In this document: piece after piece, positions 1 through 64,000 of the stretch
How the letters are laid out: the number at the start of each line of letters is the position of its first letter
How positions within the stretch are numbered: the stretch's first letter is position 1
Virus record (IMG/VR): IMGVR_UViG_3300027747_000967
Location: 55,999 to 119,998 of that record
Length of the DNA: 64,000 nucleotides
Direction: 5' to 3' (one strand)
DNA from: a virus
The notes under the pieces: model-generated
The model's input: the letters and a program-made list of their open reading frames with translations, nothing else
Databases searched by the model: none
Told to the model about the DNA's origin: nothing
Made by a program: the position numbers and the translations under genes

Positions 1-900
1 ATGTTTTTCAACAGCAGATAATTTATACTTACGATAAGCATCAGTTCTCAATAAATCATGTGCTTGTGAAACAGCATCATCATCATTTTTAGCAGTAATT
101 AAAGCCATACTTGCCCATTTATTTGTTTTTGGGTCGTCAAAGTGTGCAGCGTGTGTAATATTTGCTTCATCCAACTCAACATCTTCTTTAGACATTCTAT
201 CCATAACTCTGTGCAACCCATTTTCACGATTATTAGCTTTCCTTGATAAAGTATTTTGATATTGTTTTTCTCTATCCTTATCATCAAGCGGAGGTCTTTT
301 AGAGAAATCATTAATCATACCTAAATCTTGCATTGATTTTGCAGCATAAGAAGCTTGAGTTTTTTTGGAAATCTCATCAATCTGTTCAACTTCTTCTTTA
401 TTCAAATTGGATTTAATTTTATCCATCATCGCTTTCATTTGTTCGCCATGAGGTTTATCTTTAATACTATCCATAAACTTTTTATGCTCTTGGCTTCTTT
501 CATATGCAGCCTTTGCAAATTTTTCTTTGGCTGTTTTTCTTGCTTCTTGTATTCTAGTTTTAGTAGATTTAACAGGAGCAGTTTTAATTTCAGTATGTGC
601 GGACGTTCTGGATTTTAAATTTTTTAATCTTTCGGGTGTAGCATTGTCATCAACGGATTCTATTTGATGACTTTGTTGCCAGGATCTATACGCTGGAGAT
701 TTAGAAATAGATATCTTAGTGTCTCTTGCAACAAACTTAGGATTCATACCTTTTGATTTAAGGTATGCATCTAAACCTGCACTTTCTTCCAATTCATTTT
801 CTGCAATATTTGCTTTTGCTGACCATGGATCCATAGGGTTTACTCCAAAAGTAGGCCTTGACGGCTGAGGATTAATCTTAACTGTTTCTTTCTTTTTCAT
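1..900 (-). CDS. Modular basic virion-protein candidate, C-terminus cut by window edge
   Basis: The frame is open from an ATG at 900 to the window edge, giving 300 codons with no stop, so the gene continues beyond position 1. Its ATG overlaps the stop of the 900-2510 gene. The protein is rich in Lys, Asp and Glu. Near residue 40 it has NELEESAG, a fit to the T4 gp21 prohead-protease consensus (I/L-x-E then a small residue). Further in lies a module running from IDEISKKTQASYA through GLHRVMDR to VELDEA, which is also present in the 900-2510 protein. After VELDEA comes a new segment that is still open at the edge. I do not recognise an enzyme domain. The late-gene context and cleavage-like sites suggest a head-packaged protein, which is inference. 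Confidence 0.75.
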   Translation of the reverse strand, partial: MKKKETVKINPQPSRPTFGVNPMDPWSAKANIAENELEESAGLDAYLKSKGMNPKFVARDTKISISKSPAYRSWQQSHQIESVDDNATPERLKNLKSRTSAHTEIKTAPVKSTKTRIQEARKTAKEKFAKAAYERSQEHKKFMDSIKDKPHGEQMKAMMDKIKSNLNKEEVEQIDEISKKTQASYAAKSMQDLGMINDFSKRPPLDDKDREKQYQNTLSRKANNRENGLHRVMDRMSKEDVELDEANITHAAHFDDPKTNKWASMALITAKNDDDAVSQAHDLLRTDAYRKYKLSAVEKH

Positions 901-2510
901 TACATAGTATCTTTTTTAATCTTCTTAAAAGATTTTTTTGCTAAGTCTTTTGCACGACTCATTGGTGTATGTGTTGCACCAGACTTATCTTTTACATTAA
1001 CAGCTACTTTTTTCCATGGAGTTTCTTCTCTCCATTTACCAGTATCTTCCTCTTTAGCTTGAACAACTTTGGAAGCAAATGTATCAATTTCTTTATTACG
1101 TTGTTTTACTTCTTTAGAACGAATATGTTTTAATTCTGGTTTAACTTCTTCGTTTTTAACTTGCTTGTCTTTAGAAAAATAAGTATGTGGAGGAGTTGTT
1201 AATTTATCATCTAACTTAATATCTACAGGACCAGGGTTTGTTGAAACTTTTTGTTTTTCTTTTGTATCTACACCTTGGTCAACTACTTCAGGTTTAACTT
1301 CTCTTTCGCTTGTTTTTAAATCTACCTTATAACTTCTAAAAGAATTTAATTTAGCAAACTTGCCATCTCTGACACGACCACGGAGCATATCTACTGTCAA
1401 TAAATCTGCATCAGGATCTTTTTCTATACCAACTGCTTCATCCATTTCAACTTCTTCTTTCATCTTACCTGAACCAAAGTATTGACGACCTTTCATTAAA
1501 TCTTTAACGGTCTTTTTACGGTCAACAACATCAGCCATCTTTTTTGTTGGTGTAGTCTTTTTGTATGTAGCATCACCTTCTTCTAAATCTACTTCTTCTT
1601 TAGCCAATCTATCCATAACTCTGTGTAAACCTTTTTGACGGTTATAGGATGCTCTTGTTAAATTGTCAATAGTTTTTTCTTTTTCGTGGTCGGGATGTAT
1701 CGTGCCGTACATTTTTTGTTGTTGTAAAGCGCTTCTTACATGAGTAGTTTTGGCTAAATCTTGCATTGAGTTGCGAGCATAAGAAGCTTGAGTTTTTTTA
1801 GAAATCTCATCAATCTGTTCAACTTCTTCTTTTTCATTTAATACAAATTCATATGAACCATTCCATGTATCAGAAGAATCTTCTTTCATCGCTTGCTTTG
1901 TAGCAGTAGCATACATGACATTCTTATAGTTTTTACCATAACGCTGTTTGAAACCTGCCAAGCCTTTTTTCATTGACATAACAATCTTCTCACGCTTCTT
2001 CATTTGAGCGTCAGTCATTTCTTCACCCATATTATTATCTGTAAATACTGGTTCAGTACCTGTCGCTTTGTTTTCTTTAATATGTGTCAATAACTTATTT
2101 GCAAAAGAATCTTCACCAATTTTCTTTAATTCTTTTTTAGTTGGTGCTTTGATACCTTTTAAATCTTTTTTACTTGGACCTTTTTCAAAAGGATTTTTAT
2201 GTTGCACTTCATGTGCCTTTTTTGAACCATATCCAGAACCACCAAGAACTTTAGTACCTGTTGCAGTAGGAAGTTTTAATGAAGCTTCACTTGCGATTTC
2301 AATTGATTCTTTGTGAGATTTAGCAGTAACAGGATATTTTTTACCTTGAAACTCGAAGTGTGATTGATTTGCTCTCTTAGCGGCATGAGCAGCCTTATGA
2401 AAACCAGTTTCATCTAATTCTGGTTCAAGTAACATTCTCTTTTTTTCTTCTTCTAATACTTGATTAACTGCATCAATCATAGACTGGCTTATTTTATCTT
2501 TTGCAAACAT
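900..2510 (-). CDS. Modular lysine-rich protein with prohead-protease-like sites
   Basis: This is a 536-residue, highly charged protein. It is built from short segments separated by acidic linkers of the type KEEVE followed by I/L/M-x-E: IDE/I at 235, LEE/G at 311 and MDE/A at 358. Residues 236-311 form a module shared with the 1-900 protein (ISKKTQASYA...GLHRVMDR). Residues about 161-210 (EEMTDAQMKKREKIV...RYGKNYKNVMYATATKQAM) match a segment I recall in many marine T4-like phage proteins. There is no catalytic motif or membrane segment. It sits in a tight late operon with the flanking genes. A polyprotein cut inside the prohead, like T4 internal proteins, is the working idea; a structural scaffold or linker protein is the alternative. 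Confidence 0.75.
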   Translation of the reverse strand: MFAKDKISQSMIDAVNQVLEEEKKRMLLEPELDETGFHKAAHAAKRANQSHFEFQGKKYPVTAKSHKESIEIASEASLKLPTATGTKVLGGSGYGSKKAHEVQHKNPFEKGPSKKDLKGIKAPTKKELKKIGEDSFANKLLTHIKENKATGTEPVFTDNNMGEEMTDAQMKKREKIVMSMKKGLAGFKQRYGKNYKNVMYATATKQAMKEDSSDTWNGSYEFVLNEKEEVEQIDEISKKTQASYARNSMQDLAKTTHVRSALQQQKMYGTIHPDHEKEKTIDNLTRASYNRQKGLHRVMDRLAKEEVDLEEGDATYKKTTPTKKMADVVDRKKTVKDLMKGRQYFGSGKMKEEVEMDEAVGIEKDPDADLLTVDMLRGRVRDGKFAKLNSFRSYKVDLKTSEREVKPEVVDQGVDTKEKQKVSTNPGPVDIKLDDKLTTPPHTYFSKDKQVKNEEVKPELKHIRSKEVKQRNKEIDTFASKVVQAKEEDTGKWREETPWKKVAVNVKDKSGATHTPMSRAKDLAKKSFKKIKKDTM

Positions 2511-2524
2511 TTTATTCTCCTATT

Positions 2525-3535
2525 TTATCTGCATTTCCACTTGCGTAATGCGAGTGCTTTTCTTGTTGGTTCACCATTTGGTTTCTTCATTGCACCAGGC
2601 ATACCACCCATCCTAGCACAAAATGACTTTCTACGCTTAGCTGCTTTACTTCCTGGTTTTACTTTACCTGTAACTGCTTTCTTTAATGTAGAACCTGGAT
2701 TTTCTCTACGATATGATGCAATACCTTTTGCATTTAGTCCGCCTGTAGGATTCTTACCTTCTTTTCTACGCCAAGCGGCAGTCTCGTATAATTCTTCGTC
2801 TGAAACATCTTCAAGGTTTTCCCAAAGAATTTCAGGATCAATATTACTTTCTTCTGCAATACCGTTAACAACTTCTTCTAAAATGTCAAACAATTCTTCA
2901 ACATCATATTCTTCAACTTCTTCATCAATATCTTCAGCCGTCCATTTATAATAACTGTGTTTATTTAAATGAGCAAGGGCTTCTTTATGTTTGCCAGCAG
3001 CTACTAGATTTCCCACAGCTCTAGCATGGCTCACAGGAACATTATCACCTCCATGACCCCGTGGAAATATATTAGCTGGATGAAGTGCAGAGCGTTCACC
3101 ATGCACTTCATGATATAGTTTACCATTGTTTTTACCGACATTAAAGTGATAATGGTTTTTTGATTGGTCCTGCGCATGAAAAGATGCCAGTCTTGTTTCA
3201 ACCAATTTTTCAACTTCTTCTTTCATTTGCACAACAGAATGTAATTTATCTTGTTTACCATCTTTACGTTCTAATCTATTACCTTGAGCGTGTTTCTTTG
3301 CAGCATCTAAATTTCTATGAGTGAAATCCATATAATGCGTTACTTCATTGGTATCAGGATCGTGATAAGTTGCACGAAATTTATATGGATAGTGTTTTGC
3401 TTCTTCTAATTCAACTTCTTCTTCTTTTACACAAGAACCTTTTGAAAATGCTTTTTTACCAGGAACAGGTTTGTATCCTGACCAGCATCTACCTTTTTCT
3501 TCTAAGTATTCTTTAAATTCTTTAAATGTTCTCAT
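2525..3535 (-). CDS. DUF6321-like Cys-rich modular protein with CTS-like N-terminus
   Basis: A 336-residue protein whose N-terminus, MRTFKEFKEYLEE, resembles the short capsid-targeting leader of T4 internal proteins. It is followed by a Cys-containing patch (CWSGYKPVPGKK...KGSC, residues 18-35). Likely gp21-type sites are LEE/A at 45, LVE/T at 113 and LYE/T at 251. Each precedes a new basic segment. The C-terminal segment from 252 (AAWRRKEGKNPTGG...RRKSFCARM...LRKWKC) is the widespread phage domain I know as DUF6321, of unknown function. A very acidic stretch at 201-250 sits between segments. Its start overlaps the stop of the upstream gene by a few bases. The function is unknown; packaging in the head is inferred. 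Confidence 0.75.
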   Translation of the reverse strand: MRTFKEFKEYLEEKGRCWSGYKPVPGKKAFSKGSCVKEEEVELEEAKHYPYKFRATYHDPDTNEVTHYMDFTHRNLDAAKKHAQGNRLERKDGKQDKLHSVVQMKEEVEKLVETRLASFHAQDQSKNHYHFNVGKNNGKLYHEVHGERSALHPANIFPRGHGGDNVPVSHARAVGNLVAAGKHKEALAHLNKHSYYKWTAEDIDEEVEEYDVEELFDILEEVVNGIAEESNIDPEILWENLEDVSDEELYETAAWRRKEGKNPTGGLNAKGIASYRRENPGSTLKKAVTGKVKPGSKAAKRRKSFCARMGGMPGAMKKPNGEPTRKALALRKWKCR

Positions 3536-5376
3536 TTTTTTCCTTTAATCCAATCGTCAGGTATCTTACCATGTTTCTTTTTAAAATCGTTATGTAAATC
3601 TTTGCCGGTAATTCCATGTTTAACAGCAATTTTTTTCATTAAACTATCAATTGAATCATAACTATGACTATCTAACTTCTGTAAACCTTTTTCTAATTCT
3701 ACTACACAGTCCTCATTAAATTTCTTCTTACCTTTTTTCTTAATGATGACACCAACATTTCTATTTAAATCTTTATAGGTATCCATACCTTCTTTGTTGC
3801 TAGCACCACCTAAAACACCACCTAAACCAGATTCAACATCATTTTGAAAACCATTATATTCTTTAAATGTTCTCAACTTCTTCTTTTTAGGTACATCATA
3901 ATCACTACTTAAAGGATTTACAGAACCACCACCTGGCATTGCGTTACTAGCAGGACTTGCATTACTATATTCTACTGTCTCTCCCATGCCACCTAATCCA
4001 GCACCACCAGTTAATCCCGAACCATTAGTTCTCGTATTCCATTCTCCACCTAAACCAGTTGGTCTTACAGATTTAGGTTCTTTACCTGAAGTATCGCCAC
4101 CTTTTAATCTTTTCTTTTTATCATTATCATAATTAAAATTGGGTTCTTTAGGTAAAGGCAATGCTCTTAAAATAGGTTTACTTTCTGTCAATACACCCCT
4201 ATTCCTTTTCAACCATCCTTCTGCTACATCGGTAAATCTGTTGGAATCTAAAAAGAGGTTTGTATTTTCATATACTGTATGAATATCCTCTTCCTTGGTA
4301 TCTAGGTTTCCTGTGTTGTCAAAGCCTATAAATGTCTCAAAAATTTCATAAAAACTATTAATATTTTTTTGCGATTTATTCCATTTGTGATATCGAGCAG
4401 ATTCATTCATCATTTTAGACAATGATTCATTTCTTTGTTTACTAATTTCATTGGTTGTTCCAACAAAAATCATCATGGTTTCGTAACCAAGTTCTTCAAG
4501 TTCTTCTTTAATATAAGAAACTTTTTCATAATCGTCCGCAGGTCCATTAATGATTAGTGGGCTTCTTCTGCGAATTGACTCTCTACGATAATCGTTGGTT
4601 TTTTCGGATAGTTTTTGTTTATCACCAAGAAAATCAATAGCTTGCGTAAAATTAATTTCAGTCATTTTACTCTCAGCAATGGCTTCACGGATAATAATGT
4701 CTTTACCTGAACCTGGACCACCAGTTAGAAAGATTGCCTTGAATGAACCACGATATATTTGTTCATTTAATCCCATGCCTTTACGGACATCATGCATCAA
4801 TTCTTTTGTGTGTTCGTCAGAAACATGAGATGGAACACCTTCACGAAAGCCAGCGAAATTATTATTTTTTGCGTGTTCTCTCATTTTTGTAGCAGACATA
4901 CCTTCTGCACCTTCAGCGTCAGGGTCACGATGACCAGCAGACACAACACTTATCTTTTTGAACTTATAAAAACCGTGTTTACCTTTTACGTCATTGTATT
5001 TGTCCAATGTTGTTTGGAATTCTTTAACACGGTCAGAACCAGCAACTACGATTAGATGGTCATGTCCTTTATTATAAAGTCTGGTAGCATGATGAAAAAT
5101 AGAAGGTTCTTCGGAACTAGAAGATTCAAAATTTGTACCAGGAGAATATCTTCTTAAATGTTTAATTTTTTGTTTGGCAGACAAAGGATTCTTTTTTGTA
5201 TCTTGTGAATGTGATACAATAATATGATGTGGTGCATGATTTTTTTCTGCAACTTCTCTTATTTTATGAATTAACTTTAAATGACCAGTAGTAGGAGGAT
5301 TCATACGACCAAACGCCATCACCACAGGATTATGTGTTTTTTCTATTTCTTCATATAATTCTAAAAATGATTTCAT
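3532..5376 (-). CDS. Cytidylyltransferase-like domain fused to P-loop kinase-like domain
   Basis: A 614-residue fusion. Residues about 16-200 are a nucleotidyltransferase of the HxGH superfamily, with FGRMNPPTTGHLKL near residue 22 and the closing motif MSATKMREHA near 160. Residues about 213-360 form a P-loop domain with Walker A GGPGSGKD, resembling a small-molecule or nucleic-acid kinase. The last 200 residues are Gly-rich and low complexity with no recognised fold. The N-terminus MKSFLELYEE resembles a capsid-targeting leader with an LYE/E site. The domain pair suggests NAD, CDP-sugar or nucleotide metabolism, but the substrate cannot be read from sequence. Cytidylyltransferase-like genes of this type are common in marine T4-like phages. 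Confidence 0.8.
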   Translation of the reverse strand: MKSFLELYEEIEKTHNPVVMAFGRMNPPTTGHLKLIHKIREVAEKNHAPHHIIVSHSQDTKKNPLSAKQKIKHLRRYSPGTNFESSSSEEPSIFHHATRLYNKGHDHLIVVAGSDRVKEFQTTLDKYNDVKGKHGFYKFKKISVVSAGHRDPDAEGAEGMSATKMREHAKNNNFAGFREGVPSHVSDEHTKELMHDVRKGMGLNEQIYRGSFKAIFLTGGPGSGKDIIIREAIAESKMTEINFTQAIDFLGDKQKLSEKTNDYRRESIRRRSPLIINGPADDYEKVSYIKEELEELGYETMMIFVGTTNEISKQRNESLSKMMNESARYHKWNKSQKNINSFYEIFETFIGFDNTGNLDTKEEDIHTVYENTNLFLDSNRFTDVAEGWLKRNRGVLTESKPILRALPLPKEPNFNYDNDKKKRLKGGDTSGKEPKSVRPTGLGGEWNTRTNGSGLTGGAGLGGMGETVEYSNASPASNAMPGGGSVNPLSSDYDVPKKKKLRTFKEYNGFQNDVESGLGGVLGGASNKEGMDTYKDLNRNVGVIIKKKGKKKFNEDCVVELEKGLQKLDSHSYDSIDSLMKKIAVKHGITGKDLHNDFKKKHGKIPDDWIKGKK

Positions 5377-6380
5377 TCGTCTATCGTTTTCTTAAAATTG
5401 ATACCTTTATGGCCTAATGTTTTGGCCATTGCTTGTAAGTGTTCATCTTCATCTAAATCAACATGACTTTTTTCCAAATGTTTTACTTTAAACATCACCA
5501 TTCTTTTCATAGGATCGCCAGTTTTTTGATAAACTCTGAATTGTCCTTTACCTTTTGCTTCAGGTAATCCGTGGCCAGTTGCATCTTTTTTTCCTACTTT
5601 ATAAGTACCGTGTTTACCAACTTGCAAAACATGGACATGATGGTCTTTTAAATATCCGTTTGCTGGGTCCAAATTTTCATGTTCAAATAAAACATCTTTA
5701 GCTCTTTTGACATTTTCATTGGGCATATGATGTTTATTCATATGTTCTAAGATACCTTTTGCTTCAATATGTTTTGCATAAGTAGGCCTATTCGCCTTAT
5801 TCTTTTCGGGCATATGCCAACCGCCTTTGTTTTTATCATAGGCAATCGTCAATTGACCAAATGCGGCTGTTTTACCAATTTTTGTTTCACCTTGTAACAC
5901 TTTTTTATCTCCAACTTCTCTTTCACTATGAACTCTACCTTTATGTTTCTGTCCGGTTTTTTTATTAATTAAATTAAAATCATTACCAGCAGAAAAACCA
6001 GCGGCTTCTCCGTGCATCAAACCATGTTTTTTTAATCTTTCAACAAATTGTTTTTCATAATCAAAACCTTTATTAGCTTTTTGTTCACCAGGTTTAACAA
6101 TTTTATTTGCAGGTATTAAAGTTTTCTTTTTTGTAACATTATCGGTAGCATGAACAAATAATTTACCGTCATATCTTTCTGCTTTATGTAATATTAAATC
6201 AGCGCCTGCAGGAACATCTTTATGACCTACGCCTAGTTTATGAGTAGGCGTTTTACTATTCAAATGAGGTGTAACATATTGTTTTTCGTGTCTTTCTGTG
6301 TCAAATCCAGTTGCAGCAATATATCCTCTCGATTCAAGAATTAAATCTTCATAGAGAATATATTCTTTAAAATTAAACAT
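5373..6380 (-). CDS. Unknown basic protein, possible PD-(D/E)XK nuclease
   Basis: A 335-residue Lys/His-rich protein that I do not recognise by name. Residues about 125-190 read FDYEKQFVERLKKHGL, then SAGNDFNL, then GETKIGKTAAFGQL. The spacing of E, D and ExK resembles a PD-(D/E)XK nuclease core; this is a suggestion from motif order only. The N-terminus MFNFKEYILYEDLILESRG carries two gp21-type sites (LYE/D, ILE/S), and another possible one lies near the C-terminus (LDE/D). Start and stop abut the neighbouring genes. Late expression with the rest of the set is likely from the promoter at 7602. Confidence 0.7.
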   Translation of the reverse strand: MFNFKEYILYEDLILESRGYIAATGFDTERHEKQYVTPHLNSKTPTHKLGVGHKDVPAGADLILHKAERYDGKLFVHATDNVTKKKTLIPANKIVKPGEQKANKGFDYEKQFVERLKKHGLMHGEAAGFSAGNDFNLINKKTGQKHKGRVHSEREVGDKKVLQGETKIGKTAAFGQLTIAYDKNKGGWHMPEKNKANRPTYAKHIEAKGILEHMNKHHMPNENVKRAKDVLFEHENLDPANGYLKDHHVHVLQVGKHGTYKVGKKDATGHGLPEAKGKGQFRVYQKTGDPMKRMVMFKVKHLEKSHVDLDEDEHLQAMAKTLGHKGINFKKTIDE

Positions 6381-6383
6381 TTA

Positions 6384-7559
6384 CTATCTCACCTTTAATA
6401 AATTTGCACGAGCAAATTCGGCTCGGTTGACTAATTTTGTAGGCTCGCCTGCATGATTGACTACAAAACCTTCTGGTTTACTTCTTTTACCTGCAATATG
6501 GTGGTCTAATCCACCTTCATGTTGTTCTAAATTTTTAACTAAAATATTTTTAGCTTGTTGTAAGTGGTGATGCATATTTAATAAATTTTCATAATGGTCT
6601 TTATTTTTTTCTATATGGTCAGTATGCATTTTTGCTTCTTGTTTTTTTCTTGATTGAGCCGCAGGCGTTTTTAATTTAGCAATAGCTTTATTATATTTTT
6701 CTTGTATATGGTTTGATAAACCTTCAGCGGAAGGTTTTTCACCTGTTCTTACTGTTTGATTTATATAGGTTCCTAGTTGACCAGATTCACCACGATGTGG
6801 TTCGGTTGCCTTATACATTTCACCTTTATGTTCATCATGTATTGCTTTTGCGGCATTCATATGATTATTAAATTCTTCTTGGTCTTTTTCTGAGTAGTGT
6901 ATCTGACTAGTATCGTGTTCTGCGGATTTAGTCCAAACATCCGGATGTTGTTTGAAGTTATGTAAATCTGGATGAGGATCAGCAGACATACTATCAATTG
7001 TTTTTCCGTGATATTGTTGGTGAATAACAACACCCATTTTTGCTTTACGAACTTTATCTGCTTCTTCGCCTTTTGCGGTATAACGAATTGTGTTAGGAGT
7101 AAAAGAGACACCCCCATCCGATTCTTCTTTATCACCTTCTGAAAACATCATATCGCCTTGATATACACCAGACTTGGGTGACATCTTTTTAAGATGTTTA
7201 AGTGCTGAATGTAATTTTTCTACAAGGCCAGGAGCGTGTCCGTGATTTTTAACAATATCTGCGTGAGTATAGTTGATTTTAGGATTTTTATTGAAAGCAG
7301 ATTTCGAAGCAACAAAAAATTTACCTGTTTCTGGATGATGACCAAATACAATAGATGGAGAACCATCATACTTCATAGTTAAAGCGGTACTTTTACTTCC
7401 AGATTTAATGTGTTCGTGTGTTTGACTTAAAGCGTTATATGTATGTGTAAAACCTTTTGAGCCATATAATAAAGGTCTATCTTCAGCATGGTCTATATGC
7501 TTAAGTTTTTGACCTTCTTCTTCGGCCTCTTCTTTTATGAATACTAAAAATGGTTTCAT
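6384..7559 (-). CDS. DUF6267-like protein with DNA/RNA-ligase-type motifs
   Basis: A 391-residue protein and the first gene behind the late promoter at 7602-7609. It begins MKPFLVFIKEEAEEEGQKLKHIDHAED. It carries KYDGSPSI (residues about 63-70), matching nucleotidyltransferase motif I (KxDG) of ATP-dependent ligases and capping enzymes. VYQGDMMF could be motif III, and PEGFVVNHAGEPTKLV near the C-terminus fits motifs IV and V. I recall the family as DUF6267 in cyanophages and relatives. It may be a ligase-like enzyme that acts on nucleic acid or another acceptor; the acceptor is unknown. The leader resembles a capsid-targeting sequence with an IKE/E site. Confidence 0.75.
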   Translation of the reverse strand: MKPFLVFIKEEAEEEGQKLKHIDHAEDRPLLYGSKGFTHTYNALSQTHEHIKSGSKSTALTMKYDGSPSIVFGHHPETGKFFVASKSAFNKNPKINYTHADIVKNHGHAPGLVEKLHSALKHLKKMSPKSGVYQGDMMFSEGDKEESDGGVSFTPNTIRYTAKGEEADKVRKAKMGVVIHQQYHGKTIDSMSADPHPDLHNFKQHPDVWTKSAEHDTSQIHYSEKDQEEFNNHMNAAKAIHDEHKGEMYKATEPHRGESGQLGTYINQTVRTGEKPSAEGLSNHIQEKYNKAIAKLKTPAAQSRKKQEAKMHTDHIEKNKDHYENLLNMHHHLQQAKNILVKNLEQHEGGLDHHIAGKRSKPEGFVVNHAGEPTKLVNRAEFARANLLKVR

Positions 7560-7601
7560 TAATTACCTCATGGATTGCAACACACTTTGGTTGCCATGAT
7601 G

Positions 7602-7609
7602 TATTTATA
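7602..7609 (-). promoter_or_regulatory. T4-type late promoter (TATAAATA)
   Basis: The exact T4 late promoter octamer TATAAATA reads toward the 6384-7559 gene, 43 bases ahead of its ATG. It is the only recognisable promoter for the six overlapping or abutting genes down to position 1. T4 late promoters are used by gp55-programmed RNA polymerase, and gp55 is encoded in this window. Confidence 0.75.
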
Positions 7610-7635
7610 CAACTTTTGATTTCATATAACCGAAC

Positions 7636-7660
7636 TTTACAAAAATTCGGTTAAATATAT
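7636..7660 (-). terminator. Hairpin after the sugar island
   Basis: On the minus strand AACCGAA pairs with TTCGGTT around an 11-base loop, in the gap after the 7692-8525 gene and before the late promoter. There is no clean U-tract, so it may be a weak terminator or an RNA-stability hairpin. Confidence 0.45.
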
Positions 7661-7691
7661 AGAGAGAAGTTTGAGCTTAAATTATTGGGTT

Positions 7692-8525
7692 TTATACCAG
7701 TAATTCAATCATCTTTGACATAGGATATTGAGGTTCATATCCTAATTTTTTGATTTTTTTGATGTCTAGTATCATATCTTTTGCTTGAACAATACTATGA
7801 AATCTAGGTGTTGGTATACTATTAAAAGATGAAGAAGAATTTGTCATTTCCTTAACCTTCAACATTACGTCCATCAAACGAATACCTTCACCGTTCGCTA
7901 GGTTGTAGATTTCATTCTTTTTTCCAGAATTTAGAATAAGGTTGATACCAGACACGACATCATCTACATAAATGTAATCTCTATACACTTCACCACCCTC
8001 ATATAGATTGATGGGATTACCTTGTTTAACTTCATTAATCATATATTGTAAAGCATTCTTCTTAGCAGACGCCTTGCCATCTGATTTACCTACCACATTA
8101 CCTAAACGAATAATACGATAAGGTATTTCAAATGTTTTACAATAAGAAATGAGTAATTGTTCAGCTGCTCGTTTGGTAATTGAATAGAACCCTCTAGGGT
8201 CACAACCATAGGTTTCTTTAGCAGGTAGTTTAACGTCACCATAGACAAACCAAGAACTAATAAAGTTAAATGTAATATCTTTACCTTTACAAGACTCTAG
8301 TACTTTAATTAAAGTCGTAAGATTGGTTTCAATGTCAAGATAAGGGTTAGTGTGAACATTATAATTATCAATAGTAGATATAAAGTATAAAACATCCGTA
8401 ACTCCTTCCTTTGCTTTCACTTCATAGTCATTTCTTTCATTAACCCAAAGATATCCATCTGTCAATTCTACATAACGAGAACCTATAAAACCTTTACCTC
8501 CAAAAACATTGATTAATCGTTCCAT
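7692..8525 (-). CDS. NAD-dependent sugar epimerase/dehydratase (SDR family)
   Basis: A 277-residue extended short-chain dehydrogenase. The nucleotide-binding motif GGKGFIG is at residues 9-15 and the catalytic YSITK is near residue 133, with the downstream RDYIYVDDVVSG signature of sugar-nucleotide epimerases and reductases. It overlaps the 3' side of the RfbH-like gene by a few bases. That pairing suggests it reduces or epimerises the product of the 3-dehydrase step of a deoxysugar pathway, as in CDP-3,6-dideoxyhexose synthesis. The exact substrate is not readable; a UDP-sugar epimerase role is possible. Confidence 0.88.
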   Translation of the reverse strand: MERLINVFGGKGFIGSRYVELTDGYLWVNERNDYEVKAKEGVTDVLYFISTIDNYNVHTNPYLDIETNLTTLIKVLESCKGKDITFNFISSWFVYGDVKLPAKETYGCDPRGFYSITKRAAEQLLISYCKTFEIPYRIIRLGNVVGKSDGKASAKKNALQYMINEVKQGNPINLYEGGEVYRDYIYVDDVVSGINLILNSGKKNEIYNLANGEGIRLMDVMLKVKEMTNSSSSFNSIPTPRFHSIVQAKDMILDIKKIKKLGYEPQYPMSKMIELLV

Positions 8526-9796
8526 TTTTTACAAACCTTTTCAATGTAAGCCAAAATCTTTTCATTATAAAGAGGTGAACAACCAATAAAGAATACATTA
8601 CTGAGAGCAAGATTTGAATTAGGATACTTTTTATAGTCATCTAGATGTTTGTATCCTGGATGTAATAAAATGTTACCACTAAAATAATTTCTTGTCTGAA
8701 TCTTGTTTTCTTCAAAGTGAGCAACTAACATTTCTTTTGCTTCTTGTGATTCACAATAGATAGGAACACCAAACCACGAAGTTTCGGCAACAGAAGATTC
8801 GTTAATGACACGAGCCTCTTTGATGTTATTCTCAATAAACTTTTGTATTCTTTCTTTATACTCACGGCGCTTAGAGTGAATAAAATCAAATTTCTTTAAT
8901 TGTTCAATACCAATTGCACCTTGTAAATCTAATGGTTTTAAATTATAACCCATTGTCGTAAACAGATACTTGTGGTCAATCACACCGTCATAGTTTGGTA
9001 ACCAGTTATCAAATCTTTTACCACAACTACCACATTGTAATAGATTGTTTGCACCAACACAATAACAATCACGACCCCACCAGGAAATGCTTCTTGCTAA
9101 CTTAATATATTCTTCATCATTAGAACTGACCATTCCACCTTCACCGGTTGAGATATGATGTGCAGGATAGAATGAAGTAGACCAGCAATAATAGTATTCT
9201 GTTATTAATTCATTCTTGTATTTTGTACCAAGACTATCACAATTATCACCAATCAATAAAATATTGTTACGATAACAAATGTCATGTAATACATCCATAT
9301 CAGGAGGATTACCAAGAACAGGAGATACAAAAATTGCTCTAGTCTTTGATGTAATCTTTTCTTCGATTCTTGTAACATCAAAATTTAGTGTTTTTAACTC
9401 AATATCAATGAAAACAGGTTTCAAACCATTCTGTGAGATTGGTGCAATCGTTGTGGGGAATCCAACAGGAGATACAATAATCTCATCTTCAGGTTCCCAT
9501 TTAAATTTATTCTTTAGTGCCGTAATCATTACAAGGTTCGCTGATGAACCTGAGTTTACCATGTGTGAGTATTTGACATTAAACTTATCACAAAACTCTT
9601 GTTGAAATTGAGACACTTTTTCACCAGAAACAATCCATTTACCATTGACTAATGTATCAATTGCAGCATACATTTCTTTTTCGTCCCACAGTTGGCCTGA
9701 ATACTGAACGAATTGTCCTTCTTCGTAATTGTCATAATTCTTTGCGTAAGCTGGACGCTCTCTCGATAATGCTTCAATCATTTGATGTATAATCAT
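8513..9796 (-). CDS. rfbH: RfbH-like 3-dehydrase of the DegT/AHBA aminotransferase fold
   Basis: A 427-residue member of the DegT/DnrJ/EryC1 family. In ordinary family members a Lys binds PLP. Here that position reads YPAHHISTGEGG (residues 210-221), with His instead of Lys, the hallmark of PMP-dependent CDP-4-keto-6-deoxyglucose 3-dehydrases (RfbH, also called E1). GDNCD at 183-187 supplies the Asp that contacts the pyridine ring. A Cys cluster (CYC at 244-246, CGSC at 255-258) matches the [2Fe-2S] region of that enzyme. An AGAGG ribosome site precedes the ATG, one base past the stop of the upstream gene. It probably removes the C3 hydroxyl of a nucleotide sugar during 3,6-dideoxyhexose synthesis. 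Confidence 0.9.
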   Translation of the reverse strand: MIIHQMIEALSRERPAYAKNYDNYEEGQFVQYSGQLWDEKEMYAAIDTLVNGKWIVSGEKVSQFQQEFCDKFNVKYSHMVNSGSSANLVMITALKNKFKWEPEDEIIVSPVGFPTTIAPISQNGLKPVFIDIELKTLNFDVTRIEEKITSKTRAIFVSPVLGNPPDMDVLHDICYRNNILLIGDNCDSLGTKYKNELITEYYYCWSTSFYPAHHISTGEGGMVSSNDEEYIKLARSISWWGRDCYCVGANNLLQCGSCGKRFDNWLPNYDGVIDHKYLFTTMGYNLKPLDLQGAIGIEQLKKFDFIHSKRREYKERIQKFIENNIKEARVINESSVAETSWFGVPIYCESQEAKEMLVAHFEENKIQTRNYFSGNILLHPGYKHLDDYKKYPNSNLALSNVFFIGCSPLYNEKILAYIEKVCKKWND

Positions 9797-9797
9797 A

Positions 9798-10508
9798 TTA
9801 TGCCTCTGTATTAAATGTAATTACTTCTTTTATGTCACTACGATATGTATTTGGTGGATAATACCATCTATTTGTTTCACCTGGATGCATATCATAAGCC
9901 TTTGGATTTCCGCTACCGTGCCAACATTCTAAATCATAACGATGGTGCGGTTGACCAGAAAACTGTGGTTGATAATTATTTTCTGGTGGTGGAATTAATT
10001 TTTTACATCTTCTCAAATAAGATGCTTTGGCCCAATAGAAGTTACCAGCATAAAAAGGATGTGGAGGTTCACCTAAAAATGCAGCACCACAAGTATCATA
10101 ACCTTCATCTAATTTAGCTACACATTCTTGCCATTTTTCAATGTTCCAATACTGCATATACTTACGCCAGTTTTGATGGCCGCCATCAGGATGAGAAACA
10201 CCTTTATGTGTCATATGACATACATAAAATTCTTCATCGGAAGAATGTACCATGTTTTGGATGTATTGTGATGTTGTTGCTTCGTACCATTCTTTATATG
10301 ATTCATCAAAGTCATGATAAAAAACATTCGTTCTATTTTCCCAACGTTGTTCTAACCAACGGAAGTTTTCTTCACCAAAATGCAACATCATATGAACTTC
10401 ATCAGCGGCATCAAGTAAACCAGTTTTTTCTAGTAACTCGGTTTGTTCTAAGGTGATTTCTCTACCTCTCATCATGTGCATTGCATGACTAAAAACTTTT
10501 ATTTTCAT
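9798..10508 (-). CDS. Putative glycosyltransferase of the sugar island
   Basis: A 236-residue protein with no named motif I can assign firmly. HPFYAGNFYWAKASYLRRC resembles the GNFWWA-type signature of a group of bacterial and viral glycosyltransferase-like proteins. It is rich in Trp, His and Tyr. The ATG at 10508 is preceded by AAGGA and is preferred over the in-frame TTG at 10514. It sits inside an uninterrupted sugar operon between a methyltransferase and the RfbH-like gene. The glycosyltransferase assignment rests on the motif and context. Confidence 0.65.
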   Translation of the reverse strand: MKIKVFSHAMHMMRGREITLEQTELLEKTGLLDAADEVHMMLHFGEENFRWLEQRWENRTNVFYHDFDESYKEWYEATTSQYIQNMVHSSDEEFYVCHMTHKGVSHPDGGHQNWRKYMQYWNIEKWQECVAKLDEGYDTCGAAFLGEPPHPFYAGNFYWAKASYLRRCKKLIPPPENNYQPQFSGQPHHRYDLECWHGSGNPKAYDMHPGETNRWYYPPNTYRSDIKEVITFNTEA

Positions 10509-10510
10509 TA

Positions 10511-11161
10511 TCAATTCCTTTTTGCTATAATGGTCAATATATTTGGTAAGTATGAAACAGATTTACGAATCTCATCTTCGTGATTACAAATATGAATTGG
10601 AGTAAATCCTGCTTTATGAACTAATGTAATTAAACCATGTGAATCAAAATGATGGAAATGTTCATTTTCTTTACGGTGTTTCCATGTTCTAAACCATTCA
10701 GCACCCATACGCTCGTGCATCCACGGTAATGATATCATAATATATTTTGTTTTAATTGAACCAAGTAGTTCATGTATATTAGGTTCAGGAATATGTTCAA
10801 TTGAATCAAAGAATGTAGTTACATCAACATCGATATCTTTGATATCTTTGATAAAAGTAATGCCTTCTGGTAACGGATAATCAGAGATATCATGACCATA
10901 CAATTTTATATCAGGTAAAAATTCTTCATTTTGTTTTTTTACACATTTCAAGAAATTGCCATCGCCATAACCAAAATCACAAATACTATTAAACTCACCT
11001 AAAGGTAAATAACTATCCAATAAATTAAATCTCAACTTTGACATTTCATCGGACATTTTTGTATAATACTCCATATAACGAGTATCATACTTCATAATTT
11101 CACCGGTAGGTTTACTTTGAAACCAATGACCTGGTTCTATCATTTCATAATTATCAATCAT
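10511..11161 (-). CDS. Class I SAM-dependent methyltransferase
   Basis: A 216-residue Rossmann-fold methyltransferase. Motif I is CDFGYGDGNF near residue 65, followed by an acidic loop (HDIS) and VTTFFDSIEHI as the motif IV/V region. The ATG at 11161, with GGAG upstream, is used rather than the in-frame TTG at 11179. Its neighbours are glycosyltransferases, so methylation of a sugar or a glycan end is the likely role. Methylation of another small molecule cannot be excluded. Confidence 0.78.
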   Translation of the reverse strand: MIDNYEMIEPGHWFQSKPTGEIMKYDTRYMEYYTKMSDEMSKLRFNLLDSYLPLGEFNSICDFGYGDGNFLKCVKKQNEEFLPDIKLYGHDISDYPLPEGITFIKDIKDIDVDVTTFFDSIEHIPEPNIHELLGSIKTKYIMISLPWMHERMGAEWFRTWKHRKENEHFHHFDSHGLITLVHKAGFTPIHICNHEDEIRKSVSYLPNILTIIAKRN

Positions 11162-11868
11162 AATAAATCTGTTCTCCAATTGTTATTCCAAAACATATTA
11201 ATATTACCCCGACCTTGCAAAGCATAGAACGGTGTAGTATGTAGTAGCCCTACGGAACCATAATAATAATTAATATGCTTATCATCATCTAAAACAGAAG
11301 CAAAGTGTGATGTACCTGTATCACCACCAACAAAATGACTACAGTCAATAATGTTTTCAATATTTCTTATATAATCAGTATCACAAATAAAACCTTTTTG
11401 TTCTATACCACCAGGATTTGTCATACATAAAACTTTTTCGTAACCATCATATTCAGGTTGCATATAATGTTCAATCATACTGTTAACCATTTCAATTGAC
11501 CAATTTCTATAATGATTATATGGAGCATCCAACAAAGGAAAAATACAAATCTTTTTCTTTAGTGGTTTATTAAATTTTAATTTCAATTTATCACCAGTAA
11601 GTGACCTTAAATCCCAAAGATTTACATTCTGTAAATTTAATGAATTATTACTTGATTCGGAGGTAAGATAAGGAGTATTTTCTACCAACCAATCACGAAA
11701 CTGTAAACAATGTGGTGCTGGATTAACCGAACGGTCAGGAAGATGAAACTTTAAATCTTTGTATAGAGGAGGTTGTTCTTGTAAAAAGGCAAGATAGTTC
11801 AGAACTGCTATTATATCACCTGCTCTTAATCCTCCGCCAAAATTGTACGGCTCAATGTTTACAATCAT
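11158..11868 (-). CDS. GT9/heptosyltransferase-like GT-B protein
   Basis: A 236-residue protein. The segment IIDCSHFVGGDTGTSHFASVL near residue 175 is the characteristic C-terminal donor-site motif (GxDTGxxHxA) of GT-B glycosyltransferases of the heptosyltransferase type. At 236 residues it is shorter than bacterial GT9 enzymes (about 320-350), and much of the N-terminal acceptor domain is reduced. The next gene upstream is a second reduced GT-B-like protein. The two might form one functional unit, which is inference. Confidence 0.65.
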   Translation of the reverse strand: MIVNIEPYNFGGGLRAGDIIAVLNYLAFLQEQPPLYKDLKFHLPDRSVNPAPHCLQFRDWLVENTPYLTSESSNNSLNLQNVNLWDLRSLTGDKLKLKFNKPLKKKICIFPLLDAPYNHYRNWSIEMVNSMIEHYMQPEYDGYEKVLCMTNPGGIEQKGFICDTDYIRNIENIIDCSHFVGGDTGTSHFASVLDDDKHINYYYGSVGLLHTTPFYALQGRGNINMFWNNNWRTDLL

Positions 11869-12599
11869 AATGTATTTGTGTCAAATTTTCTAATGTGTTG
11901 TATTGATGTTTTTCTGTTTGAATAAAAGTGGTCGGTAAAAATTTCTTCTATGGTTTTATTATTCCAATTAGTCATATCATCATCATATAAAATAATAGTT
12001 TCTTTTTTTATTAAATCGGACAATACAGCAATACCTGTTACGGTAGTTATGAACTTATTACTTTTCTTTATCAAATTACAATTATACACTAAATCTTTAG
12101 TATAGTCAAGATAGCTAACATCAAAATCTTTTAATATACCAGAGCCTTCAATGACATTAGATAATCTTCTATCATCCACATCAATAGCGTCTTTTGGTGC
12201 CCATCTGTCACCAACCAAAATACCTGTAATATTTTCTGTTTCCACAAATGGCACTTGTAATTCAAACTCATCATCAATATTAAATTGAATGCCATAATTT
12301 TGTTTAATGAAATTAGCATACCTATGAGCAATGGCTGAATTTAAACCGTGGTTTCCTTTGTCTCCTGTATCATCAATTAAAATAGCTTGTAATGGTTCTT
12401 GTATTTCGTGGACAAAAGATATTTTTTCAAACATTTCTTGTCCTAAAAGTAATTCTTTAATACCTTTAAATCTCTGTAATCTATGACAAATAATAAAGTG
12501 TATTTTTTCATTAGTGTGTTTATATAAACCGGATAATGCAGGTAAACAATGTGAGAAATCGCCTAAATTATGAATACGAGGAGAAGCAATATTAATCAT
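11865..12599 (-). CDS. Second GT9-like glycosyltransferase-related protein
   Basis: A 244-residue protein starting MINIASPRIHNLGDFSHCLPAL, similar in style to the N-terminal face of GT9 enzymes (GDxxxxLPAL). The end of the protein has KFITTVTGIAVLSDLIKKETIILYDD, a weak counterpart of the donor site. It overlaps the 11158-11868 gene by a few bases and the 12596-13420 gene. The reaction is unknown. Confidence 0.55.
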   Translation of the reverse strand: MINIASPRIHNLGDFSHCLPALSGLYKHTNEKIHFIICHRLQRFKGIKELLLGQEMFEKISFVHEIQEPLQAILIDDTGDKGNHGLNSAIAHRYANFIKQNYGIQFNIDDEFELQVPFVETENITGILVGDRWAPKDAIDVDDRRLSNVIEGSGILKDFDVSYLDYTKDLVYNCNLIKKSNKFITTVTGIAVLSDLIKKETIILYDDDMTNWNNKTIEEIFTDHFYSNRKTSIQHIRKFDTNTL

Positions 12600-13420
12600 T
12601 TTGAATTATTGTATTGGTTGAAGATAATAAACCAGTCGGAAGGATCCACATAATGCATTGAGAACATTTCTGGTTTTGTTAAGTAAGACATTAAGTATAA
12701 TGTTTGGTCGTAATGCACAAGGTTATGTTTTAATAATGCCAACATATTATTATAAACTAAATGCTGATAATCTTTCCACATATGCGTACCTGCTACCATA
12801 TGACAACCCATGACATACACATCGCCACGATAGATGATATCATCAATAGGTCTTTGTGGTTCAATAGGACGCAAACTGAATAGATGAATTTTATCTTTGT
12901 CAAAGTCATATGACCATTCATTAGAAGAAGGTAAGGTCGTATCATTCCTACAATAACCAAAATCAATCCATGCTGTCAAATCTGTTTTTACTAAACCAGA
13001 ATCAATTGCATTATTGATATAAAACACTTTCATTAGTTGAATCATGATGTATTCTGGCCACCAGTATTCAATAAAATGTGGTTTATCTACCTTTTCATAA
13101 AATGATGGAGAATCAAGAACCGTTTTAACTCTTGTTTTCAATTCTTCAAATTCTTTTGGCAAAAAAGATTCTAAAATGACGATAGATGTTTTTTCTTCTA
13201 AACCATTTTCTTTTCTTATATCACGAATTCTCTCGGCAAATTCTTCCGTTGTATAAATCACCATTGGATTTTTAATCTTGGCCAATTTTTCAAAGTATGA
13301 AAAATAAACATCAGTAGAACGATGTTGAAAATGAGGTAATGTTAAACCACGAATTTGTGTTGGTAAATTACCACGTCCAATATCAAAGAAATTGGTGATG
13401 ATTGTTATATTATTATCCAT
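12596..13420 (-). CDS. HtrL/YibB (WlaTC)-family putative glycosyltransferase
   Basis: A 274-residue protein starting MDNNITIITNFFDIGRGN. The FDIGRGN start, followed by a region with YFSYFEKLAKIKNPMVIYT, matches the bacterial HtrL/YibB family found in surface-polysaccharide loci. The ATG at 13420, with GAGAG ahead, is preferred over the TTG at 13432. TAWIDFGYCR may be the metal-binding region of a GT-A fold. The family function is only predicted. Confidence 0.75.
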   Translation of the reverse strand: MDNNITIITNFFDIGRGNLPTQIRGLTLPHFQHRSTDVYFSYFEKLAKIKNPMVIYTTEEFAERIRDIRKENGLEEKTSIVILESFLPKEFEELKTRVKTVLDSPSFYEKVDKPHFIEYWWPEYIMIQLMKVFYINNAIDSGLVKTDLTAWIDFGYCRNDTTLPSSNEWSYDFDKDKIHLFSLRPIEPQRPIDDIIYRGDVYVMGCHMVAGTHMWKDYQHLVYNNMLALLKHNLVHYDQTLYLMSYLTKPEMFSMHYVDPSDWFIIFNQYNNSK

Positions 13421-14264
13421 ATTTTCTCTCAATCTTTTCTTTCCAATCAGGCGCCCTATTATATTGATGCACCATTACATATTTTTCACCTTTGCTTGTG
13501 TAAACATATTCACCGTCAAAATTAGGTTCAGGACTTAATAAATTTGGCCTAAATGAGGCCATTTTATTTGGGTCTACTGTTGTACCACATTCACAAGCCC
13601 AATTTGTATCATGGTCATTAAATTTAGTAATTGATTTATAAGGTTCTAATGATAACATGAGATTTACCCCAGCTTGGTCAGGCATAGGTTCTTGTAAATG
13701 TTGTATAGTAAGAAATACATTTAATGAAAAATCAATAAATGTTTTATATTCCCCTGCCATTGAACCGGCATTATAAATTGGTCGGTCTTTCATATGTTGT
13801 TGCATTACAGGACCAAAAGAGGTTAACATATTATTGTAACCCCACGGTTCGTCTTTATACTTTAAACTTTCACAACCATAATTTAATTTTTTGTTACCTA
13901 AATTCTTTTCTAACCATTCGGATGGATTACTTTGAAATACTACATCAGAACAATCAGTAGAAATAACATAACGAATGTCTTTCATTTCTTTTAAAAACAT
14001 CCAATGAAAATAATGTCGTGTTGCAGGAACTTGATAACCAAAGTTATCAGCAAAATGATAACCATCATTATTTTTATTACGATTATTTGATGTCAACCAA
14101 ACCTCAATACCGTTATCTTTTAATTGTTTAACTGTATCATCGGAAACATTGTGAACAATCATTGCTTTTCTTCCTGTGAAACCACAAGAATTTAATGAGT
14201 TAACCCAACATTTTAATTTGCTGTAATCATAATTTGACACAGCACTAATAACTAAATCTTGCAT
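13413..14264 (-). CDS. GT-A-like glycosyltransferase
   Basis: A 283-residue protein. Its N-terminal half has the alternating strand pattern of GT-A enzymes (KAMIVHNVSDDTVKQL, then RYVISTDCSDVVFQSNP, where TDCSD could be the DxD metal site). It lies in the sugar operon and overlaps both neighbours. The specific donor and acceptor are unknown. Confidence 0.65.
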   Translation of the reverse strand: MQDLVISAVSNYDYSKLKCWVNSLNSCGFTGRKAMIVHNVSDDTVKQLKDNGIEVWLTSNNRNKNNDGYHFADNFGYQVPATRHYFHWMFLKEMKDIRYVISTDCSDVVFQSNPSEWLEKNLGNKKLNYGCESLKYKDEPWGYNNMLTSFGPVMQQHMKDRPIYNAGSMAGEYKTFIDFSLNVFLTIQHLQEPMPDQAGVNLMLSLEPYKSITKFNDHDTNWACECGTTVDPNKMASFRPNLLSPEPNFDGEYVYTSKGEKYVMVHQYNRAPDWKEKIERKYG

Positions 14265-15040
14265 AATCTTTTTCCCAAATAGTAAAAAATTGTTTCGTAA
14301 TCAATTGGACCTATTTTAATATCTAATGCTTTTTCCAACTTACTTTTATCTAAAATGAATTGTCTTTCAAATACACTTGTAGTATTAATAATACTTGCTT
14401 TATACTTATAACCATCTATTAACCATTGAATTAGTTGTCCAATGCGTAAACCTTCACCCGAACTTAAATTATAAACGCCTAATGGTTTCTTTTTACAAAT
14501 CTTTTCAATAAGATTGGCAGCATAATCAACAGGTAAAAAATCTCTTTGTGTTGCCCAATCAGTAGTTAATTTAATTGAATTATTGTTTACTAATTGCGAC
14601 ATACAGTAACCCATAAATGAATTTCTACCATATTCAAAACCAAATATGTTTGAACCTCTTAATATTGTTGTTTGTTGTGGGAAATTAGATAATAATTTTA
14701 TTTCGGCAATCAATTTATTTTCACTATGACGGTCATAAGGAATGCAAGTTGAAAACTCGTTAAATGTTTTTAACTCTGAAAAATCACCATAGACTTTACT
14801 CGTTGATAACATGATGTAATGTAAACCGGATTCACAAGTACGTTTACCCACAGATAAATCTACATCAATAAATTCACTATAAGGATTTGTTTTAAACAAA
14901 GGATTTAATGCACAATTAATAACAGTATCATATTTACTTAAATCTACATCATTAAAATTATAATATGATACCTTATCAAATGTCAATAGGTGTTTAGCAA
15001 TAAAACTATTCTCACCTACTACGAGGACTTTTTTCTCCAT
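14252..15040 (-). CDS. SDR-family NAD-dependent sugar reductase/epimerase with altered catalytic motif
   Basis: A 262-residue extended SDR protein related to dTDP-4-dehydrorhamnose reductases and epimerases. The N-terminal motif is VVGENSFIA. YIMLSTSKVYG supplies the Ser strand, RDFLPVDYAAN the substrate-loop signature and GVYNLSSGEG the C-terminal part. The usual YxxxK is DRHSENKLIAE, where His stands four residues before the Lys in place of Tyr, although a Tyr lies three residues earlier. It may be a reductase with a shifted Tyr or a weakened enzyme. It overlaps both flanking genes. Confidence 0.78.
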   Translation of the reverse strand: MEKKVLVVGENSFIAKHLLTFDKVSYYNFNDVDLSKYDTVINCALNPLFKTNPYSEFIDVDLSVGKRTCESGLHYIMLSTSKVYGDFSELKTFNEFSTCIPYDRHSENKLIAEIKLLSNFPQQTTILRGSNIFGFEYGRNSFMGYCMSQLVNNNSIKLTTDWATQRDFLPVDYAANLIEKICKKKPLGVYNLSSGEGLRIGQLIQWLIDGYKYKASIINTTSVFERQFILDKSKLEKALDIKIGPIDYETIFYYLGKRLCKI

Positions 15041-15747
15041 GGGAAGATTCCATTATATTTTTCATTCATTACTTTATTGCCATTTTCAAAAAATTCTGCA
15101 TTAACAGAACCTTTACCGCCATCTACACGGTAACTTACTGTATATTCGTTTGTGCAGTCCCATTTAGGAAAGTGTTGTGATATAGCCGATAAAAATACTC
15201 TATCTTGCCCCCAACCACCGTGCCATACGCTTGCAATCTTAGTTGCTACCGATGTTTTAATACAGTAACTATTTGTATCAACGTGATTTATGCCATGATA
15301 TGTTTGCCATTTACCTAAAGATTCACAATCATCAAAGCAAATAAAATCACCTTTTTTATCATGTATTTTTCTTAATGAATAACACCAATCCAAATCTCTT
15401 GCTTCAATTGTTTCTACACATTGTTGAACGTGCCTGTCGTATAACCAATTGTCTTGGTCAAGATACATAACATAATCTGTATTAATAAGATGAGTAAAGG
15501 CAGCATATACTCTATGACCATAAAAACCTTTTGCTCCAACATTTTCTGGTAAGGTGCAGATGACTAAATTTTTTGTATCAACACCTTTATTTTTCATATT
15601 TGTTATATGATTTTTTACACCCCAATAATGGTCTTGGCCATCAACAACAAGATAACATTGTGTAGGATAAGTTTGTGTTAATACACTTTTTACTGCATCT
15701 ACAAATTCAGGATTACCTGTAGTAGGTATAATAACGGTAGCACTCAT
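15019..15747 (-). CDS. Family 2 glycosyltransferase
   Basis: A 242-residue GT-A fold enzyme. It begins MSATVIIPTTGNPEFVDAV, with SVLTQTYP typical of GT2, and DYVMYLDQDNWL near residue 95 contains the DxD metal-binding motif. There is no membrane segment, so it is probably soluble. In the sugar island it likely adds one residue to a glycan built by the flanking enzymes. Confidence 0.85.
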   Translation of the reverse strand: MSATVIIPTTGNPEFVDAVKSVLTQTYPTQCYLVVDGQDHYWGVKNHITNMKNKGVDTKNLVICTLPENVGAKGFYGHRVYAAFTHLINTDYVMYLDQDNWLYDRHVQQCVETIEARDLDWCYSLRKIHDKKGDFICFDDCESLGKWQTYHGINHVDTNSYCIKTSVATKIASVWHGGWGQDRVFLSAISQHFPKWDCTNEYTVSYRVDGGKGSVNAEFFENGNKVMNEKYNGIFPWRKKSS

Positions 15748-16338
15748 TTAATATTTCCATAAAAATTGATAACCAGCATGACAAGGTTGTTTATTGACTT
15801 TTAACATATAGTCAGTAACAAATCTTCCTTTACCAGATACTTGATTATTTTCAAACCAACAATCATCAACACCAATTAAAGCACCATCTTTTAAAGAAGG
15901 TAATATTGTTGTTAACTCATAGAGATGATGTAAAGCACTTTGATAAACAACTTCAGGATGTTCTCTAGGAGCATCAAAACTATCTAGATAAAGAAAATCA
16001 ATCTTCTTACCTTTTTCTAATAATTTAAGATTTAATTCTTTAAGAAAAGTAATACTGTCTTTTTGAACAACAGAAGAAAAATTACTTGTTAATTTACTTC
16101 TACAATAATTAACACTTTCTTCAGATATATCTACTGTGATAAAATTACCACCGTATTCATCTATATATTTGTCAAATAATAGACTACTTTGACCATCACC
16201 GGTATAATTATCTTCTTGTCTTGCACAACCTGTTTCAACAATAAAGGGCTCTTCAATTGATTGTAGATAATTAAAGATGTAATCAAATCCACCAATTCGT
16301 TCACCTAATCTATGTCTTACTTCATTATAAAATTGCAT
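15748..16338 (-). CDS. Class I methyltransferase of sugar/cephalosporin-hydroxylase type
   Basis: A 196-residue protein with FIVETGCARQEDNYTGDGQSS as the SAM-binding region, then GGNFITVDISEESV and DFLYLDSFDAP. This order is typical of Methyltransf_24-like enzymes found beside glycosyltransferases. Its stop abuts the start of the GT2 gene. The expected job is O-methylation of a sugar; not proven. Confidence 0.7.
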   Translation of the reverse strand: MQFYNEVRHRLGERIGGFDYIFNYLQSIEEPFIVETGCARQEDNYTGDGQSSLLFDKYIDEYGGNFITVDISEESVNYCRSKLTSNFSSVVQKDSITFLKELNLKLLEKGKKIDFLYLDSFDAPREHPEVVYQSALHHLYELTTILPSLKDGALIGVDDCWFENNQVSGKGRFVTDYMLKVNKQPCHAGYQFLWKY

Positions 16339-16349
16339 ATTATTCCTTA

Positions 16350-17495
16350 TTAATATAATTTTCCAAAAGGACCAAATCCATCACCTCGTTTTTCTGCTAA
16401 GAAAAATAAATCTGTTATAAACTTTTCAGTTTTCTTTTCTGACAACTTTGTCATTTCATATAAAAATTTTAATTGCATTAATTTGGAATTGGCTGTACCA
16501 TAATTTTCCTCATCAGTAATTTGTTTTAATATATTTTTTGAAAAGGTTTTACTGTCTGTAATATTTGTTACAACTTTTTGTTTGATACCGTCAAACATTT
16601 TTTTATATACTTGTTCTTCATTTACAAATTCTGGTGCACTAGAAGGATAATTTTGCCATTTGTTCTCAAAATCCATTTTATTTCTTTTGCAGGCTTCATA
16701 TACCAATTCAACAGGAGCTTTACCAATTTGGGCTGAACCTCCGGGTTCTTGAAATTCAAATATTAAATTACCAGGTCTATATGTTCTACCTGAAGTTCTA
16801 ATTGTTAAAGTGTATTTAATCAATTCTTTTGTATATTTTACTGTAAAAGCAACAGTAGCATTTGCTGCCTTAAATGTATTGTCATTTCTTAATAAAAAAT
16901 CACACTTTATATCTGTAATTGTAAATGTTGGATGTTTTCCGCTAGTGAATAAAATACCTTCTTGAACATTAACTTCTTGGTATCTGGCTTTATCTACTCT
17001 TTTATCTACGAGTTTTAATGAAATACCTACAACTTTTCTTTCTTTGAAAAGTGTTCTTAATATAGCATTTAATATTTCAATATCGTCAGTATTTTGTACA
17101 GCGTCTTTAATTTGTTTAACAACTTGTTGTTCATTTTGAATACACCACACATCAGCAGGATCCCAAGCATCTTTTTTAGAAATACCATATTTTTGATTTA
17201 CTAATTTAGAAACAAAATCCATAAATCCACCTTTAACACTAAACTCTTTAAACTTATCTTGTGAAAATTCTTTTAGAAATCCTTGTTGTTGTTTATAAAA
17301 ACTAACAATCCATTCTTTGGTAACATATGGGTAAATTCCTTTTTTTGAAGGTGTTCCTATAATTTCTTTTTTAAATTTTTCATCTTCAAAAATTTCATCT
17401 GCACTTTTATATTTTACATTGTGATTTAACGCTTGGTCAAAAATCCATGCGGATGTTTTTTCTTGCATTTCAGTTAATTCGGTTGAACTAGGCAT
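16350..17495 (-). CDS. Conserved phage protein of unknown function
   Basis: A 381-residue protein that I cannot assign. KKDAWDPADVWCIQNEQQ near residue 110 resembles a WNPADIW signature seen in several phage proteins of unknown role. The middle part (TFTITDIKCDFLL...TLTIRTSGRTYRPGN) looks like beta-rich structure. It has no signal peptide or membrane segment. It lies between the sugar island and the DruA-like/gp41 block, one base from its upstream neighbour. Confidence 0.7.
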   Translation of the reverse strand: MPSSTELTEMQEKTSAWIFDQALNHNVKYKSADEIFEDEKFKKEIIGTPSKKGIYPYVTKEWIVSFYKQQQGFLKEFSQDKFKEFSVKGGFMDFVSKLVNQKYGISKKDAWDPADVWCIQNEQQVVKQIKDAVQNTDDIEILNAILRTLFKERKVVGISLKLVDKRVDKARYQEVNVQEGILFTSGKHPTFTITDIKCDFLLRNDNTFKAANATVAFTVKYTKELIKYTLTIRTSGRTYRPGNLIFEFQEPGGSAQIGKAPVELVYEACKRNKMDFENKWQNYPSSAPEFVNEEQVYKKMFDGIKQKVVTNITDSKTFSKNILKQITDEENYGTANSKLMQLKFLYEMTKLSEKKTEKFITDLFFLAEKRGDGFGPFGKLY

Positions 17496-17496
17496 T

Positions 17497-18612
17497 TTAT
17501 CTTATAATCTGTATATCTTTACCTGAAGTCCATACTTCAAGTTCGGTTCTTAATCGTCCTTCTTTTTGAAGGGTCTCATATCTATTTATAGCTTTATTCC
17601 GCCACCATTCTACAATATTACCAAGTTCATGTTTATCATAGTTATCGCCTTTTACCAATTGCTCGGCCTTACCATTCATGTAGTCAATCATATTAGAAAA
17701 ACCATAATCTGACACATAATATCTTTTGTGTTCTGTCAACTTCTTAGCGTTCTCAATCGTTAAACTGAATGCCTCCCCTTCAGAACTACCTTTAAGTGCT
17801 GCTTTAGTCATAGATATAATCTTAGTAAATGTTCTTAATTTCCTACTTGTAGTAGATTCATCTTCTTCTAAAATATCTCCACCAACTCTTGCTTCAACAT
17901 ATTCTTTTAAATCTGTATATCTTTTACCATTCATCATAGGTACAAAATCAGATACAGTTAAACCTTTATACCGAATGAATGGTTTCATACCATCATATTG
18001 AGATACTTGTTTTGTTGAACCATAAAGACTTGTTGTTTCAAACAAACAAAGATTCATATTATACTTTTTGTTTACCATTTCTCTTACGGTATGTGATGTG
18101 CAGATGGCGGCCAATAGTTTACCACCAAGATAATTAAATCCAAATGGCTGTGCTGGTACAATTGCAAATCCCATAATTGTTGATTCATTAAATCGTTTTG
18201 TTGATACAGGATTCTGTATCCAAACTTGTCCAAGCATATCATTACGAGGTTTCATATAGATAACAGGTGATGCTAAACGAATTAAACCTAGAATCTTTCC
18301 TGAGTTTTTTTCCTTGACAGCAAATGGTATATTTCTGCCGACAGGTGCTCTATTTACATGAGAAGAAGTAATCGCTAATAATGTATCCCATTGTTGTATT
18401 GGTATTTCACCAATTTCAATATCCATATCTTTTGGGTGCATTGTAAAGTCTGAGAACAAATCATCTTCGGGAGGCCATAAAGCAGAAGTTTGAAAGTTAG
18501 AAACATGGTTAATCTTTTCTTCTCTCATATATTCTTCAATACTACCATAATTACTAAAGTAATCGTGAAATACTTTTGATACATGAATTGCCGCATCTCT
18601 CTCTAATTTCAT
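17497..18612 (-). CDS. DruA-like (DUF4338) protein, copy 1
   Basis: A 371-residue protein of the DruA/DUF4338 type. Signature segments are VGRNIPFAV, ILGLIRLASP, FAIVPAQPFGFNYLGGKLLA and FETTSLYGSTKQVSQYDGM. The same block order appears in the 33062-34327 protein, so the two are paralogues. DruA is a component of the Druantia defence system in bacteria, but no other Druantia gene is near. It overlaps the gp41 stop by a few bases and may be co-transcribed with replication genes. Its role in a phage is unknown; a nucleic-acid role or a defence-related decoy are guesses. Confidence 0.72.
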   Translation of the reverse strand: MKLERDAAIHVSKVFHDYFSNYGSIEEYMREEKINHVSNFQTSALWPPEDDLFSDFTMHPKDMDIEIGEIPIQQWDTLLAITSSHVNRAPVGRNIPFAVKEKNSGKILGLIRLASPVIYMKPRNDMLGQVWIQNPVSTKRFNESTIMGFAIVPAQPFGFNYLGGKLLAAICTSHTVREMVNKKYNMNLCLFETTSLYGSTKQVSQYDGMKPFIRYKGLTVSDFVPMMNGKRYTDLKEYVEARVGGDILEEDESTTSRKLRTFTKIISMTKAALKGSSEGEAFSLTIENAKKLTEHKRYYVSDYGFSNMIDYMNGKAEQLVKGDNYDKHELGNIVEWWRNKAINRYETLQKEGRLRTELEVWTSGKDIQIIR

Positions 18613-19976
18613 ACTTTAAAACCTTCAAATGATTTCTTTGCTAATTTATCATGGTTAGTGCCAGCGTCAGCAATACCTTCTTGTGCAGATTGTTCTACAT
18701 CATATAATTTCATTTTTGCTCTATCTACACCGATTGTAAATCTCTTGTAGTGTGTTGGGTCATTATAACGATTCTTTAATTGTTTGACCATCAGTTGACC
18801 AAGTTCTTCTAATTCTTCAGAAGAAATTAATGCAAACATCAAATCTGCTGTTGCTGGTAATCCAAAGGATTCGGAGGTATCTTCAAGGCCAGGATCGCTT
18901 GATGTAAATCCTGACCGAGTGGTCTGTGTGGCAGAAACAATAGGTACATTATACTCAACAGCAAGACCTCGCAGTTCTTCTGCAATGGATTTGACGTATG
19001 TGTAAGAGTTAATATTTGCGCCTGCTTTAATACGAGAAGAACAACAGATATTAAGATAATCAATAAAGATAATATCAGGTATAAAAGACTTTTTAAGATT
19101 AAGTTCATTGAGTAATGTTCTAAAGTGAGTTGTTGATGCAGATGCGGTTGGATATTCTTTAATGATTAGTTTACCTGTAGTATTTTTTCTTACACGGTCT
19201 ACTTTTTTATCATAAATATCTTTTGGTAATTCCATTAAATCGTCAAGTGTAACATTTAAAAGATTTGCATCTATTCTTTCAGCAATCTTTTCTTCAGCCA
19301 TTTCCATAGTGATATACAATACATTTTTACCTTGTGACATTGCTCCTGCAGCCACATGACACATAAAGAGAGATTTACCAACTCCCGTGCCAGCAAGAGC
19401 AATATTAAGCGTTTTCGCTGGGAGTCCACCTTTTGTGATTTTGTTAAAATACTCCAAATCAAAGGGAATTCTTTCTTCTTTACGGTGATAAAATTCGTAT
19501 CGTTCATCTGAGTCCTGTAAGTAATCGTGTCCAACTGAATTATCAAAGCTTACGGCCAAAGCGTCCGATAATATCTTGGGAATCTGACCTTTGTCGTGTG
19601 TTTTAGAACTGCCGTCCAGTATGGAAATAGACCCCAATACTGCATTGTATATTGCTTTTTCCTGGCAAAATTTTTCTGTTTTGTCAACAAGCCATTGTAT
19701 CTCAGCTTTTGCTTCCTTACTACTTTCAATTTCTTGAAGATAATTTTGCAACTTCTGAACTTCGTCATCTGTAAGAGAATTCTTTTCCTTGACGGCAATT
19801 GACAACGCTTCAATCTGCGGTGTAGTATTGTAAGATTCCGTGAATGATGTAATTTCATTAAATAATGTTCTCTCAGCTTTATCTGAGAAATATTCTGGTT
19901 TGATAAATGGTAATGTTTTTCTTAAATAATCTTCATTGTAAATCAGGTGTTTCAGTATCGCTTGTTCTATTCTCAT
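18609..19976 (-). CDS. 41: gp41 replicative DNA helicase (DnaB-like)
   Basis: A 455-residue RecA-fold hexameric helicase that unwinds DNA ahead of the phage polymerase on the lagging-strand template. Walker A is GTGVGKS at about 195-201. DIIFIDYLNIC is Walker B, and VSATQTTRSG the sensor-like loop. Length is close to T4 gp41 (475). The ATG at 19976 is used; the frame extends one codon to a TTG. It overlaps the gene upstream and lies two genes after uvsX, as in many T4-like phages. Confidence 0.95.
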   Translation of the reverse strand: MRIEQAILKHLIYNEDYLRKTLPFIKPEYFSDKAERTLFNEITSFTESYNTTPQIEALSIAVKEKNSLTDDEVQKLQNYLQEIESSKEAKAEIQWLVDKTEKFCQEKAIYNAVLGSISILDGSSKTHDKGQIPKILSDALAVSFDNSVGHDYLQDSDERYEFYHRKEERIPFDLEYFNKITKGGLPAKTLNIALAGTGVGKSLFMCHVAAGAMSQGKNVLYITMEMAEEKIAERIDANLLNVTLDDLMELPKDIYDKKVDRVRKNTTGKLIIKEYPTASASTTHFRTLLNELNLKKSFIPDIIFIDYLNICCSSRIKAGANINSYTYVKSIAEELRGLAVEYNVPIVSATQTTRSGFTSSDPGLEDTSESFGLPATADLMFALISSEELEELGQLMVKQLKNRYNDPTHYKRFTIGVDRAKMKLYDVEQSAQEGIADAGTNHDKLAKKSFEGFKV

Positions 19977-20256
19977 CAATAAATTCCTCGTTCATGTTAC
20001 CACTCATTATTTCCACTAATAAATCACCAATATAATTTTTAAACGATTCATCTTTTTCTAATTTTTTTGGCTTGTCTACTTTAGATTCTAACACATCATA
20101 AGCGAAAAGTAAATAGACCTGGTCATTTTTTTCTTCAAACTTTACCTTACCATATTTAAATACGGTATCTTTATATGGACCGGATAAAAACCGAATATGT
20201 ACTGAAGTAGTATCATCTTTTGGGTAAATAAAACAGTAATCAATTCCTTCTACCAT
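19933..20256 (-). CDS. Small conserved protein between uvsX and gp41
   Basis: An acidic 107-residue protein with MVEGIDYCFIYP at the N-terminus and KNYIGDLLVEIM near the C-terminus. It is not recognised. Two ATGs (20259, 20256) follow a strong GGAGG; the second has the better spacing. Overlap with uvsX at one end and gp41 at the other implies translational coupling and a role near replication. Confidence 0.75.
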   Translation of the reverse strand: MVEGIDYCFIYPKDDTTSVHIRFLSGPYKDTVFKYGKVKFEEKNDQVYLLFAYDVLESKVDKPKKLEKDESFKNYIGDLLVEIMSGNMNEEFIDENRTSDTETPDLQ

Positions 20257-21299
20257 CATTCCTCCGAATAATTTTCTGTATTCATAATTTCTGTTGTTGC
20301 CACTTTATAAGTCTTTTCAATGTATTCTTGGAAAGATTTCATCTTTAAAATTGGTAACCAAAATTCTTTAGTATTAGTATCTGCCATACGATATTTCTTA
20401 TCTTCTATAACTCCATCAGCATCAACTTTTGTATACCATCCGTTGGTTGGTTTGACTACATGGCCGCTATCTAAAGCAATATCAAGTAGACCAGACCATT
20501 TACTAATACCGCCATCAAAATTAACTGTAACAGGAATCTTAGACTTTTCTTTAACATATCTACTCTTTTCTACATTGATGATGAAATTATAACCAACAAT
20601 TTCTCCGCCTTCTTTTTCTTGTTGGCGCCCAATAATAAAAATATTATCCGCTGAATAATATGAACCTGTTCCACCACCAACAATATCTTTAGGGAACATA
20701 CCAATTTCTTTGTAGGTGTGGTTTACAACCACCATCGGAATATCTTTTAATGATAAATGTGGTGTCACCATTCTAAACAAGGACTTTGTTTGCTTTGCTC
20801 TTGACATATCAGCAACAGATTTTTGGTCCATTGCGTCCTCAACTTCTTTCTTTGATGCCAGGTTACCGATTGAATCTAATATAATGATTAGTTTATCACC
20901 ACGTTTGATTTCACTTAACTGCTTCATAATATCAAACTTTAATTCTTCAATATCAGTCAAAGGAGTATGTAACACTCTATCAGGATCAATTCCAAAAGAA
21001 GTAAAGTAAGCTTGAGGAGTACCAAACTCAGAATCATAAAATAAAAGTGCCGCATCAGGATACTGGTCAAGATATGATTTTGCCATTAACAATGAGAAAG
21101 CAGTCTTAAAGTGTTTTGAAGGACCTGCCCACATCGTAAGGCCTGGCGTTAAACCACCATCTAATTTACCGCTTAGTGCTACGTTAATCATTGGTACAGG
21201 AGTAGGAATCATATCTTTCTCCGTAAAAAACTTTGATTTTGAAAGAATGGCAGATTCGCCAATGGTTGTATTCTTTTTCAGTCTGTCTAATATGCTCAT
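20256..21299 (-). CDS. uvsX: UvsX RecA-like recombinase
   Basis: A 347-residue strand-exchange protein that forms filaments on ssDNA and starts recombination-dependent replication with UvsY and UvsW, all encoded here. Walker A is GPSKHFKT at 59-66, LIIILDSIGNLASKK is Walker B, and VVVNHTYKEIG the following motif. The length fits T4 UvsX (391) minus part of the C-terminus. Confidence 0.94.
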   Translation of the reverse strand: MSILDRLKKNTTIGESAILSKSKFFTEKDMIPTPVPMINVALSGKLDGGLTPGLTMWAGPSKHFKTAFSLLMAKSYLDQYPDAALLFYDSEFGTPQAYFTSFGIDPDRVLHTPLTDIEELKFDIMKQLSEIKRGDKLIIILDSIGNLASKKEVEDAMDQKSVADMSRAKQTKSLFRMVTPHLSLKDIPMVVVNHTYKEIGMFPKDIVGGGTGSYYSADNIFIIGRQQEKEGGEIVGYNFIINVEKSRYVKEKSKIPVTVNFDGGISKWSGLLDIALDSGHVVKPTNGWYTKVDADGVIEDKKYRMADTNTKEFWLPILKMKSFQEYIEKTYKVATTEIMNTENYSEE

Positions 21300-21308
21300 A
21301 ATATTCCT

Positions 21309-22412
21309 TTAATTAAAAAAATCTTCTAACGAATTTACTTCTTCAGTTGTCCACTTCATACAATCTAAAATAACTTTAATTGGTTCAATAAATGCTTTGT
21401 CAAATTGTTTATCATAGTCAATATACTCCTGTAAATCAAATTCTTTTGGTAATCTTGATGGATAGGATATCACATCTGTTTTATAGTTATTAGGTAATTT
21501 GAGATATGTAAATTTGATTTTTTCTCCTTCTTGAATCAAAGGATATTTCTTTGTCAAACCTTTTTCTTTTAGATAATGATTATAAACAATGGCGCCTCTC
21601 ACATGAATTGGTGTGCCTGATTTGTAAGCACCATTTGCTTCTGAGTATTTATTCAAACCGTTTAGGCCTCTAGGAAAAGAAATATCTTCAGGTGGTAACT
21701 CACGAAATTCTTTTCTAAAGTTTTCAATAAAATCATGTATATCTTTTTGAGTACCATTCAACATTAACTTAATGGACTCTTTCATCTTTTCACGAATAGC
21801 GGATGGTGTAGAAGATTTAACCATCTCTAAACCCATCACTTTCATTTGAGGTTCTTTATACTCAACACCTTCGTTATTATAGATGTTCATAATGTATCGT
21901 TTCTTAGCAGTCCAGATTCCTTTGTTTGCCAACGCTTCACGTTTCATTTCCATCTTCTGCTGATAAGCTCTAGTATAGTCTGCCAACTCATGATAAGATT
22001 TATCAATAAATGGTTGAATCTTAGTCTCACAGACTTTATCCATGAACGAGATAATCTTTTTATCATCTTCTGTCTTTTCAGCAAAGACTTTTTTGACCAA
22101 CTCTCCAAGACGGAGATAAATTGAGTCAGTATCACTTGCAATAACATAATCTACTTCCTCCGTTTCTAATAGTTTGTTCATGTATTGATTTAATTTTGCT
22201 TCTATCCAACGAATGCTTAGTTGGCCTGCTGTCGTAACACCAAGAGCCATCCGTAAATCATAAAACCGAAAGTATTGAGAGCCGCATGCTCCGTAAAGAG
22301 AATTTAATCCGACTTTTTTAGCTAACTGTATATTATTATTTTTTGATATAGATTTCTTTAGATTATAGTACATTTCAATTAATTCGGTATCAGATAAATT
22401 TTTATAATCCAT
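21309..22412 (-). CDS. 43: DNA polymerase gp43, C-terminal fragment
   Basis: A 367-residue family B polymerase fragment. Motif B is KKVGLNSLYGACGS near residue 30 and motif C is YVIASDTDSIYLRLG near residue 90, followed by the thumb. Motif A and the exonuclease lie in the 23144-24649 gene. The two pieces total 868 residues against 898 in T4 gp43, so little is missing. An in-frame TAA just ahead of the ATG shows it is translated separately. Its start overlaps the last codons of the HNH gene, so re-initiation is likely. Presumably the two chains assemble into one enzyme. Confidence 0.93.
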   Translation of the reverse strand: MDYKNLSDTELIEMYYNLKKSISKNNNIQLAKKVGLNSLYGACGSQYFRFYDLRMALGVTTAGQLSIRWIEAKLNQYMNKLLETEEVDYVIASDTDSIYLRLGELVKKVFAEKTEDDKKIISFMDKVCETKIQPFIDKSYHELADYTRAYQQKMEMKREALANKGIWTAKKRYIMNIYNNEGVEYKEPQMKVMGLEMVKSSTPSAIREKMKESIKLMLNGTQKDIHDFIENFRKEFRELPPEDISFPRGLNGLNKYSEANGAYKSGTPIHVRGAIVYNHYLKEKGLTKKYPLIQEGEKIKFTYLKLPNNYKTDVISYPSRLPKEFDLQEYIDYDKQFDKAFIEPIKVILDCMKWTTEEVNSLEDFFN

Positions 22413-23097
22413 TATTTAATTTTCCATAATATAATTCTACATCATTGTTTCTATATACTAAAGCTCTTGTAAGATTAGGATTCCTTTTACCATCTTTTCT
22501 GAACGGTTTCTGTTTTTTTAACCATTCGTTAAATTCTACATCACTCATATTAATATACTTTTCTTTTGTTTTCAACCTAGATTCACTAATTTTTTTGGTT
22601 TTTTCAGTTGAACAAGGAGATGATTTTCTATTTTTAGGATAATTTATTATTTTCATTCCTGTTTTTTTAACTCGCATTTTTTCAATACCATTTTTTATTG
22701 ACTCCTCAGAAGCTCCAAAATATTTTTTTCCAAACATATCATTTCTTATTTTTCCTTTTTTAGCTTCATACATTGCTAGTTTAGCTGAAGCAAATTGTTT
22801 AGATGTATAACTAACTTTTCTGTGGTTATCGCCACCAGTACCTAATACCATCATATGATATGCTTGTGCCATTTTTCTTGTTTTGTGATTATTGGTTCCA
22901 TATCTTTTTTTAAAAAGTTTCCATAAAAGGTGGTGTGCAATATAGTGTTCCCGTAAAGTTAACTTAACAATATTTTTATTTTTTCCGTAAATGGACTCTG
23001 GAAAAATATGATGGTTTTCATAATTTTTTCTTTCAAATATTACTGTTCTAGTTTTTGCTTTTCTACAAAGTTTTATATAATGTTTTATATAATTCAT
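22402..23097 (-). CDS. HNH homing endonuclease inserted in gp43
   Basis: A 231-residue free-standing endonuclease. The HNH core is ENHHIFPESIYG then NIVKLTLREHYIAHHLL (residues about 27-60). The same family is present at 37705-38373. An AAGGA ribosome site precedes its ATG, and a late promoter (TATAAATA) lies 31 bases upstream. Only 46 bases separate it from gp43-N, and its 3' end overlaps gp43-C. There is no room for a complete group I intron outside the reading frame, so this looks like an endonuclease gene that splits its target gene. Confidence 0.88.
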   Translation of the reverse strand: MNYIKHYIKLCRKAKTRTVIFERKNYENHHIFPESIYGKNKNIVKLTLREHYIAHHLLWKLFKKRYGTNNHKTRKMAQAYHMMVLGTGGDNHRKVSYTSKQFASAKLAMYEAKKGKIRNDMFGKKYFGASEESIKNGIEKMRVKKTGMKIINYPKNRKSSPCSTEKTKKISESRLKTKEKYINMSDVEFNEWLKKQKPFRKDGKRNPNLTRALVYRNNDVELYYGKLNNGL

Positions 23098-23127
23098 TTT
23101 TTTGTCCTTAGATTTGAATACCTTTAG

Positions 23128-23135
23128 TATTTATA
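23128..23135 (-). promoter_or_regulatory. T4-type late promoter ahead of HNH gene
   Basis: TATAAATA on the minus strand lies just after the gp43-N stop and 31 bases ahead of the HNH ATG. It would give the mobile endonuclease, and through it gp43-C, late expression separate from gp43-N. Confidence 0.65.
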
Positions 23136-23143
23136 AATAAAGA

Positions 23144-24649
23144 CTATTCAACTCTAAGATTTCTTCTTTCTAATTCAGTTAAAATTAACTCCAATTGTTG
23201 TTTTTCCTTTAACATTATTTTTTTTGCATCTTGCCTTTCTTTAAACATTTTTTCAATTAAACTTGGCATAAATCCTTTAATATCGGTTCTGAAGAATTGT
23301 CCATTTGGCGTTAATGTTGCATTAACCAATCTAGAAGTCTCTACCTGTTTCATTAATAAACCGTCAAGTGATATACCATCAGATAAAATCTTACGCATTT
23401 CATCAGTATAGTTTTCAGGTTCAATTAAAGTTTCGGGACTTATATTGTATTGCATCATTAAACTTGGATATAGTGATGTTAAATCAAACGAAACAATCCA
23501 ATCATGTTTGCCTACTTGAACTTCTTTGACATATGCACCCTCAAACATACCGTCTTTTTCTTTATGTTCTTTTGGTGGAACAATGATTTTCTTATCCAAC
23601 AAATACGAATATGTGAGAGCGTCCCACATTCTTGTTTGTGCAAAGACATCTTCAAAGTTTGATTTTGTGTCGTATGCTAGTGTTACTGCTAATTCTAATA
23701 ATTTTAATTTTTCTTCAAGTTTTAGAATCAACATTACGTCTTTAATGTTATACTCAATAAATTTTTGGAAGTTTAGACGATATAACGCATGAAGATTGTC
23801 ATACTCATCATAAGATATTTTACCTTCACCCAACTCAACTTGAGCGATAGCATCCAAACGATAAGATTCTTGTGACTTACCGCCAGGAGCATACCATTTA
23901 TACAACTCAATATAATCTAATGATGCAAGACCCATCAAACTATATTCAATTAATGTTTTACCATTTACAAGTGTTTTTTTGTCACGAATATAATTCCATG
24001 GTGATAGTTTTTTTGCTTCATCTTCACCGAGAATCTTACGAAAACGATTTACAAGATAAGGTATATCGAAGAACTTTGTATTCCATCCTGTGATAATGTC
24101 TGGACACTTTTTAGACCACATTGTAAGAAACTTTTTACATAAAGTATATTCATCTTTACATTGTAAATAAATTTCATCACCTTGTGCATAGTATTCACCA
24201 CATCCAAACACTACGGTTTCGCCATTAAGATACTTTACACAAATAGCAGTAATAGGTTCATTGGCTTCGTATGGGTCAGGAAATCCATTCTCTGAACCTA
24301 CCTCAATATCTATTACGCCTATGAGAACTCTATCAAAATCATAATCAACTAATTTAGGATGCTGGTCAGCAATAAAGGCATACTCATAACGAGTTTGGCC
24401 ATACATTACAGGTGCACCAGGAAGTCCATCAAATTGTTTAATGTAATCTCTTGCTTCACGAATGTCTTGAAATTGTTTTCTATCTAATGGAAGGCCAGTG
24501 AGTGACTTATAAATTCCTTGTGGATTTTTTCTAGAAGGCAAAAAAAGAGAAGGCGCATAAGCAATCTTCTCTTTTACTCTCTTACCATTTTCTATTCCTC
24601 GGTAAAGAATATTATTACCGAGGACTTCTACGCTTGTATAAAAATTCAA
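23144..24649 (-). CDS. 43: DNA polymerase gp43, N-terminal fragment
   Basis: A 501-residue fragment with the 3'-5' exonuclease domain and the start of the palm. The exonuclease motifs are GVIDIEVGSENGF (Exo I) and ITGWNTKFFDIPYL (Exo II). Polymerase motif A is FDLTSLYPSLMMQYN near residue 390. It ends at TELERRNLRVE, between motifs A and B. Alignment from memory with the T4 N-terminus puts the start here, where the codon is TTG. No in-frame ATG is near and CAGG lies upstream, so it seems to use a TTG start. Confidence 0.93.
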   Translation of the reverse strand: MNFYTSVEVLGNNILYRGIENGKRVKEKIAYAPSLFLPSRKNPQGIYKSLTGLPLDRKQFQDIREARDYIKQFDGLPGAPVMYGQTRYEYAFIADQHPKLVDYDFDRVLIGVIDIEVGSENGFPDPYEANEPITAICVKYLNGETVVFGCGEYYAQGDEIYLQCKDEYTLCKKFLTMWSKKCPDIITGWNTKFFDIPYLVNRFRKILGEDEAKKLSPWNYIRDKKTLVNGKTLIEYSLMGLASLDYIELYKWYAPGGKSQESYRLDAIAQVELGEGKISYDEYDNLHALYRLNFQKFIEYNIKDVMLILKLEEKLKLLELAVTLAYDTKSNFEDVFAQTRMWDALTYSYLLDKKIIVPPKEHKEKDGMFEGAYVKEVQVGKHDWIVSFDLTSLYPSLMMQYNISPETLIEPENYTDEMRKILSDGISLDGLLMKQVETSRLVNATLTPNGQFFRTDIKGFMPSLIEKMFKERQDAKKIMLKEKQQLELILTELERRNLRVE

Positions 24650-24651
24650 AA

Positions 24652-24960
24652 TTAACCTGTGATTAATTGTTTTGATGGAAGAACGATACCTGAACCAAAG
24701 ATTTGATTATAGTTATTTACAAAATCTTCTGCTGGTTCATAAGAGTATACTACATTCTTCTTAGCGATGGCAATAGTGGCACCTTTCTTTTGTGGTGCAT
24801 GAAGTGGAAATGGAGCAAAGCCAATGTTGGGTTGTCCGTCTTTACCACGAACTACAGCAATACCTACAGGGTTTGATAACACATATTCAGTTTCAGATTG
24901 TGATTCAATCTCACCTAAAACTTCTTCACCGTTAATTAATTTTAAGACTTGAATATTCAT
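24652..24960 (-). CDS. Small Sm-like conserved phage protein A
   Basis: A 102-residue protein starting MNIQVLKLINGEEVLGEIES. The pattern of short beta strands (VLKLINGEEVLGEI...EYVLSNPVGIAV) resembles an Sm-like barrel. A related protein (KILRLQSGEDIIGLVDIS) is encoded at 39041-39433. Both families are common small genes in marine T4-like phages. RNA or protein binding is a guess. It directly precedes gp43-N, three bases apart. Confidence 0.7.
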   Translation of the reverse strand: MNIQVLKLINGEEVLGEIESQSETEYVLSNPVGIAVVRGKDGQPNIGFAPFPLHAPQKKGATIAIAKKNVVYSYEPAEDFVNNYNQIFGSGIVLPSKQLITG

Positions 24961-24977
24961 AATTTTCCTTTGTTGAA

Positions 24978-25052
24978 TGGAGCGGATAGTCAGATTTGAA
25001 CTGACGACATTTTCGTTGGCAACGAAACATTCTACCCCTGAATTATACCCGC
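24978..25052 (-). tRNA. tRNA-Gly(GCC)
   Basis: A full cloverleaf on the minus strand: acceptor GCGGGTA with TATCCGC (one G-U), anticodon arm TTTCG-TTGCCAA-CGAAA with anticodon GCC, T-loop TTCAAAT, discriminator T and an encoded CCA. Length 75 with CCA. The tRNA lies just after an AT stem that closes the spacer upstream. Confidence 0.93.
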
Positions 25053-25055
25053 ATG

Positions 25056-25107
25056 ATACTATTATATAATACTTATGAACGATTGTAAAGCACTATATAA
25101 TAATATA
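25056..25107 (-). repeat. AT-rich stem closing the spacer at tRNA-Gly(GCC)
   Basis: Arms near 25058-25069 and 25094-25107 pair over about 12 bases. The one exception is a G-U on the minus-strand RNA and a C-A mismatch on the plus strand, which favours minus-strand transcription. The arm nearest the tRNA ends a few bases from its 5' end. The plus-strand version includes TATAAT (25096-25101), a possible -10 for the 25130 gene. Confidence 0.45.
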
Positions 25108-25129
25108 CCACATTAAAAAAGAGAACAAA

Positions 25130-25411
25130 ATGAAAAAAACTATACTCAGTTTGTTATTTGTACCTATATTATCTTTTTCTCAAATCTCAGCACAAAAACC
25201 AGTCGCTTGTTTTCCAATGGATTATTTACAAAAAGAATTAAAAAAAGGCGAAGAAACACCTTTATTAATTTCAAAAAATAAAATGACCAACGAATCTACA
25301 ATCATTGTATTCAAAAATGAAAAAAATGGAACATGGACTATTATTGAATTCAAAGATGATTTTGGATGTGTTTTAGGTTTTGGTGTTGATAAAACAGGAA
25401 AATCTATTTAA
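25130..25411 (+). CDS. Small exported protein, only plus-strand gene
   Basis: A 93-residue protein with a classic signal peptide: a KK start, hydrophobic TILSLLFVPILSFS and a likely cut after ISA (residue 21). The mature part has two Cys (CFP, FGCVLGFG) that could form a disulphide. I recall similar short secreted proteins (Cys-Phe/Tyr-Pro near the start, GCxLGxG near the end) in marine phages; none has a known role. AAAGAG lies upstream of the ATG. It sits inside the minus-strand tRNA island, so it needs its own promoter. A periplasmic function such as superinfection exclusion is only a guess. Confidence 0.8.
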   Translation: MKKTILSLLFVPILSFSQISAQKPVACFPMDYLQKELKKGEETPLLISKNKMTNESTIIVFKNEKNGTWTIIEFKDDFGCVLGFGVDKTGKSI

Positions 25412-25412
25412 T

Positions 25413-25486
25413 TGGTAGCGGGACCTGGATTTGCACCAAGAACTAAGGCTTATGAGGCCATTGTGATACTCTTTCACTATCCCGCA
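25413..25486 (-). tRNA. Unusual tRNA with CAT anticodon (Met or Ile2)
   Basis: A 74-base cloverleaf: acceptor TGCGGGA/TCCCGCT with positions 1 and 72 unpaired (T-T), D arm GTG/CAC, anticodon stem ATGGC/GCCTT with one T-T mismatch, loop CTCATAA (anticodon CAT), T-arm CTTGG-TGCAAAT-CCAGG, then A and an encoded CCA. The unpaired 1-72 and three G-C pairs next to the anticodon loop recall initiator tRNA, but a modified Ile(AUA) reader is also possible. The T-loop has G at 55 instead of T. Confidence 0.75.
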
Positions 25487-25496
25487 ATAGAAATTG

Positions 25497-25565
25497 TGGA
25501 GCGGTGTCTTTGAGTTGCACAAAGATAATTAAGAGGGAATCTCAATTTGTTCTCCAACCCACCGC
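25497..25565 (-). tRNA. Reduced tRNA-like gene, anticodon TCC (Gly)
   Basis: A 69-base element with acceptor GCGGTG/CACCGC and an encoded TCCA end, anticodon arm TTGAG-ATTCCCT-CTTAA (anticodon TCC) and T-arm CTTTG-TGCAACT-CAAAG. Only about 13 bases lie between acceptor and anticodon stem, enough for a mini D arm GTT-GGAG-AAC. The T-loop carries G at 55, as in the tRNA 10 bases away. It may be a working reduced tRNA or a decaying copy. Confidence 0.5.
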
Positions 25566-25573
25566 ATATTCTT

Positions 25574-25713
25574 AATTTAATGTTATCTGCTCGATTTAGG
25601 GGTCTGGTGCTTCCATCCCATAGCGAATAAGCAGTTATCTCAGGACCTATTCCTCGCCAGTTAGACCCGAATAGTTAATACGTCTATTAACGATACCTTG
25701 ATAACACTAAATT
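25574..25713 (-). ncRNA. Structured RNA closed by a 14-bp stem
   Basis: Minus-strand AATTTAGTGTTATC (5') and GATAACATTAAATT (3') pair over all 14 bases with one G-U. On the plus strand that pair would be A-C, so the RNA is read from the minus strand. Inside are GTTAATA-GACG-TATTAAC, GGGTCT with AGACCC, and GAATAGG with CTTATTC nested inside. It follows directly after the terminator of the small RNA at 25714-25797 and precedes the TCC tRNA-like gene by 8 bases. The family is unknown; T4 also has two small RNAs of unknown role in its tRNA cluster. Confidence 0.6.
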
Positions 25714-25738
25714 AAAAATCCCGCTTACCGTTTGCGGG
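25714..25738 (-). terminator. Intrinsic terminator of the small RNA
   Basis: Minus-strand stem CCCGC/GCGGG around a 9-base loop is followed by A and five T. This is a standard Rho-independent form and ends the RNA started at about 25797. Confidence 0.75.
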
Positions 25739-25797
25739 GTCATCATACCAGATTACTCGGTTCTATGACGGTCACAACTTGCTGTTTCTCAACAGTA
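25714..25797 (-). ncRNA. Small RNA with own sigma70 promoter and terminator
   Basis: A promoter at 25804-25832 predicts a start near 25797. The RNA opens with hairpin CTGTT-GAGA-AACAG (25782-25795, a GNRA loop), has a middle region with GTCAT/ATGAC pairing, and ends in CCCGC-loop-GCGGG followed by ATTTTT. Its length would be about 80 bases. There is no open frame of note. It is in the position of T4 RNA C and RNA D (tRNA cluster) but no sequence link is claimed. Confidence 0.65.
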
Positions 25798-25803
25798 GAT
25801 ACT

Positions 25804-25832
25804 AGTATAACATTATATATATCAAAAGTCAA
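25804..25832 (-). promoter_or_regulatory. Sigma70 promoter of the small RNA
   Basis: TTGACT, a 17-base spacer and TATACT are on the minus strand, each one base from consensus. The -35 overlaps the hairpin at 25824-25841, so an upstream terminator and this promoter share DNA. Confidence 0.75.
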
Positions 25833-25841
25833 GCGACTTTT
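25824..25841 (-). terminator. Hairpin after tRNA-Cys, overlapping a promoter
   Basis: AAAAGTC and GACTTTT pair around GCTT on the minus strand, 10 bases past the CCA of tRNA-Cys. The arms are A/T-ended and would work as a weak terminator in both directions. Confidence 0.5.
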
Positions 25842-25851
25842 TGGTATACTT

Positions 25852-25929
25852 TGGAGCAACGGGTCAGATTTGAACTGACGGCTTTACGGCTTTGCAGGCC
25901 GTTGCATTTGACCACTCTGCCACCGTTGC
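25852..25929 (-). tRNA. tRNA-Cys(GCA)
   Basis: Acceptor GCAACGG/CCGTTGC is perfect. The anticodon arm is ACGGC-CTGCAAA-GCCGT (anticodon GCA) and the T-loop TTCAAAT. Discriminator T and CCA are encoded. Length 78 with CCA. Confidence 0.92.
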
Positions 25930-25937
25930 ATAATGAA

Positions 25938-26045
25938 TTTGTAGTAGGCATGAACACAATCATATTAGTTTGCGCTTCGATATTTAACGCCACTTGCGTG
26001 GTTCCGCAACACCTTTTACATATCATCACGATAGTTACTACAAAA
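25938..26045 (-). ncRNA. Structured spacer between tRNA-Thr and tRNA-Cys
   Basis: TTTGTAGTA and TACTACAAA close the whole spacer with 9 perfect pairs, one base from the tRNA-Thr 3' end. Inside on the minus strand is CCAC-GCAA-GTGG, a GNRA hairpin, flanked by TTGCG and CGCAA. No supported reading frame lies here. It may guide tRNA processing or be an independent RNA. Confidence 0.45.
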
Positions 26046-26046
26046 C

Positions 26047-26122
26047 TGGTGCCCCATGTCCGACTCGAACAGACCACCTACTGATTACAAATCAGTTACT
26101 CTACCAGATGAGCTAATGGGGC
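26047..26122 (-). tRNA. tRNA-Thr(TGT)
   Basis: Perfect acceptor GCCCCAT/ATGGGGC, anticodon arm ACTGA-TTTGTAA-TCAGT (anticodon TGT), T-loop TTCGAGT, discriminator A and an encoded CCA. Length 76. Its first base directly follows the 16-bp inverted repeat at 26123-26178. Confidence 0.95.
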
Positions 26123-26178
26123 AATTGTATCCTATTATATACAATAACTCAAATTAATGCACATAATAGGATACAATT
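26123..26178 (-). repeat. Perfect 16-bp inverted repeat abutting tRNA-Thr
   Basis: AATTGTATCCTATTAT at 26123-26138 pairs perfectly with ATAATAGGATACAATT at 26163-26178, with 24 bases between. On the minus strand the 3' arm touches base 1 of tRNA-Thr. It overlaps the last 15 codons of the 54-residue gene. There is no U-tract on the minus strand, so an RNA-processing hairpin is more likely than a terminator. Confidence 0.65.
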
Positions 26179-26299
26179 TTTTAGATTTCTCTTTACGTCT
26201 TAAAGCTTTGTTACTTTTTTTATGACTACCCGCTTTACGAAACAATGCCAATTTGACAAGATAGTTTCGTTCTTTGGGAGTAGAATCTTTCTTTTTCAT
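26135..26299 (-). CDS. 54-residue basic phage protein
   Basis: A short frame with a near-perfect AAGGAG ribosome site 7 bases ahead of ATG 26299. The protein begins MKKKDSTPKERNYLVKLALF and continues with RKAGSHKKSNKALRRKEK. The KAG-x-H-x-KSNKALRRKEK pattern recurs in small proteins of T4-like phages as I recall them. The very high Lys/Arg content suggests binding to nucleic acid. The C-terminal 15 codons overlap the 16-bp inverted repeat. Lying in the tRNA island, it would be expressed with the tRNAs from the promoter at 26863. Confidence 0.75.
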   Translation of the reverse strand: MKKKDSTPKERNYLVKLALFRKAGSHKKSNKALRRKEKSKKLYPIMCINLSYCI

Positions 26300-26557
26300 C
26301 TTACTCTCCTTAAAATTAGGACGGGCTACTTCCTGTCATAGAAGCCCCCGATTGGAATTCATCGTTAGCCATATTCCCGATATGTAATGGCAAACATTGT
26401 CAATTAATAAGGGTAATGTGACAACCCACTTGCGTAAGCAGAGCAAGATAACCCCCGATTTAAAGCTCGGCAACTTATGACAACTGATTGGCCGGCCCCA
26501 CTCATGGGATACCATTTAATCTAGGCTTTCTTCGTGCTATATCCTAGAACCAAAACT
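26300..26557 (-). ncRNA. Multi-hairpin leader between tRNA-Asp and the 54-residue gene
   Basis: There are 258 bases without a frame, and at least six short stems can be drawn on the minus strand: TCTAGG/CCTAGA, CCCA-TGAG-TGGG, CCGA/TCGG, CTTGC/GCAAG, TTGTCA/TGACAA and GCCAT/ATGGC, then GGGCT/AGCCC just ahead of the ribosome site. It may be a long structured leader or a separate RNA. It has no similarity to a riboswitch class I know. Confidence 0.4.
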
Positions 26558-26634
26558 TGGCGGTCTGTATCGGACTTGAACCGATGGTCTCCTCCGTGAC
26601 AGGGAGGCGATTTAACCAACTAATCTAACAAACC
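26558..26634 (-). tRNA. tRNA-Asp(GTC)
   Basis: Acceptor GGTTTGT/ACAGACC (one G-U), anticodon arm CCTCC-CTGTCAC-GGAGG (anticodon GTC), T-loop TTCAAGT, discriminator G with encoded CCA. Length 77. Confidence 0.95.
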
Positions 26635-26729
26635 ATATTGAAGCACACTATTGAGATTCCACTTTTCAAGTCAGGGTCCGGATGACCAAGCGCCGCTTCT
26701 CGCAGGTAGGGAATAATGTGCTTCAATAT
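26635..26729 (-). ncRNA. Cloverleaf-like RNA filling the Asp-Glu spacer
   Basis: The whole spacer is closed by an 18-bp stem (26635-26652 with 26712-26729). Its one irregular pair is G-U on the minus strand. Inside are three small hairpins in a row on the minus strand: AAGC-GGC-GCTT, GGTC-ATCCG-GACC and ACTT-GAA-AAGT, giving a four-way shape. The ends touch both tRNAs. There is no anticodon-like loop or CCA. Function unknown. Confidence 0.5.
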
Positions 26730-26803
26730 GGCGCTCGGTACCAGATTCGAACTGGTGTGACCGCCGTGAAAGGGCGATATCCTAACCGCTAGATGAACCG
26801 AGC
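26729..26803 (-). tRNA. tRNA-Glu(TTC)
   Basis: Acceptor GCTCGGT/ACCGAGC, anticodon arm TCGCC-CTTTCAC-GGCGG (anticodon TTC), T-loop TTCGAAT, discriminator G with encoded CCA. Length 75. It is the first tRNA behind the promoter at 26863-26890. Confidence 0.95.
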
Positions 26804-26862
26804 ATATTTACAACATTTACAACATGAATTTTTAAAGAACAGTTATTACTTAATATACAACC

Positions 26863-26890
26863 ATTATACATGAACCACCGAATAAGTCAA
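26863..26890 (-). promoter_or_regulatory. Sigma70 promoter of the tRNA island
   Basis: TTGACT, a 16-base spacer and a perfect TATAAT lie about 60 bases before tRNA-Glu on the minus strand. It is the likely start of the tRNA transcript using unmodified host polymerase. Confidence 0.8.
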
Positions 26891-26926
26891 TCATTATTTT
26901 ACTACTGTTGTTTTTTTACTACAGAT

Positions 26927-26946
26927 GTGTTGTATTTCTACAACAC
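26927..26946 (-). terminator. GNRA hairpin right after the protease gene
   Basis: GTGTTGTA-GAAA-TACAACAC is a perfect 8-bp hairpin directly following the TAA of the 26947 gene. There is no U-tract. A shortened relative of the surrounding sequence follows the SpeD-like gene at 27578-27602. Confidence 0.5.
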
Positions 26947-27459
26947 TTATTGATATTGTTTCCAACCAATAGGTTCTTCCTCTATTGGGTCATCTGGATT
27001 ACAAATGCCTTCAAATACTTCCCATAATTTTTCTTGAACTACAAATTTACGAAATAAACCACCTTCCATTCCGTATGCTTCTATTTCCCAAGGTTGACTC
27101 CAATAATCCAAATCTTCTGCTACATGAGCACCTTTCCAACGAGTTAGGTTATCATTGGTTTCACTATAAGCGTATTGTTTAATGTGAACCATCTCATGGC
27201 CTAAAGATTTAAGAATATTTCTTCCACCAATCTTTGGATTCATTTCAATCAAAAAGTTTCTGGCTTTACCTAAATCTGTTCTTTCTTCAACGGAAGCATA
27301 TCCATAAACATCATCAATCTTTTTATTAAAGATAACTTTGATACAGATATTTTCCAACATTTTTGCGGTAAGTAATTCTTGCGCATAGAATAAAATAGCC
27401 CTTTTGACATAAGGACGGAATCGCTCTTTATCGGGACAACCAACTATACTTAACTTCAT
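26947..27459 (-). CDS. SprT-like putative zinc metalloprotease
   Basis: A 170-residue protein with LGHEMVHIKQY near residue 87 (the HExxH zinc site) and a downstream Glu in WEIEAYGME as the probable third ligand. The size and layout resemble SprT-like domains. The gene has an AAGGAGAG ribosome site and a consensus promoter (27537-27565), so expression is probably early. Its target is unknown; cleaving a host protein or DNA-protein crosslinks are options. Confidence 0.75.
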   Translation of the reverse strand: MKLSIVGCPDKERFRPYVKRAILFYAQELLTAKMLENICIKVIFNKKIDDVYGYASVEERTDLGKARNFLIEMNPKIGGRNILKSLGHEMVHIKQYAYSETNDNLTRWKGAHVAEDLDYWSQPWEIEAYGMEGGLFRKFVVQEKLWEVFEGICNPDDPIEEEPIGWKQYQ

Positions 27460-27536
27460 TTAGGTCTCTCCTTAGAAAATTGACCCAATAATTGGCATGA
27501 TACCGTTCTTACTCACACATGACTATTTATTGTATT

Positions 27537-27565
27537 ATTATACTCTGGTTTAAGAGTTTTGTCAA
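27537..27565 (-). promoter_or_regulatory. Perfect-consensus sigma70 promoter
   Basis: TTGACA, exactly 17 bases and TATAAT on the minus strand lie about 70 bases upstream of the metalloprotease gene. Full match to the bacterial housekeeping consensus, as expected for an early phage gene. Confidence 0.85.
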
Positions 27566-27599
27566 GAAGATTTTGTAAACTGTTGTTTTTTTACAACAC

Positions 27600-27953
27600 T
27601 TATGCTTGACGCCTGAAAAATCTTTGTTTGATATTTTTTGGTTTGAAATGTTCTTCAATTGATTTGACCACTTTTGTTTCATCAAAATCTTTGCAACTAA
27701 AGATATCCATATAAAGGTCACCATTAATATCTAAAAAGTGACCCATAATATTAGAAGTTTCAATAAGTTGTGATACTGTCCATCCTGCTTTATCTGTTCC
27801 ATCAGCAAAATGAACAAGTTGTGGTTCACCATAAGGAACCATTTCAATTAAACGAACTAAATCTTTAGTGAAGTGTGTAATGTATTCTGGATCCGTTGCT
27901 CTTTGAATTTCGCAACCCTTTATATCTAACATTAAATGGTAACCCCAATACAT
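27600..27953 (-). CDS. SpeD-like (S-adenosylmethionine decarboxylase family) protein
   Basis: A 117-residue protein of about the length of bacterial SpeD. It begins MYWGYHLMLDIKGCE, and ends with GHFLDINGDLYMDIFSCKDFD, parallel to the VDxFTCGD end of SpeD. The self-cleaving ESH site of true SpeD is not present; the aligned stretch reads IETSNIMGHF. So pyruvoyl-dependent decarboxylation is doubtful. AAGGAG lies upstream of the ATG. I recall the same variant in other marine T4-like phages. A role in polyamine or SAM metabolism is inferred from family only. Confidence 0.65.
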   Translation of the reverse strand: MYWGYHLMLDIKGCEIQRATDPEYITHFTKDLVRLIEMVPYGEPQLVHFADGTDKAGWTVSQLIETSNIMGHFLDINGDLYMDIFSCKDFDETKVVKSIEEHFKPKNIKQRFFRRQA

Positions 27954-27962
27954 AACTACTCC

Positions 27963-28166
27963 TTAATAGATATTAAGATAATATTTAGTTAGTTTATCCT
28001 TAAGCATATCAGGAATTGTTAGATAAGGCCATTCAAGGTAAAATGGACATCCTTTATTACCCCATTGTTTTTTAACAAGAAAACTTTTTGTTATTTCAAT
28101 ATCTTCCTTGGAACCTTCAAATTGTCTTTTTTGAGGTGTGAACATCATTTCAAGTTTATTACTCAT
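27963..28166 (-). CDS. Small unknown protein
   Basis: A 67-residue basic protein starting MSNKLEMMFTP. The longer open frame (from 28226) begins inside the -35 box of the promoter at 28198-28226, so the ATG at 28166 is used. It has no motif I recognise. It is co-transcribed with the SpeD-like gene, ten bases away. Confidence 0.6.
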   Translation of the reverse strand: MSNKLEMMFTPQKRQFEGSKEDIEITKSFLVKKQWGNKGCPFYLEWPYLTIPDMLKDKLTKYYLNIY

Positions 28167-28197
28167 AATATTATCACTTTCATCATTATAAAGTACC

Positions 28198-28226
28198 ATT
28201 ATAACATAAAAAAAGAGGACTGTCAA
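28198..28226 (-). promoter_or_regulatory. Perfect-consensus sigma70 promoter inside a terminator
   Basis: TTGACA, 17 bases, TATAAT on the minus strand. The -35 box lies in the loop of the terminator hairpin 28211-28236, so the end of the Hsp20 transcript and the start of the next one share the same bases. Confidence 0.85.
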
Positions 28227-28236
28227 GCCCTCTTTT
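28207..28236 (-). terminator. Intrinsic terminator of the Hsp20 gene
   Basis: AAAAGAGG and CCTCTTTT form 8 pairs around a 10-base loop, followed by more T on the minus strand, 29 bases past the Hsp20 stop. Confidence 0.75.
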
Positions 28237-28264
28237 CGGTTATTTACCAGATACAGGTCACCAA

Positions 28265-28726
28265 CTATTCATCTTTGGCTTTTACGGTAATCTTTTTTAC
28301 CATATCCTGTGCTTTAATCATGTTTTCCAACCAAACTCTTAACATACCATTCATTAATTCAGCATCTTTAATTTCTACCGAATCAGCCAATGTAAATGTA
28401 CGTTCAAAGTTACGGCCAGCAATACCTTTGAAAATGTATGAACCGTCTGTTTCATTATCTTTTGATACTCCTTTGATAACCAATTTGTCGCCTTGTAAAG
28501 TAACTTCAATATCAGACTTAGCAAAACCAGCAACTGCCATTTCAATAACATACTTGTTTTCTTTTACTTGTTTGATATTGTATGGAGGATAACCAGGTGT
28601 TGCTTTGGCCATTTCGGTGTGCATAGATTGAAGTTTATCAATCACTTCATCAAAACCGATGGTGAAAGGGTCAAAAGATTTGTGGATTTTATCCCATTGT
28701 GGGAATAGAGTGAGGGTGCTTGTCAT
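28265..28726 (-). CDS. hsp20: Small heat-shock protein Hsp20/IbpA-like
   Basis: A 153-residue alpha-crystallin-domain chaperone. PPYNIKQVKENKYVIEMAVAG starts the domain near residue 47, KLVIKG and a closing GMLRVWLEN follow, and the N-terminus FDPFTIGFDEVID matches IbpA. Hsp20 genes are a standard part of marine T4-like phages, where they may support virion assembly or host proteostasis. The leader contains a terminator between a promoter and the gene, so read-through may control it. Confidence 0.93.
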   Translation of the reverse strand: MTSTLTLFPQWDKIHKSFDPFTIGFDEVIDKLQSMHTEMAKATPGYPPYNIKQVKENKYVIEMAVAGFAKSDIEVTLQGDKLVIKGVSKDNETDGSYIFKGIAGRNFERTFTLADSVEIKDAELMNGMLRVWLENMIKAQDMVKKITVKAKDE

Positions 28727-28754
28727 AGATTTTCTCCTTGTTAAGCGAGTTAAT

Positions 28755-28785
28755 AAAAAAGTGTAGACCCCGAAGGCATCTACAC
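28755..28785 (-). terminator. Terminator in the Hsp20 leader
   Basis: GTGTAGA and TCTACAC pair with an inner CC-TTCG-GG and are followed by six T, between the promoter at 28791-28819 and the Hsp20 start. It ends the regA transcript and could attenuate the Hsp20 transcript. Confidence 0.75.
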
Positions 28786-28790
28786 TTATA

Positions 28791-28819
28791 TTTATACACT
28801 AAATTACAATATTTGTCAA
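28791..28819 (-). promoter_or_regulatory. Sigma70 promoter with overlapping late box, ahead of Hsp20
   Basis: TTGACA, 17 bases and TATAAA on the minus strand. The regA stop codon TGA lies inside the -35 box. The -10 is part of TATAAATA (28789-28796), the T4 late sequence, so the same site could serve early and late polymerase. Confidence 0.7.
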
Positions 28820-29235
28820 TAACTACCTGGTTTTTTACCAATTGAATACTTGGTAACAAGTTCCCATTCGTCTTTTTCTTTGTGAGAAAGAATCTTAATT
28901 TGTGATAGGAAAATTGGAGGTGGTGTCTGTGCTTTGGCTTTATTGACGATTTCAACCAAACCCCAATCAGACAAAAGTACCGCAATAGCATTCCTACGAG
29001 ATAAATCGTTTTCTGAAATGTCTGTTGGTTTACCATCTAATGCAAACAGTTCTTTAAAGTGAACGATTGCATAATGGCCTCTTTTGTGTAATATATGGCA
29101 AGACTGGTATAAAATTCTGTCTTTTTTAGAAGCAACACCGATACGGGTTAATGTTTCACGAACCTTCAAAAAATCATCTTTTTCTTTTAATTTTATCTCA
29201 ATACCATGTCCTAAAAATATATCCACTTCACTCAT
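28816..29235 (-). CDS. regA: RegA translational repressor
   Basis: A 139-residue RNA-binding protein that blocks ribosome loading on early phage mRNAs in T4. The core KVRETLTRIGVA, then ILYQSCHILHKRGHYAIVHFKELFALDG and SDWGLVEIV is nearly the T4 sequence as I remember it. It lies after gp62 as in T4, with a 4-base overlap. Confidence 0.95.
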   Translation of the reverse strand: MSEVDIFLGHGIEIKLKEKDDFLKVRETLTRIGVASKKDRILYQSCHILHKRGHYAIVHFKELFALDGKPTDISENDLSRRNAIAVLLSDWGLVEIVNKAKAQTPPPIFLSQIKILSHKEKDEWELVTKYSIGKKPGSY

Positions 29236-29621
29236 TTTTTAACTCCGCCTTTATTTGTTTTATCTTTTATTATGGCGACTTGTTCTGGAGTCAATATCTT
29301 TAAAGCGTCTCTGGCTTTTTCGTTTGAATAACCAAAATATTCTTTAATAGAATCAATGTCTTTATTAACTTCAGCTTTTTGCCAAGGTTGAAACTTTCGT
29401 TTCATGCCTCGGATAATATTTAGATAAAACAAATATTGCATATCTTTATCAAGTTCTGGATAAAGATTCATTTCATTGGCATACAATATACAATCTACAT
29501 GATACGAGAGAGCTCTGTTTACGACAAAAGGCGTGTAATCTTTATAGTCATAATCATCTTTAAATGGATTTTTTTTCGTTTGAAGTATGGATGGTACGAT
29601 TTCTTTGAATAAATCTGGCAT
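29232..29621 (-). CDS. 62: gp62 clamp-loader small subunit
   Basis: A 129-residue protein, shorter than T4 gp62 (187). The position between gp44 and regA and the segment DYTPFVVNRALSYH fit gp62. It forms the clamp loader with gp44 and opens the gp45 ring. The stop and start codons overlap both neighbours, suggesting coupled translation. Confidence 0.9.
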   Translation of the reverse strand: MPDLFKEIVPSILQTKKNPFKDDYDYKDYTPFVVNRALSYHVDCILYANEMNLYPELDKDMQYLFYLNIIRGMKRKFQPWQKAEVNKDIDSIKEYFGYSNEKARDALKILTPEQVAIIKDKTNKGGVKK

Positions 29622-30562
29622 TATTTGAACTCCACATCAACCATTATCTCCGTTAAGCAAGCCATTAAATTAATCTCGGCATCAGCAACAAAAGCGGCTT
29701 GGTACTGATACTTCGCCAGAATTAAAACAAGTTGTGGTACAGATTGTGGTTTGAGTAGTTCATATAGACCATCATACAATTTACGATAAATCTTTGTAGG
29801 GTCATTGTCAAGGTTTGATGTTACCCATTTACGAGCAGAACCAAAATCCTTATCTTTTAATGCTACATTAAGAGTATCAAGTTGTATATCAGCAACGTTA
29901 CCGAGAATACCTTTATCAATAACACCAGATACGGAGTAACGTTGAAGTTCATTCAAAATCCTTCTGTTATCGGGAAAGTGTTTGGTAATAACTGCCGCAA
30001 CTACTTGTTTATCATATTGAACATTTTCTTGTTCTAGAATCCACTCAACTCTTTTGAAGAATTGAGATGCCATCTTTGCTTTAGAACCATTGAGTTTGAA
30101 GTCAATCACAGAACATCTGGAATGAATCGGGTCAATAATACGATTCTTAAAGTTACAAGTAAAAATGAATGAACAGTTTGAGGAGAACTCCTCGATTGCA
30201 CCACGCAATGCAGGTTGCGTTGAATTTGGATTTAGATAGTCCGCTTCATCTATGATGATGACTTTTCGACCACCCGTAAAAGATACCGAAGAAGCATAAT
30301 TTTTAATTTTATTACGCAAGACATCAATGCCTGACTCATCAGAACCATTAATAACAATATAGTCACAGCCCACATCTTCACAGAGGGCTTTTGCGATTGT
30401 AGTTTTTCCGACACCTGCCGTACCAGAAAGAAGTAAGTTCGGTATTTCTTTTCTATTGACATACTCTAAGAAAGTGGATTTGATTGCATCAGGTAAGATA
30501 CAATCTTCCACGGTTGATGGCCTGTATCGTTCCACCCAGAGCGCATGATTTAAATCTTTCAT
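29621..30562 (-). CDS. 44: gp44 clamp-loader ATPase
   Basis: A 313-residue AAA+ ATPase. It opens with WVERYRPSTVEDCILP. Walker A GTAGVGKT is at 47-54, Walker B VIIIDEADYL near 103, and the arginine-finger SRC (IHSRCSV) near 150. Length is close to T4 gp44 (319). It loads the gp45 clamp with gp62. Confidence 0.96.
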   Translation of the reverse strand: MKDLNHALWVERYRPSTVEDCILPDAIKSTFLEYVNRKEIPNLLLSGTAGVGKTTIAKALCEDVGCDYIVINGSDESGIDVLRNKIKNYASSVSFTGGRKVIIIDEADYLNPNSTQPALRGAIEEFSSNCSFIFTCNFKNRIIDPIHSRCSVIDFKLNGSKAKMASQFFKRVEWILEQENVQYDKQVVAAVITKHFPDNRRILNELQRYSVSGVIDKGILGNVADIQLDTLNVALKDKDFGSARKWVTSNLDNDPTKIYRKLYDGLYELLKPQSVPQLVLILAKYQYQAAFVADAEINLMACLTEIMVDVEFK

Positions 30563-30598
30563 TCAATACTCCCATAATATAATATTTACAACTCAAAA

Positions 30599-30808
30599 TT
30601 ACTTCAATTCGCCTTGTATGCGTCCAACAACTTCACTATATGCTTCCGTTAATACAATTGTTCCACCTGGTAAACCAATAACAGTTTTTTCTACTGTTTC
30701 TTCTGATCCTTCTGAAAGAGGAATTTCGGCAATAAACACACAAATAACTTGTGATGGATTTATTGACACAGGAAAACCTGTTTGGTCATTTACAAAATTT
30801 ACTAACAT
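30599..30808 (-). CDS. Small FlbD-like conserved protein
   Basis: A 69-residue protein between gp45 and gp44. The layout (INPSQVICVFIA, then GTIVLTEAYSEVVGRIQ) resembles the short FlbD-type beta fold found in phages and flagellar loci. There is no evidence for a role beyond its replication context. Confidence 0.6.
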   Translation of the reverse strand: MLVNFVNDQTGFPVSINPSQVICVFIAEIPLSEGSEETVEKTVIGLPGGTIVLTEAYSEVVGRIQGELK

Positions 30809-30810
30809 AC

Positions 30811-31491
30811 TTATTCTCCAATTTTAGTGTGTTTCTTTTCAAAAGCAACCCAATATTGAATATCGGCATCTTTACTCTTAAAGTGAGCATAACCTTTAAA
30901 AGAAACAGAAACAACATAAGAACCTTGAATGAACTTAAAATTGTCGGTTCTAAAAACAATCTTATATACTTTACCATTACCTTCAGCAACTTCCATTGAG
31001 TTTGTATGAGATACTGGATTACTTTTCTCATCAAAACTAATATTAGTCATTAAGACTTTTTCACCATCAGATTCTAACAAAACGTGTTCCGTTTGAAGAA
31101 CTTTAGCGGTAGTAATAAATGAACTATAATCTTCCGCTGACATTTCAAATGAAACATCTTCAGCATCAGGTAAAGTTTTATCACCAGCAACAACAATACT
31201 TTTCTTGTCTGCTTTGCGATATGTTACTTTGTTCTTACCATTTTTGATGGTAACATTTTGTTCATCAAAAACTAATTCTGCTTTATCTTTAAATAAACTA
31301 CACACAGATAAAAATTGATTTAAATCAAAAATACAAAAATCTTCAGGAAAACTGTCTTTGGTTGTTGCTTCTGCCATAACAGTTTTGTCATTAGATACTG
31401 TTCTTAATTTGGTACCTTGTTTAAACTCAATACCAGAATTGATTGAAGAAAAATTCTTCAACACATTAATTGTTTCACTTGAAAGTTTCAT
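30811..31491 (-). CDS. 45: gp45 sliding clamp
   Basis: A 226-residue processivity clamp (T4 gp45 is 228). KLSSETINVLKNFSSIN begins the first domain. In T4 this trimeric ring also activates late transcription with gp55 and gp33. It overlaps the 31475 gene by a few codons and is two genes before gp44. Confidence 0.95.
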   Translation of the reverse strand: MKLSSETINVLKNFSSINSGIEFKQGTKLRTVSNDKTVMAEATTKDSFPEDFCIFDLNQFLSVCSLFKDKAELVFDEQNVTIKNGKNKVTYRKADKKSIVVAGDKTLPDAEDVSFEMSAEDYSSFITTAKVLQTEHVLLESDGEKVLMTNISFDEKSNPVSHTNSMEVAEGNGKVYKIVFRTDNFKFIQGSYVVSVSFKGYAHFKSKDADIQYWVAFEKKHTKIGE

Positions 31492-31855
31492 TTACTTCTC
31501 CATTATTTAAAAAATCTATTGTATCATGTTCATACAAAAACATCAAGCAGCACAGTGCGTGTGCTAAGTGATTCTTACCAGTTTCTTGGTCATTTTGTTC
31601 TCCAGATTTCCAAGCCCATAGATGTCGTTGTGCGGCATCAAAGTATCTACGCTTAGAGTCTGGTACTTTTTTCCAGTTATCTGGTTCATACTTCTCTGCA
31701 CCAAAAGTCAGTATCTCTACTGTTGCCATCAATGCGTTTGGTGGTACTAAACCATATTGCAATTTACCACCATCAAACTTACGTCCACCTTTTTTTGCGG
31801 TTTGTGATTCTTTAACAATATCCGAAAAACTAGGTTTGTCAATAGAACCTAACAT
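31475..31855 (-). CDS. dATP/dGTP diphosphohydrolase-like (MazG-related, DUF5664 type)
   Basis: A 126-residue protein. RKFDGGKLQYGLVPPNAL, then EILTFGAEKYEPDNWKK, RYFDAAQRHLWAW and ETGKNHLAHALCCLMFL form the helical metal-binding core (ExxE...ExxD type) of the family I know as dATP/dGTP diphosphohydrolase. It would hydrolyse purine dNTPs. Related enzymes help phages with modified adenine, but no purA-like gene is in the window. It overlaps the gp45 start. Confidence 0.75.
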   Translation of the reverse strand: MLGSIDKPSFSDIVKESQTAKKGGRKFDGGKLQYGLVPPNALMATVEILTFGAEKYEPDNWKKVPDSKRRYFDAAQRHLWAWKSGEQNDQETGKNHLAHALCCLMFLYEHDTIDFLNNGEVNETFK

Positions 31856-32649
31856 TACATTTCACCAACATAATTAGCAACAGCAGGCATATCACCTTGG
31901 AAGTGATAAGTACCGATATGTGATGTTTTCATCCAAGGACATAAGTAGATTGAACCACCGATGTTTCTCCACCATTGACAGAACATATAATCTTCTGACA
32001 GATAACGCTCTGATTGTTTGTCAATTACAGTATCAAAGTAAGCATGAATGTAACGTGAACCATCAAAGTTTGCTTGACCCACATGGTCAGGTTTGTATTT
32101 GAGTTCAGGATAAGCAGCTTCAAACTTAGGAAATACTTCACGTTTTACCATCATGAAACCTGTACCAATTTCTAACACTTCTAAAGGTTCTGTCACAGAG
32201 AACTGAGCAGTACCTTTAACGGGATTAAACACATAATCACCAGTTACTTTTTCAAGTAGATGAGCTTCCATATCAGGATTTTTTATAATTGCCTTCTTAA
32301 CTGATGACCACTTAATGGCTTTCTTGGGATAAGGGGCGCCGATAACATCTTTATCCAAAGCAAGCAGAGCAATCACATCTTGTGGATTAAAGTGAATATC
32401 GGAATCAATGAACAACAAATGGGTACAATCGGAACGTAAGAATTCATCAACGAGATAATTTCTAGCACGGGTAATCAACGACTCATTAAACAAAAATGAG
32501 AATTTTACCTGCACGCCATACTGCATACATAAACCTTGTAAGTCAAGGCAAGCCTTCATATACAAACCACAATTCATACCACCATACATTGGCGTTGCTA
32601 CGAAAAGTTTTTTCGTTTGTAATACTTCTTTTGTTATTGAAATTTCCAT
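31855..32649 (-). CDS. GT-A glycosyltransferase of the replication block
   Basis: A 264-residue protein. LFVATPMYGGMNCGLYMKAC starts the fold and HLLFIDSDIHFNP near residue 80 carries the DxD-type metal site. LEIGTGFMMVKREVF follows. This family is frequent next to gp45 in aquatic T4-like phages. It may glycosylate DNA bases, a protein or a glycan; the sequence does not tell. Confidence 0.78.
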   Translation of the reverse strand: MEISITKEVLQTKKLFVATPMYGGMNCGLYMKACLDLQGLCMQYGVQVKFSFLFNESLITRARNYLVDEFLRSDCTHLLFIDSDIHFNPQDVIALLALDKDVIGAPYPKKAIKWSSVKKAIIKNPDMEAHLLEKVTGDYVFNPVKGTAQFSVTEPLEVLEIGTGFMMVKREVFPKFEAAYPELKYKPDHVGQANFDGSRYIHAYFDTVIDKQSERYLSEDYMFCQWWRNIGGSIYLCPWMKTSHIGTYHFQGDMPAVANYVGEM

Positions 32650-32668
32650 TTGTTCTCCGAAAATAGGA

Positions 32669-32690
32669 AAAAGGGGATTTCTCCCCTTTT
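32669..32690 (-). terminator. Strong intrinsic terminator
   Basis: AAAAGGGGA-GAAA-TCCCCTTTT is a perfect 9-bp stem with a GNRA loop, followed by T, after the winged-helix gene. Confidence 0.85.
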
Positions 32691-32705
32691 ATTATTGCCT
32701 ATAAA

Positions 32706-32975
32706 TTAGGCTGTGAAGCGATAACCAGCAGATAAGGCTGCTTGTACCATTGCTTTAGTTGGTGTACCTAAACGGTAGTAATTAATCTTACGACCATCAG
32801 ATAACTTACGAGTGTTTGTATAGATACAATGACCTTCTTTACGAAGTTCTTCAATGCGAGCAGATACGTTGGTAACTCCAAAACGCTTCTGTGCTTGTTT
32901 AACGGTGAAAGTGTTGTAACCTTCTGTCTTTTTGAGAGCAACTAACATACGCTCTTTAGCTGATAACTTAGCCAT
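32706..32975 (-). CDS. Winged helix-turn-helix protein
   Basis: An 89-residue DNA-binding candidate. FTVKQAQKRFGVTNVSARIEELRKEGH is a clear helix-turn-helix with a following wing (CIYTNTRKLSDGRKINYYRL). The ATG at 32975, 8 bases after AAAGGAG, is preferred over 32993. It has its own consensus-like promoter and terminator and so is a single-gene unit, fitting a regulator. Confidence 0.8.
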   Translation of the reverse strand: MAKLSAKERMLVALKKTEGYNTFTVKQAQKRFGVTNVSARIEELRKEGHCIYTNTRKLSDGRKINYYRLGTPTKAMVQAALSAGYRFTA

Positions 32976-33027
32976 AATAAAACTCCTTTTCATAATTTAA
33001 AATTACTCAATTTGCTTGAGTAGACAC

Positions 33028-33057
33028 ATCATAACATTATTTATGCTAGTTTGTCAA
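33028..33057 (-). promoter_or_regulatory. Sigma70 promoter of the winged-helix gene
   Basis: TTGACA, 18 bases, TATGAT on the minus strand. CATAAATA, a variant of the late box, lies inside the spacer. Confidence 0.75.
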
Positions 33058-33061
33058 GCGT

Positions 33062-34327
33062 TTAACGCCCAACTTGTGGTAAATATTTCGCCTTGGTTTC
33101 TTCCCAAGTTAGGTAAATAAGGTCATCATAAAATAATGATTCGTATGATACCGTATTCTTTTTCTTTAACATGGAAATACGGCCTTTGGCATATTTTGTT
33201 TTCCACAAATTGGATAATGTTTGTTCGCTGGTATCAAACATTTTTAATAATTTTTCTTCTGGTATTTGTTTACAAAGATATTCATTAGTATTATAATACA
33301 AAGGCGAAAAATAAATTCCACGCTGGTGTTCGCTACGAATCAGTTCTTTAGGTATACCAAGTTTAGGATAGGCAAAGTTTAATGAACGATTTTTATGGTC
33401 ACGCTTGAGTGGTAGACCTTGAGTGTTCTTTGCGTCCCACCATTCAAAATATTTTCTAGGATAATTTTCTTTAATCCATTCGTAAACCATTTTAGATGTA
33501 GTTCTTTTAGGTTCAAATACAACTGAACCTGATGAGAATCCCATCTTGTTCCAATGTTCTAGTCCATCATACTGAGAAAGACCATTAGACTTAGTGTTGC
33601 CATAAAGAGAAGTTGTTGTAACTCCGACAAGGACATCTTCATATCTTTCTTTCCAATCTTTTTGAACTGTATCAGATAAACATAATAATGCAAGTAACTT
33701 ACCGCCCATATAATTATAACCGAGAGGTTGCATAGGAACGATTGTAGAACCAATGGCCGTATGATTAATCATGCCCTGTTGTGTTTTTACATCTCTTGGC
33801 CAGCCAATTGCTTTATCTCTTGGCGTTAAATCAAGAAAGTCGGAAGAAATACAAATGACACCAAGATACTTGCCTGTTACTTCATCAATGATTGTATAAA
33901 ATAGATTACGACCAATGTTTGAATTATTTTTCATTGTAGAAGAAAAGGTACGAATGGCATTCCATGTTTCTGCTAAAGGACCATTCGATAAAACAAGTTT
34001 TGGTTTTAATAAAATATAATCATCAGGATTTTTTGGCATCCAAAAATTAGATTTAACTTGTTCAATAAGTTTTTCTTGTTCAGCATTTACCATTTGCATT
34101 TCTGTACCAAACAATGTATCTACTTCTTGAACAGGATATCTTTCTTTAACTTCACACCACTTTTGGTACAAAGTATATTCTTTGACATCCATTTTAGAAG
34201 CGTAAGTTAAATCTTCAATTAACTGATTTTTAAGTTGTTCAGTATCAATGTGTTTAAAGGAAGAAACAGGATTCTTTTCTTGCCATTCTACCCATTGTTT
34301 TTCAACAAATTCAATTGGAGTTGCCAT
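33062..34327 (-). CDS. DruA-like (DUF4338) protein, copy 2
   Basis: A 421-residue paralogue of the 17497-18612 protein. It has PRDKAIGW, the RD-x-x-IGW signature typical of DruA, then TIVPMQPLGYNYMGGKLLALL, VTTTSLYGNTKSNGLSQYDGL and the GFSSGSV region. About 130 residues precede the shared core. The C-terminus YLTWEETKAKYLPQ is separate. It lies next to a peptide deformylase gene. No Druantia partners are present. The function in phages is unknown. Confidence 0.75.
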   Translation of the reverse strand: MATPIEFVEKQWVEWQEKNPVSSFKHIDTEQLKNQLIEDLTYASKMDVKEYTLYQKWCEVKERYPVQEVDTLFGTEMQMVNAEQEKLIEQVKSNFWMPKNPDDYILLKPKLVLSNGPLAETWNAIRTFSSTMKNNSNIGRNLFYTIIDEVTGKYLGVICISSDFLDLTPRDKAIGWPRDVKTQQGMINHTAIGSTIVPMQPLGYNYMGGKLLALLCLSDTVQKDWKERYEDVLVGVTTTSLYGNTKSNGLSQYDGLEHWNKMGFSSGSVVFEPKRTTSKMVYEWIKENYPRKYFEWWDAKNTQGLPLKRDHKNRSLNFAYPKLGIPKELIRSEHQRGIYFSPLYYNTNEYLCKQIPEEKLLKMFDTSEQTLSNLWKTKYAKGRISMLKKKNTVSYESLFYDDLIYLTWEETKAKYLPQVGR

Positions 34328-34899
34328 TATTTTATTCTTAGACCTTTTAACATTTTATTTCGCTTCTTCATACCAGACTGTAAAGCCATTGGTTTAGCTC
34401 TTTCAGTATAACACACTCCATTCAAATGGTCGAGCTCATGCAAGAAAACTCTTGCAGATATACCAACCAATTTTGTTTGTTTCTTTAATCCGTTGAAGTC
34501 GGTATATTCCACTTCAATCTCTTTAGGTCTGGTAATTGATAGTCCTAATAATGGAAAAGATAAACAACCTTCTACCATGTGGCATTCACCTTCAAACGAT
34601 AATACTTTTGGATTAAAAAATGCCACATACTCATCTTCAGCACCCATTACAAAAACACGATATGGTAATCCACATTGATTAGCAGATAAACCATAACCTT
34701 TGTTTTCTTTACAGGTTTCCACTAGACCAGAAGCAAGTTCATTTGGATTAATTGGTGGATTTGTAAAGTCAAACTCAGGTAGTACCTGTTTTAATAACGG
34801 ATGTTTTTCATGAACTAGTTGATATATTTTTTTTATTTCTGGTTGTGAAATATTTTTAAAAGCAGATTCTTCTGTATTAAAGGTTATAATTTCGCTCAT
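34327..34899 (-). CDS. def: Peptide deformylase
   Basis: A 190-residue enzyme that removes the N-formyl group from new proteins. All three motifs are present: GYGLSANQ, EGCLSFP (metal Cys) and HELDHLNG (HExDH). Phage deformylases are known in marine viruses and are thought to support fast protein synthesis. It overlaps both neighbours, at gp46 and at the DruA-like gene. Confidence 0.93.
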   Translation of the reverse strand: MSEIITFNTEESAFKNISQPEIKKIYQLVHEKHPLLKQVLPEFDFTNPPINPNELASGLVETCKENKGYGLSANQCGLPYRVFVMGAEDEYVAFFNPKVLSFEGECHMVEGCLSFPLLGLSITRPKEIEVEYTDFNGLKKQTKLVGISARVFLHELDHLNGVCYTERAKPMALQSGMKKRNKMLKGLRIK

Positions 34900-36611
34900 T
34901 TTTCCACCTGACTAAAATTGTTTACTTTTTTAAATTTGATTACGCTTAGGAATTTCTCAAACAACATATCACCTTTATGTGAGATAACAAAGATGTTTGT
35001 GTCTTTATCCATTGCGCGGATTAACTTCATAAACTCATCTGTACCAACAGCATCTAATGATGAATCAAATACTTCATCTAAAATAAGAAGATTGGTATTG
35101 GTTGAGTTTTTCATCTTAGCAATCTGACGCCATGTAAAAAGTAATGCCAAATCAATACGCATCTTTTCACCCTCAGAAAAGTTGGCATAACTAAACTCAT
35201 CACGGTGCCTACTCTTAATTGTTTCTTCAAAGTTTTCATTGATATTGAAGTTTACAAAGAAGTCCATTGCTGTCAAATACTTATTAATAAGTTTATTCAT
35301 TACAGGTAGATATTGTTTAATAATTTTTGTTTTAATACCTGTATCTTTTAACAAAGAACTAGCAAACTCTAAGTATTGTTTTTCGATTGCCAATTCTTCT
35401 TGTTTCTTTGTTGCCAATTGTAACTCTTGTTTTAAGTCTTTTAACTTTTGGTTTTCTTCTTCTACATTATTTTTATTTTTTTCTATTTCATTTATTTCAT
35501 TGTTTATTTTTTCGTTATAATTATGAATAGCAACAATCGTTGAATTTTTTCTGACAATTTCGTTGTTGTGTTCTTGTATTTGTTTTACTATCTTTTGGAT
35601 TTCTTCAATGCGTTCGTTTGCCTTTTGGATTTTATTCTCGACATCTTTAATTCCAATTCCAACTTCTCCTTTTGTCTGATTGATTCCACTAAGTTGGTTA
35701 TGTCTGAAGGTGTCAGCGATACTTTGCTTGCAGGTTGGACAGTCGTGGTTTTCTTCATAAAATTTCTCCTCTTTTTCTAATTTTTTTAAACGAGATTCAA
35801 GTTTAGCTTCTATCTGTAATAGCTTAGAGCTTTTTCTTTCAACATCTACTTTGTCAGAAATTTTATTATTTAATACATCAATGTGCTTTTGTATTAAAGA
35901 TATGTCATTGGTGAATTGAGTTGTCTGTATTACATTGTTTGACACCTCTTTTCTTTTTTTGTCTATTTCTACTTCAGAACGACTTTTATGTTCTTCAATA
36001 TTTTGTTTTTGTAATATAATCTTTTCTGCTGTAATGTCCATAGCATACTTGTTTTTGGTATAATCATCTTTGAGAACAGTCATTTTTTCTTTGACTACAT
36101 TATTCATTGACGAGAAGATACCAATGTCTAATAAATCTTCAATGACGGTTCTTCTGTCACCAGGAGATAATTGCATAAACGGAACAAATGAAGCAGAACC
36201 TAATATGACTACTTGTGTAAATGTTTTATAGTTTAGTTTAAGAATAAACTTTTCTAAGTGTTCCTGATAATCTTTAATAGCGGCATCTTGATTTAACATT
36301 GTACCGTTACACCAGATTTCAAATACATTTGGTTTAATGCCACGAACTACTTTATATTTTTTCTTACCAATAGAAAACTCAATCTCTACAACACATTGTT
36401 GTTGATTGATAGAATTAATTAAATTGGGTTTGTTAATCTTACGAAAAGGTTTATTAAACAAACCAAAACAAATAGCATCAAGTATCGTTGATTTACCTGC
36501 ACCATTATTACCAATAATCAATGTATTGGCAGATTTGTCTAATTGTATTTCAGTAAAGGCATTACCTGTGCTTAGCAGATTACGCCAGCGTATCACTTCA
36601 AATTTAATCAT
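34896..36611 (-). CDS. 46: gp46 recombination nuclease subunit (Rad50-like)
   Basis: A 571-residue SMC-type ATPase. Walker A GNNGAGKST is near residue 34, a long coiled coil has a central zinc hook (CPTCKQ), and FSEGEKMRIDLALLF and LLILDEVFDSSLD form the signature and Walker B. It works with gp47 to resect DNA ends. Length matches T4 gp46 (560). Confidence 0.95.
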   Translation of the reverse strand: MIKFEVIRWRNLLSTGNAFTEIQLDKSANTLIIGNNGAGKSTILDAICFGLFNKPFRKINKPNLINSINQQQCVVEIEFSIGKKKYKVVRGIKPNVFEIWCNGTMLNQDAAIKDYQEHLEKFILKLNYKTFTQVVILGSASFVPFMQLSPGDRRTVIEDLLDIGIFSSMNNVVKEKMTVLKDDYTKNKYAMDITAEKIILQKQNIEEHKSRSEVEIDKKRKEVSNNVIQTTQFTNDISLIQKHIDVLNNKISDKVDVERKSSKLLQIEAKLESRLKKLEKEEKFYEENHDCPTCKQSIADTFRHNQLSGINQTKGEVGIGIKDVENKIQKANERIEEIQKIVKQIQEHNNEIVRKNSTIVAIHNYNEKINNEINEIEKNKNNVEEENQKLKDLKQELQLATKKQEELAIEKQYLEFASSLLKDTGIKTKIIKQYLPVMNKLINKYLTAMDFFVNFNINENFEETIKSRHRDEFSYANFSEGEKMRIDLALLFTWRQIAKMKNSTNTNLLILDEVFDSSLDAVGTDEFMKLIRAMDKDTNIFVISHKGDMLFEKFLSVIKFKKVNNFSQVEK

Positions 36612-37690
36612 AAATGAGATTCGTTTAATGCCTCAACGTAGAGTTCACGCATGAGTGTTTTTAGTCTGTCGTTTTCAATATTTGCTTCAGTAATACTGTC
36701 TACGAAACGATTAATAATTGTTACAGTATCTTCAGTTTCATCTATTGTATCATCTTCTATGCCTTCTGTCAAGTCAGCAAAATCTTCAACAATGGTAATA
36801 TCAATAGGATTAACATCATAAAGACTATTCATAAATCTATCAAAAAGATATGGATTTGTTTTATTTACAACAACCACTTTGACATAAGTATTTTTATAAA
36901 TGCTTACATCTCTTTCCATAACTTCGGTAATAGTTTCTTTTTTATCATCATAAAGAATACGATAAAACATGGTATTTGGATTAGGTACGAATTTTAATTC
37001 ATAAGTGTCTGTGTCAAAGATATTAAAGCCTTTTTGGTCGTTATAATCGTTCCATGTTATTTCCATTGGTGTGCCGACATAATATATGTTACCACTATGA
37101 GAACGATGATGATAATGACCTGAAAAAATTCTATCAAATTTACCAAAAGGTTTAGGGTCAATACCTTCTTCGTTGACATGACCACGGTGCATTTGAAATC
37201 CAGCAAACTCAAAATGGCCAAAACAAATCTTAGCCGTTGTTGATTCAACTTCTTTTAAGCATTGTTCATAATTGTCTGTACATATCCATGGTATAAAACA
37301 CATATCCGAATCCGGTTCGTGTGTTATATAAGGAATTGTCATTGGCCTATCTACTACTGTAACATTCTTATATTCTTTAAAGAGTAAATCAGGAGAATTA
37401 ATTTGATTGGTATTTTTGTGATATGTATCGTGATTGCCAGCAAGAACTATCATACGCATATTATACTCAACCAACTTGTCAAGGAACATTTCTCTTGTTC
37501 TACTTAAAGTCAAAAAGTTAATATACTTTCTACGGTCAAAGAAGTCTCCTACCTGTATGATAGTATCAATGTTATTTTCAATAAGGTATGGAAAGAATGT
37601 TTGTGAATAAAACTTTTCGGCAAAGTCCATAAAAGCAAGAGCGTCTCCTCGCATGCCGAAATGACAATCACCCAATATTGCAATCTTCAT
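36608..37690 (-). CDS. 47: gp47 recombination nuclease subunit (Mre11-like)
   Basis: A 360-residue phosphoesterase with GDCHFG, GDFFDRR, LAGNHDTY and FSGHYHHR metal motifs. It partners gp46, whose ATG overlaps its stop. The length is near T4 gp47 (339). Confidence 0.95.
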   Translation of the reverse strand: MKIAILGDCHFGMRGDALAFMDFAEKFYSQTFFPYLIENNIDTIIQVGDFFDRRKYINFLTLSRTREMFLDKLVEYNMRMIVLAGNHDTYHKNTNQINSPDLLFKEYKNVTVVDRPMTIPYITHEPDSDMCFIPWICTDNYEQCLKEVESTTAKICFGHFEFAGFQMHRGHVNEEGIDPKPFGKFDRIFSGHYHHRSHSGNIYYVGTPMEITWNDYNDQKGFNIFDTDTYELKFVPNPNTMFYRILYDDKKETITEVMERDVSIYKNTYVKVVVVNKTNPYLFDRFMNSLYDVNPIDITIVEDFADLTEGIEDDTIDETEDTVTIINRFVDSITEANIENDRLKTLMRELYVEALNESHL

Positions 37691-37704
37691 AATATAACCT
37701 TAAT

Positions 37705-38373
37705 TTATAAATTAGGAACAGGTCCATCACAACCAATTCTAGGTTCTGGATCCAGACCATTCAAATAATATTTTTTATACAAGTGTTTTGTAACTTTTGT
37801 ATTTTCTTCTAATTCACGCCAACCATAGTATACCACACCTTTATACTCCAAGGCAATAGAGTTATGTGCTTTATTTCCTTTTAATCCGTGTTTTCCATTT
37901 TTTCTAGAAATTTCGGTATTAAGTAATCCGGATTTCCATTTTTGTTTCATTTGCTCAGCATGATGTTTTTTTCTTTCATCATCATTCCGCCATTGTTTTT
38001 TTACTCTAACACTTATTTTTTTGCCATAATTTATATCTTTTTTTGAAGGATGATTAATTTTTAATGATTCTAAAAATTCAATTCTCCACTTTTCATATAA
38101 TCGGGAAGCTTGTCCATATTTACCAGAAAAACACATCCTATGTAAAGCATATAACATTTTGTGTTTATTTTCTCCAGTTAACATTTTAACTAATAATAAA
38201 TGTGCAATATAATGTTCTCGTAAAGAGAGATTGACAATATTTTCGGATTTATTTGAACCACCTAAACTCTGAGGTATGATGTGATGTTTTTCAAAAATTT
38301 TATATTTTTTTGTTTTAGCATTTTTAATTAATTGTAAATACCATTTTGTATATTTGTTGTCTATAAAAATCAT
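37705..38373 (-). CDS. HNH homing endonuclease between gp55 and gp47
   Basis: A 222-residue protein of the same family as the gp43-splitting HNH. The core is KHHIIPQSLGGSNK then NIVNLSLREHYIAHLLLVKM. The C-terminal half (SRKNGKHGLKGNKAHN...YYGWRELEENTK) looks like a DNA-recognition tail with NUMOD-like helices. The ATG at 38373 after GGAA is used; the frame extends to a TTG. It does not disrupt a gene: gp47 and gp55 both look complete. Confidence 0.85.
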   Translation of the reverse strand: MIFIDNKYTKWYLQLIKNAKTKKYKIFEKHHIIPQSLGGSNKSENIVNLSLREHYIAHLLLVKMLTGENKHKMLYALHRMCFSGKYGQASRLYEKWRIEFLESLKINHPSKKDINYGKKISVRVKKQWRNDDERKKHHAEQMKQKWKSGLLNTEISRKNGKHGLKGNKAHNSIALEYKGVVYYGWRELEENTKVTKHLYKKYYLNGLDPEPRIGCDGPVPNL

Positions 38374-38435
38374 TTTGTGTTCCAAACAGTTATACTACTA
38401 TTTAGTGTTCTTTGGTATTCAAAATGATTAGTATA

Positions 38436-38972
38436 TCACTCATCTAACAAATCTTCAAGCCCTTTTGACTTCTTTACCACCTTTTTATTCTTTTTGGCTT
38501 CTTCGTAATTACCAATGAATTCAGATATATTGTCATAGAGTTCAAATTGTTTGGTTGTACCATCATCAAATTCTAACATTTCAAATTCGTCTAAAATACC
38601 CATTTGTTCGGTGGCTTTGTATTTGGTATACAGTTGTTTCTTTTCTTTTTGTATTCTTCGTAAAAAGGCAAAGTAAATAATCTGTGTAAAATAAGCAAAT
38701 GGGTTCTTAGATTTCTCAGGATCAAAATTGCTAAAATACATTAGACAGTTTTCAATACCATCAGATATCATTTCATCACGATAACTGTAATTGATAAAAT
38801 TAGGTTTATGTGACAAACCTTCTGCTATTTTCATAAAGCATTCGCCAATGTAGTTAGGAATTGCAGGAGGTGGTAATTTCTTCTTCTTGTTCTCAATGTC
38901 TTTAGCTTTATAATCAGCCAAGGCTTTAAGAAAATCAGCGTTATTTACATATTGTTTTTGCTTAGTCGCCAT
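38436..38972 (-). CDS. 55: gp55 late sigma factor
   Basis: A 178-residue protein (T4 gp55 is 185). NPFAYFTQIIYFAFLRRIQKEKKQ is the region 2-like core that reads the late promoter TATAAATA. That box occurs many times in this window ahead of late genes. The ATG at 38972 follows AGGTGG and is preferred over the GTG at 38981. Confidence 0.92.
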   Translation of the reverse strand: MATKQKQYVNNADFLKALADYKAKDIENKKKKLPPPAIPNYIGECFMKIAEGLSHKPNFINYSYRDEMISDGIENCLMYFSNFDPEKSKNPFAYFTQIIYFAFLRRIQKEKKQLYTKYKATEQMGILDEFEMLEFDDGTTKQFELYDNISEFIGNYEEAKKNKKVVKKSKGLEDLLDE

Positions 38973-39040
38973 GTTTACCACCTAAATGCTTGACAAACGC
39001 TTGACAAGTCTGTAATATTGAGTATGTCCCGGTTTCAAGA

Positions 39041-39433
39041 TTAATGTAATATATTTCCATTTTGTTCCATTTCTATAAATGCTTCCATCAGTTCAGTAAG
39101 TTCTTCATCAGTTGTTTCAATAATATCATTCATTTCAATTTCTTGTTGTTTCTTTAACACCCTGTTAATCTTTTCCACGGTAGTGTTATAGTATTCAGTA
39201 AACTCATCAGTTGGTTCCATAGCAAACATAACATCACATTTTGATATGACAATAGTTTTATTCTTTACAAGTTGAACAGGTAACCAATGATGCATGACCA
39301 ATCCGTTATACTTTCCACGAGGTTCTATTCCAACAGACATAGGTTCAGTTACTTTATAATTCTCATCAGAAATATCCACTAGACCTATGATATCTTCACC
39401 ACTCTGTAAACGTAAGATTTTGATGTTATTCAT
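39041..39433 (-). CDS. Small Sm-like conserved phage protein B
   Basis: A 130-residue protein related to the 24652-24960 protein: IKILRLQSGEDIIGLVDIS at the start and MFAMEPTDEFTEYYNTTVEKI near residue 75. It adds a Glu-rich C-terminal tail (EIMNDIIETTDEE-like). It lies in the UvsW-gp55 gap, and its start overlaps the UvsW stop by 8 bases. An RNA- or protein-binding barrel is possible. Confidence 0.68.
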   Translation of the reverse strand: MNNIKILRLQSGEDIIGLVDISDENYKVTEPMSVGIEPRGKYNGLVMHHWLPVQLVKNKTIVISKCDVMFAMEPTDEFTEYYNTTVEKINRVLKKQQEIEMNDIIETTDEELTELMEAFIEMEQNGNILH

Positions 39434-40925
39434 TTTTTAATCCTATCTTATATATTTTGAATGGGAACTGCTCTTCCATATATATCTTACTGCGTTCCAC
39501 AAAATGTTTTAATGTGTAATTCATATGTTTTTTATATCTCATGTCATCTGCTATATCGTAAAGAACTGCTTTATCTTTGCCTTCAGCTTGTCGTAACCCA
39601 CGGCCAATTGATTGTAAATTCCTGATTCTGCTTTTAGAAGGACTTGCAAATATAATATTGTGTAAGTTACGAATATTAATTCCGGTACTAAAAGTACCAA
39701 AAGAAGCCACAATGATTGCATCATTTTCTATCTCCATTATTCTTCGTATTTCTTCTCTGTCATCGGTTTCTGTATTACCATGCACAAAGAAAACTTTTCT
39801 GTTGCCAATTTTCTCTGTATCCTTTATCATATTATACAGGATTTCTCCGTGCTTTTCAACCATTTGATAAAGAATTAATGTATTATTGCCTAAGCTAACC
39901 GCCAGATTTTTAATGAATTTATTTCTTGCCGTGTTAGAAATGAGATACTGAATTTCATCTTGGTAAGATTTATCTTTATACTCTAAACATTTATCATCTG
40001 GATGTTTTAATACAAGACATTTAATTTCAAAGTCTGATACCTGTTTCTTATCAATCAGTTCTTTTGTTGTAATCACTTGATTAACTTTACCAAATAATCC
40101 TTCTAACACAAGTTTATGTGTTTTAGTTCCGTCCAAAGTTCCTGTTAATCCAATACGATATTTGGCATTGACACAAGCAGTCAATATAGTTGTTAATGAT
40201 TGTGCTTTGAAGTTGTGTGCTTCATCACCTATAACATAATCAAACTGTTCAAAATATTCTTTAGGCATTTTATACAAAGATTGCCATGTGGAAATTGTTA
40301 AAGGTTTGCTTGACACCTTGTCTTTTCCCTGATATATTTTGTGTATACTTTCTTCCATTGAATTATTATTGTAATCAGCAAAGTCTGATGCTAATTGTTC
40401 CACCAAAGATGTGGTTGGAACAATAATAAGTCCTTTAAGATTTTGATAACGATATAACTGTTGAAAGATTAAGTAAATGATAAGTGATTTACCAGAAGCA
40501 GTAGGAGATAATAATAATGTTCTACGCTTACGCATTGCATGAACAAATGCTTCAATTTGATGTTCACGAACTTGTATAGTATTACCGTTAGAATGTATAT
40601 TTAATTCTTCAATAAATTTTGTGGCATGATAAACAGGATAATCATCATGAATATCTAAATTGTTTTCATACTCAAATGTGTATTCACGTTCTTCACAAAA
40701 CGATTCAATATAAGGCAATAATCCTGTATAAATTTGTGATGTTTGTAAATTTAAAAGTCTTATTTTTCCATCCCACACTTTGTTTTTAAAAGCAGGAACA
40801 AATGTATAACCAGGAACAAAAAAAGTAAAATATTCTGATAACTCTTTTAATGTATGTTTTTCACAAGTTATCTTGACATATACTTCATTTACTTTAGAGA
40901 TTAAAATATCTTTAGTTTCCACCAA
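39426..40925 (-). CDS. uvsW: UvsW-like recombination helicase
   Basis: A 499-residue SF2 helicase. Motif I is LSPTASGKSLIIYL, motif II YVIGDEAHNF, motif III LTGTL and motif VI QSIGRGLRQ. It unwinds R-loops and branched DNA in T4 and is needed for the switch to recombination-dependent replication. Its start is TTG (40925) or GTG (40922), overlapping the uvsY stop; no ATG is near. Confidence 0.93.
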   Translation of the reverse strand: MVETKDILISKVNEVYVKITCEKHTLKELSEYFTFFVPGYTFVPAFKNKVWDGKIRLLNLQTSQIYTGLLPYIESFCEEREYTFEYENNLDIHDDYPVYHATKFIEELNIHSNGNTIQVREHQIEAFVHAMRKRRTLLLSPTASGKSLIIYLIFQQLYRYQNLKGLIIVPTTSLVEQLASDFADYNNNSMEESIHKIYQGKDKVSSKPLTISTWQSLYKMPKEYFEQFDYVIGDEAHNFKAQSLTTILTACVNAKYRIGLTGTLDGTKTHKLVLEGLFGKVNQVITTKELIDKKQVSDFEIKCLVLKHPDDKCLEYKDKSYQDEIQYLISNTARNKFIKNLAVSLGNNTLILYQMVEKHGEILYNMIKDTEKIGNRKVFFVHGNTETDDREEIRRIMEIENDAIIVASFGTFSTGINIRNLHNIIFASPSKSRIRNLQSIGRGLRQAEGKDKAVLYDIADDMRYKKHMNYTLKHFVERSKIYMEEQFPFKIYKIGLKNE

Positions 40926-41346
40926 TAAATTTTTCCCAGCTAATAAAATCTTTTAATTGATAGGTTCTAGAATTTAATTCTTTCATAATGGCTTCAATCA
41001 CAATAACTGTTTCATCGTGATACATTTTCTTTTCAAGTAAACGAATTAAGTCGTTATCAGATTCTAAGTATAAATTAATATCCGATTTTAAAGTAAACTG
41101 AAATGGTTGCCATCCTTGTTCGTCTAATTCTTCTTTAGACATTTTACCCGTATAGTATTCCCATTTGATTTTACGCATACGCAGATAATCAAAATGAGCC
41201 TTTTTAACTGCCATCTTATGATTGATTAAAACATTGAGATACTTACTGTGTAACTTAGGTATTTTTAATAATTCTCTACCTGGTTCCGTTTGGTCAATAT
41301 CTGCGTCTGTTTCCCACGTTTTTAATATTTCTTCAAGATTTTTCAT
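40912..41346 (-). CDS. uvsY: UvsY recombination mediator
   Basis: A 144-residue protein (T4 UvsY is 137). The gene order uvsY-uvsW and the segment RMRKIKWEYYTGKMS fit the T4 family. It loads UvsX on ssDNA covered by gp32. The ATG at 41346 is used because the longer frame starts within the promoter. The -10 box lies only 6 bases from the ATG, so the transcript may be leaderless. Confidence 0.85.
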   Translation of the reverse strand: MKNLEEILKTWETDADIDQTEPGRELLKIPKLHSKYLNVLINHKMAVKKAHFDYLRMRKIKWEYYTGKMSKEELDEQGWQPFQFTLKSDINLYLESDNDLIRLLEKKMYHDETVIVIEAIMKELNSRTYQLKDFISWEKFIGGN

Positions 41347-41352
41347 CACTAT

Positions 41353-41381
41353 AGTATAACACAAATATTGTTATTTGTCAA
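41353..41381 (-). promoter_or_regulatory. Sigma70 promoter of uvsY-uvsW
   Basis: TTGACA, 17 bases, TATACT on the minus strand. The expected start of the RNA is at or next to the A of the uvsY ATG. Confidence 0.8.
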
Positions 41382-41389
41382 TAACTTAT

Positions 41390-41926
41390 TTAAATAAATT
41401 CAAAATAATCGTAAGCGAATGTTGCGGTACCTGTGATAACATCATCAACAGATTGTTTCACATCAAAATTGATATCAGATAAACTGGTAGGAAATAAATC
41501 ATAAAATTGAATTTTTAATACCGGATTGTTTAATCCTGATAATACTGTCAAAATACCATCTGAAAAAGGATTAATTGGATGTGTTTGATTTAATGGTTTG
41601 TATGCATTTTGTTTTTGTGACAGACGATTTCTTTCACCATAACCTTTTGGTGAAGCAATAGAATACATCCACAAGTATATTTGTTTCCATGAATCTAACG
41701 AACCGTCTACTATCCAAGAAATGGATAATGTGTTATAATTTAATTTGGTACCGGGAGAGCTCATATCTAAGAAAGGAGTTGCAATTTTAATTTCAGGTAA
41801 AGACATTCCTGGTATATTAATCTCTTGACAAAAATACTTTACAGAACCAATTCTATCTAAAGACAATAGGTATTTGGTTGGTTGTAATGGATTGGTATTT
41901 TGTGGTGTATTTTTAAGTGCGCTCAT
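41390..41926 (-). CDS. Tail-tube-like structural protein
   Basis: A 178-residue protein after gp23 with the plan of the gp19/gp54 tube family: YLLSLDRIGSVKYFCQEINIPG near the start, SWIVDGSLDSWKQIYLWM in the middle and TATFAYDYFEFI at the end, like the VTFAYQYW end of gp19 here. It may be a tube initiator (gp54-like) or a second tube-fold protein in the baseplate. It is in its own unit after the gp23 terminator. Confidence 0.72.
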   Translation of the reverse strand: MSALKNTPQNTNPLQPTKYLLSLDRIGSVKYFCQEINIPGMSLPEIKIATPFLDMSSPGTKLNYNTLSISWIVDGSLDSWKQIYLWMYSIASPKGYGERNRLSQKQNAYKPLNQTHPINPFSDGILTVLSGLNNPVLKIQFYDLFPTSLSDINFDVKQSVDDVITGTATFAYDYFEFI

Positions 41927-41943
41927 ATAGGTATTTAGGTGAT

Positions 41944-41971
41944 AAAAAAAAGACCTCCGAAGAGGTCTTTT
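41944..41971 (-). terminator. Terminator of gp23
   Basis: AAAAGACCTC-TTCG-GAGGTCTTTT, a perfect 10-bp stem with a UUCG-type loop and a long T run, 40 bases past gp23. It separates the capsid operon from 41390-41926. Confidence 0.9.
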
Positions 41972-42010
41972 AAATAATAAAGTATTGCTTTACGCTGAAG
42001 CAAACATCAA

Positions 42011-43348
42011 TTACATTAAGTTACGAACACCAAAAATACGGTAGTAAACGTTAGTACGAGCAGTCAACTGACCTAAATTGGAAGTACCTAAGCCTTGTGC
42101 GAATGGATTTGCAACCATGCCGTAACGAGTCTTGAAACCAATTTTTGGTTGGAAAGTGAACTGGTCTACTGCACGAACCATTTGTAATGGAACGTATGGG
42201 CAATAGAACAAACCAGCATCGTATGGTGAAGAACCTTTGTAACCAATTGTTACTAACTCTTGGTTAGAAGTATAACCACCAAAATATGGGTCAATGTAAA
42301 CCTTGATACGACCATGTAACATACCAGCAAATGTATTACCTGTATCATCTACTTGCAAGTCAGTTTGTAAAGCAGGAGTATAAGATAATACACCAGCCAT
42401 TGCCATAGCAGAAGCAACGTCAGAAGAAACGATAAGAACATTACCTTTACCTCTACGAGTCTGTTTAGCAATAACGTTTGCATCACGTTCAATTTGGAAA
42501 ATCAAACCTTTGAAACGCTCAACTGACCAACGACCGTTTGAGTCTGTATCTAAGTCAAAATAACCAGAAGTTGTTGTACCATACTGAGCACCAGCAACAG
42601 CACAAGTATAGATTGTACGAATAACTTCACGGTTAATTTCAGCAAGAATTTCTGTAGAAAGAATGTTTGACAATTCTGTTTCAGCGTCAAGACCATGAAT
42701 TGCTTTTAAGTCTTGTGCTAATTCTAAAGAATACTCTGCCTTTAAAGCACGGGACTGAGCAGTTACAGTAACTTTTTCAATTGAGAATGCCATCTGTGGG
42801 AAAGCATTAGCACCTGAAGTATCTGTAGAACCTAACTGTTCAGCAGCTGAGGTTGTCATGCCGATACCAGAAGTGGTAGCACCTGAAGTAACGTTAGCAA
42901 AGTTATTTGCTGTATCTGTTGTAGTTGTACCTTGGAAACCGTATGGGTTACCAGCAGAACCAACACCAGAGAACATTGTGTTTGCTTCGTTGTAGAAAGC
43001 TTCAGTACCTGTTTGTGTAGCATAACGAGCACGCATTGCGAAAATTAATCCTGTAGGACCTGTCATTGGTTGAACACCAGCAACGTCATAAGCGATTAAG
43101 TTAGGTAATGCACGGCGAACTAAAGAAATCAAGATTGGGTCAAAGTTAGAAATGTTAGCGCCAGTTACGTTTGTTGGAACAACTGTGTTAACTTCGTTCA
43201 ATGACTGACGGTCTTGAGACATAGCTTGCTGTTGATTTTCCAAAACAAGTGCAGTAACTGCTTTCTTGTATGGGTCTTTGATGGACTCTAGTTCTGGATG
43301 ATCCAGAACTGGCTGCCATTTTTGTTGTAGTTCTTCTGTTAAATACAT
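42011..43348 (-). CDS. 23: gp23 major capsid protein
   Basis: A 445-residue HK97-fold capsid protein with typical T4-like regions (ISNFDPILISLVRRALPNLIAYD, QPMTGPTGLIFAMRARY). SLNE/V (residues 49-53) fits the prohead-protease site I/L-x-E. It also ends with a typical YYRIFGVRNLM. Shorter than T4 gp23 (521), as in marine T4-like phages. Confidence 0.97.
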   Translation of the reverse strand: MYLTEELQQKWQPVLDHPELESIKDPYKKAVTALVLENQQQAMSQDRQSLNEVNTVVPTNVTGANISNFDPILISLVRRALPNLIAYDVAGVQPMTGPTGLIFAMRARYATQTGTEAFYNEANTMFSGVGSAGNPYGFQGTTTTDTANNFANVTSGATTSGIGMTTSAAEQLGSTDTSGANAFPQMAFSIEKVTVTAQSRALKAEYSLELAQDLKAIHGLDAETELSNILSTEILAEINREVIRTIYTCAVAGAQYGTTTSGYFDLDTDSNGRWSVERFKGLIFQIERDANVIAKQTRRGKGNVLIVSSDVASAMAMAGVLSYTPALQTDLQVDDTGNTFAGMLHGRIKVYIDPYFGGYTSNQELVTIGYKGSSPYDAGLFYCPYVPLQMVRAVDQFTFQPKIGFKTRYGMVANPFAQGLGTSNLGQLTARTNVYYRIFGVRNLM

Positions 43349-43390
43349 TTAAATCTCCTTGTTTTTTGTATTTTTATTTTGGTAATTTAT

Positions 43391-44686
43391 TTATTTTACC
43401 AAAGTTTTAGAAATTGCTTGTGAATATGCTTCCATTAAATTATCAGAAGATTTATATTTTACTTTTTCTTCTTCAATTTCAACTTCATCATCCAGTGCAG
43501 AATTATCAGCAGATTTTACGTTAGAAGAAAAATAAGATTCTCTTATTACTTCCAACTTTTCTACAAATTCTTCTTCAGTAGTAAATTCTACGTTCTCTGC
43601 GAGCGATTTTAATTTTTCTACTTGGGTTTGCGACAGGCCTTCACACGCTGTGTAGATAGCCTCAATTTTTTTCTGTTCGTTTAATTCTTTAGATAATTGG
43701 ATACCACGATGAATTTGTTCATTTAATGCATCCTCAAGTTCTTCAACTTTAGCACTTAAACCTTCAACGACATCAACCTTATCTTCAGGAATGTCAATAT
43801 AGTGTTCAACAAATAAATCACGCAGACCATTAATAAAATCTTCAGTTACTTCAGAACGCAAACCAGATTCAACTGCTAATTGGTTTTCTTGCATCCATTC
43901 TTCTACCATATAGTTAAGATAGTCATCAACTTTAGATGCTAATTCTTCTTTAATTTGCTCTACGGCAATTTCAAATTCTTCTACTAATTCTTGTTCTGCT
44001 TCGGCAATAACTTCTTCTGCACGAGCAATAACAGCTGCTTCGAAAATTGTAGTGGCTTTATTAACAAATTCTTCAGAAAGATTTTCGCCAGATAAAAGAG
44101 CATCAATATCTTCTTTCATTTTTTCTTTCATCTTATCTTGCATCATTTTCTTTTTTTCCATTTTCATTCCTTCTTCAGAAATTGTTTCTTCGTCATCAAA
44201 TTCAGTTTCTTCACTTTGACCACCATAAGATTGAAAATTAGCATTTGCATTTTTTTGCCATGTGTTTGTTGGTAATTTGTGAACTGCACGGTCACGAATT
44301 TTTTCATAAGGGGTTTCTACATTTTGATATGAACCCATCTCGCCTGGTTTATCAACGTCACCTGCTTTTTCTTGACCTGGTTGACGTGGCAATGTTTTCA
44401 TTGGTTCACAACCTACAGGAGGTGTTGCACCTGGAGGAGTTGCTGTTTTAGTACCTTTGAAATAATCTGGTAACGGATCGTTAACATCATTTGGTGAATC
44501 GCCAATTTTACCAGCATCGTTTGTACCATATGCAGTTTTAGAATCTATACGACTAACACCAACTTTATCGGGATTAGTTAATTCACGTTGACCTTTTTTT
44601 GAAGCGATATTACTATCAAAGGTTTCTTTTGAACCTTCGCTTAAAATTTCTTTGGCAGCGTCAGATAAATTAAATTTTGATGACAT
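43391..44686 (-). CDS. 22: gp22 prohead scaffold core
   Basis: A 431-residue acidic protein. The N-terminal third is low complexity; residues about 170-400 form long Glu-rich helices and coiled coil (EEFEIAVEQIKEELASKVDDYL). Position between gp21 and gp23 and composition fit gp22, which is cut to peptides by gp21. A late promoter lies ahead. It is longer than T4 gp22 (269). Confidence 0.9.
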   Translation of the reverse strand: MSSKFNLSDAAKEILSEGSKETFDSNIASKKGQRELTNPDKVGVSRIDSKTAYGTNDAGKIGDSPNDVNDPLPDYFKGTKTATPPGATPPVGCEPMKTLPRQPGQEKAGDVDKPGEMGSYQNVETPYEKIRDRAVHKLPTNTWQKNANANFQSYGGQSEETEFDDEETISEEGMKMEKKKMMQDKMKEKMKEDIDALLSGENLSEEFVNKATTIFEAAVIARAEEVIAEAEQELVEEFEIAVEQIKEELASKVDDYLNYMVEEWMQENQLAVESGLRSEVTEDFINGLRDLFVEHYIDIPEDKVDVVEGLSAKVEELEDALNEQIHRGIQLSKELNEQKKIEAIYTACEGLSQTQVEKLKSLAENVEFTTEEEFVEKLEVIRESYFSSNVKSADNSALDDEVEIEEEKVKYKSSDNLMEAYSQAISKTLVK

Positions 44687-44714
44687 TTTGAAAATCTCCT
44701 TGATTTATATTGGA

Positions 44715-44722
44715 TATTTATA
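44715..44722 (-). promoter_or_regulatory. T4-type late promoter ahead of gp22
   Basis: TATAAATA on the minus strand is in the short gap between gp21 and gp22, 29 bases before the ATG. It gives the scaffold and capsid genes their own late start. Confidence 0.75.
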
Positions 44723-44733
44723 ATTAAAGTTTT

Positions 44734-45381
44734 TTATAACCGTTTGATGAAGTTTTCAAAAATGCGTAAACTTACCGCTTCAATATCTTTTCTGGAAGCT
44801 TGTTTAATTTCTTTTTTAGCTTCTTCAACATATTGTTCAGTCCATACGCCATTGACTAACATCCACTCTTTGCCTTCCATAATGCCTTGAACAAATGCTC
44901 CAGGCGCAGAAGGGTCTGCTACAATATCTGCCGCTGTGGCTAGATAAAAATCGTTCTGAACAACATTAACACCGTTAATGTTTTTCAATGAACCCATGCC
45001 TCTTGATGATACGCCTAACTGAGCACCGCCTTCAATTAATTGTTTTGCGATTGTTCCCATTGGTGTATCTAAAATTTTTGCTTTACCAATCCATTGATTA
45101 CCATCTTCACTTAAAGATACAATCATATGAGACACACGGTCAAGATTGATAGTAGGAGTTTCAGGATGACCTAATTCTCCAAAAGCACGATTTTTGTTTA
45201 TATATTCTTCTGAATAACGAGCAACTTCTTTTTTCATAGTGTCGTATTCGTACAAACGACCATTTTTATTCTTTTTTTCGGAAACTAAAAAAGGACCTTC
45301 AATGAATAAAGATTTTTTGCCACTAGATTCCTCAATCATTTCATAATGAACTGTTTCTTGGATTTCTTTAATAAGTTTCAT
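44734..45381 (-). CDS. 21: gp21 prohead protease
   Basis: A 215-residue protease (T4 gp21 is 212). The start MKLIKEIQETV follows GGAA; the longer frame overlaps the upstream gene. FGELGHPETPTIN has the catalytic His and GVSSRGMGSL the catalytic Ser of the herpes/T4 prohead-protease fold. It would cut gp22, gp23 and internal proteins at I/L-x-E sites. Confidence 0.95.
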   Translation of the reverse strand: MKLIKEIQETVHYEMIEESSGKKSLFIEGPFLVSEKKNKNGRLYEYDTMKKEVARYSEEYINKNRAFGELGHPETPTINLDRVSHMIVSLSEDGNQWIGKAKILDTPMGTIAKQLIEGGAQLGVSSRGMGSLKNINGVNVVQNDFYLATAADIVADPSAPGAFVQGIMEGKEWMLVNGVWTEQYVEEAKKEIKQASRKDIEAVSLRIFENFIKRL

Positions 45382-45394
45382 TATTGTTCCGTTA

Positions 45395-45934
45395 TTATGG
45401 TTTGCCTGAATATAGGCCGTAATTAAATGCGGCAGGGTCATTAAACTGACCACGTTGGTAGTATGCGTTATCTTTACGGAGAGAAATCATAATTGTGTAT
45501 GCTGTATTTGCAGTCGCACCGTAAGTAATAATACCTATATTACCATTTGATTTTGGTGAGTTGTTTAGAATAGCAGGATTTTGTTGACTACCAAATTCGC
45601 CATTACCATTTAGATAGAAAATGGTAGCATTGTTTGCGGCAACATCGCCAGCCCAAAAAACTTCAACGGCACCAGGAGGATTTCCAGTTCCCATGTTTAC
45701 GAAATATTGACAAGCAGTTAATTGAATGTTGTAATATGGTAAAGTAGTATTTGCTATGAAACCTGCTGTGTTTACTACAGGGAAACCATTGGTTGCCAAA
45801 GCACCATATAAAGAATTTGCAACGATGCGAACATTGTTTGATTCTTGGCCGGAACCATCAAACTGGCCTGTTATCTTAATAACCGCATCGGTTGTTGTAT
45901 CTCTCAATACTTGATATGTAAATTTATTTGGCAT
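45395..45934 (-). CDS. Putative virion protein next to gp21
   Basis: A 179-residue beta-rich protein, starting MPNKFTYQVLRDTTTDAVIK, with no recognised fold. Similar sequences occur in the head operon of marine T4-like phages as I remember. A decoration or accessory capsid role is inferred from position between gp68-like and gp21. Confidence 0.65.
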   Translation of the reverse strand: MPNKFTYQVLRDTTTDAVIKITGQFDGSGQESNNVRIVANSLYGALATNGFPVVNTAGFIANTTLPYYNIQLTACQYFVNMGTGNPPGAVEVFWAGDVAANNATIFYLNGNGEFGSQQNPAILNNSPKSNGNIGIITYGATANTAYTIMISLRKDNAYYQRGQFNDPAAFNYGLYSGKP

Positions 45935-45937
45935 TCT

Positions 45938-46168
45938 TTATCCTAAATTGTTTTCTTCTGTTACGCCTAATATTTCATCCATATTATATGGAATGGTAAC
46001 ATATTTATCTATTGCACTAATATAATATAAAGCAATCGTTTTGTTACCTGGATACTGTCTCATTGACTGTCTTTTCATCACTAATACTGCCGGTAAAGAT
46101 GAAGTTTTGGAATTTTTTTTACCTTTAGCCTCATCTAATTGCTGACGAAAATTGGAAAATAATTTCAT
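45938..46168 (-). CDS. 68: gp68-like prohead core protein
   Basis: A 76-residue protein with FRQQLDEAKGKK near the start: LDE/A is a clean gp21 site and the first 13 residues, MKLFSNFRQQLDE, look like the capsid-targeting leader of T4 internal proteins. Position between gp67-like and gp21 fits gp68. Confidence 0.65.
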   Translation of the reverse strand: MKLFSNFRQQLDEAKGKKNSKTSSLPAVLVMKRQSMRQYPGNKTIALYYISAIDKYVTIPYNMDEILGVTEENNLG

Positions 46169-46180
46169 CTGTTTTAGTTC

Positions 46181-46573
46181 TTACTTCATTTTACTAAATG
46201 ATTTAGAGAGATTACCTAAGGTTTCTTTAGCGGACGGCATTTTTAAATCTTTTGAATGTTTCTCAGACTTTTTTTTCATCTTCATTTTTAATAATTCTTT
46301 GCCCTCTTTACTATCTGGATGTGGATAACTATCCATCTCGTCCAATTCTTCAACTTCTTCTTCCATTGTAACTTCTTCTTGTTCTTCTTCGCCATCAAAT
46401 TCTTCTTCTTCATTATCATTCAGACCAAGTAAATTTTCAGCAACTTCTTGTTTCTTTGCTTCAATTGCTGCTGCAACTTTGTCATGAATTGATGCGTATA
46501 ATGCTTTGCGGAATTCTACGCCTTCGTCATCATATGCGTAATCAATAATTTGTTTTGTTGAATAATCTGCCAT
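46181..46573 (-). CDS. 67: gp67-like prohead core protein
   Basis: A 130-residue protein with a strongly acidic centre (EEEEFDGEEEQEEVTMEEEVEELDEMD) and a basic C-terminus. Length is larger than T4 gp67 (80). The ATG 46573 follows GGAG. It sits after gp20, as gp67 does in T4. Sites such as LDE/M suit processing by gp21. Confidence 0.7.
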   Translation of the reverse strand: MADYSTKQIIDYAYDDEGVEFRKALYASIHDKVAAAIEAKKQEVAENLLGLNDNEEEEFDGEEEQEEVTMEEEVEELDEMDSYPHPDSKEGKELLKMKMKKKSEKHSKDLKMPSAKETLGNLSKSFSKMK

Positions 46574-46603
46574 TTTTTTCTCCAATTAAGGTGTGTTATA
46601 TGA

Positions 46604-46611
46604 TATTTATA
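46604..46611 (-). promoter_or_regulatory. T4-type late promoter ahead of gp67-like gene
   Basis: TATAAATA on the minus strand, 31 bases before the ATG at 46573 and just past the gp20 stop. Confidence 0.7.
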
Positions 46612-46619
46612 ATACAAAT

Positions 46620-48212
46620 TTATTCGTCTGCCTGTTCGCTTTCATCTGGCGGCGTAGGAAGTTGATTCATCATAGATTGTTGTGCCACGTTGTTCATGAC
46701 TTGATTAGGCATTCCTAATCCATTTTCTTTTTCTTCATCAATCTCTGATTGCATTTCTTTAATTTGGTCATCAGTTAAACGTAATACTTGTCTTTGTATC
46801 CACGCTTGTGAGAAGTAACGACCGGTATACGGGTCAACTTGTTCTAACAATGCCAATCTTTCTTTCATTAATTCAGCATCTTTGAGTTCTGTGAAGTTAT
46901 TGTCTTTGATGAAATCATAATAAACGTGTTCACGGATATCTAACCACTCATCATCGGTACAAATACCTTTTAGTACACATTGAACACGAAGCGCTTGGTC
47001 AAATATATCAGCAAATTTATTTCTAAGTCTATCAACAAACTTAGCAAACTTTAATTCATCACGGGTAATCTCATTGGTACGACCTAATGAAAAACCAGAA
47101 CTTTCTGGATTTAAACGAGAAACAGGAACACATAACGCTTTATATAATTTCTTTTCAAAGTATTTGACATCTTCTAATTCACCTAAGTTTTGTGCACCAG
47201 GTAATGTTGTAATCTCTGTACCTTTGCCACCTTCTCTACGAGGTAACCAAAAGTCTTCCATCATAGACATAAATTTACGGTCATCACGAACTTCACCTGT
47301 GTTGGCATCATATACTAATTTGTTCTTATACTTCACCATAATATCACGAAGATATTGTTCTGCTTTTAATTTAGGCAAATTACCTACGTCAATATAAAAG
47401 ATTCTACGCTCGGGTGCTCTAGAAATACGATAGATAACCGTTGCATCTTCAATCATACGCAACTGGTTGAGTGGTTTGATTGCTTTGTGTAGATATGATA
47501 GAACTACAGCACGGCGTGAATCCATGAGTCCTGATACAACGGAGATGATAGAATCTGTTGTAATACGAACACCTACAGGACCAAAGTTAGAAGAACCACC
47601 AGTTACCACTTTATCATTATAGATATAGTATTCATTAATAATGTTCATTACCTCAACGCCGGTACGTTCATCTTTTTTCTTTTTGATTTCACGAACTTTT
47701 TTCAACTTGCGTGGGTCAATGTAACGTAACTCACGGATACCTTGAACTGGATTTTCACGGTCAATAATAATGTGGTAATACATCCTACCGTCTACATACC
47801 ATCTACGAAAAATGTCTTGTGCTAGGTTACTATAATTGAGTAATTTTAGAATGTTATTAAATTCTGTCTTGATTGCTTTTTTGATTTTGTCTGGTTGTTG
47901 TAAATCATCTAAAACAATTTGAATATTTTTACCATCATCATCGGTACAAATTGCTTCATTGATAATATCATCAATAGCAGATTCAATTTCAGGTTGCATG
48001 GCCATTTCACGATAACGAGAAATTAGTTCAACCTCATTCTTAGCGGTACCATCTAAATCAACATATGTTCCATAATAAGCCGCAGAGGTAATGGTTAAGG
48101 CGCCATCATCATTGTTTGGAGGAGAAAATGATTGTTGAACCTTTTGGTCATCTTCCGCTTTTTCACGGGAGATGCTAAAACCAAAGAGTGAAAATTTATT
48201 GTTATTTGCCAT
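46620..48212 (-). CDS. 20: gp20 portal vertex protein
   Basis: A 530-residue portal (T4 gp20 is 524). LRYIDPRKLKKVREIKKKKD and FWLPRREGGKGTEITTLPG are signature stretches of T4-like portals. Twelve copies form the DNA entry channel on which gp17 packages. Confidence 0.97.
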   Translation of the reverse strand: MANNNKFSLFGFSISREKAEDDQKVQQSFSPPNNDDGALTITSAAYYGTYVDLDGTAKNEVELISRYREMAMQPEIESAIDDIINEAICTDDDGKNIQIVLDDLQQPDKIKKAIKTEFNNILKLLNYSNLAQDIFRRWYVDGRMYYHIIIDRENPVQGIRELRYIDPRKLKKVREIKKKKDERTGVEVMNIINEYYIYNDKVVTGGSSNFGPVGVRITTDSIISVVSGLMDSRRAVVLSYLHKAIKPLNQLRMIEDATVIYRISRAPERRIFYIDVGNLPKLKAEQYLRDIMVKYKNKLVYDANTGEVRDDRKFMSMMEDFWLPRREGGKGTEITTLPGAQNLGELEDVKYFEKKLYKALCVPVSRLNPESSGFSLGRTNEITRDELKFAKFVDRLRNKFADIFDQALRVQCVLKGICTDDEWLDIREHVYYDFIKDNNFTELKDAELMKERLALLEQVDPYTGRYFSQAWIQRQVLRLTDDQIKEMQSEIDEEKENGLGMPNQVMNNVAQQSMMNQLPTPPDESEQADE

Positions 48213-48246
48213 ATTATCTATTCCATTTCAATTCAAAAAAACATAA

Positions 48247-48266
48247 GAGAGGGCCGAGACCCTCTC
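48247..48266 (-). terminator. Terminator of gp19
   Basis: GAGAGGG-TCTCGG-CCCTCTC on the minus strand, followed a few bases later by a T run, 15 bases past the gp19 stop. Confidence 0.8.
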
Positions 48267-48281
48267 ATAAAAAAATACAAA

Positions 48282-48827
48282 TTAGGAATCTGTAACGTCT
48301 GAAGTCCAGTATTGGTATGCAAATGTTACTTGATATTCTTCAATAGCATCATTTTGGTCCCAACCTAAATCGATTGGTGAAATATCTATTGGAAACATAC
48401 CAACCATATTAATTTGTTTTAATATGGAACCATCTTTACCATATTGAACTACGGAAGAATCGGCTGTGTAACCTAAAGGTGTATTTGTAGTAGCCGCACG
48501 AATATTACCTGCGTGACTATTAATTTTACCTAACCAAACTTCTAAAGAATTACGAATTGCAAAATCTTCATCGTTAATAATCGTTACTGTCCAATCAGTA
48601 AATGTTCTATTACCTGCCATCTTTAATTCACGACCAAAATAATACATTGGCACAGTACCTATTGAAGAACCAGGTAATTGTGCTGCTTTGGCCATGAATA
48701 AGGCTTTTTGTCCTGATGTTGTACCATCAGTTACTACTGACGGAAAACCTAAATTAACTTCAAAAAGGTTTGGACGAGCGCCGTCAAATAATAAATTTGA
48801 CCTAAATTGAGATACATTAAATGCCAT
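48282..48827 (-). CDS. 19: gp19 tail tube protein
   Basis: A 181-residue tube protein (T4 163). RPNLFEVNLGFPSVV near the start and EYQVTFAYQYWTSD at the end are typical. It polymerises inside the gp18 sheath. Confidence 0.95.
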   Translation of the reverse strand: MAFNVSQFRSNLLFDGARPNLFEVNLGFPSVVTDGTTSGQKALFMAKAAQLPGSSIGTVPMYYFGRELKMAGNRTFTDWTVTIINDEDFAIRNSLEVWLGKINSHAGNIRAATTNTPLGYTADSSVVQYGKDGSILKQINMVGMFPIDISPIDLGWDQNDAIEEYQVTFAYQYWTSDVTDS

Positions 48828-48852
48828 TTTTTTCTCCTGTTATTTTTATTTA

Positions 48853-50565
48853 TCAAGCATTCTGAACAATAGTCTGGAAGTCTACGCCAGTTCTTACAGC
48901 AACAAAATTCAACTGAATAAAGTTAACAGAACGAGCAGGCTGAATGTAAATATCACCAACAAATTGATTAGAATCAACAACTTGTTGTGGATTATTTGTA
49001 CCATCACAAACAACACGGAAATTATAGATACCACGGCGTGCCTGAACTTGTCTCAAGAAAGGTGTAACAAGAGCAATAAATTGATTTCTTGTTGTCACAT
49101 CATTAAATTCAAATAAAGAAAATTTAGATGCAGCTGCAATTGACTTTTCTAAAGTTAAGAATAATCTGCGAACATTAATACGGTCAAAGGCTGATGGTTG
49201 ACTTAACAATGTCTTATCGCCAAATAATACGGTACCTTGTCCTGGGAATGTTACAACAGGATTAACACCTTGGCCATAAAGGACATCACGATAAGTTTTA
49301 TTTGGATTCCATGCCAATTTAACGACATTTCTTAAATTACCACGATTGTAACCAGCTGGTGAATACCATGGGTCACGAACGGCATCGGTATACGCACATA
49401 GACCTGCTATGTCACCATTTAAAGGTATCCAACGATATACATTATTAAATTTATCAAACATATATTTCCAACCAGAATCAGCAACAGCGTAAGATGTTGA
49501 ACGAGCTAGTTGATTCAACCAAGTTGTAATATTAGCACTTTCATTACCTGGTTGATTAACAACAGAGGATGAAGGCGGTGAAACAAACGCTAAACAATCT
49601 TGACGTTGATTTGCAATATTATCAATAATATACTGTTGAGTTGCAACAGAAGCATCGCCAGAAATAACCAAATTAATATTTGTTTCGTCTGCGTTAGTAA
49701 AATAACTATATGCAGTTTGTGTATTTGCGTCTAAAATATTAGAATCAGCACCACCACCTAAAGTAATTGTCTGTACGCTTGTTAAATTAGCAAAATTTAT
49801 ATTTGTTGCATTTAATCCCCAAGTTGTGGATGTGTTTGCATAATTTGGTGGATCCATAGCGTAAATATATTTTGAATTTCTGAAAATATAATTTTTGTAA
49901 TAATTTGAGTTTCCTAAAGAATCATCAACATCCGCTCCTTTAGATAAAAACGGAAACACTTCTAAAATAGTATTTTTTGCGCCTGTAAATAAACCACCAG
50001 TATCCACAACTACAACGTGAACTTGGTCGTATAAAGCACCAGCACCAGCTGCTTGAATAGAAGTATTAGGAGCAACAGGAATTCTTGTAGCAAGACCTAC
50101 ACCATTTACATTCCATGTATTTGAGTATGTATTTGCATCAACTATTGAAACTGTTAATGAATTACCTAAAGCGCCAGGATAACGAGCTATAAAAGGACCA
50201 GCAATGTTTGCATTAGTTGTGGTATTTAAATAACTATATTCAAACGTATCTTCATTTGCAATTGCAATAGAAGCATTAGCGTTAGCGGAAGAATTTTTAT
50301 GATTAGGACCAATTGGTCTAACGATTGTTAAATTATTACCATATGCTAAGAAAGATGCAGCAGTAAAAAAAGAAACTGCTGTATTTGTATCTGGACTAAA
50401 AAAAGTACTTACCATTTGTGTTTCATTGGTAATTAAAACTCTTTTATTTGCTGGACCCCATCTAAAAGCTCCTGCAAAAGCACCTGCTGTTGTCAGTACG
50501 GCCGGAACTACAGTCGTTAAATCAACTTCCGATACTGAAACACCTGGAGAGATTGAATATGCCAT
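48853..50565 (-). CDS. 18: gp18 tail sheath protein
   Basis: A 570-residue sheath protein (T4 659). It starts with SPGVSVSEVDLTTVVPAV and ends with PARSVNFIQLNFVAVRTGVDF, both conserved handle regions. A late-box variant CATAAATA (50624-50631) is ahead. Confidence 0.96.
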   Translation of the reverse strand: MAYSISPGVSVSEVDLTTVVPAVLTTAGAFAGAFRWGPANKRVLITNETQMVSTFFSPDTNTAVSFFTAASFLAYGNNLTIVRPIGPNHKNSSANANASIAIANEDTFEYSYLNTTTNANIAGPFIARYPGALGNSLTVSIVDANTYSNTWNVNGVGLATRIPVAPNTSIQAAGAGALYDQVHVVVVDTGGLFTGAKNTILEVFPFLSKGADVDDSLGNSNYYKNYIFRNSKYIYAMDPPNYANTSTTWGLNATNINFANLTSVQTITLGGGADSNILDANTQTAYSYFTNADETNINLVISGDASVATQQYIIDNIANQRQDCLAFVSPPSSSVVNQPGNESANITTWLNQLARSTSYAVADSGWKYMFDKFNNVYRWIPLNGDIAGLCAYTDAVRDPWYSPAGYNRGNLRNVVKLAWNPNKTYRDVLYGQGVNPVVTFPGQGTVLFGDKTLLSQPSAFDRINVRRLFLTLEKSIAAASKFSLFEFNDVTTRNQFIALVTPFLRQVQARRGIYNFRVVCDGTNNPQQVVDSNQFVGDIYIQPARSVNFIQLNFVAVRTGVDFQTIVQNA

Positions 50566-50623
50566 TTGTGTTCTCCTTAAATTATTATGTTATGAATGTT
50601 TGGCAACTAGATTACTATGAATA

Positions 50624-50631
50624 TATTTATG
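50624..50631 (-). promoter_or_regulatory. Late-promoter variant CATAAATA ahead of gp18
   Basis: CATAAATA on the minus strand, 58 bases before gp18. One base from the T4 late octamer, similar to the NATAAATA form reported for cyanophages. Confidence 0.4.
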
Positions 50632-50650
50632 AAAGCGGTTATTTAGAGTT

Positions 50651-52441
50651 TTATCTTTTCATTTCTCTAAAATAATTAGCATAAACTTCACCACTACCTG
50701 CTTTTTCCCATAAATCACCATCAATCAAGTCAAAAGGTACATCTAAACCATTATCTATGACTGGTGCAGGCAATACTTCTTCAAATTCCTGATTCATATT
50801 TTCTAATTGAATCTGCTTACGAATATCGTGATTGACAATTTTTTTGAAATAATCTTGTGATGTTACCCATGAAAACATGACCAAACTCATCACCAAATCA
50901 TCATTGGCATCAGATTCGGCAGAGAAAGAATTTTTCTGTGAAACAAAAGTAGTTAATTCTGAATAGGTATCAAAGTCATTTACAAGTAATTTGTTACCTT
51001 CAATCAAAGTTTTTAAATTGGCACAACCAATTCGTTTGACTTGAGGTGACATTTTGAGACCCATTTGTGTGCCTCTTTGAAAACCTTCTGATAATTTTTG
51101 TGGTTTTTTATTACCCGTATACACTTTCCAAAGATTTTCATACTCAAAGTCTTGGTGTAAAATGTCAGCAACTTGTGGATTGTTATTAATCTCAACGAGA
51201 ATATATGCGTCATTATAATACTTTGCCGCATTATATACATGAGTTGGTAATAACATAGGTGACACAGTAGAACTTTTGTATCTTGCTACCTGTTTATAAG
51301 GAGTAGTGGAAATATTAATCACATTAAAAGCAGAACAGTCTAGATTACGACCTTCTGAAACGTCTACGGTAATACAATATAAATTGTCTTTTGTGGGCTC
51401 ATCTTCAATTTCTTTGATTGGATGTTCAAATATCATTAACTCATCATGTTCAGCAATAGCATCCACATAACTTATTTCTTGTAATTTTTTACCAGATATT
51501 AAAGTATTTGAAGAACCTAAGAACGTGGTATTAAATTCTTGGTCAAACTGCCTTTCTGAAGTATTACGAATTGTTTCTTCTTTCCAAGCCTCATCACGAC
51601 CAGGAACTTGCGACCAATGAATTTCAAATGGTACATAATTGTTCTTTTTATTCAGTGCGTCTTGCCAAATCTTGTAGAAAAGATTCATACCGTTTGGTGT
51701 AGATACAATTAAAATCTTTGTTTTTGTACCAGCAGTAATCACAGGATAAACAGAAGTAAAGAATTCGTAGGCAATATTTGAAGGCACGAAAGCAAATTCG
51801 TCTAAGAACACAATGTTAAAAGAACCTGAACGAGCCGCTGATGAAGATGTTGAGTCTGCTATAATAACCGATTTATTTTCTAATTCAATACGACCTTTGT
51901 TCCATTCCACAACACCTTGTTGTAGCCACATAGGTAAATTTTCATAGGCCAACTGAAGTTTTTGTAGAATTTTACGAGCAGTATCACCACGATTGGCAAG
52001 AATAGCAATCGTCTGTGCGTCTTGGAATAATATAGTCCATAAAAGATATGCAACTGCTGTGGTTGTATTATGTGATAATATATTACCTGTATAAAATCTA
52101 TGGTCATCAGAATTTATAGTTAAATCAAACATATGAGAATATTCTTCTGTTTGAATTACTTTTGTAATTAATTGTGGACCTGATTTAGTCATGATAAACG
52201 ATTTATTTGTAATTAAATCTTTAGCAAAAATTTCATTTAAACTCTCATCAAAGAGAATATGAGTATCAGCACAAATTAAATATGAACCATCTTCCGTTTC
52301 AATATACCATTCTTGATATTCAACGGTTTTATGAATTTGAGTTACAGGTACCCAACCAGAATCGGATTCAATTTCCCATTCATCATCTAAATCAATTGAA
52401 TCTACAAATTTTCTTTCTATTGTGTCAGAAAGTTTATACAT
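50651..52441 (-). CDS. 17: Split-intein C-half fused to gp17 large terminase C-part
   Basis: A 596-residue protein. Residues 1-125 are an intein C-half: ICADTHILF near 57-65 is block B (TxxH), and the end HRFYTGNILSHN is blocks F/G, with Thr126 as the next extein residue. From 126 it is terminase: TTTAVAYLLW completes Walker A, VFLDEFAFVP is Walker B, VSTPNG the coupling motif, and nuclease acidic residues lie in CITVDVSEG, YILVEINNN and DDLVMSLVM. Splicing to the 53327-53713 product would give a 558-residue gp17 (T4: 610). Because block B is on this half, the break is near the N-end, as in the AceL-TerL type. The start overlaps the endonuclease gene. Confidence 0.93.
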   Translation of the reverse strand: MYKLSDTIERKFVDSIDLDDEWEIESDSGWVPVTQIHKTVEYQEWYIETEDGSYLICADTHILFDESLNEIFAKDLITNKSFIMTKSGPQLITKVIQTEEYSHMFDLTINSDDHRFYTGNILSHNTTTAVAYLLWTILFQDAQTIAILANRGDTARKILQKLQLAYENLPMWLQQGVVEWNKGRIELENKSVIIADSTSSSAARSGSFNIVFLDEFAFVPSNIAYEFFTSVYPVITAGTKTKILIVSTPNGMNLFYKIWQDALNKKNNYVPFEIHWSQVPGRDEAWKEETIRNTSERQFDQEFNTTFLGSSNTLISGKKLQEISYVDAIAEHDELMIFEHPIKEIEDEPTKDNLYCITVDVSEGRNLDCSAFNVINISTTPYKQVARYKSSTVSPMLLPTHVYNAAKYYNDAYILVEINNNPQVADILHQDFEYENLWKVYTGNKKPQKLSEGFQRGTQMGLKMSPQVKRIGCANLKTLIEGNKLLVNDFDTYSELTTFVSQKNSFSAESDANDDLVMSLVMFSWVTSQDYFKKIVNHDIRKQIQLENMNQEFEEVLPAPVIDNGLDVPFDLIDGDLWEKAGSGEVYANYFREMKR

Positions 52442-53373
52442 TTTTGTATTGTACCTTGCTTGTCGTTTTTATAATCATTTTCTTTTATTCTTAATAATTT
52501 ATAACCATTATTATTTAAATCAATTTCTCTATTTTTATCTTTTTCAATTATAAAAGTATAGTTTTTATTTTTAACACTATGCCAATATTCACCATCAAAT
52601 TCAATAACTTTTTTGGTTGAAACATTAATAAAATCAGGTTTTATTGACCTGTTTGACAATAATAAAGTATATTCGTAATTTTTACCAGAATCATCTTTTT
52701 GTTTATTTTTATTTAATTCAGCAAAATAAATATTATCTAAAGAAGGTAAATTATCACAAATATTCCAAAATAATTCTTGTGATATTTTACTAAAATTAGA
52801 TTTAGGAAAAGATTTCAACCATTTTTCTTGTCTTTTATTCCATCTTTTTGTACCTTCTTCAACGCCATATTTTTTTATACATTTTTCTAAAGAAAAAGTT
52901 GATTGCCTTTCTGATAATAATTTTTTGGCTTCTACTTCATTACCATTTGTTTTTTCTAACCAATATTCTAATTTTGTATTATCTTTATTTAATATTTTTT
53001 TATTTTGTTTGGCTTTTTTCTTTGTTTCTTCAATATGATTTATTCCTTTAATGAACTTATCGGAAAAAGGTGAATATTTACCGCCATGTTGAAAAGCCGG
53101 ATTATTTTCTCCTTTTAACCTATCAATTGATTTTTGTGATTTAATTGTTGTAACATTATGTTTATTTTTATAATCATTTACAGACATATTATGTTTGTTG
53201 ATTATGTGTGTTGCTAATTCTGAACTTTTAAAACCACACTCTTTGCACACAATATAATCATACCCTTCAATCAATCCTTCATATTTTGCGTTTCTAATAG
53301 CTTGATGTTGTGCTAGTATTTTATCTTTATTTTTTTGGTAATAACTTTGATTTTTTTGCAGCTTGTTGTTCAT
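52417..53373 (-). CDS. Homing endonuclease between the gp17 intein halves
   Basis: A 318-residue protein. Two Cys (CKEC near residue 43) with HIINKH form a zinc-finger-like element. The C-terminal third (IKPDFINVSTKKVIEFDGEYWH, then KNREIDLNNNGYKLLRIKENDY) has the core of the Vsr-like/EDxHD endonucleases with EFDGEYWH. A GTAGGAG site lies 7 bases before the ATG. Overlaps: 47 bases with the N-half gene, 25 bases with the C-half gene. The same arrangement (split intein halves with a free-standing endonuclease between) was reported for fractured genes in ocean metagenomes. Confidence 0.85.
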   Translation of the reverse strand: MNNKLQKNQSYYQKNKDKILAQHQAIRNAKYEGLIEGYDYIVCKECGFKSSELATHIINKHNMSVNDYKNKHNVTTIKSQKSIDRLKGENNPAFQHGGKYSPFSDKFIKGINHIEETKKKAKQNKKILNKDNTKLEYWLEKTNGNEVEAKKLLSERQSTFSLEKCIKKYGVEEGTKRWNKRQEKWLKSFPKSNFSKISQELFWNICDNLPSLDNIYFAELNKNKQKDDSGKNYEYTLLLSNRSIKPDFINVSTKKVIEFDGEYWHSVKNKNYTFIIEKDKNREIDLNNNGYKLLRIKENDYKNDKQGTIQKCINFLTQ

Positions 53374-53713
53374 AAAATTCTCCTACTGTAGTTTCAATAA
53401 TTTCTCCGGTTTTTTTGTTTTTTAACCGTATAGGAGTATTTAGTTGAAAACATTTTCCAACTTGCCTTGGACATTTTGTAATGACGAAACGATTATCATG
53501 AAACGTCTTAATCATGTCCTTTTGAAAATCATACATATCAAAAGGTACCACACCATCATCTAGTGTAATAATTTTGATATATTTGGTAAAATAGATAGGG
53601 TCTTTAGAACACTTAATGTATTCTTCAAGTTCTTCTTGTGTATAGTTAAGTGAAACCCCAACTCGTTTTAGTAGTGGGTTGTCACGGTAGCTTTGCTTAT
53701 TATTTGTTGCCAT
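53327..53713 (-). CDS. 17: gp17 large terminase N-part fused to split-intein N-half
   Basis: A 128-residue protein. Residues 1-87 are the terminase N-part, ending ITKCPRQVGK in the middle of Walker A. Cys88 starts the intein: CFQLNTPIRLKNKKTGEIIE, then TTVGEFYEQQ (block A), and the frame stops at 128, leaving a 41-residue N-half without block B. Without splicing the ATPase loop GK/T is broken. It overlaps gp16 upstream and the endonuclease downstream. Confidence 0.92.
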   Translation of the reverse strand: MATNNKQSYRDNPLLKRVGVSLNYTQEELEEYIKCSKDPIYFTKYIKIITLDDGVVPFDMYDFQKDMIKTFHDNRFVITKCPRQVGKCFQLNTPIRLKNKKTGEIIETTVGEFYEQQAAKKSKLLPKK

Positions 53714-54119
53714 TGTCTTTTAGAAATTTAGCCAGTTCATTGGTACTACCTACAAAAATTGCTTTATCTATATTGGTATTGTTGACTTCTTTTTTCTTGT
53801 CCATATCACGCATTGTTTTTTGAATACTAAGAAGTTCTTTATTGGCATCTACCATATTTTTGAGTAGGCCGCTATAAACTTCAAATGCACGAGGATGTTG
53901 ACCTGCTTTTGCTATCTCTAAAATTTCGTGCATTGCTTCTTGGCCTTGGTCAATAATGCCTTGAAGATTTTCTCTTGACTGTTGATAAGCGTCACCTAAA
54001 TCTTCTTCAATATTAGGTGCGTTATAAAGTGGTGTAGTTTTAGTCACAACAGGTAAATCTTTAGTCTCTTTTGCAGGAACATCAAAGATTTTTTCCATGT
54101 TTTTATCAAAATTATTCAT
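53700..54119 (-). CDS. 16: gp16 small terminase
   Basis: A 139-residue protein with a central helical hairpin (YQQSRENLQGIIDQGQEAMHEIL...HPRAFEVYSGLLKNM), as in T4 gp16 (164). It binds the end of viral DNA and regulates gp17, with which it overlaps by 14 bases. Confidence 0.9.
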   Translation of the reverse strand: MNNFDKNMEKIFDVPAKETKDLPVVTKTTPLYNAPNIEEDLGDAYQQSRENLQGIIDQGQEAMHEILEIAKAGQHPRAFEVYSGLLKNMVDANKELLSIQKTMRDMDKKKEVNNTNIDKAIFVGSTNELAKFLKDNGNK

Positions 54120-54128
54120 TTTATATTA

Positions 54129-55118
54129 TTATCTATATTCTTGAATTGTAGTTGTATAGGTATAATTACTGTTAGCGTTTGCTGTGGTTGGATTTGGAAC
54201 TACAGTAATTTTAGCATATTGATGTGAATTTACATAATATGAAGTAAATGTATAATTTGCATTTGTTTTTGAACCAATAATTGGTTGATTTGAAACAAAA
54301 TTACCAGATATATCTGTTAGTACTAATTCTTTTTTTGTTCCAATTGTTTTAAACTCTAATACTTTTCCTGTTGCTGTTGATGTATTTAGTGAGTATCCTT
54401 GGTAAACAATTTCACCGGTTTGATAAGTTCCAATACCTGTATTTGCCACATTAAAGATAACAGAATTTTCGCCTTGAATATTATTCAGAACATTTGTAAT
54501 AGAAGTTTTAATAAGACCCGTTGACGATGTTGGTCCGTAAATAAATCCTTTGGCTGTAAAATTTAATGTCCAAATAATGATTCTTGTATCAATACTTCTG
54601 TCACCTTCTGAAGTAATTTCTTGTGAAACATCGTTTAATAATATAGGAACTTCTTTAATGATACCCATTTCAGGTATTAAATTTAATTTTAATGTGTAAT
54701 CTGGTGTAAAATAAGCCAATATATGTTCAATGATTTGTGAAGCATCTTCAATGTTTCTTACATAAAGATATAATGAAAAATTAAAATTATAAGGCACAGG
54801 ATTGTATTGAGATTTTACTCCTGTCGGTGTTTGTGCAAAGTTTTGTATATTAGTATTTTGCTTTCTTGATGTGTCATAAGAAATACCAGTCATTTCATAA
54901 GCCATTGTTGGCAAAGTAATTCTAGTTTTCTTATCTAAATTTGGGTCATCAGATAAACGGTCAACATAATTTTCTTTACTTGCAAACCCAATAGGAACAA
55001 TAAATCTTTCTTGTTCTGAATCATCTTCATTATAACGAACCAATGTAATATTATCAAAGATGCTTCCAAAACCAACAATCATTTTTCGTATAATACGATT
55101 ATAGAAAACATTGGCCAT
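54129..55118 (-). CDS. 15: gp15 tail-completion / sheath terminator
   Basis: A 329-residue protein starting MANVFYNRIIRKMIVGFGSIFDNI. RYNEDDSEQERFIVPIGFASKENY and TLPTMAYEMTGISYD are typical of the gp15 family. It caps the tail for joining to the neck. Longer at the C-terminus than T4 gp15 (272). Confidence 0.93.
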   Translation of the reverse strand: MANVFYNRIIRKMIVGFGSIFDNITLVRYNEDDSEQERFIVPIGFASKENYVDRLSDDPNLDKKTRITLPTMAYEMTGISYDTSRKQNTNIQNFAQTPTGVKSQYNPVPYNFNFSLYLYVRNIEDASQIIEHILAYFTPDYTLKLNLIPEMGIIKEVPILLNDVSQEITSEGDRSIDTRIIIWTLNFTAKGFIYGPTSSTGLIKTSITNVLNNIQGENSVIFNVANTGIGTYQTGEIVYQGYSLNTSTATGKVLEFKTIGTKKELVLTDISGNFVSNQPIIGSKTNANYTFTSYYVNSHQYAKITVVPNPTTANANSNYTYTTTIQEYR

Positions 55119-56002
55119 TATATTTTACCTATTGGATTTATTTCTGTTGAAACCAAAACTGTATTTGCTTCACCTTTAATTGTAATATTATCATAACCTT
55201 CTTTTTTCGCTGGACTCTCCAACGGATCAAAATTACCAAGAGACCATAAAGCACCGCTGGTTGAACCTACAATATTATTATTAGCTATAAATTCACCAAA
55301 AATGTTGGTAACAGATAGTGTCTTTGAAGAAGGTATCCAACTTTGAACGGTAGCAGAAGCAAAAATATTATTTGCTGTACCATCTGATGATTGATATACA
55401 AATTCTTTAATATTGTAATTAATATTATTTCCTGAACTTATATGTAAATGTATCGTGTAAGCAGAATCAGTAACAACAGAATCAATATCTTCAATACCAG
55501 TAGAAATAACTTCTTGTGAAAATCTGTATTTCTCTAACTCTAATTCATAAAAATAAGGAACTTTTCTACCTAACATAAAGAAATCTTTTGTTTGATTGGT
55601 AAATTTAATTTCAAATAATTCACCTGTACCATTTAAAAAAGGTATGTAAATTAAATCACCTTCTCTTGGTCGTGTAAAACTATTTTGTGGAACTCTTTCT
55701 GAAAATGACCTTCTTGAAACAATTACATTGACATTATTTCTAATTTCTAAACCAAACTTAGAGAAGAATTCTTTTTCACCCAAATATTCCATTGAATTTG
55801 AAAGATACATTTCTAAAGGAAAAGCAGATTCAAATTTTTTGACAGGATCCTCACCTAATAATAAATCACGAGCTTGGTCGTTATCATTAGGTAGATAATA
55901 GGTGTCAAATCCTTGAACTTTGATAGATTCACATATTAAATCTTCAATGACTCGTTGTTCGGATAGACCGCCATAAGAATTAAAATAAAAATTTGTAGGC
56001 AT
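55118..56002 (-). CDS. 14: gp14 neck protein
   Basis: A 294-residue protein (T4 256), next to gp15 and gp13. It starts MPTNFYFNSYGGLSEQRVIEDLICESIK. EKEFFSKFGLEIRNNVNVIV and RPREGDLIYIPF are typical. It forms the neck between head and tail. Confidence 0.93.
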   Translation of the reverse strand: MPTNFYFNSYGGLSEQRVIEDLICESIKVQGFDTYYLPNDNDQARDLLLGEDPVKKFESAFPLEMYLSNSMEYLGEKEFFSKFGLEIRNNVNVIVSRRSFSERVPQNSFTRPREGDLIYIPFLNGTGELFEIKFTNQTKDFFMLGRKVPYFYELELEKYRFSQEVISTGIEDIDSVVTDSAYTIHLHISSGNNINYNIKEFVYQSSDGTANNIFASATVQSWIPSSKTLSVTNIFGEFIANNNIVGSTSGALWSLGNFDPLESPAKKEGYDNITIKGEANTVLVSTEINPIGKI

Positions 56003-56003
56003 A

Positions 56004-56774
56004 TTAATTCATCAAAAATTCCAAAGGAGCACCGTAATTGTTTTCCATTTCTTTCTCTAGTCTTTCTATTTCTTCTACCGCTTCGGTGTAAATTGTTTTA
56101 CCATCTAAGGTAACGCCACCTGGTAATTGTAGACCAGCGAATTTACTGAGGTTGTTTCCCCATGTTCTTTTAATAAGAGCGGTAGCATACTCTTTAATCC
56201 AACGGTCGTTCCAAACTCTGGTATAAACATCTGGATTAATTACCGCATACGCTTCGGCAATAACAGTATTACCGACATACACATCATTACCCCATGACCA
56301 ATCAATATATAGTCTCTGCATATGTCTTTGAAAACGAATAGGAACCTCTCCAGTAAACATCAATTCTAGTGAACGTAAGTGTTGCTGTGTTAATGTATAG
56401 TTGACGTATGATGCGGAGGTGAAGTCATACAATTCATTTAATCGTAATTGATATCTCAAATCAAACATATTTACCGAGGCTTGCGAATCGGTAATGGGAA
56501 ATATACGAGTAATGCCAACAATTTCCATAGAATTACCATCAGCATCTTTAGCATTACTTAAATCTAAGTATTTTTGTGTAATGTCTGTCTGTTGTATACC
56601 TTTGATGTAATATACTTTTTGTAAACCATCAAAATGGTAATCTTGCCAATATTGCAAAGCGTCATCAATACGGTCTGATACTTGATCCCGGTCAACATTT
56701 ATTTCTATCACAGGAAATCCTAATCTACGCAGGCAATAATCGGTGAAATCTTTCCTATTAGTTATTGTTGCCAT
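56004..56774 (-). CDS. 13: gp13 neck protein
   Basis: A 256-residue protein (T4 309) with FTDYCLRRLGFPVIEINVDRDQ near the start and DRWIKEYATALIKRTWGNNL near residue 200. The ATG at 56774 follows GGAG; the frame extends to a TTG. Partner of gp14. Confidence 0.92.
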   Translation of the reverse strand: MATITNRKDFTDYCLRRLGFPVIEINVDRDQVSDRIDDALQYWQDYHFDGLQKVYYIKGIQQTDITQKYLDLSNAKDADGNSMEIVGITRIFPITDSQASVNMFDLRYQLRLNELYDFTSASYVNYTLTQQHLRSLELMFTGEVPIRFQRHMQRLYIDWSWGNDVYVGNTVIAEAYAVINPDVYTRVWNDRWIKEYATALIKRTWGNNLSKFAGLQLPGGVTLDGKTIYTEAVEEIERLEKEMENNYGAPLEFLMN

Positions 56775-56796
56775 CAATTTCTCCTCTTAATGGAAG

Positions 56797-56804
56797 TATT
56801 TATG
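56797..56804 (-). promoter_or_regulatory. Late-promoter variant CATAAATA ahead of gp13
   Basis: CATAAATA on the minus strand, 22 bases before the gp13 ATG and right after the terminator at 56818. Confidence 0.45.
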
Positions 56805-56817
56805 TATATCGTGGAAA

Positions 56818-56842
56818 CAAAAAAACCACCCGAAGGTGGTTT
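56818..56842 (-). terminator. Terminator of the 54-residue virion-region gene
   Basis: AAACCACC-TTCG-GGTGGTTT and a T run on the minus strand. Confidence 0.85.
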
Positions 56843-56858
56843 CTTTAATCACTTCTTA

Positions 56859-57023
56859 TTAATTTAAAGACTTTAATTTCTCTAAAGTACCTTGTGTAGA
56901 CAATATCTCATTATCAATGTCAATAACGGCTTGTAGATTGCCTTGATGTGCAAGAGCAATCCTAGCTGCCTGTAATCCTGTAACTTTATTTTGTAAAATT
57001 ACAATTATTTCTTCAATTGTCAT
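56859..57023 (-). CDS. 54-residue helical protein upstream of gp13
   Basis: A short frame, MTIEEIIVILQNKVTGLQAA then RIALAHQGNLQAVIDIDNEI, ending LEKLKSLN. It has heptad-like spacing typical of a coiled coil. AAAGG is ahead of the ATG. It sits between two terminators and so is a small unit. I recall short coiled-coil proteins next to tail-fibre genes in related phages. It might be an assembly helper. Confidence 0.72.
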   Translation of the reverse strand: MTIEEIIVILQNKVTGLQAARIALAHQGNLQAVIDIDNEILSTQGTLEKLKSLN

Positions 57024-57040
57024 AGGAACCTTTGATGTAA

Positions 57041-57064
57041 AAAAACCACCCGTAGGTGGTCTTT
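57041..57064 (-). terminator. Terminator of the 57080-57715 gene
   Basis: GACCACC-TACG-GGTGGTT, followed by a T run on the minus strand. Confidence 0.85.
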
Positions 57065-57079
57065 AATAACTCAATTAAA

Positions 57080-57715
57080 TTAAACTGGAACTTCTTCCCA
57101 TGAAATTGAACCTTGAAAACCAGATGCAGCAGTAGCAACAGAAGTAATCAAGCACAAATATGCACCAGCAGGTAATATAACTGAACCCTCTAAATCATAC
57201 AATGTTGTAGCTGGTAAAGTTGTTGCAGTTGGCATAGATGCTAATTGTGCAATCGTGTTAGGAGCTGTTGGTAAAGTAGCAACAGAATAAACTAAACCAG
57301 TACCAGCCGCACCAACACCAACAAAGTTAGAACGGACAGTTAATGCTGTAGTGGCAGATGGTGCAGTTGTTGCATTGTAACCAGCAGCTAAAATAACAGT
57401 ATTAACTGTAGTATTGATTACTGGAAATGCAAAACCAATTTTGTTTACCACTAAGTTAACTAAAGAACCAATTGGATTATAAAGTATAGTTCCAGTAACA
57501 CCAGTTATAGTAGTACCTGATGTAAACGCAACAGTAGTCACACCAGTTGGGTTGGCTGCAACAAATCCGTTACGTCTGTAAGTTGTTTCATAATAACGAC
57601 CATGAAGTTCTGAAACAATCATGTCCCCTAATTGTCCTGCACGAGCAGGGGCTTGTAAGCCAGCAGAAATACTTGTTGTGGTCGCTACTGGACCTACTTG
57701 GTTTTGAATTAACAT
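57080..57715 (-). CDS. Putative virion structural protein
   Basis: A 211-residue protein rich in Thr, Ala and Val, without recognised domain. SELHGRYYETTYRRNGFVAAN near residue 35 is the only less repetitive stretch. Two late promoters are ahead. Position between fibres and neck suggests a virion part. Confidence 0.65.
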   Translation of the reverse strand: MLIQNQVGPVATTTSISAGLQAPARAGQLGDMIVSELHGRYYETTYRRNGFVAANPTGVTTVAFTSGTTITGVTGTILYNPIGSLVNLVVNKIGFAFPVINTTVNTVILAAGYNATTAPSATTALTVRSNFVGVGAAGTGLVYSVATLPTAPNTIAQLASMPTATTLPATTLYDLEGSVILPAGAYLCLITSVATAASGFQGSISWEEVPV

Positions 57716-57762
57716 TCTCTAAATCTCCTTGTTATTAATAATTTAATTACTACACGTTGATG

Positions 57763-57778
57763 TATTTATATATTTATA
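57763..57778 (-). promoter_or_regulatory. Two tandem T4-type late promoters
   Basis: TATAAATA twice in direct succession on the minus strand, 48-63 bases before the 57080-57715 gene. Confidence 0.7.
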
Positions 57779-57789
57779 TAAAATAATTT

Positions 57790-59124
57790 TTACTGCTGGT
57801 TTATGAATAATGATGCATCGTTACGCATTTGTGTTGGTTCGTCACCTAATTGAACGATTGTACCTGTAGTAGGAACTGTGGAACCTTGTAAAGCACCAGC
57901 CAATATTTTAGGTAACTCATATAACTGTTGGTTTAGTATTTTCATTTCTTGTAATATTTGTGCCAACAATTCAACCTGATTCTGTCCTTCAAACTGCGAG
58001 GTATCTTGAGTAGTCTGTGGTACTTGGTTGTTATAACCAGCCGCACCTATTGGAGTATTACCTGTAGTGGCAGAAGATAATGCAGCACTACTTGTTGGTA
58101 TTGTTCTGTTAGATGTAATTAAATCACCTAACATGGTTGTAGTTGCCCTTCTTGCCAAACCTGTAGGATCTACACCACCAACAACAAGTGGGTTATTTGC
58201 AGGAGCAACACCTACGGCACTTGTACCACCAACAGCTAATGTACCTGCAATACCGCCTGTTACAGCAGCGGTATTAGCTATGTTAACAATGTTCATACCT
58301 AACTGAGCAGTTGTAACCGAAGTTGTTGCACCAGCAATTTGTTGTAAGTTTACTTGAGTATTTGTATAAGGTTGATTTCTTAAATAATATGTAAATTGAC
58401 CCGCAACTGATGCAGTAACTTTTATGTAACGAGTTAAACATGGAAATACAAAGTTGCCTACAGCTGCTAATGCGGTAGTTGCTACAGCAGTTGATAAGTT
58501 ATACCCAGTTATATTGTTAAATGTAATTCCATCATTTGAACCTGCAACTGTTCCAACAAGACCTGTACCTGTTGTAAAAGATATAGTCTGGTAACCTTGT
58601 GTATCAATAATTGTTGGAGCATTAACACCTTGAATAACCGTTGTGGGTTGCGGTGCATCCGATAATATAAATGCACCTGATAAATCTTGTTTGATACCTG
58701 AGTTCTGTAGCTGAAGCTTGACGTTTAATGGTGAGTTATTTGTCTCATCCATGGCTAACGATAAACGGTCAACAGGATTACTTGACAAGTAATTATTACC
58801 TAAAATCAATAGTGTTGCGGCACCAGAAATATTTGTTACGTTATAACGAATATAACGACTATCAGCTTTAACTAGATAAACACCATCAACTTCAATTTGT
58901 GATTTTGATCCTAAACTGGCCAATTCTGTGACAAATGTTGGTGTCCAATACACGCCATCTAAAGAATTTTCAACTGTTATGATACCAGAAAATGTGTTAC
59001 CCGAAACTTGCCAAACACTTTGAACATAACCTGTGGTATCAATTGCTGGACCAGCACCAGTAGTTGTTAATGTTCCGGTGAATAAAGTTGCATTATCAGG
59101 ATATTGTAAACCAAAAGAACTCAT
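57790..59124 (-). CDS. Putative virion structural protein
   Basis: A 444-residue protein with two similar beta-rich halves (SLDGVYWTPTFVTE...RYIRYNVTN; SNDGITFNNITG...RYIKVTASV), which look like repeats of a jelly-roll type fold, then a Gly/Ala part and an amphipathic helix near the C-terminus (LAQILQEMKILNQQLYEL). Possibly a fibre-associated or baseplate-peripheral protein. Confidence 0.65.
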   Translation of the reverse strand: MSSFGLQYPDNATLFTGTLTTTGAGPAIDTTGYVQSVWQVSGNTFSGIITVENSLDGVYWTPTFVTELASLGSKSQIEVDGVYLVKADSRYIRYNVTNISGAATLLILGNNYLSSNPVDRLSLAMDETNNSPLNVKLQLQNSGIKQDLSGAFILSDAPQPTTVIQGVNAPTIIDTQGYQTISFTTGTGLVGTVAGSNDGITFNNITGYNLSTAVATTALAAVGNFVFPCLTRYIKVTASVAGQFTYYLRNQPYTNTQVNLQQIAGATTSVTTAQLGMNIVNIANTAAVTGGIAGTLAVGGTSAVGVAPANNPLVVGGVDPTGLARRATTTMLGDLITSNRTIPTSSAALSSATTGNTPIGAAGYNNQVPQTTQDTSQFEGQNQVELLAQILQEMKILNQQLYELPKILAGALQGSTVPTTGTIVQLGDEPTQMRNDASLFINQQ

Positions 59125-59444
59125 TAGGTCACCTCAATTGAAGAAACAATCACATCAACAGAAAATGATGATGATACGTTGACAAAATTACCTTGACCGA
59201 CAACAATTTTGTTGGAGTCAATTAAACTTAAAGAAGTTCCGCCAGGTATAATAATATTTCTTGCTATGTTTGCTGTGTATGATGTTGTATTTGCTAATGT
59301 AACATTTGCAACTGCCGTGTTTGCAGTATTGTTACAAATGAGTAATCCTACCATCGTGGCTTGTACACCTGATGTTGTTGGATTATAAACAACCGTTGAA
59401 GTTGTCACATTGTTGGCGAGATAATTATTATAATTGATTGGCAT
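59124..59444 (-). CDS. Small beta-rich virion protein
   Basis: A 106-residue protein of Thr/Val/Asn-rich strands starting MPINYNNYLANNVTTSTVVY. It overlaps the next gene at one end and has a late promoter at 59450. No domain recognised. Confidence 0.6.
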   Translation of the reverse strand: MPINYNNYLANNVTTSTVVYNPTTSGVQATMVGLLICNNTANTAVANVTLANTTSYTANIARNIIIPGGTSLSLIDSNKIVVGQGNFVNVSSSFSVDVIVSSIEVT

Positions 59445-59449
59445 AGTGT

Positions 59450-59457
59450 TATTTATA
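59450..59457 (-). promoter_or_regulatory. T4-type late promoter
   Basis: TATAAATA on the minus strand just ahead of the 59124-59444 ATG. It overlaps the stop of the fibre gene. The closeness to the ATG means a very short leader. Confidence 0.55.
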
Positions 59458-60886
59458 CAATAAAAGATTGAGCTAAAGCAATTTTAGAAATATCAACAAG
59501 ACTTTGAGATGTTCCGTATGCTACAAAAATTGTTGACTTAATATTAGCATTGGTAGTTACTAAAGTATTATTAGATGTGTAATAAGATAAATTTATTGTA
59601 TTTGAAATGTATCCTGTTGTATTAGCAAAAACAATTGAATTTACGGTATAACCAGATGAAGAGGCACGGGTATTTGCCTGATTATATGCTGATTGTGCTA
59701 GAACATTTGATGCGTTAGCTTGATTATATGCTGATTGCGTAAAAGTATTGGTACTATTTGCTTGATTGTATGATGATTGTGTAAAATTATATAATGTATT
59801 TGAATATGCTAATAAATTAATACCTTGTGAATATACATTAGATGATTGAACGTCACCTTGAATACCTACGCCACCAACAACTTGTAACGCACCAGATGTT
59901 TTGCTGGTTGTTGCAATTGAAGATTTAATCAATACAGTATTAGCAGCCGTAATTCTTAGGACTTCATTAGGCGTATCTAAACCGTTAGTAGCAAATATAA
60001 TATCATTAGTTAAATATGTTGCAATGATAACATTACCGCCACCGGTGGTTGTATTTCCAGACACATAAAAATAACCATCATTTGGTTTTATTAAACCATA
60101 ACCAGGATAATTATAGGTGCTACTACCAATACCTAAATCAACATATCCTTCAATTGCTGTTCCATTATCTGCGGTAAGAAAAATATCTGAAGAAGAATTT
60201 GCACCAGAATTAATGTTTTGATGGTTAACACCAGCATAACCATCATAGTTAGCTGTAAATTGTGTTATCATCTGAGGTTCAATTAAATAACCTGTAGGAA
60301 TACCAGTATATAAAGAATTGAATCCATTAGAAGAATAACCAAAAAATTGACCAGTATTACCTGTAACGGTGACCGAGGTTACATTACCTGTAAACGTAAT
60401 GTTACCGGTTACTGTTAGGTCATTTTGAATTGTAACGGCACCGGAAATTGTTCCACCTGATGAACTAAATTTAGTATTTGAACTTGCATATGCCGATTGT
60501 GCTAGAACATTTGATGAGTTAGCTTGATTGTATGCAGACTGCGCTAAAACATTGGCTGAATTTGCTTGAGCAAAACCGCCTTGAGCATATATGTTTGTAA
60601 CATTTGAAAAATTGTATGATGATTGTGCTAGAATTGTTGCTATATTTGCTTGATTATATGCTTGTTGAACAAAAGCACTAGAACCTGCTGAATTTGCCGC
60701 ATTATAGGCTGCTTGAGCAAAATCTAAACGTGACAAATAGATACCACCAGGAGTAACACCATCTTGTATGGTTAATGTTTTCTGGTCAGTATCAACAATC
60801 AGTTCCGCTAAAGGACCAGTATAGCTGGCCGTCTGAGCAGAAGTACCTCTTTTGATTTGAACGGTTAAAGAATTATTGGCAGCCAT
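59453..60886 (-). CDS. Tail-fibre protein with Mtd-type N-terminus and QSAYNQAN repeats
   Basis: A 477-residue protein. Residues 1-50 (LTVQIKRGTSAQTASYTG, then LTIQDGVTPGG) resemble the N-terminal domain of major tropism determinant and related fibre proteins. Then come repeats of AQSAYNQANSSNVL, followed by a Gly-rich beta region and again repeats near the C-terminus. It is probably a trimeric fibre segment. The end has no known chaperone domain. Confidence 0.78.
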   Translation of the reverse strand: MAANNSLTVQIKRGTSAQTASYTGPLAELIVDTDQKTLTIQDGVTPGGIYLSRLDFAQAAYNAANSAGSSAFVQQAYNQANIATILAQSSYNFSNVTNIYAQGGFAQANSANVLAQSAYNQANSSNVLAQSAYASSNTKFSSSGGTISGAVTIQNDLTVTGNITFTGNVTSVTVTGNTGQFFGYSSNGFNSLYTGIPTGYLIEPQMITQFTANYDGYAGVNHQNINSGANSSSDIFLTADNGTAIEGYVDLGIGSSTYNYPGYGLIKPNDGYFYVSGNTTTGGGNVIIATYLTNDIIFATNGLDTPNEVLRITAANTVLIKSSIATTSKTSGALQVVGGVGIQGDVQSSNVYSQGINLLAYSNTLYNFTQSSYNQANSTNTFTQSAYNQANASNVLAQSAYNQANTRASSSGYTVNSIVFANTTGYISNTINLSYYTSNNTLVTTNANIKSTIFVAYGTSQSLVDISKIALAQSFIV

Positions 60887-60908
60887 TTATTTTCCAAAGT
60901 AATAAGAT

Positions 60909-60916
60909 TATTTATA
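60909..60916 (-). promoter_or_regulatory. T4-type late promoter
   Basis: TATAAATA on the minus strand ahead of the fibre gene at 59453-60886, 23 bases from its ATG and overlapping the end of the 60912-62006 gene. Confidence 0.6.
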
Positions 60917-62006
60917 GAGTTCCATAATCGTAAATAATAGGAACAGGAGTATAACCTATCCAACCATAATCGGTATATGCACTACTATTTAAGCCAATAA
61001 CAAAAGTACCGCCTCCTGCACCTCCGCCTGTGTTTGCCTTATTATATGCCGATTGAGCAAAAGTATTGACGGCAATAATATTAGCATTTGCTGAATTAAG
61101 ACCGCCTTGTAAGTAAACTGTATTAGCAGCTGCCGTGTTGGCCGCATTAAAAGCAGCTTGTGTATACGCACTAGAACCAGCATTATTGGCAGCCGCATAT
61201 GCCGAATAAGCATAAGTATTTACAGCATTAGCATAAGCATATACTTGTTGTGTATAAACATTTAAAGCGGAAGCGTTAGCGTTGGCCGTTAAACCATATG
61301 CCAAAATATAAGAAATATTAGCATTGGCTGTATTCAGACCACCTTGTAAGTATATGGTATTTGCTGATGCTGAATTTGCTTGTGCATATGCTGAAGTAGA
61401 ATAAGTATTTAATGCAGAAGCATTGGCATTAGCAGATGAACTATAATTAAACAACAGACTTATATTGGCGTTTGCTGAATTTAATGCACCTTGTAAGTAT
61501 ATGGTATTGGCCGATGCTGAATTGGCCGTATTGGCTGCATTGTTAGCGGCACTAAAGGCTGCTTGTGAATAGGCACCAGAACCAGCATTATTAGCTGCAT
61601 TGTATGCCGAATATGCGTAGGTATTTACAGCATTAGCATAAGCGTATGCTGATTGGGAGTATGTATTTAATGCTGAAGCATTAGCATTGGCTGAAGCACT
61701 ATAATTAAATAATAGAGTGATATTAGCATTGGCAGAATTTAAACCACCTTGTAAAATAATAGTATTAGATGAAGCATTATTTGCCGTATTTTCTACTTTG
61801 AGAATTAAGTTAGCATCTGCCGTACCATCTCTAAACCAGTATTCAACGATTGCACCACCACTAATAATACCTACAGTTAAACCTTGAAAACGATTTGCTA
61901 AAATGACGGCAGTTAGAGCAGTAGCAACATCAACATGAGGACCATACCTTGAATCGGCCGACTTTGGCGCTTGTATACTTAGATTGTCGTTTAATAAGAT
62001 TGCCAT
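60912..62006 (-). CDS. Ala/Asn-repeat fibre protein
   Basis: A 364-residue protein that is mostly repeats: NTIYLQGGLNSANANISLL, SANANASALNTYSQSAYAYA and NTYAYSAYNAANNAGSSAY occur three or more times in modules of about 70-80 residues. The start resembles a tail-fibre attachment segment. The C-terminus YGWIGYTPVPIIYDYGTL is unique. Confidence 0.72.
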   Translation of the reverse strand: MAILLNDNLSIQAPKSADSRYGPHVDVATALTAVILANRFQGLTVGIISGGAIVEYWFRDGTADANLILKVENTANNASSNTIILQGGLNSANANITLLFNYSASANANASALNTYSQSAYAYANAVNTYAYSAYNAANNAGSGAYSQAAFSAANNAANTANSASANTIYLQGALNSANANISLLFNYSSSANANASALNTYSTSAYAQANSASANTIYLQGGLNTANANISYILAYGLTANANASALNVYTQQVYAYANAVNTYAYSAYAAANNAGSSAYTQAAFNAANTAAANTVYLQGGLNSANANIIAVNTFAQSAYNKANTGGGAGGGTFVIGLNSSAYTDYGWIGYTPVPIIYDYGTL

Positions 62007-62009
62007 GGA

Positions 62010-63734
62010 TTAACTGAACTGTATTGAACCGCTGGTTGTGGTAGCATAACCTGATATGTAAATATTAAATGTTACACCAGACCAATATGCACTAGGTGAA
62101 GTTACTGCTTGTGATACGCCAGCCAAAATAAATTGTCCCGCACCAATTAAACCATTATTTAGAGCGGTATTATACCAAGTTGTCTTTGCGGCATATCCTG
62201 TTTGAACTGCCAACCAAACATATTGTGACGAAGCATTAAAGGTAATCGTTAATGTTCCTGAACCTACTGCTAAAACTCTGTTTGTTGTACCTGCTTGTAT
62301 AGCTGTAGCGATTGAAGCGGCCGTAGGTTGTGTTGATGAAACACCCCAGAAATATGGGTAAATACCTGTAATCACAGATGTTGTAGATGCAAACGTGGTC
62401 GCATTGGCTGATTGTGGATTTGTAGTTGATAACACAGCAAACGCATTAGAATCTGTTGCACCTTTGTTATTTAACTTTGCTAGGCCTGCACTATAATTAC
62501 CTAAACCTTGCCATGTTGTTGTTCCTGATACGATTGTATTAGAATCAATATATGTGTTTGCGTAGAAATAGTTTGGATTATTTGGATCCGCAGCGCCAAA
62601 TTGTGGACCTATATTCGTAGTTGCAGTTGCTGGAGGGCTATTATTTGCATTAATCACCGTACCATTTCGTGTTATTCTTAATTGAGTAAACGGACCAGCA
62701 TCATTTTTAGTACCTGTTACAGTCAATGATTGATTAATTGATTGTCCAATTTCAAATGTTCCAGTATTGTTTGCACTTAAAGTAATAGTAGGTACCGTAT
62801 AAGATGGACCAAGTGTTGGAAATAATATTGCATCAAAAACTTGTGTCATTGTGTATGTTGACCACACTTGAGCATTTTGAACAGGGGCGCCACCTACTGC
62901 AATACTATTGACTGTAGGACTGATTGAAGTTGTGTATAAATTTGGTGAAACATTACCTGTGAGTAAGGTAATATTAGCATTAGCAGAATTTAATGCACCT
63001 TGTAAATAAACGGTATTTGAACTGGCAGTATTAGCAACAGAATATGAAGCGTAACTATAAGTATTAATTGCTGATATACTAGTATTTTGTGCAATATCAA
63101 TAGCAAATAATAATGTAATATTAGCGTTTGCTGAATTTAAACCACCTTGAAGATAAACGGTATTAGCTCCAGCAGTATTAGCTGTATTATATGCTGACTG
63201 TGCCAAAACATTGGCTGCATTTGCTTGATTAAAGGCCGCTTGAGTGTATGCACTAGAACCGGCTGCATTTGCTTGAGCATAAGCAGAAACTGCATAAGTA
63301 TTTACGGCATTTGCATAAGCGTATATCTGTTGTGAGTAAACATTTAAAGCAGAAGCATTAGCATTAGACGATAAAGAATAATTAAATAGTAATGAAATAT
63401 TAGCATTTGCTGAATTCAAACCACCTTGAAGATAGATGGTGTTTGCAGAAGCAGTATTGGCTACATTAAATGCAGCTTGAGTATATGCACTAGAACCAGC
63501 TGCATTTGCGGCATTATATGCTGACTGTGCTAATACTGTTGCTGAGTTTGCTTGATTGTATGCTGACTGTGCTATGACTTTTGTTGATGGGTCACCAATT
63601 TGTATAATACCTGTATTTGAACCAATAAAAAGTGTATTGGAAACAAAAGAATAGGCTAACTGACCATCAAGTAAACTTATTGGTGTTGTATTTGTATATG
63701 AACGGAGTATCTGTAAATTGACTGTATTGGCCAT
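62010..63734 (-). CDS. Ala/Asn-repeat fibre protein with beta-rich C-part
   Basis: A 574-residue protein. Residues about 1-60 resemble the start of a fibre (LLDGQLAYSFVSNTLFIGSN). Residues about 60-250 share the same repeat modules as the 60912-62006 protein. The rest (from about 290) is beta-rich, with TLSANNTGTFEIGQSINQSL and TTTWQGLGNYSAG, resembling a receptor-facing or carbohydrate-interacting part. It overlaps the 63734-63967 gene by one base. Confidence 0.75.
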   Translation of the reverse strand: MANTVNLQILRSYTNTTPISLLDGQLAYSFVSNTLFIGSNTGIIQIGDPSTKVIAQSAYNQANSATVLAQSAYNAANAAGSSAYTQAAFNVANTASANTIYLQGGLNSANANISLLFNYSLSSNANASALNVYSQQIYAYANAVNTYAVSAYAQANAAGSSAYTQAAFNQANAANVLAQSAYNTANTAGANTVYLQGGLNSANANITLLFAIDIAQNTSISAINTYSYASYSVANTASSNTVYLQGALNSANANITLLTGNVSPNLYTTSISPTVNSIAVGGAPVQNAQVWSTYTMTQVFDAILFPTLGPSYTVPTITLSANNTGTFEIGQSINQSLTVTGTKNDAGPFTQLRITRNGTVINANNSPPATATTNIGPQFGAADPNNPNYFYANTYIDSNTIVSGTTTWQGLGNYSAGLAKLNNKGATDSNAFAVLSTTNPQSANATTFASTTSVITGIYPYFWGVSSTQPTAASIATAIQAGTTNRVLAVGSGTLTITFNASSQYVWLAVQTGYAAKTTWYNTALNNGLIGAGQFILAGVSQAVTSPSAYWSGVTFNIYISGYATTTSGSIQFS

Positions 63735-63967
63735 TAAAAGAATCCGTTATCCGCAGTTGTAAGTGATGAAGCTACTGCATTTACGGTAAAAAGACCTGTA
63801 TTTGCATGATAGGTAATTGCCCCACCGTCAACTGCACCGACCAAACTTAAATCGGATGCAGTTTTTAATTGATTCTGACCACCATAGTTAATAGCTGCTA
63901 CCTGAGGATTTGTAGCAACTCCATTACGAACTTTAACAACTGCTGGTGGTGTGACGATAACTGGCAT
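63734..63967 (-). CDS. Small fibre-associated protein
   Basis: A 77-residue protein starting MPVIVTPPAVVKVRNGVATN. Position at the head of the fibre set suggests a fibre joint or tip protein. No domain recognised. Confidence 0.55.
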   Translation of the reverse strand: MPVIVTPPAVVKVRNGVATNPQVAAINYGGQNQLKTASDLSLVGAVDGGAITYHANTGLFTVNAVASSLTTADNGFF

Positions 63968-63969
63968 GA

Positions 63970-64000
63970 TTACCTCGTTACACTTGGTGAAACATTAACT
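63970..64000 (-). CDS. C-terminal end of a further gene
   Basis: The last nine codons of a frame (VNVSPSVTR) followed by TAA at 63970-63972 are visible; the gene continues past the window edge. The style matches virion proteins. Identity unknown. Confidence 0.4.
   Translation of the reverse strand, partial: VNVSPSVTR

What the first reader, a model, noticed from the sequence alone, without database searches (positions are those of the whole stretch)
50651..53713. Atypically split TerL intein: the phage ATPase is broken inside its Walker A and needs trans-splicing
The terminase N-part stops being terminase at CPRQVGK, and Cys88 begins a 41-residue intein N-half with block A (CFQLNTPI...VGEFYE) but no block B. 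The 50651-52441 gene begins with a 125-residue C-half that carries block B (ADTH) and ends HRFYTGNILSHN before Thr, then resumes TTTAVAYLLW. Joined, the exteins read CPRQVGK-TTTAV, a normal Walker A. Known TerL split inteins with very short N-halves (AceL-TerL, VidaL) have this design. Here the N-half is 41 residues, so the exact split may be new. Packaging would depend on protein splicing.
Basis: partly seen in the sequence, partly recalled or inferred. Interest (0 to 1): 0.92.

Follow-up and report, generated by a model that had tools for sequence, protein, structure and literature searches.

The report
Split-intein phage motor gene with endonuclease
A freshwater T4-like phage carries its DNA-packaging motor gene in two pieces, cut inside the ATP-binding loop by a two-part self-splicing protein element with a mobile endonuclease gene wedged between the halves; this is a known kind of element, but here the endonuclease reading frame overlaps both halves and the same element family also invades a second phage ATPase.

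Summary
On the minus strand the large terminase is broken at GK|T of Walker A: 87 residues of terminase plus a 41-residue IntN, then a 125-residue IntC plus 471 residues of terminase. Joining the exteins gives 558 residues, 99.6% identical without gaps to an uninterrupted 558-residue terminase in a near relative.

Over 100 related terminases have an exact empty site. The split recurs in independent contigs and in a cultured phage, Delftia phage PhiW-14. Ackermannviridae carry a contiguous homologous intein at the same junction. All three ORFs are under purifying selection, and the modelled contiguous relative folds as an intein closest to VidaL.

It is a 'fractured gene' with an atypical (S2) split, so a known kind. 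IntN length is not the novelty: only 28 residues are conserved. What looks new is family-wide: the endonuclease starts out of frame inside IntN, a sister clade keeps a contiguous intein open over the whole out-of-frame endonuclease, and the same family sits in Walker A of gp46. Splicing itself is inferred, not shown.

The parts
53453..53713 (-). terL (T4 gp17-like) N-extein, 87 aa, ends CPRQVGK
   Evidence: (phrog_5989, E 1.8e-21)
53327..53452 (-). IntN, 41 aa plus stop; conserved core of 28 aa (CFQLNTPIRLKNKKTGEIIETTVGEFYE) at 53369-53452, poorly conserved lysine-rich tail after it
53371..53383 (-). GGAGAATTTTATG: Shine-Dalgarno-like motif and start codon of the endonuclease, embedded in IntN codons G-E-F-Y-E
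   Evidence: same place in 32 of 34 intact cassettes (offset 79 or 82 nt), GGAG in 26 of 34
52417..53373 (-). free-standing homing endonuclease, 318 aa, +1 frame relative to the intein; MucR/Ros-like zinc finger plus C-terminal Vsr-like PD-(D/E)XK nuclease (IEFDGEYWH)
   Evidence: (3r3p I-Bth0305I, E 0.0018)
53327..53373 (-). 47-nt overlap of IntN and endonuclease reading frames
52417..52441 (-). 25-nt overlap of endonuclease C-terminus (KCINFLTQ) and IntC start (MYKLSDTIE)
   Evidence: exactly 25 nt in the other intact cassettes
52067..52441 (-). IntC, 125 aa, block B ICADTH, block F/G DDHRFYTGNILSHN
   Evidence: invariant H61, D106, S123, H124, N125
50651..52066 (-). terL C-extein, 471 aa plus stop, begins TTTAVAYLLW (+1 Thr = Walker A Thr)
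   Evidence: (Terminase_6N, Terminase_6C)
52067..53452 (-). whole inserted cassette, 1386 nt (divisible by three)

Best explanation
A naturally split, atypical (S2-split) class 1 intein interrupts the terminase large subunit of a T4-like phage at GK|T of Walker A, with a free-standing Vsr-like homing endonuclease gene between the halves. Two precursors are made: TerL(1-87)-IntN and IntC-TerL(88-558). The short IntN docks into IntC, Cys1, the C-terminal His-Asn and the +1 Thr carry out trans-splicing, and the Walker A loop CPRQVGK-TTT is restored, so packaging ATPase is only made after splicing (inferred). The endonuclease is translated from a start codon inside IntN, out of frame; IntC starts inside the last codons of the endonuclease (reading-frame anatomy shown, translation inferred). 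The endonuclease presumably cuts intein-less terL of co-infecting phages at the conserved Walker A codons, and repair copies the whole 1386-nt cassette (inferred). Shown here: anatomy, empty sites, recurrence, purifying selection, fold of a contiguous relative, nuclease family. Inferred: splicing, cutting, homing.
For: Extein join 558 aa, 99.6% identical and gapless to an intact TerL; over 100 exact empty sites. Same split with or without the endonuclease in about 50 non-redundant loci. Cultured PhiW-14 has terL split at the same place, with only the IntC-bearing part annotated as gp17. Contiguous homologous inteins at the same GK|T junction in Ackermannviridae; 313 phage records hold an IntC homologue. 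Catalytic His/Asn invariant. dN/dS about 0.13-0.40 IntN, 0.07-0.15 IntC, 0.19-0.39 endonuclease for window pairs. AlphaFold model of the contiguous relative L201, pLDDT 86; low-confidence loop at 47-62 after helix 23-45; best PDB fold match VidaL 6vgv, E 3.6e-9. Endonuclease: I-Bth0305I and Vsr by profile and fold. Sole TerL in the record. No Rfam intron.
Against: No splicing or cleavage data. Block B has Ala (A-D-T-H) where Thr or Ser is usual, although this Ala is nearly invariant in the family, contiguous members included. Pfam Intein_splicing is below its cut-off (16.5 against 35.8 bits). dS is often near saturation, so the ratios are rough. The record is 120 kb and may be incomplete, so a second terL elsewhere cannot be excluded. 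The window IntN-IntC pair itself could not be modelled (tool rule against joined sequences).
Confidence: 0.88

Rival explanations
1. The two intein halves are joined at translation: ribosomes shift frame in the IntN/endonuclease and endonuclease/IntC overlaps, so a contiguous precursor splices in cis.
For: IntN and IntC are in one frame with the endonuclease at +1, the insert length is a multiple of three in 33 of 34 intact cassettes, and overlaps are conserved. A sister clade really is contiguous.
Against: The intein frame has 56 stops across the window's endonuclease gene, as many as codon-shuffled controls (56.7), so there is no selection to keep it open. The 5' overlap varies from 17 to 71 nt in 33 of the 34 intact cassettes and is absent in one. 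Cassettes without an intact endonuclease (L003, L046, L242, L212) have lengths that are not multiples of three and still keep both halves.
Confidence: 0.05
2. Decayed intein: terL is a pseudogene, and packaging uses another terminase or the phage is defective.
For: Gene in two pieces; Pfam intein score low.
Against: Purifying selection on both intein halves, both halves conserved over about 50 sequences, the isolate PhiW-14 has the same split, and there is no other TerL in the record.
Confidence: 0.03
3. Assembly chimera or mis-join.
For: Metagenome contig.
Against: Identical structure in contigs of two other metagenomes, diverged homologues, and an isolate genome.
Confidence: 0.01
4. RNA-level removal (group I intron carrying the endonuclease).
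For: Endonucleases of this type also ride in introns (PDB names the I-Bth0305I chain 'mobile intron protein').
Against: No Rfam match at E up to 1 in 50000-54500; both ends code for conserved intein protein sequence with dN/dS below 0.41 in window pairs; exteins are cut between codons at GK|T.
Confidence: 0.02

Closest known systems
Fractured genes: split inteins with a free-standing homing endonuclease between the halves (Dassa et al. 2009, NAR 37:2560; cited in PMC6892783 and PMC13014065; paper not held, content from memory)
   Same: Host gene in two ORFs, each ending in half an intein, Vsr-like endonuclease ORF between them.
   Different: Split is at the atypical S2 position; the endonuclease ORF overlaps both halves out of frame. 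Whether overlaps were described there could not be checked.
AceL-TerL / GOS-TerL / Cat (atypically split TerL inteins)
   Same: TerL host, S2 split after the first helix, short IntN (25-37 aa) and a large IntC (PMC13014065, PMC11766414).
   Different: Another insertion site (QEF|C, not Walker A) and a distant sequence (E 0.04-0.08 here against E 3e-19 for a site-c intein); +1 residue Thr, not Cys.
VidaL intein (PDB 6vgv)
   Same: Best solved fold match of the contiguous relative; atypical N-terminal split.
   Different: S1 split with 16-aa IntN (PMC13014065); 21% identity to the modelled relative.
Contiguous TerL inteins of Ackermannviridae (PhaxI, Dickeya Ds16CZ, Vibrio SD25)
   Same: Same GK|T site, about 41-50% identity to IntC.
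   Different: One chain, no endonuclease.
I-Bth0305I / Vsr nuclease family
   Same: Catalytic domain by profile and fold.
   Different: Here between split intein halves, with an N-terminal zinc finger.
ShiLan out-of-frame HNH insertions (PMC11855218)
   Same: Endonuclease encoded out of frame inside an open host frame, as in relatives L197 and L240.
   Different: ShiLan has no splicing domain; HNH, not Vsr-like.

Membership tests
Class 1 intein | Nucleophile (Cys) at position 1 with block A | tested here: met
   C88 starts IntN; Cys at position 1 in all classified family members at this site
Class 1 intein | Block B T-x-x-H | tested here: inconclusive
   A-D-T-H: His invariant, Thr replaced by a family-wide Ala
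Class 1 intein | C-terminal His-Asn and +1 Cys/Ser/Thr | tested here: met
   SHN|T, invariant SHN
Class 1 intein | HINT fold | tested here: met
   Contiguous relative L201 modelled, 58 PDB hits at E <= 0.001, the 50 listed being inteins or intein-like BIL domains; window pair itself not modelled
Class 1 intein | Splicing activity | not testable with these tools
   Needs bench work
Naturally split intein, atypical S2 | Two separately encoded halves; split after the first helix, short IntN | tested here: met
   Split falls in the disordered loop after helix 23-45 of the model; IntN 41 aa, conserved core 28; published natural range 15-37 aa
Fractured gene (Dassa type) | Free-standing endonuclease gene between intein halves | tested here: met
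   318-aa ORF, Vsr-like
AceL-TerL / GOS-TerL allele | Same insertion site and close sequence | tested here: not met
   Different site (Walker A against QEF|C) and E 0.04-0.08 to CatC
VidaL-type S1 split | Split after second strand, IntN about 16 aa | tested here: not met
   IntN includes the start of helix 1
Vsr-like homing endonuclease (I-Bth0305I type) | Vsr-like catalytic core | tested here: met
   3r3p E 0.0018 by profile; 3r3p and 1vsr top fold hits, Foldseek E 6e-3 and 3e-2
Vsr-like homing endonuclease (I-Bth0305I type) | Cuts the intein-less site | not testable with these tools
   Only polymorphic empty sites shown

The most novel reading that the evidence does not exclude
An undescribed lineage of phage P-loop inteins in which the homing endonuclease is not a domain of the intein but a separate gene written out of frame across it: its ribosome site and start codon lie inside IntN, IntC starts inside its last codons, and in a sister clade the intein frame stays open across the whole endonuclease so the same DNA encodes a cis-splicing intein and a separate nuclease. 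The split form of the window is then the state in which the intein frame is broken by stops. The lineage has moved between Walker A loops of two unrelated ATPases (gp17 terminase, gp46 SbcC-like).
Probability: 0.55. Interest if true: 0.78.

Novelty: new variant of a known kind. Interest (0 to 1): 0.62.

Why it matters
It gives a graded natural series at one junction: empty, contiguous mini-intein, contiguous intein with an out-of-frame endonuclease, split with endonuclease, split without it. That makes the question of how split inteins arise and why they persist directly testable. It is also a source of new short-IntN split inteins with a +1 Thr, and it points to an essential phage motor whose ATP-binding loop exists only after protein splicing. 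Several relatives appear to need two split inteins to make one terminase.

Tried and rejected
First structural alignment (A2) put IntC N-termini on IntN columns, so it was replaced by A4. Rfam search for an intron: nothing. Second TerL, intein or endonuclease copies in the own record: none. The tree of IntN+IntC is poorly resolved deep down; contiguous relatives with the endonuclease do not fall outside the split ones with support, so the direction contiguous-to-split is not settled. The local cluster of synonymous changes just upstream of the insertion relative to L011 (5 of 18 nt, P 0.004, chosen after seeing it) hints at co-conversion but is weak. Dassa 2009 and Bachmann & Mootz 2015 could not be opened. 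First dN/dS script failed part way and was redone.

Full report
What is there. On the minus strand, a gp16-like small terminase gene is followed by an ORF of 128 aa (53713-53327), an ORF of 318 aa (53373-52417) and an ORF of 596 aa (52441-50651), then tail sheath and tube genes (the gene names outside terL are by position and general knowledge). The first ORF is terminase for 87 aa and then CFQLNTPIRLKNKKTGEIIETTVGEFYEQQAAKKSKLLPKK. The last is 125 aa of intein C-part ending in SHN, then 471 aa of terminase with both ATPase and nuclease domains. Joining the exteins gives 558 aa that align end to end, gapless and at 99.6% identity, with the uninterrupted 558-aa terminase of locus L011, whose terL DNA is 95% identical. 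Over 100 related terL genes have a zero-base gap at that junction.

Not an artefact. The same sequence is in contigs of two other metagenomes; the same split, at 70-78% identity, is in L003, L005 and L009; and the isolate genome of Delftia phage PhiW-14 has terL split at the same place, the upstream part being unannotated. The window's record holds one terminase match, one match to the IntC profile and one to the endonuclease profile.

What the middle gene is. It has a MucR/Ros-like zinc finger and a C-terminal nuclease with IEFDGEYWH. Its profile finds I-Bth0305I (3r3p, E 0.0018) and, weakly, Vsr; the model's best fold matches are the same two. This is the nuclease type I remember from the fractured-gene paper of Dassa et al. 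2009, which could not be opened here; PMC6892783 describes a similar arrangement in a DNA polymerase gene.

Intein. The C-terminal His-Asn and the block B His are invariant in the ten sequences aligned. A contiguous relative (L201) modelled from an alignment of 74 rows folds with pLDDT 86; residues 1-45 form two strands and a helix, the low-confidence loop at 47-62 marks where the others are split, and the nearest solved structure is VidaL, followed by gp41-1. That split is the S2 position of AceL-TerL and GOS-TerL in the nomenclature of PMC13014065. dN/dS is below one for IntN, IntC and the endonuclease in every pair where it could be computed.

Family. A profile search of viral contigs returned more than 500 stretches, of which 80 were kept. 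Together with cultured phages they fall into five states at one junction: empty; contiguous mini-intein (Ackermannviridae, L201, L208); contiguous intein with the endonuclease out of frame inside it (L197, L199, L202, L204, L226, L240, L241); split with endonuclease; split without it (L003, L212, L242, L245, L247, PhiW-14). A quite different contiguous Ala1 intein whose central sequence I read as LAGLIDADG-type sits at the same junction in L092-L094. The host is not always terminase: many are SbcC-like gp46 proteins, interrupted at their own GK|T or GK|S.

Overlap. In 34 non-redundant cassettes with an intact endonuclease, its start lies 79 or 82 nt into the intein in 32, and GGAG precedes it in 26; the 25-nt overlap with IntC was part of the definition of 'intact', and the long ORFs failing it look frame-shifted near their 3' end. 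The window's start is GGAGAATTTTATG, read as G-E-F-Y-E by IntN. In L003, which lost the endonuclease, the Tyr codon is TAC and the motif GGAC, so both signals are gone at little or no cost to IntN; other endonuclease-less members still keep the start, so this is one example. The window's intein frame has 56 stops across the endonuclease, as in shuffled controls; L197 and L240, whose endonucleases are 60% identical, have none against 14-19 expected (0 of 20,000 shuffles). So the window is truly split, and the sister clade is under selection to stay contiguous.

Mechanism. Shown: anatomy, exact empty sites, recurrence, selection, nuclease family. Inferred: trans-splicing, dependence of packaging on it, cutting of empty alleles and homing. 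The near-identical empty relative L011 makes recent gain or loss likely.

Comparison. Member of naturally split, atypically split inteins and of fractured genes by every feature that could be tested, apart from the block B Thr, which is Ala throughout this family. Not the AceL/GOS-TerL allele (other site, distant sequence). Out-of-frame endonucleases inside open host frames have one precedent that I found, the ShiLan insertions (PMC11855218), which carry no splicing domain. I found no description of an intein of this build in the held papers, but most subscription literature and two key papers were not readable, so novelty is provisional.

Noticed in passing
L197:679-1944, L202, L204, L226, L240:3110-4372, L241: Contiguous TerL intein whose frame stays open over a complete Vsr-like endonuclease gene in the +1 frame (0 stops in about 279 codons, 14-19 expected).
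   Followed up: partly
L185, L192, L194, L195, L198, L206, L210, L212, L214, L247, L248: The same split intein family interrupts Walker A of gp46 (SbcC-like) in other phages, so the element moves between unrelated ATPases.
   Followed up: partly
L010:1613-4630, L009, L181, L183, L180: terL genes with two or more interrupted sites (Walker A plus a Walker B-near or QEF|C site); one terminase may be assembled from three or more polypeptides.
   Followed up: partly
L166:2476-4755 (Delftia phage PhiW-14): Cultured phage with an unrecognised split terL; GenBank annotates only the IntC-bearing part as gp17.
   Followed up: yes
L092, L093, L094 (960-nt insert): Unrelated contiguous Ala1 intein with a LAGLIDADG-like centre at exactly the same GK|T junction.
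   Followed up: no
L170:1170-4215 (Pseudomonas phage Paride): uvsX broken at GESG|SGKS with a 17-aa IntN, free endonuclease ORF and IntC: same design in a RecA-like gene.
   Followed up: no
L163 (Vibrio phage Va1) and L172 (Escherichia phage kaaroe): Split terL inteins in which the endonuclease is fused in frame to IntC (Va1) or to IntN (kaaroe).
   Followed up: no
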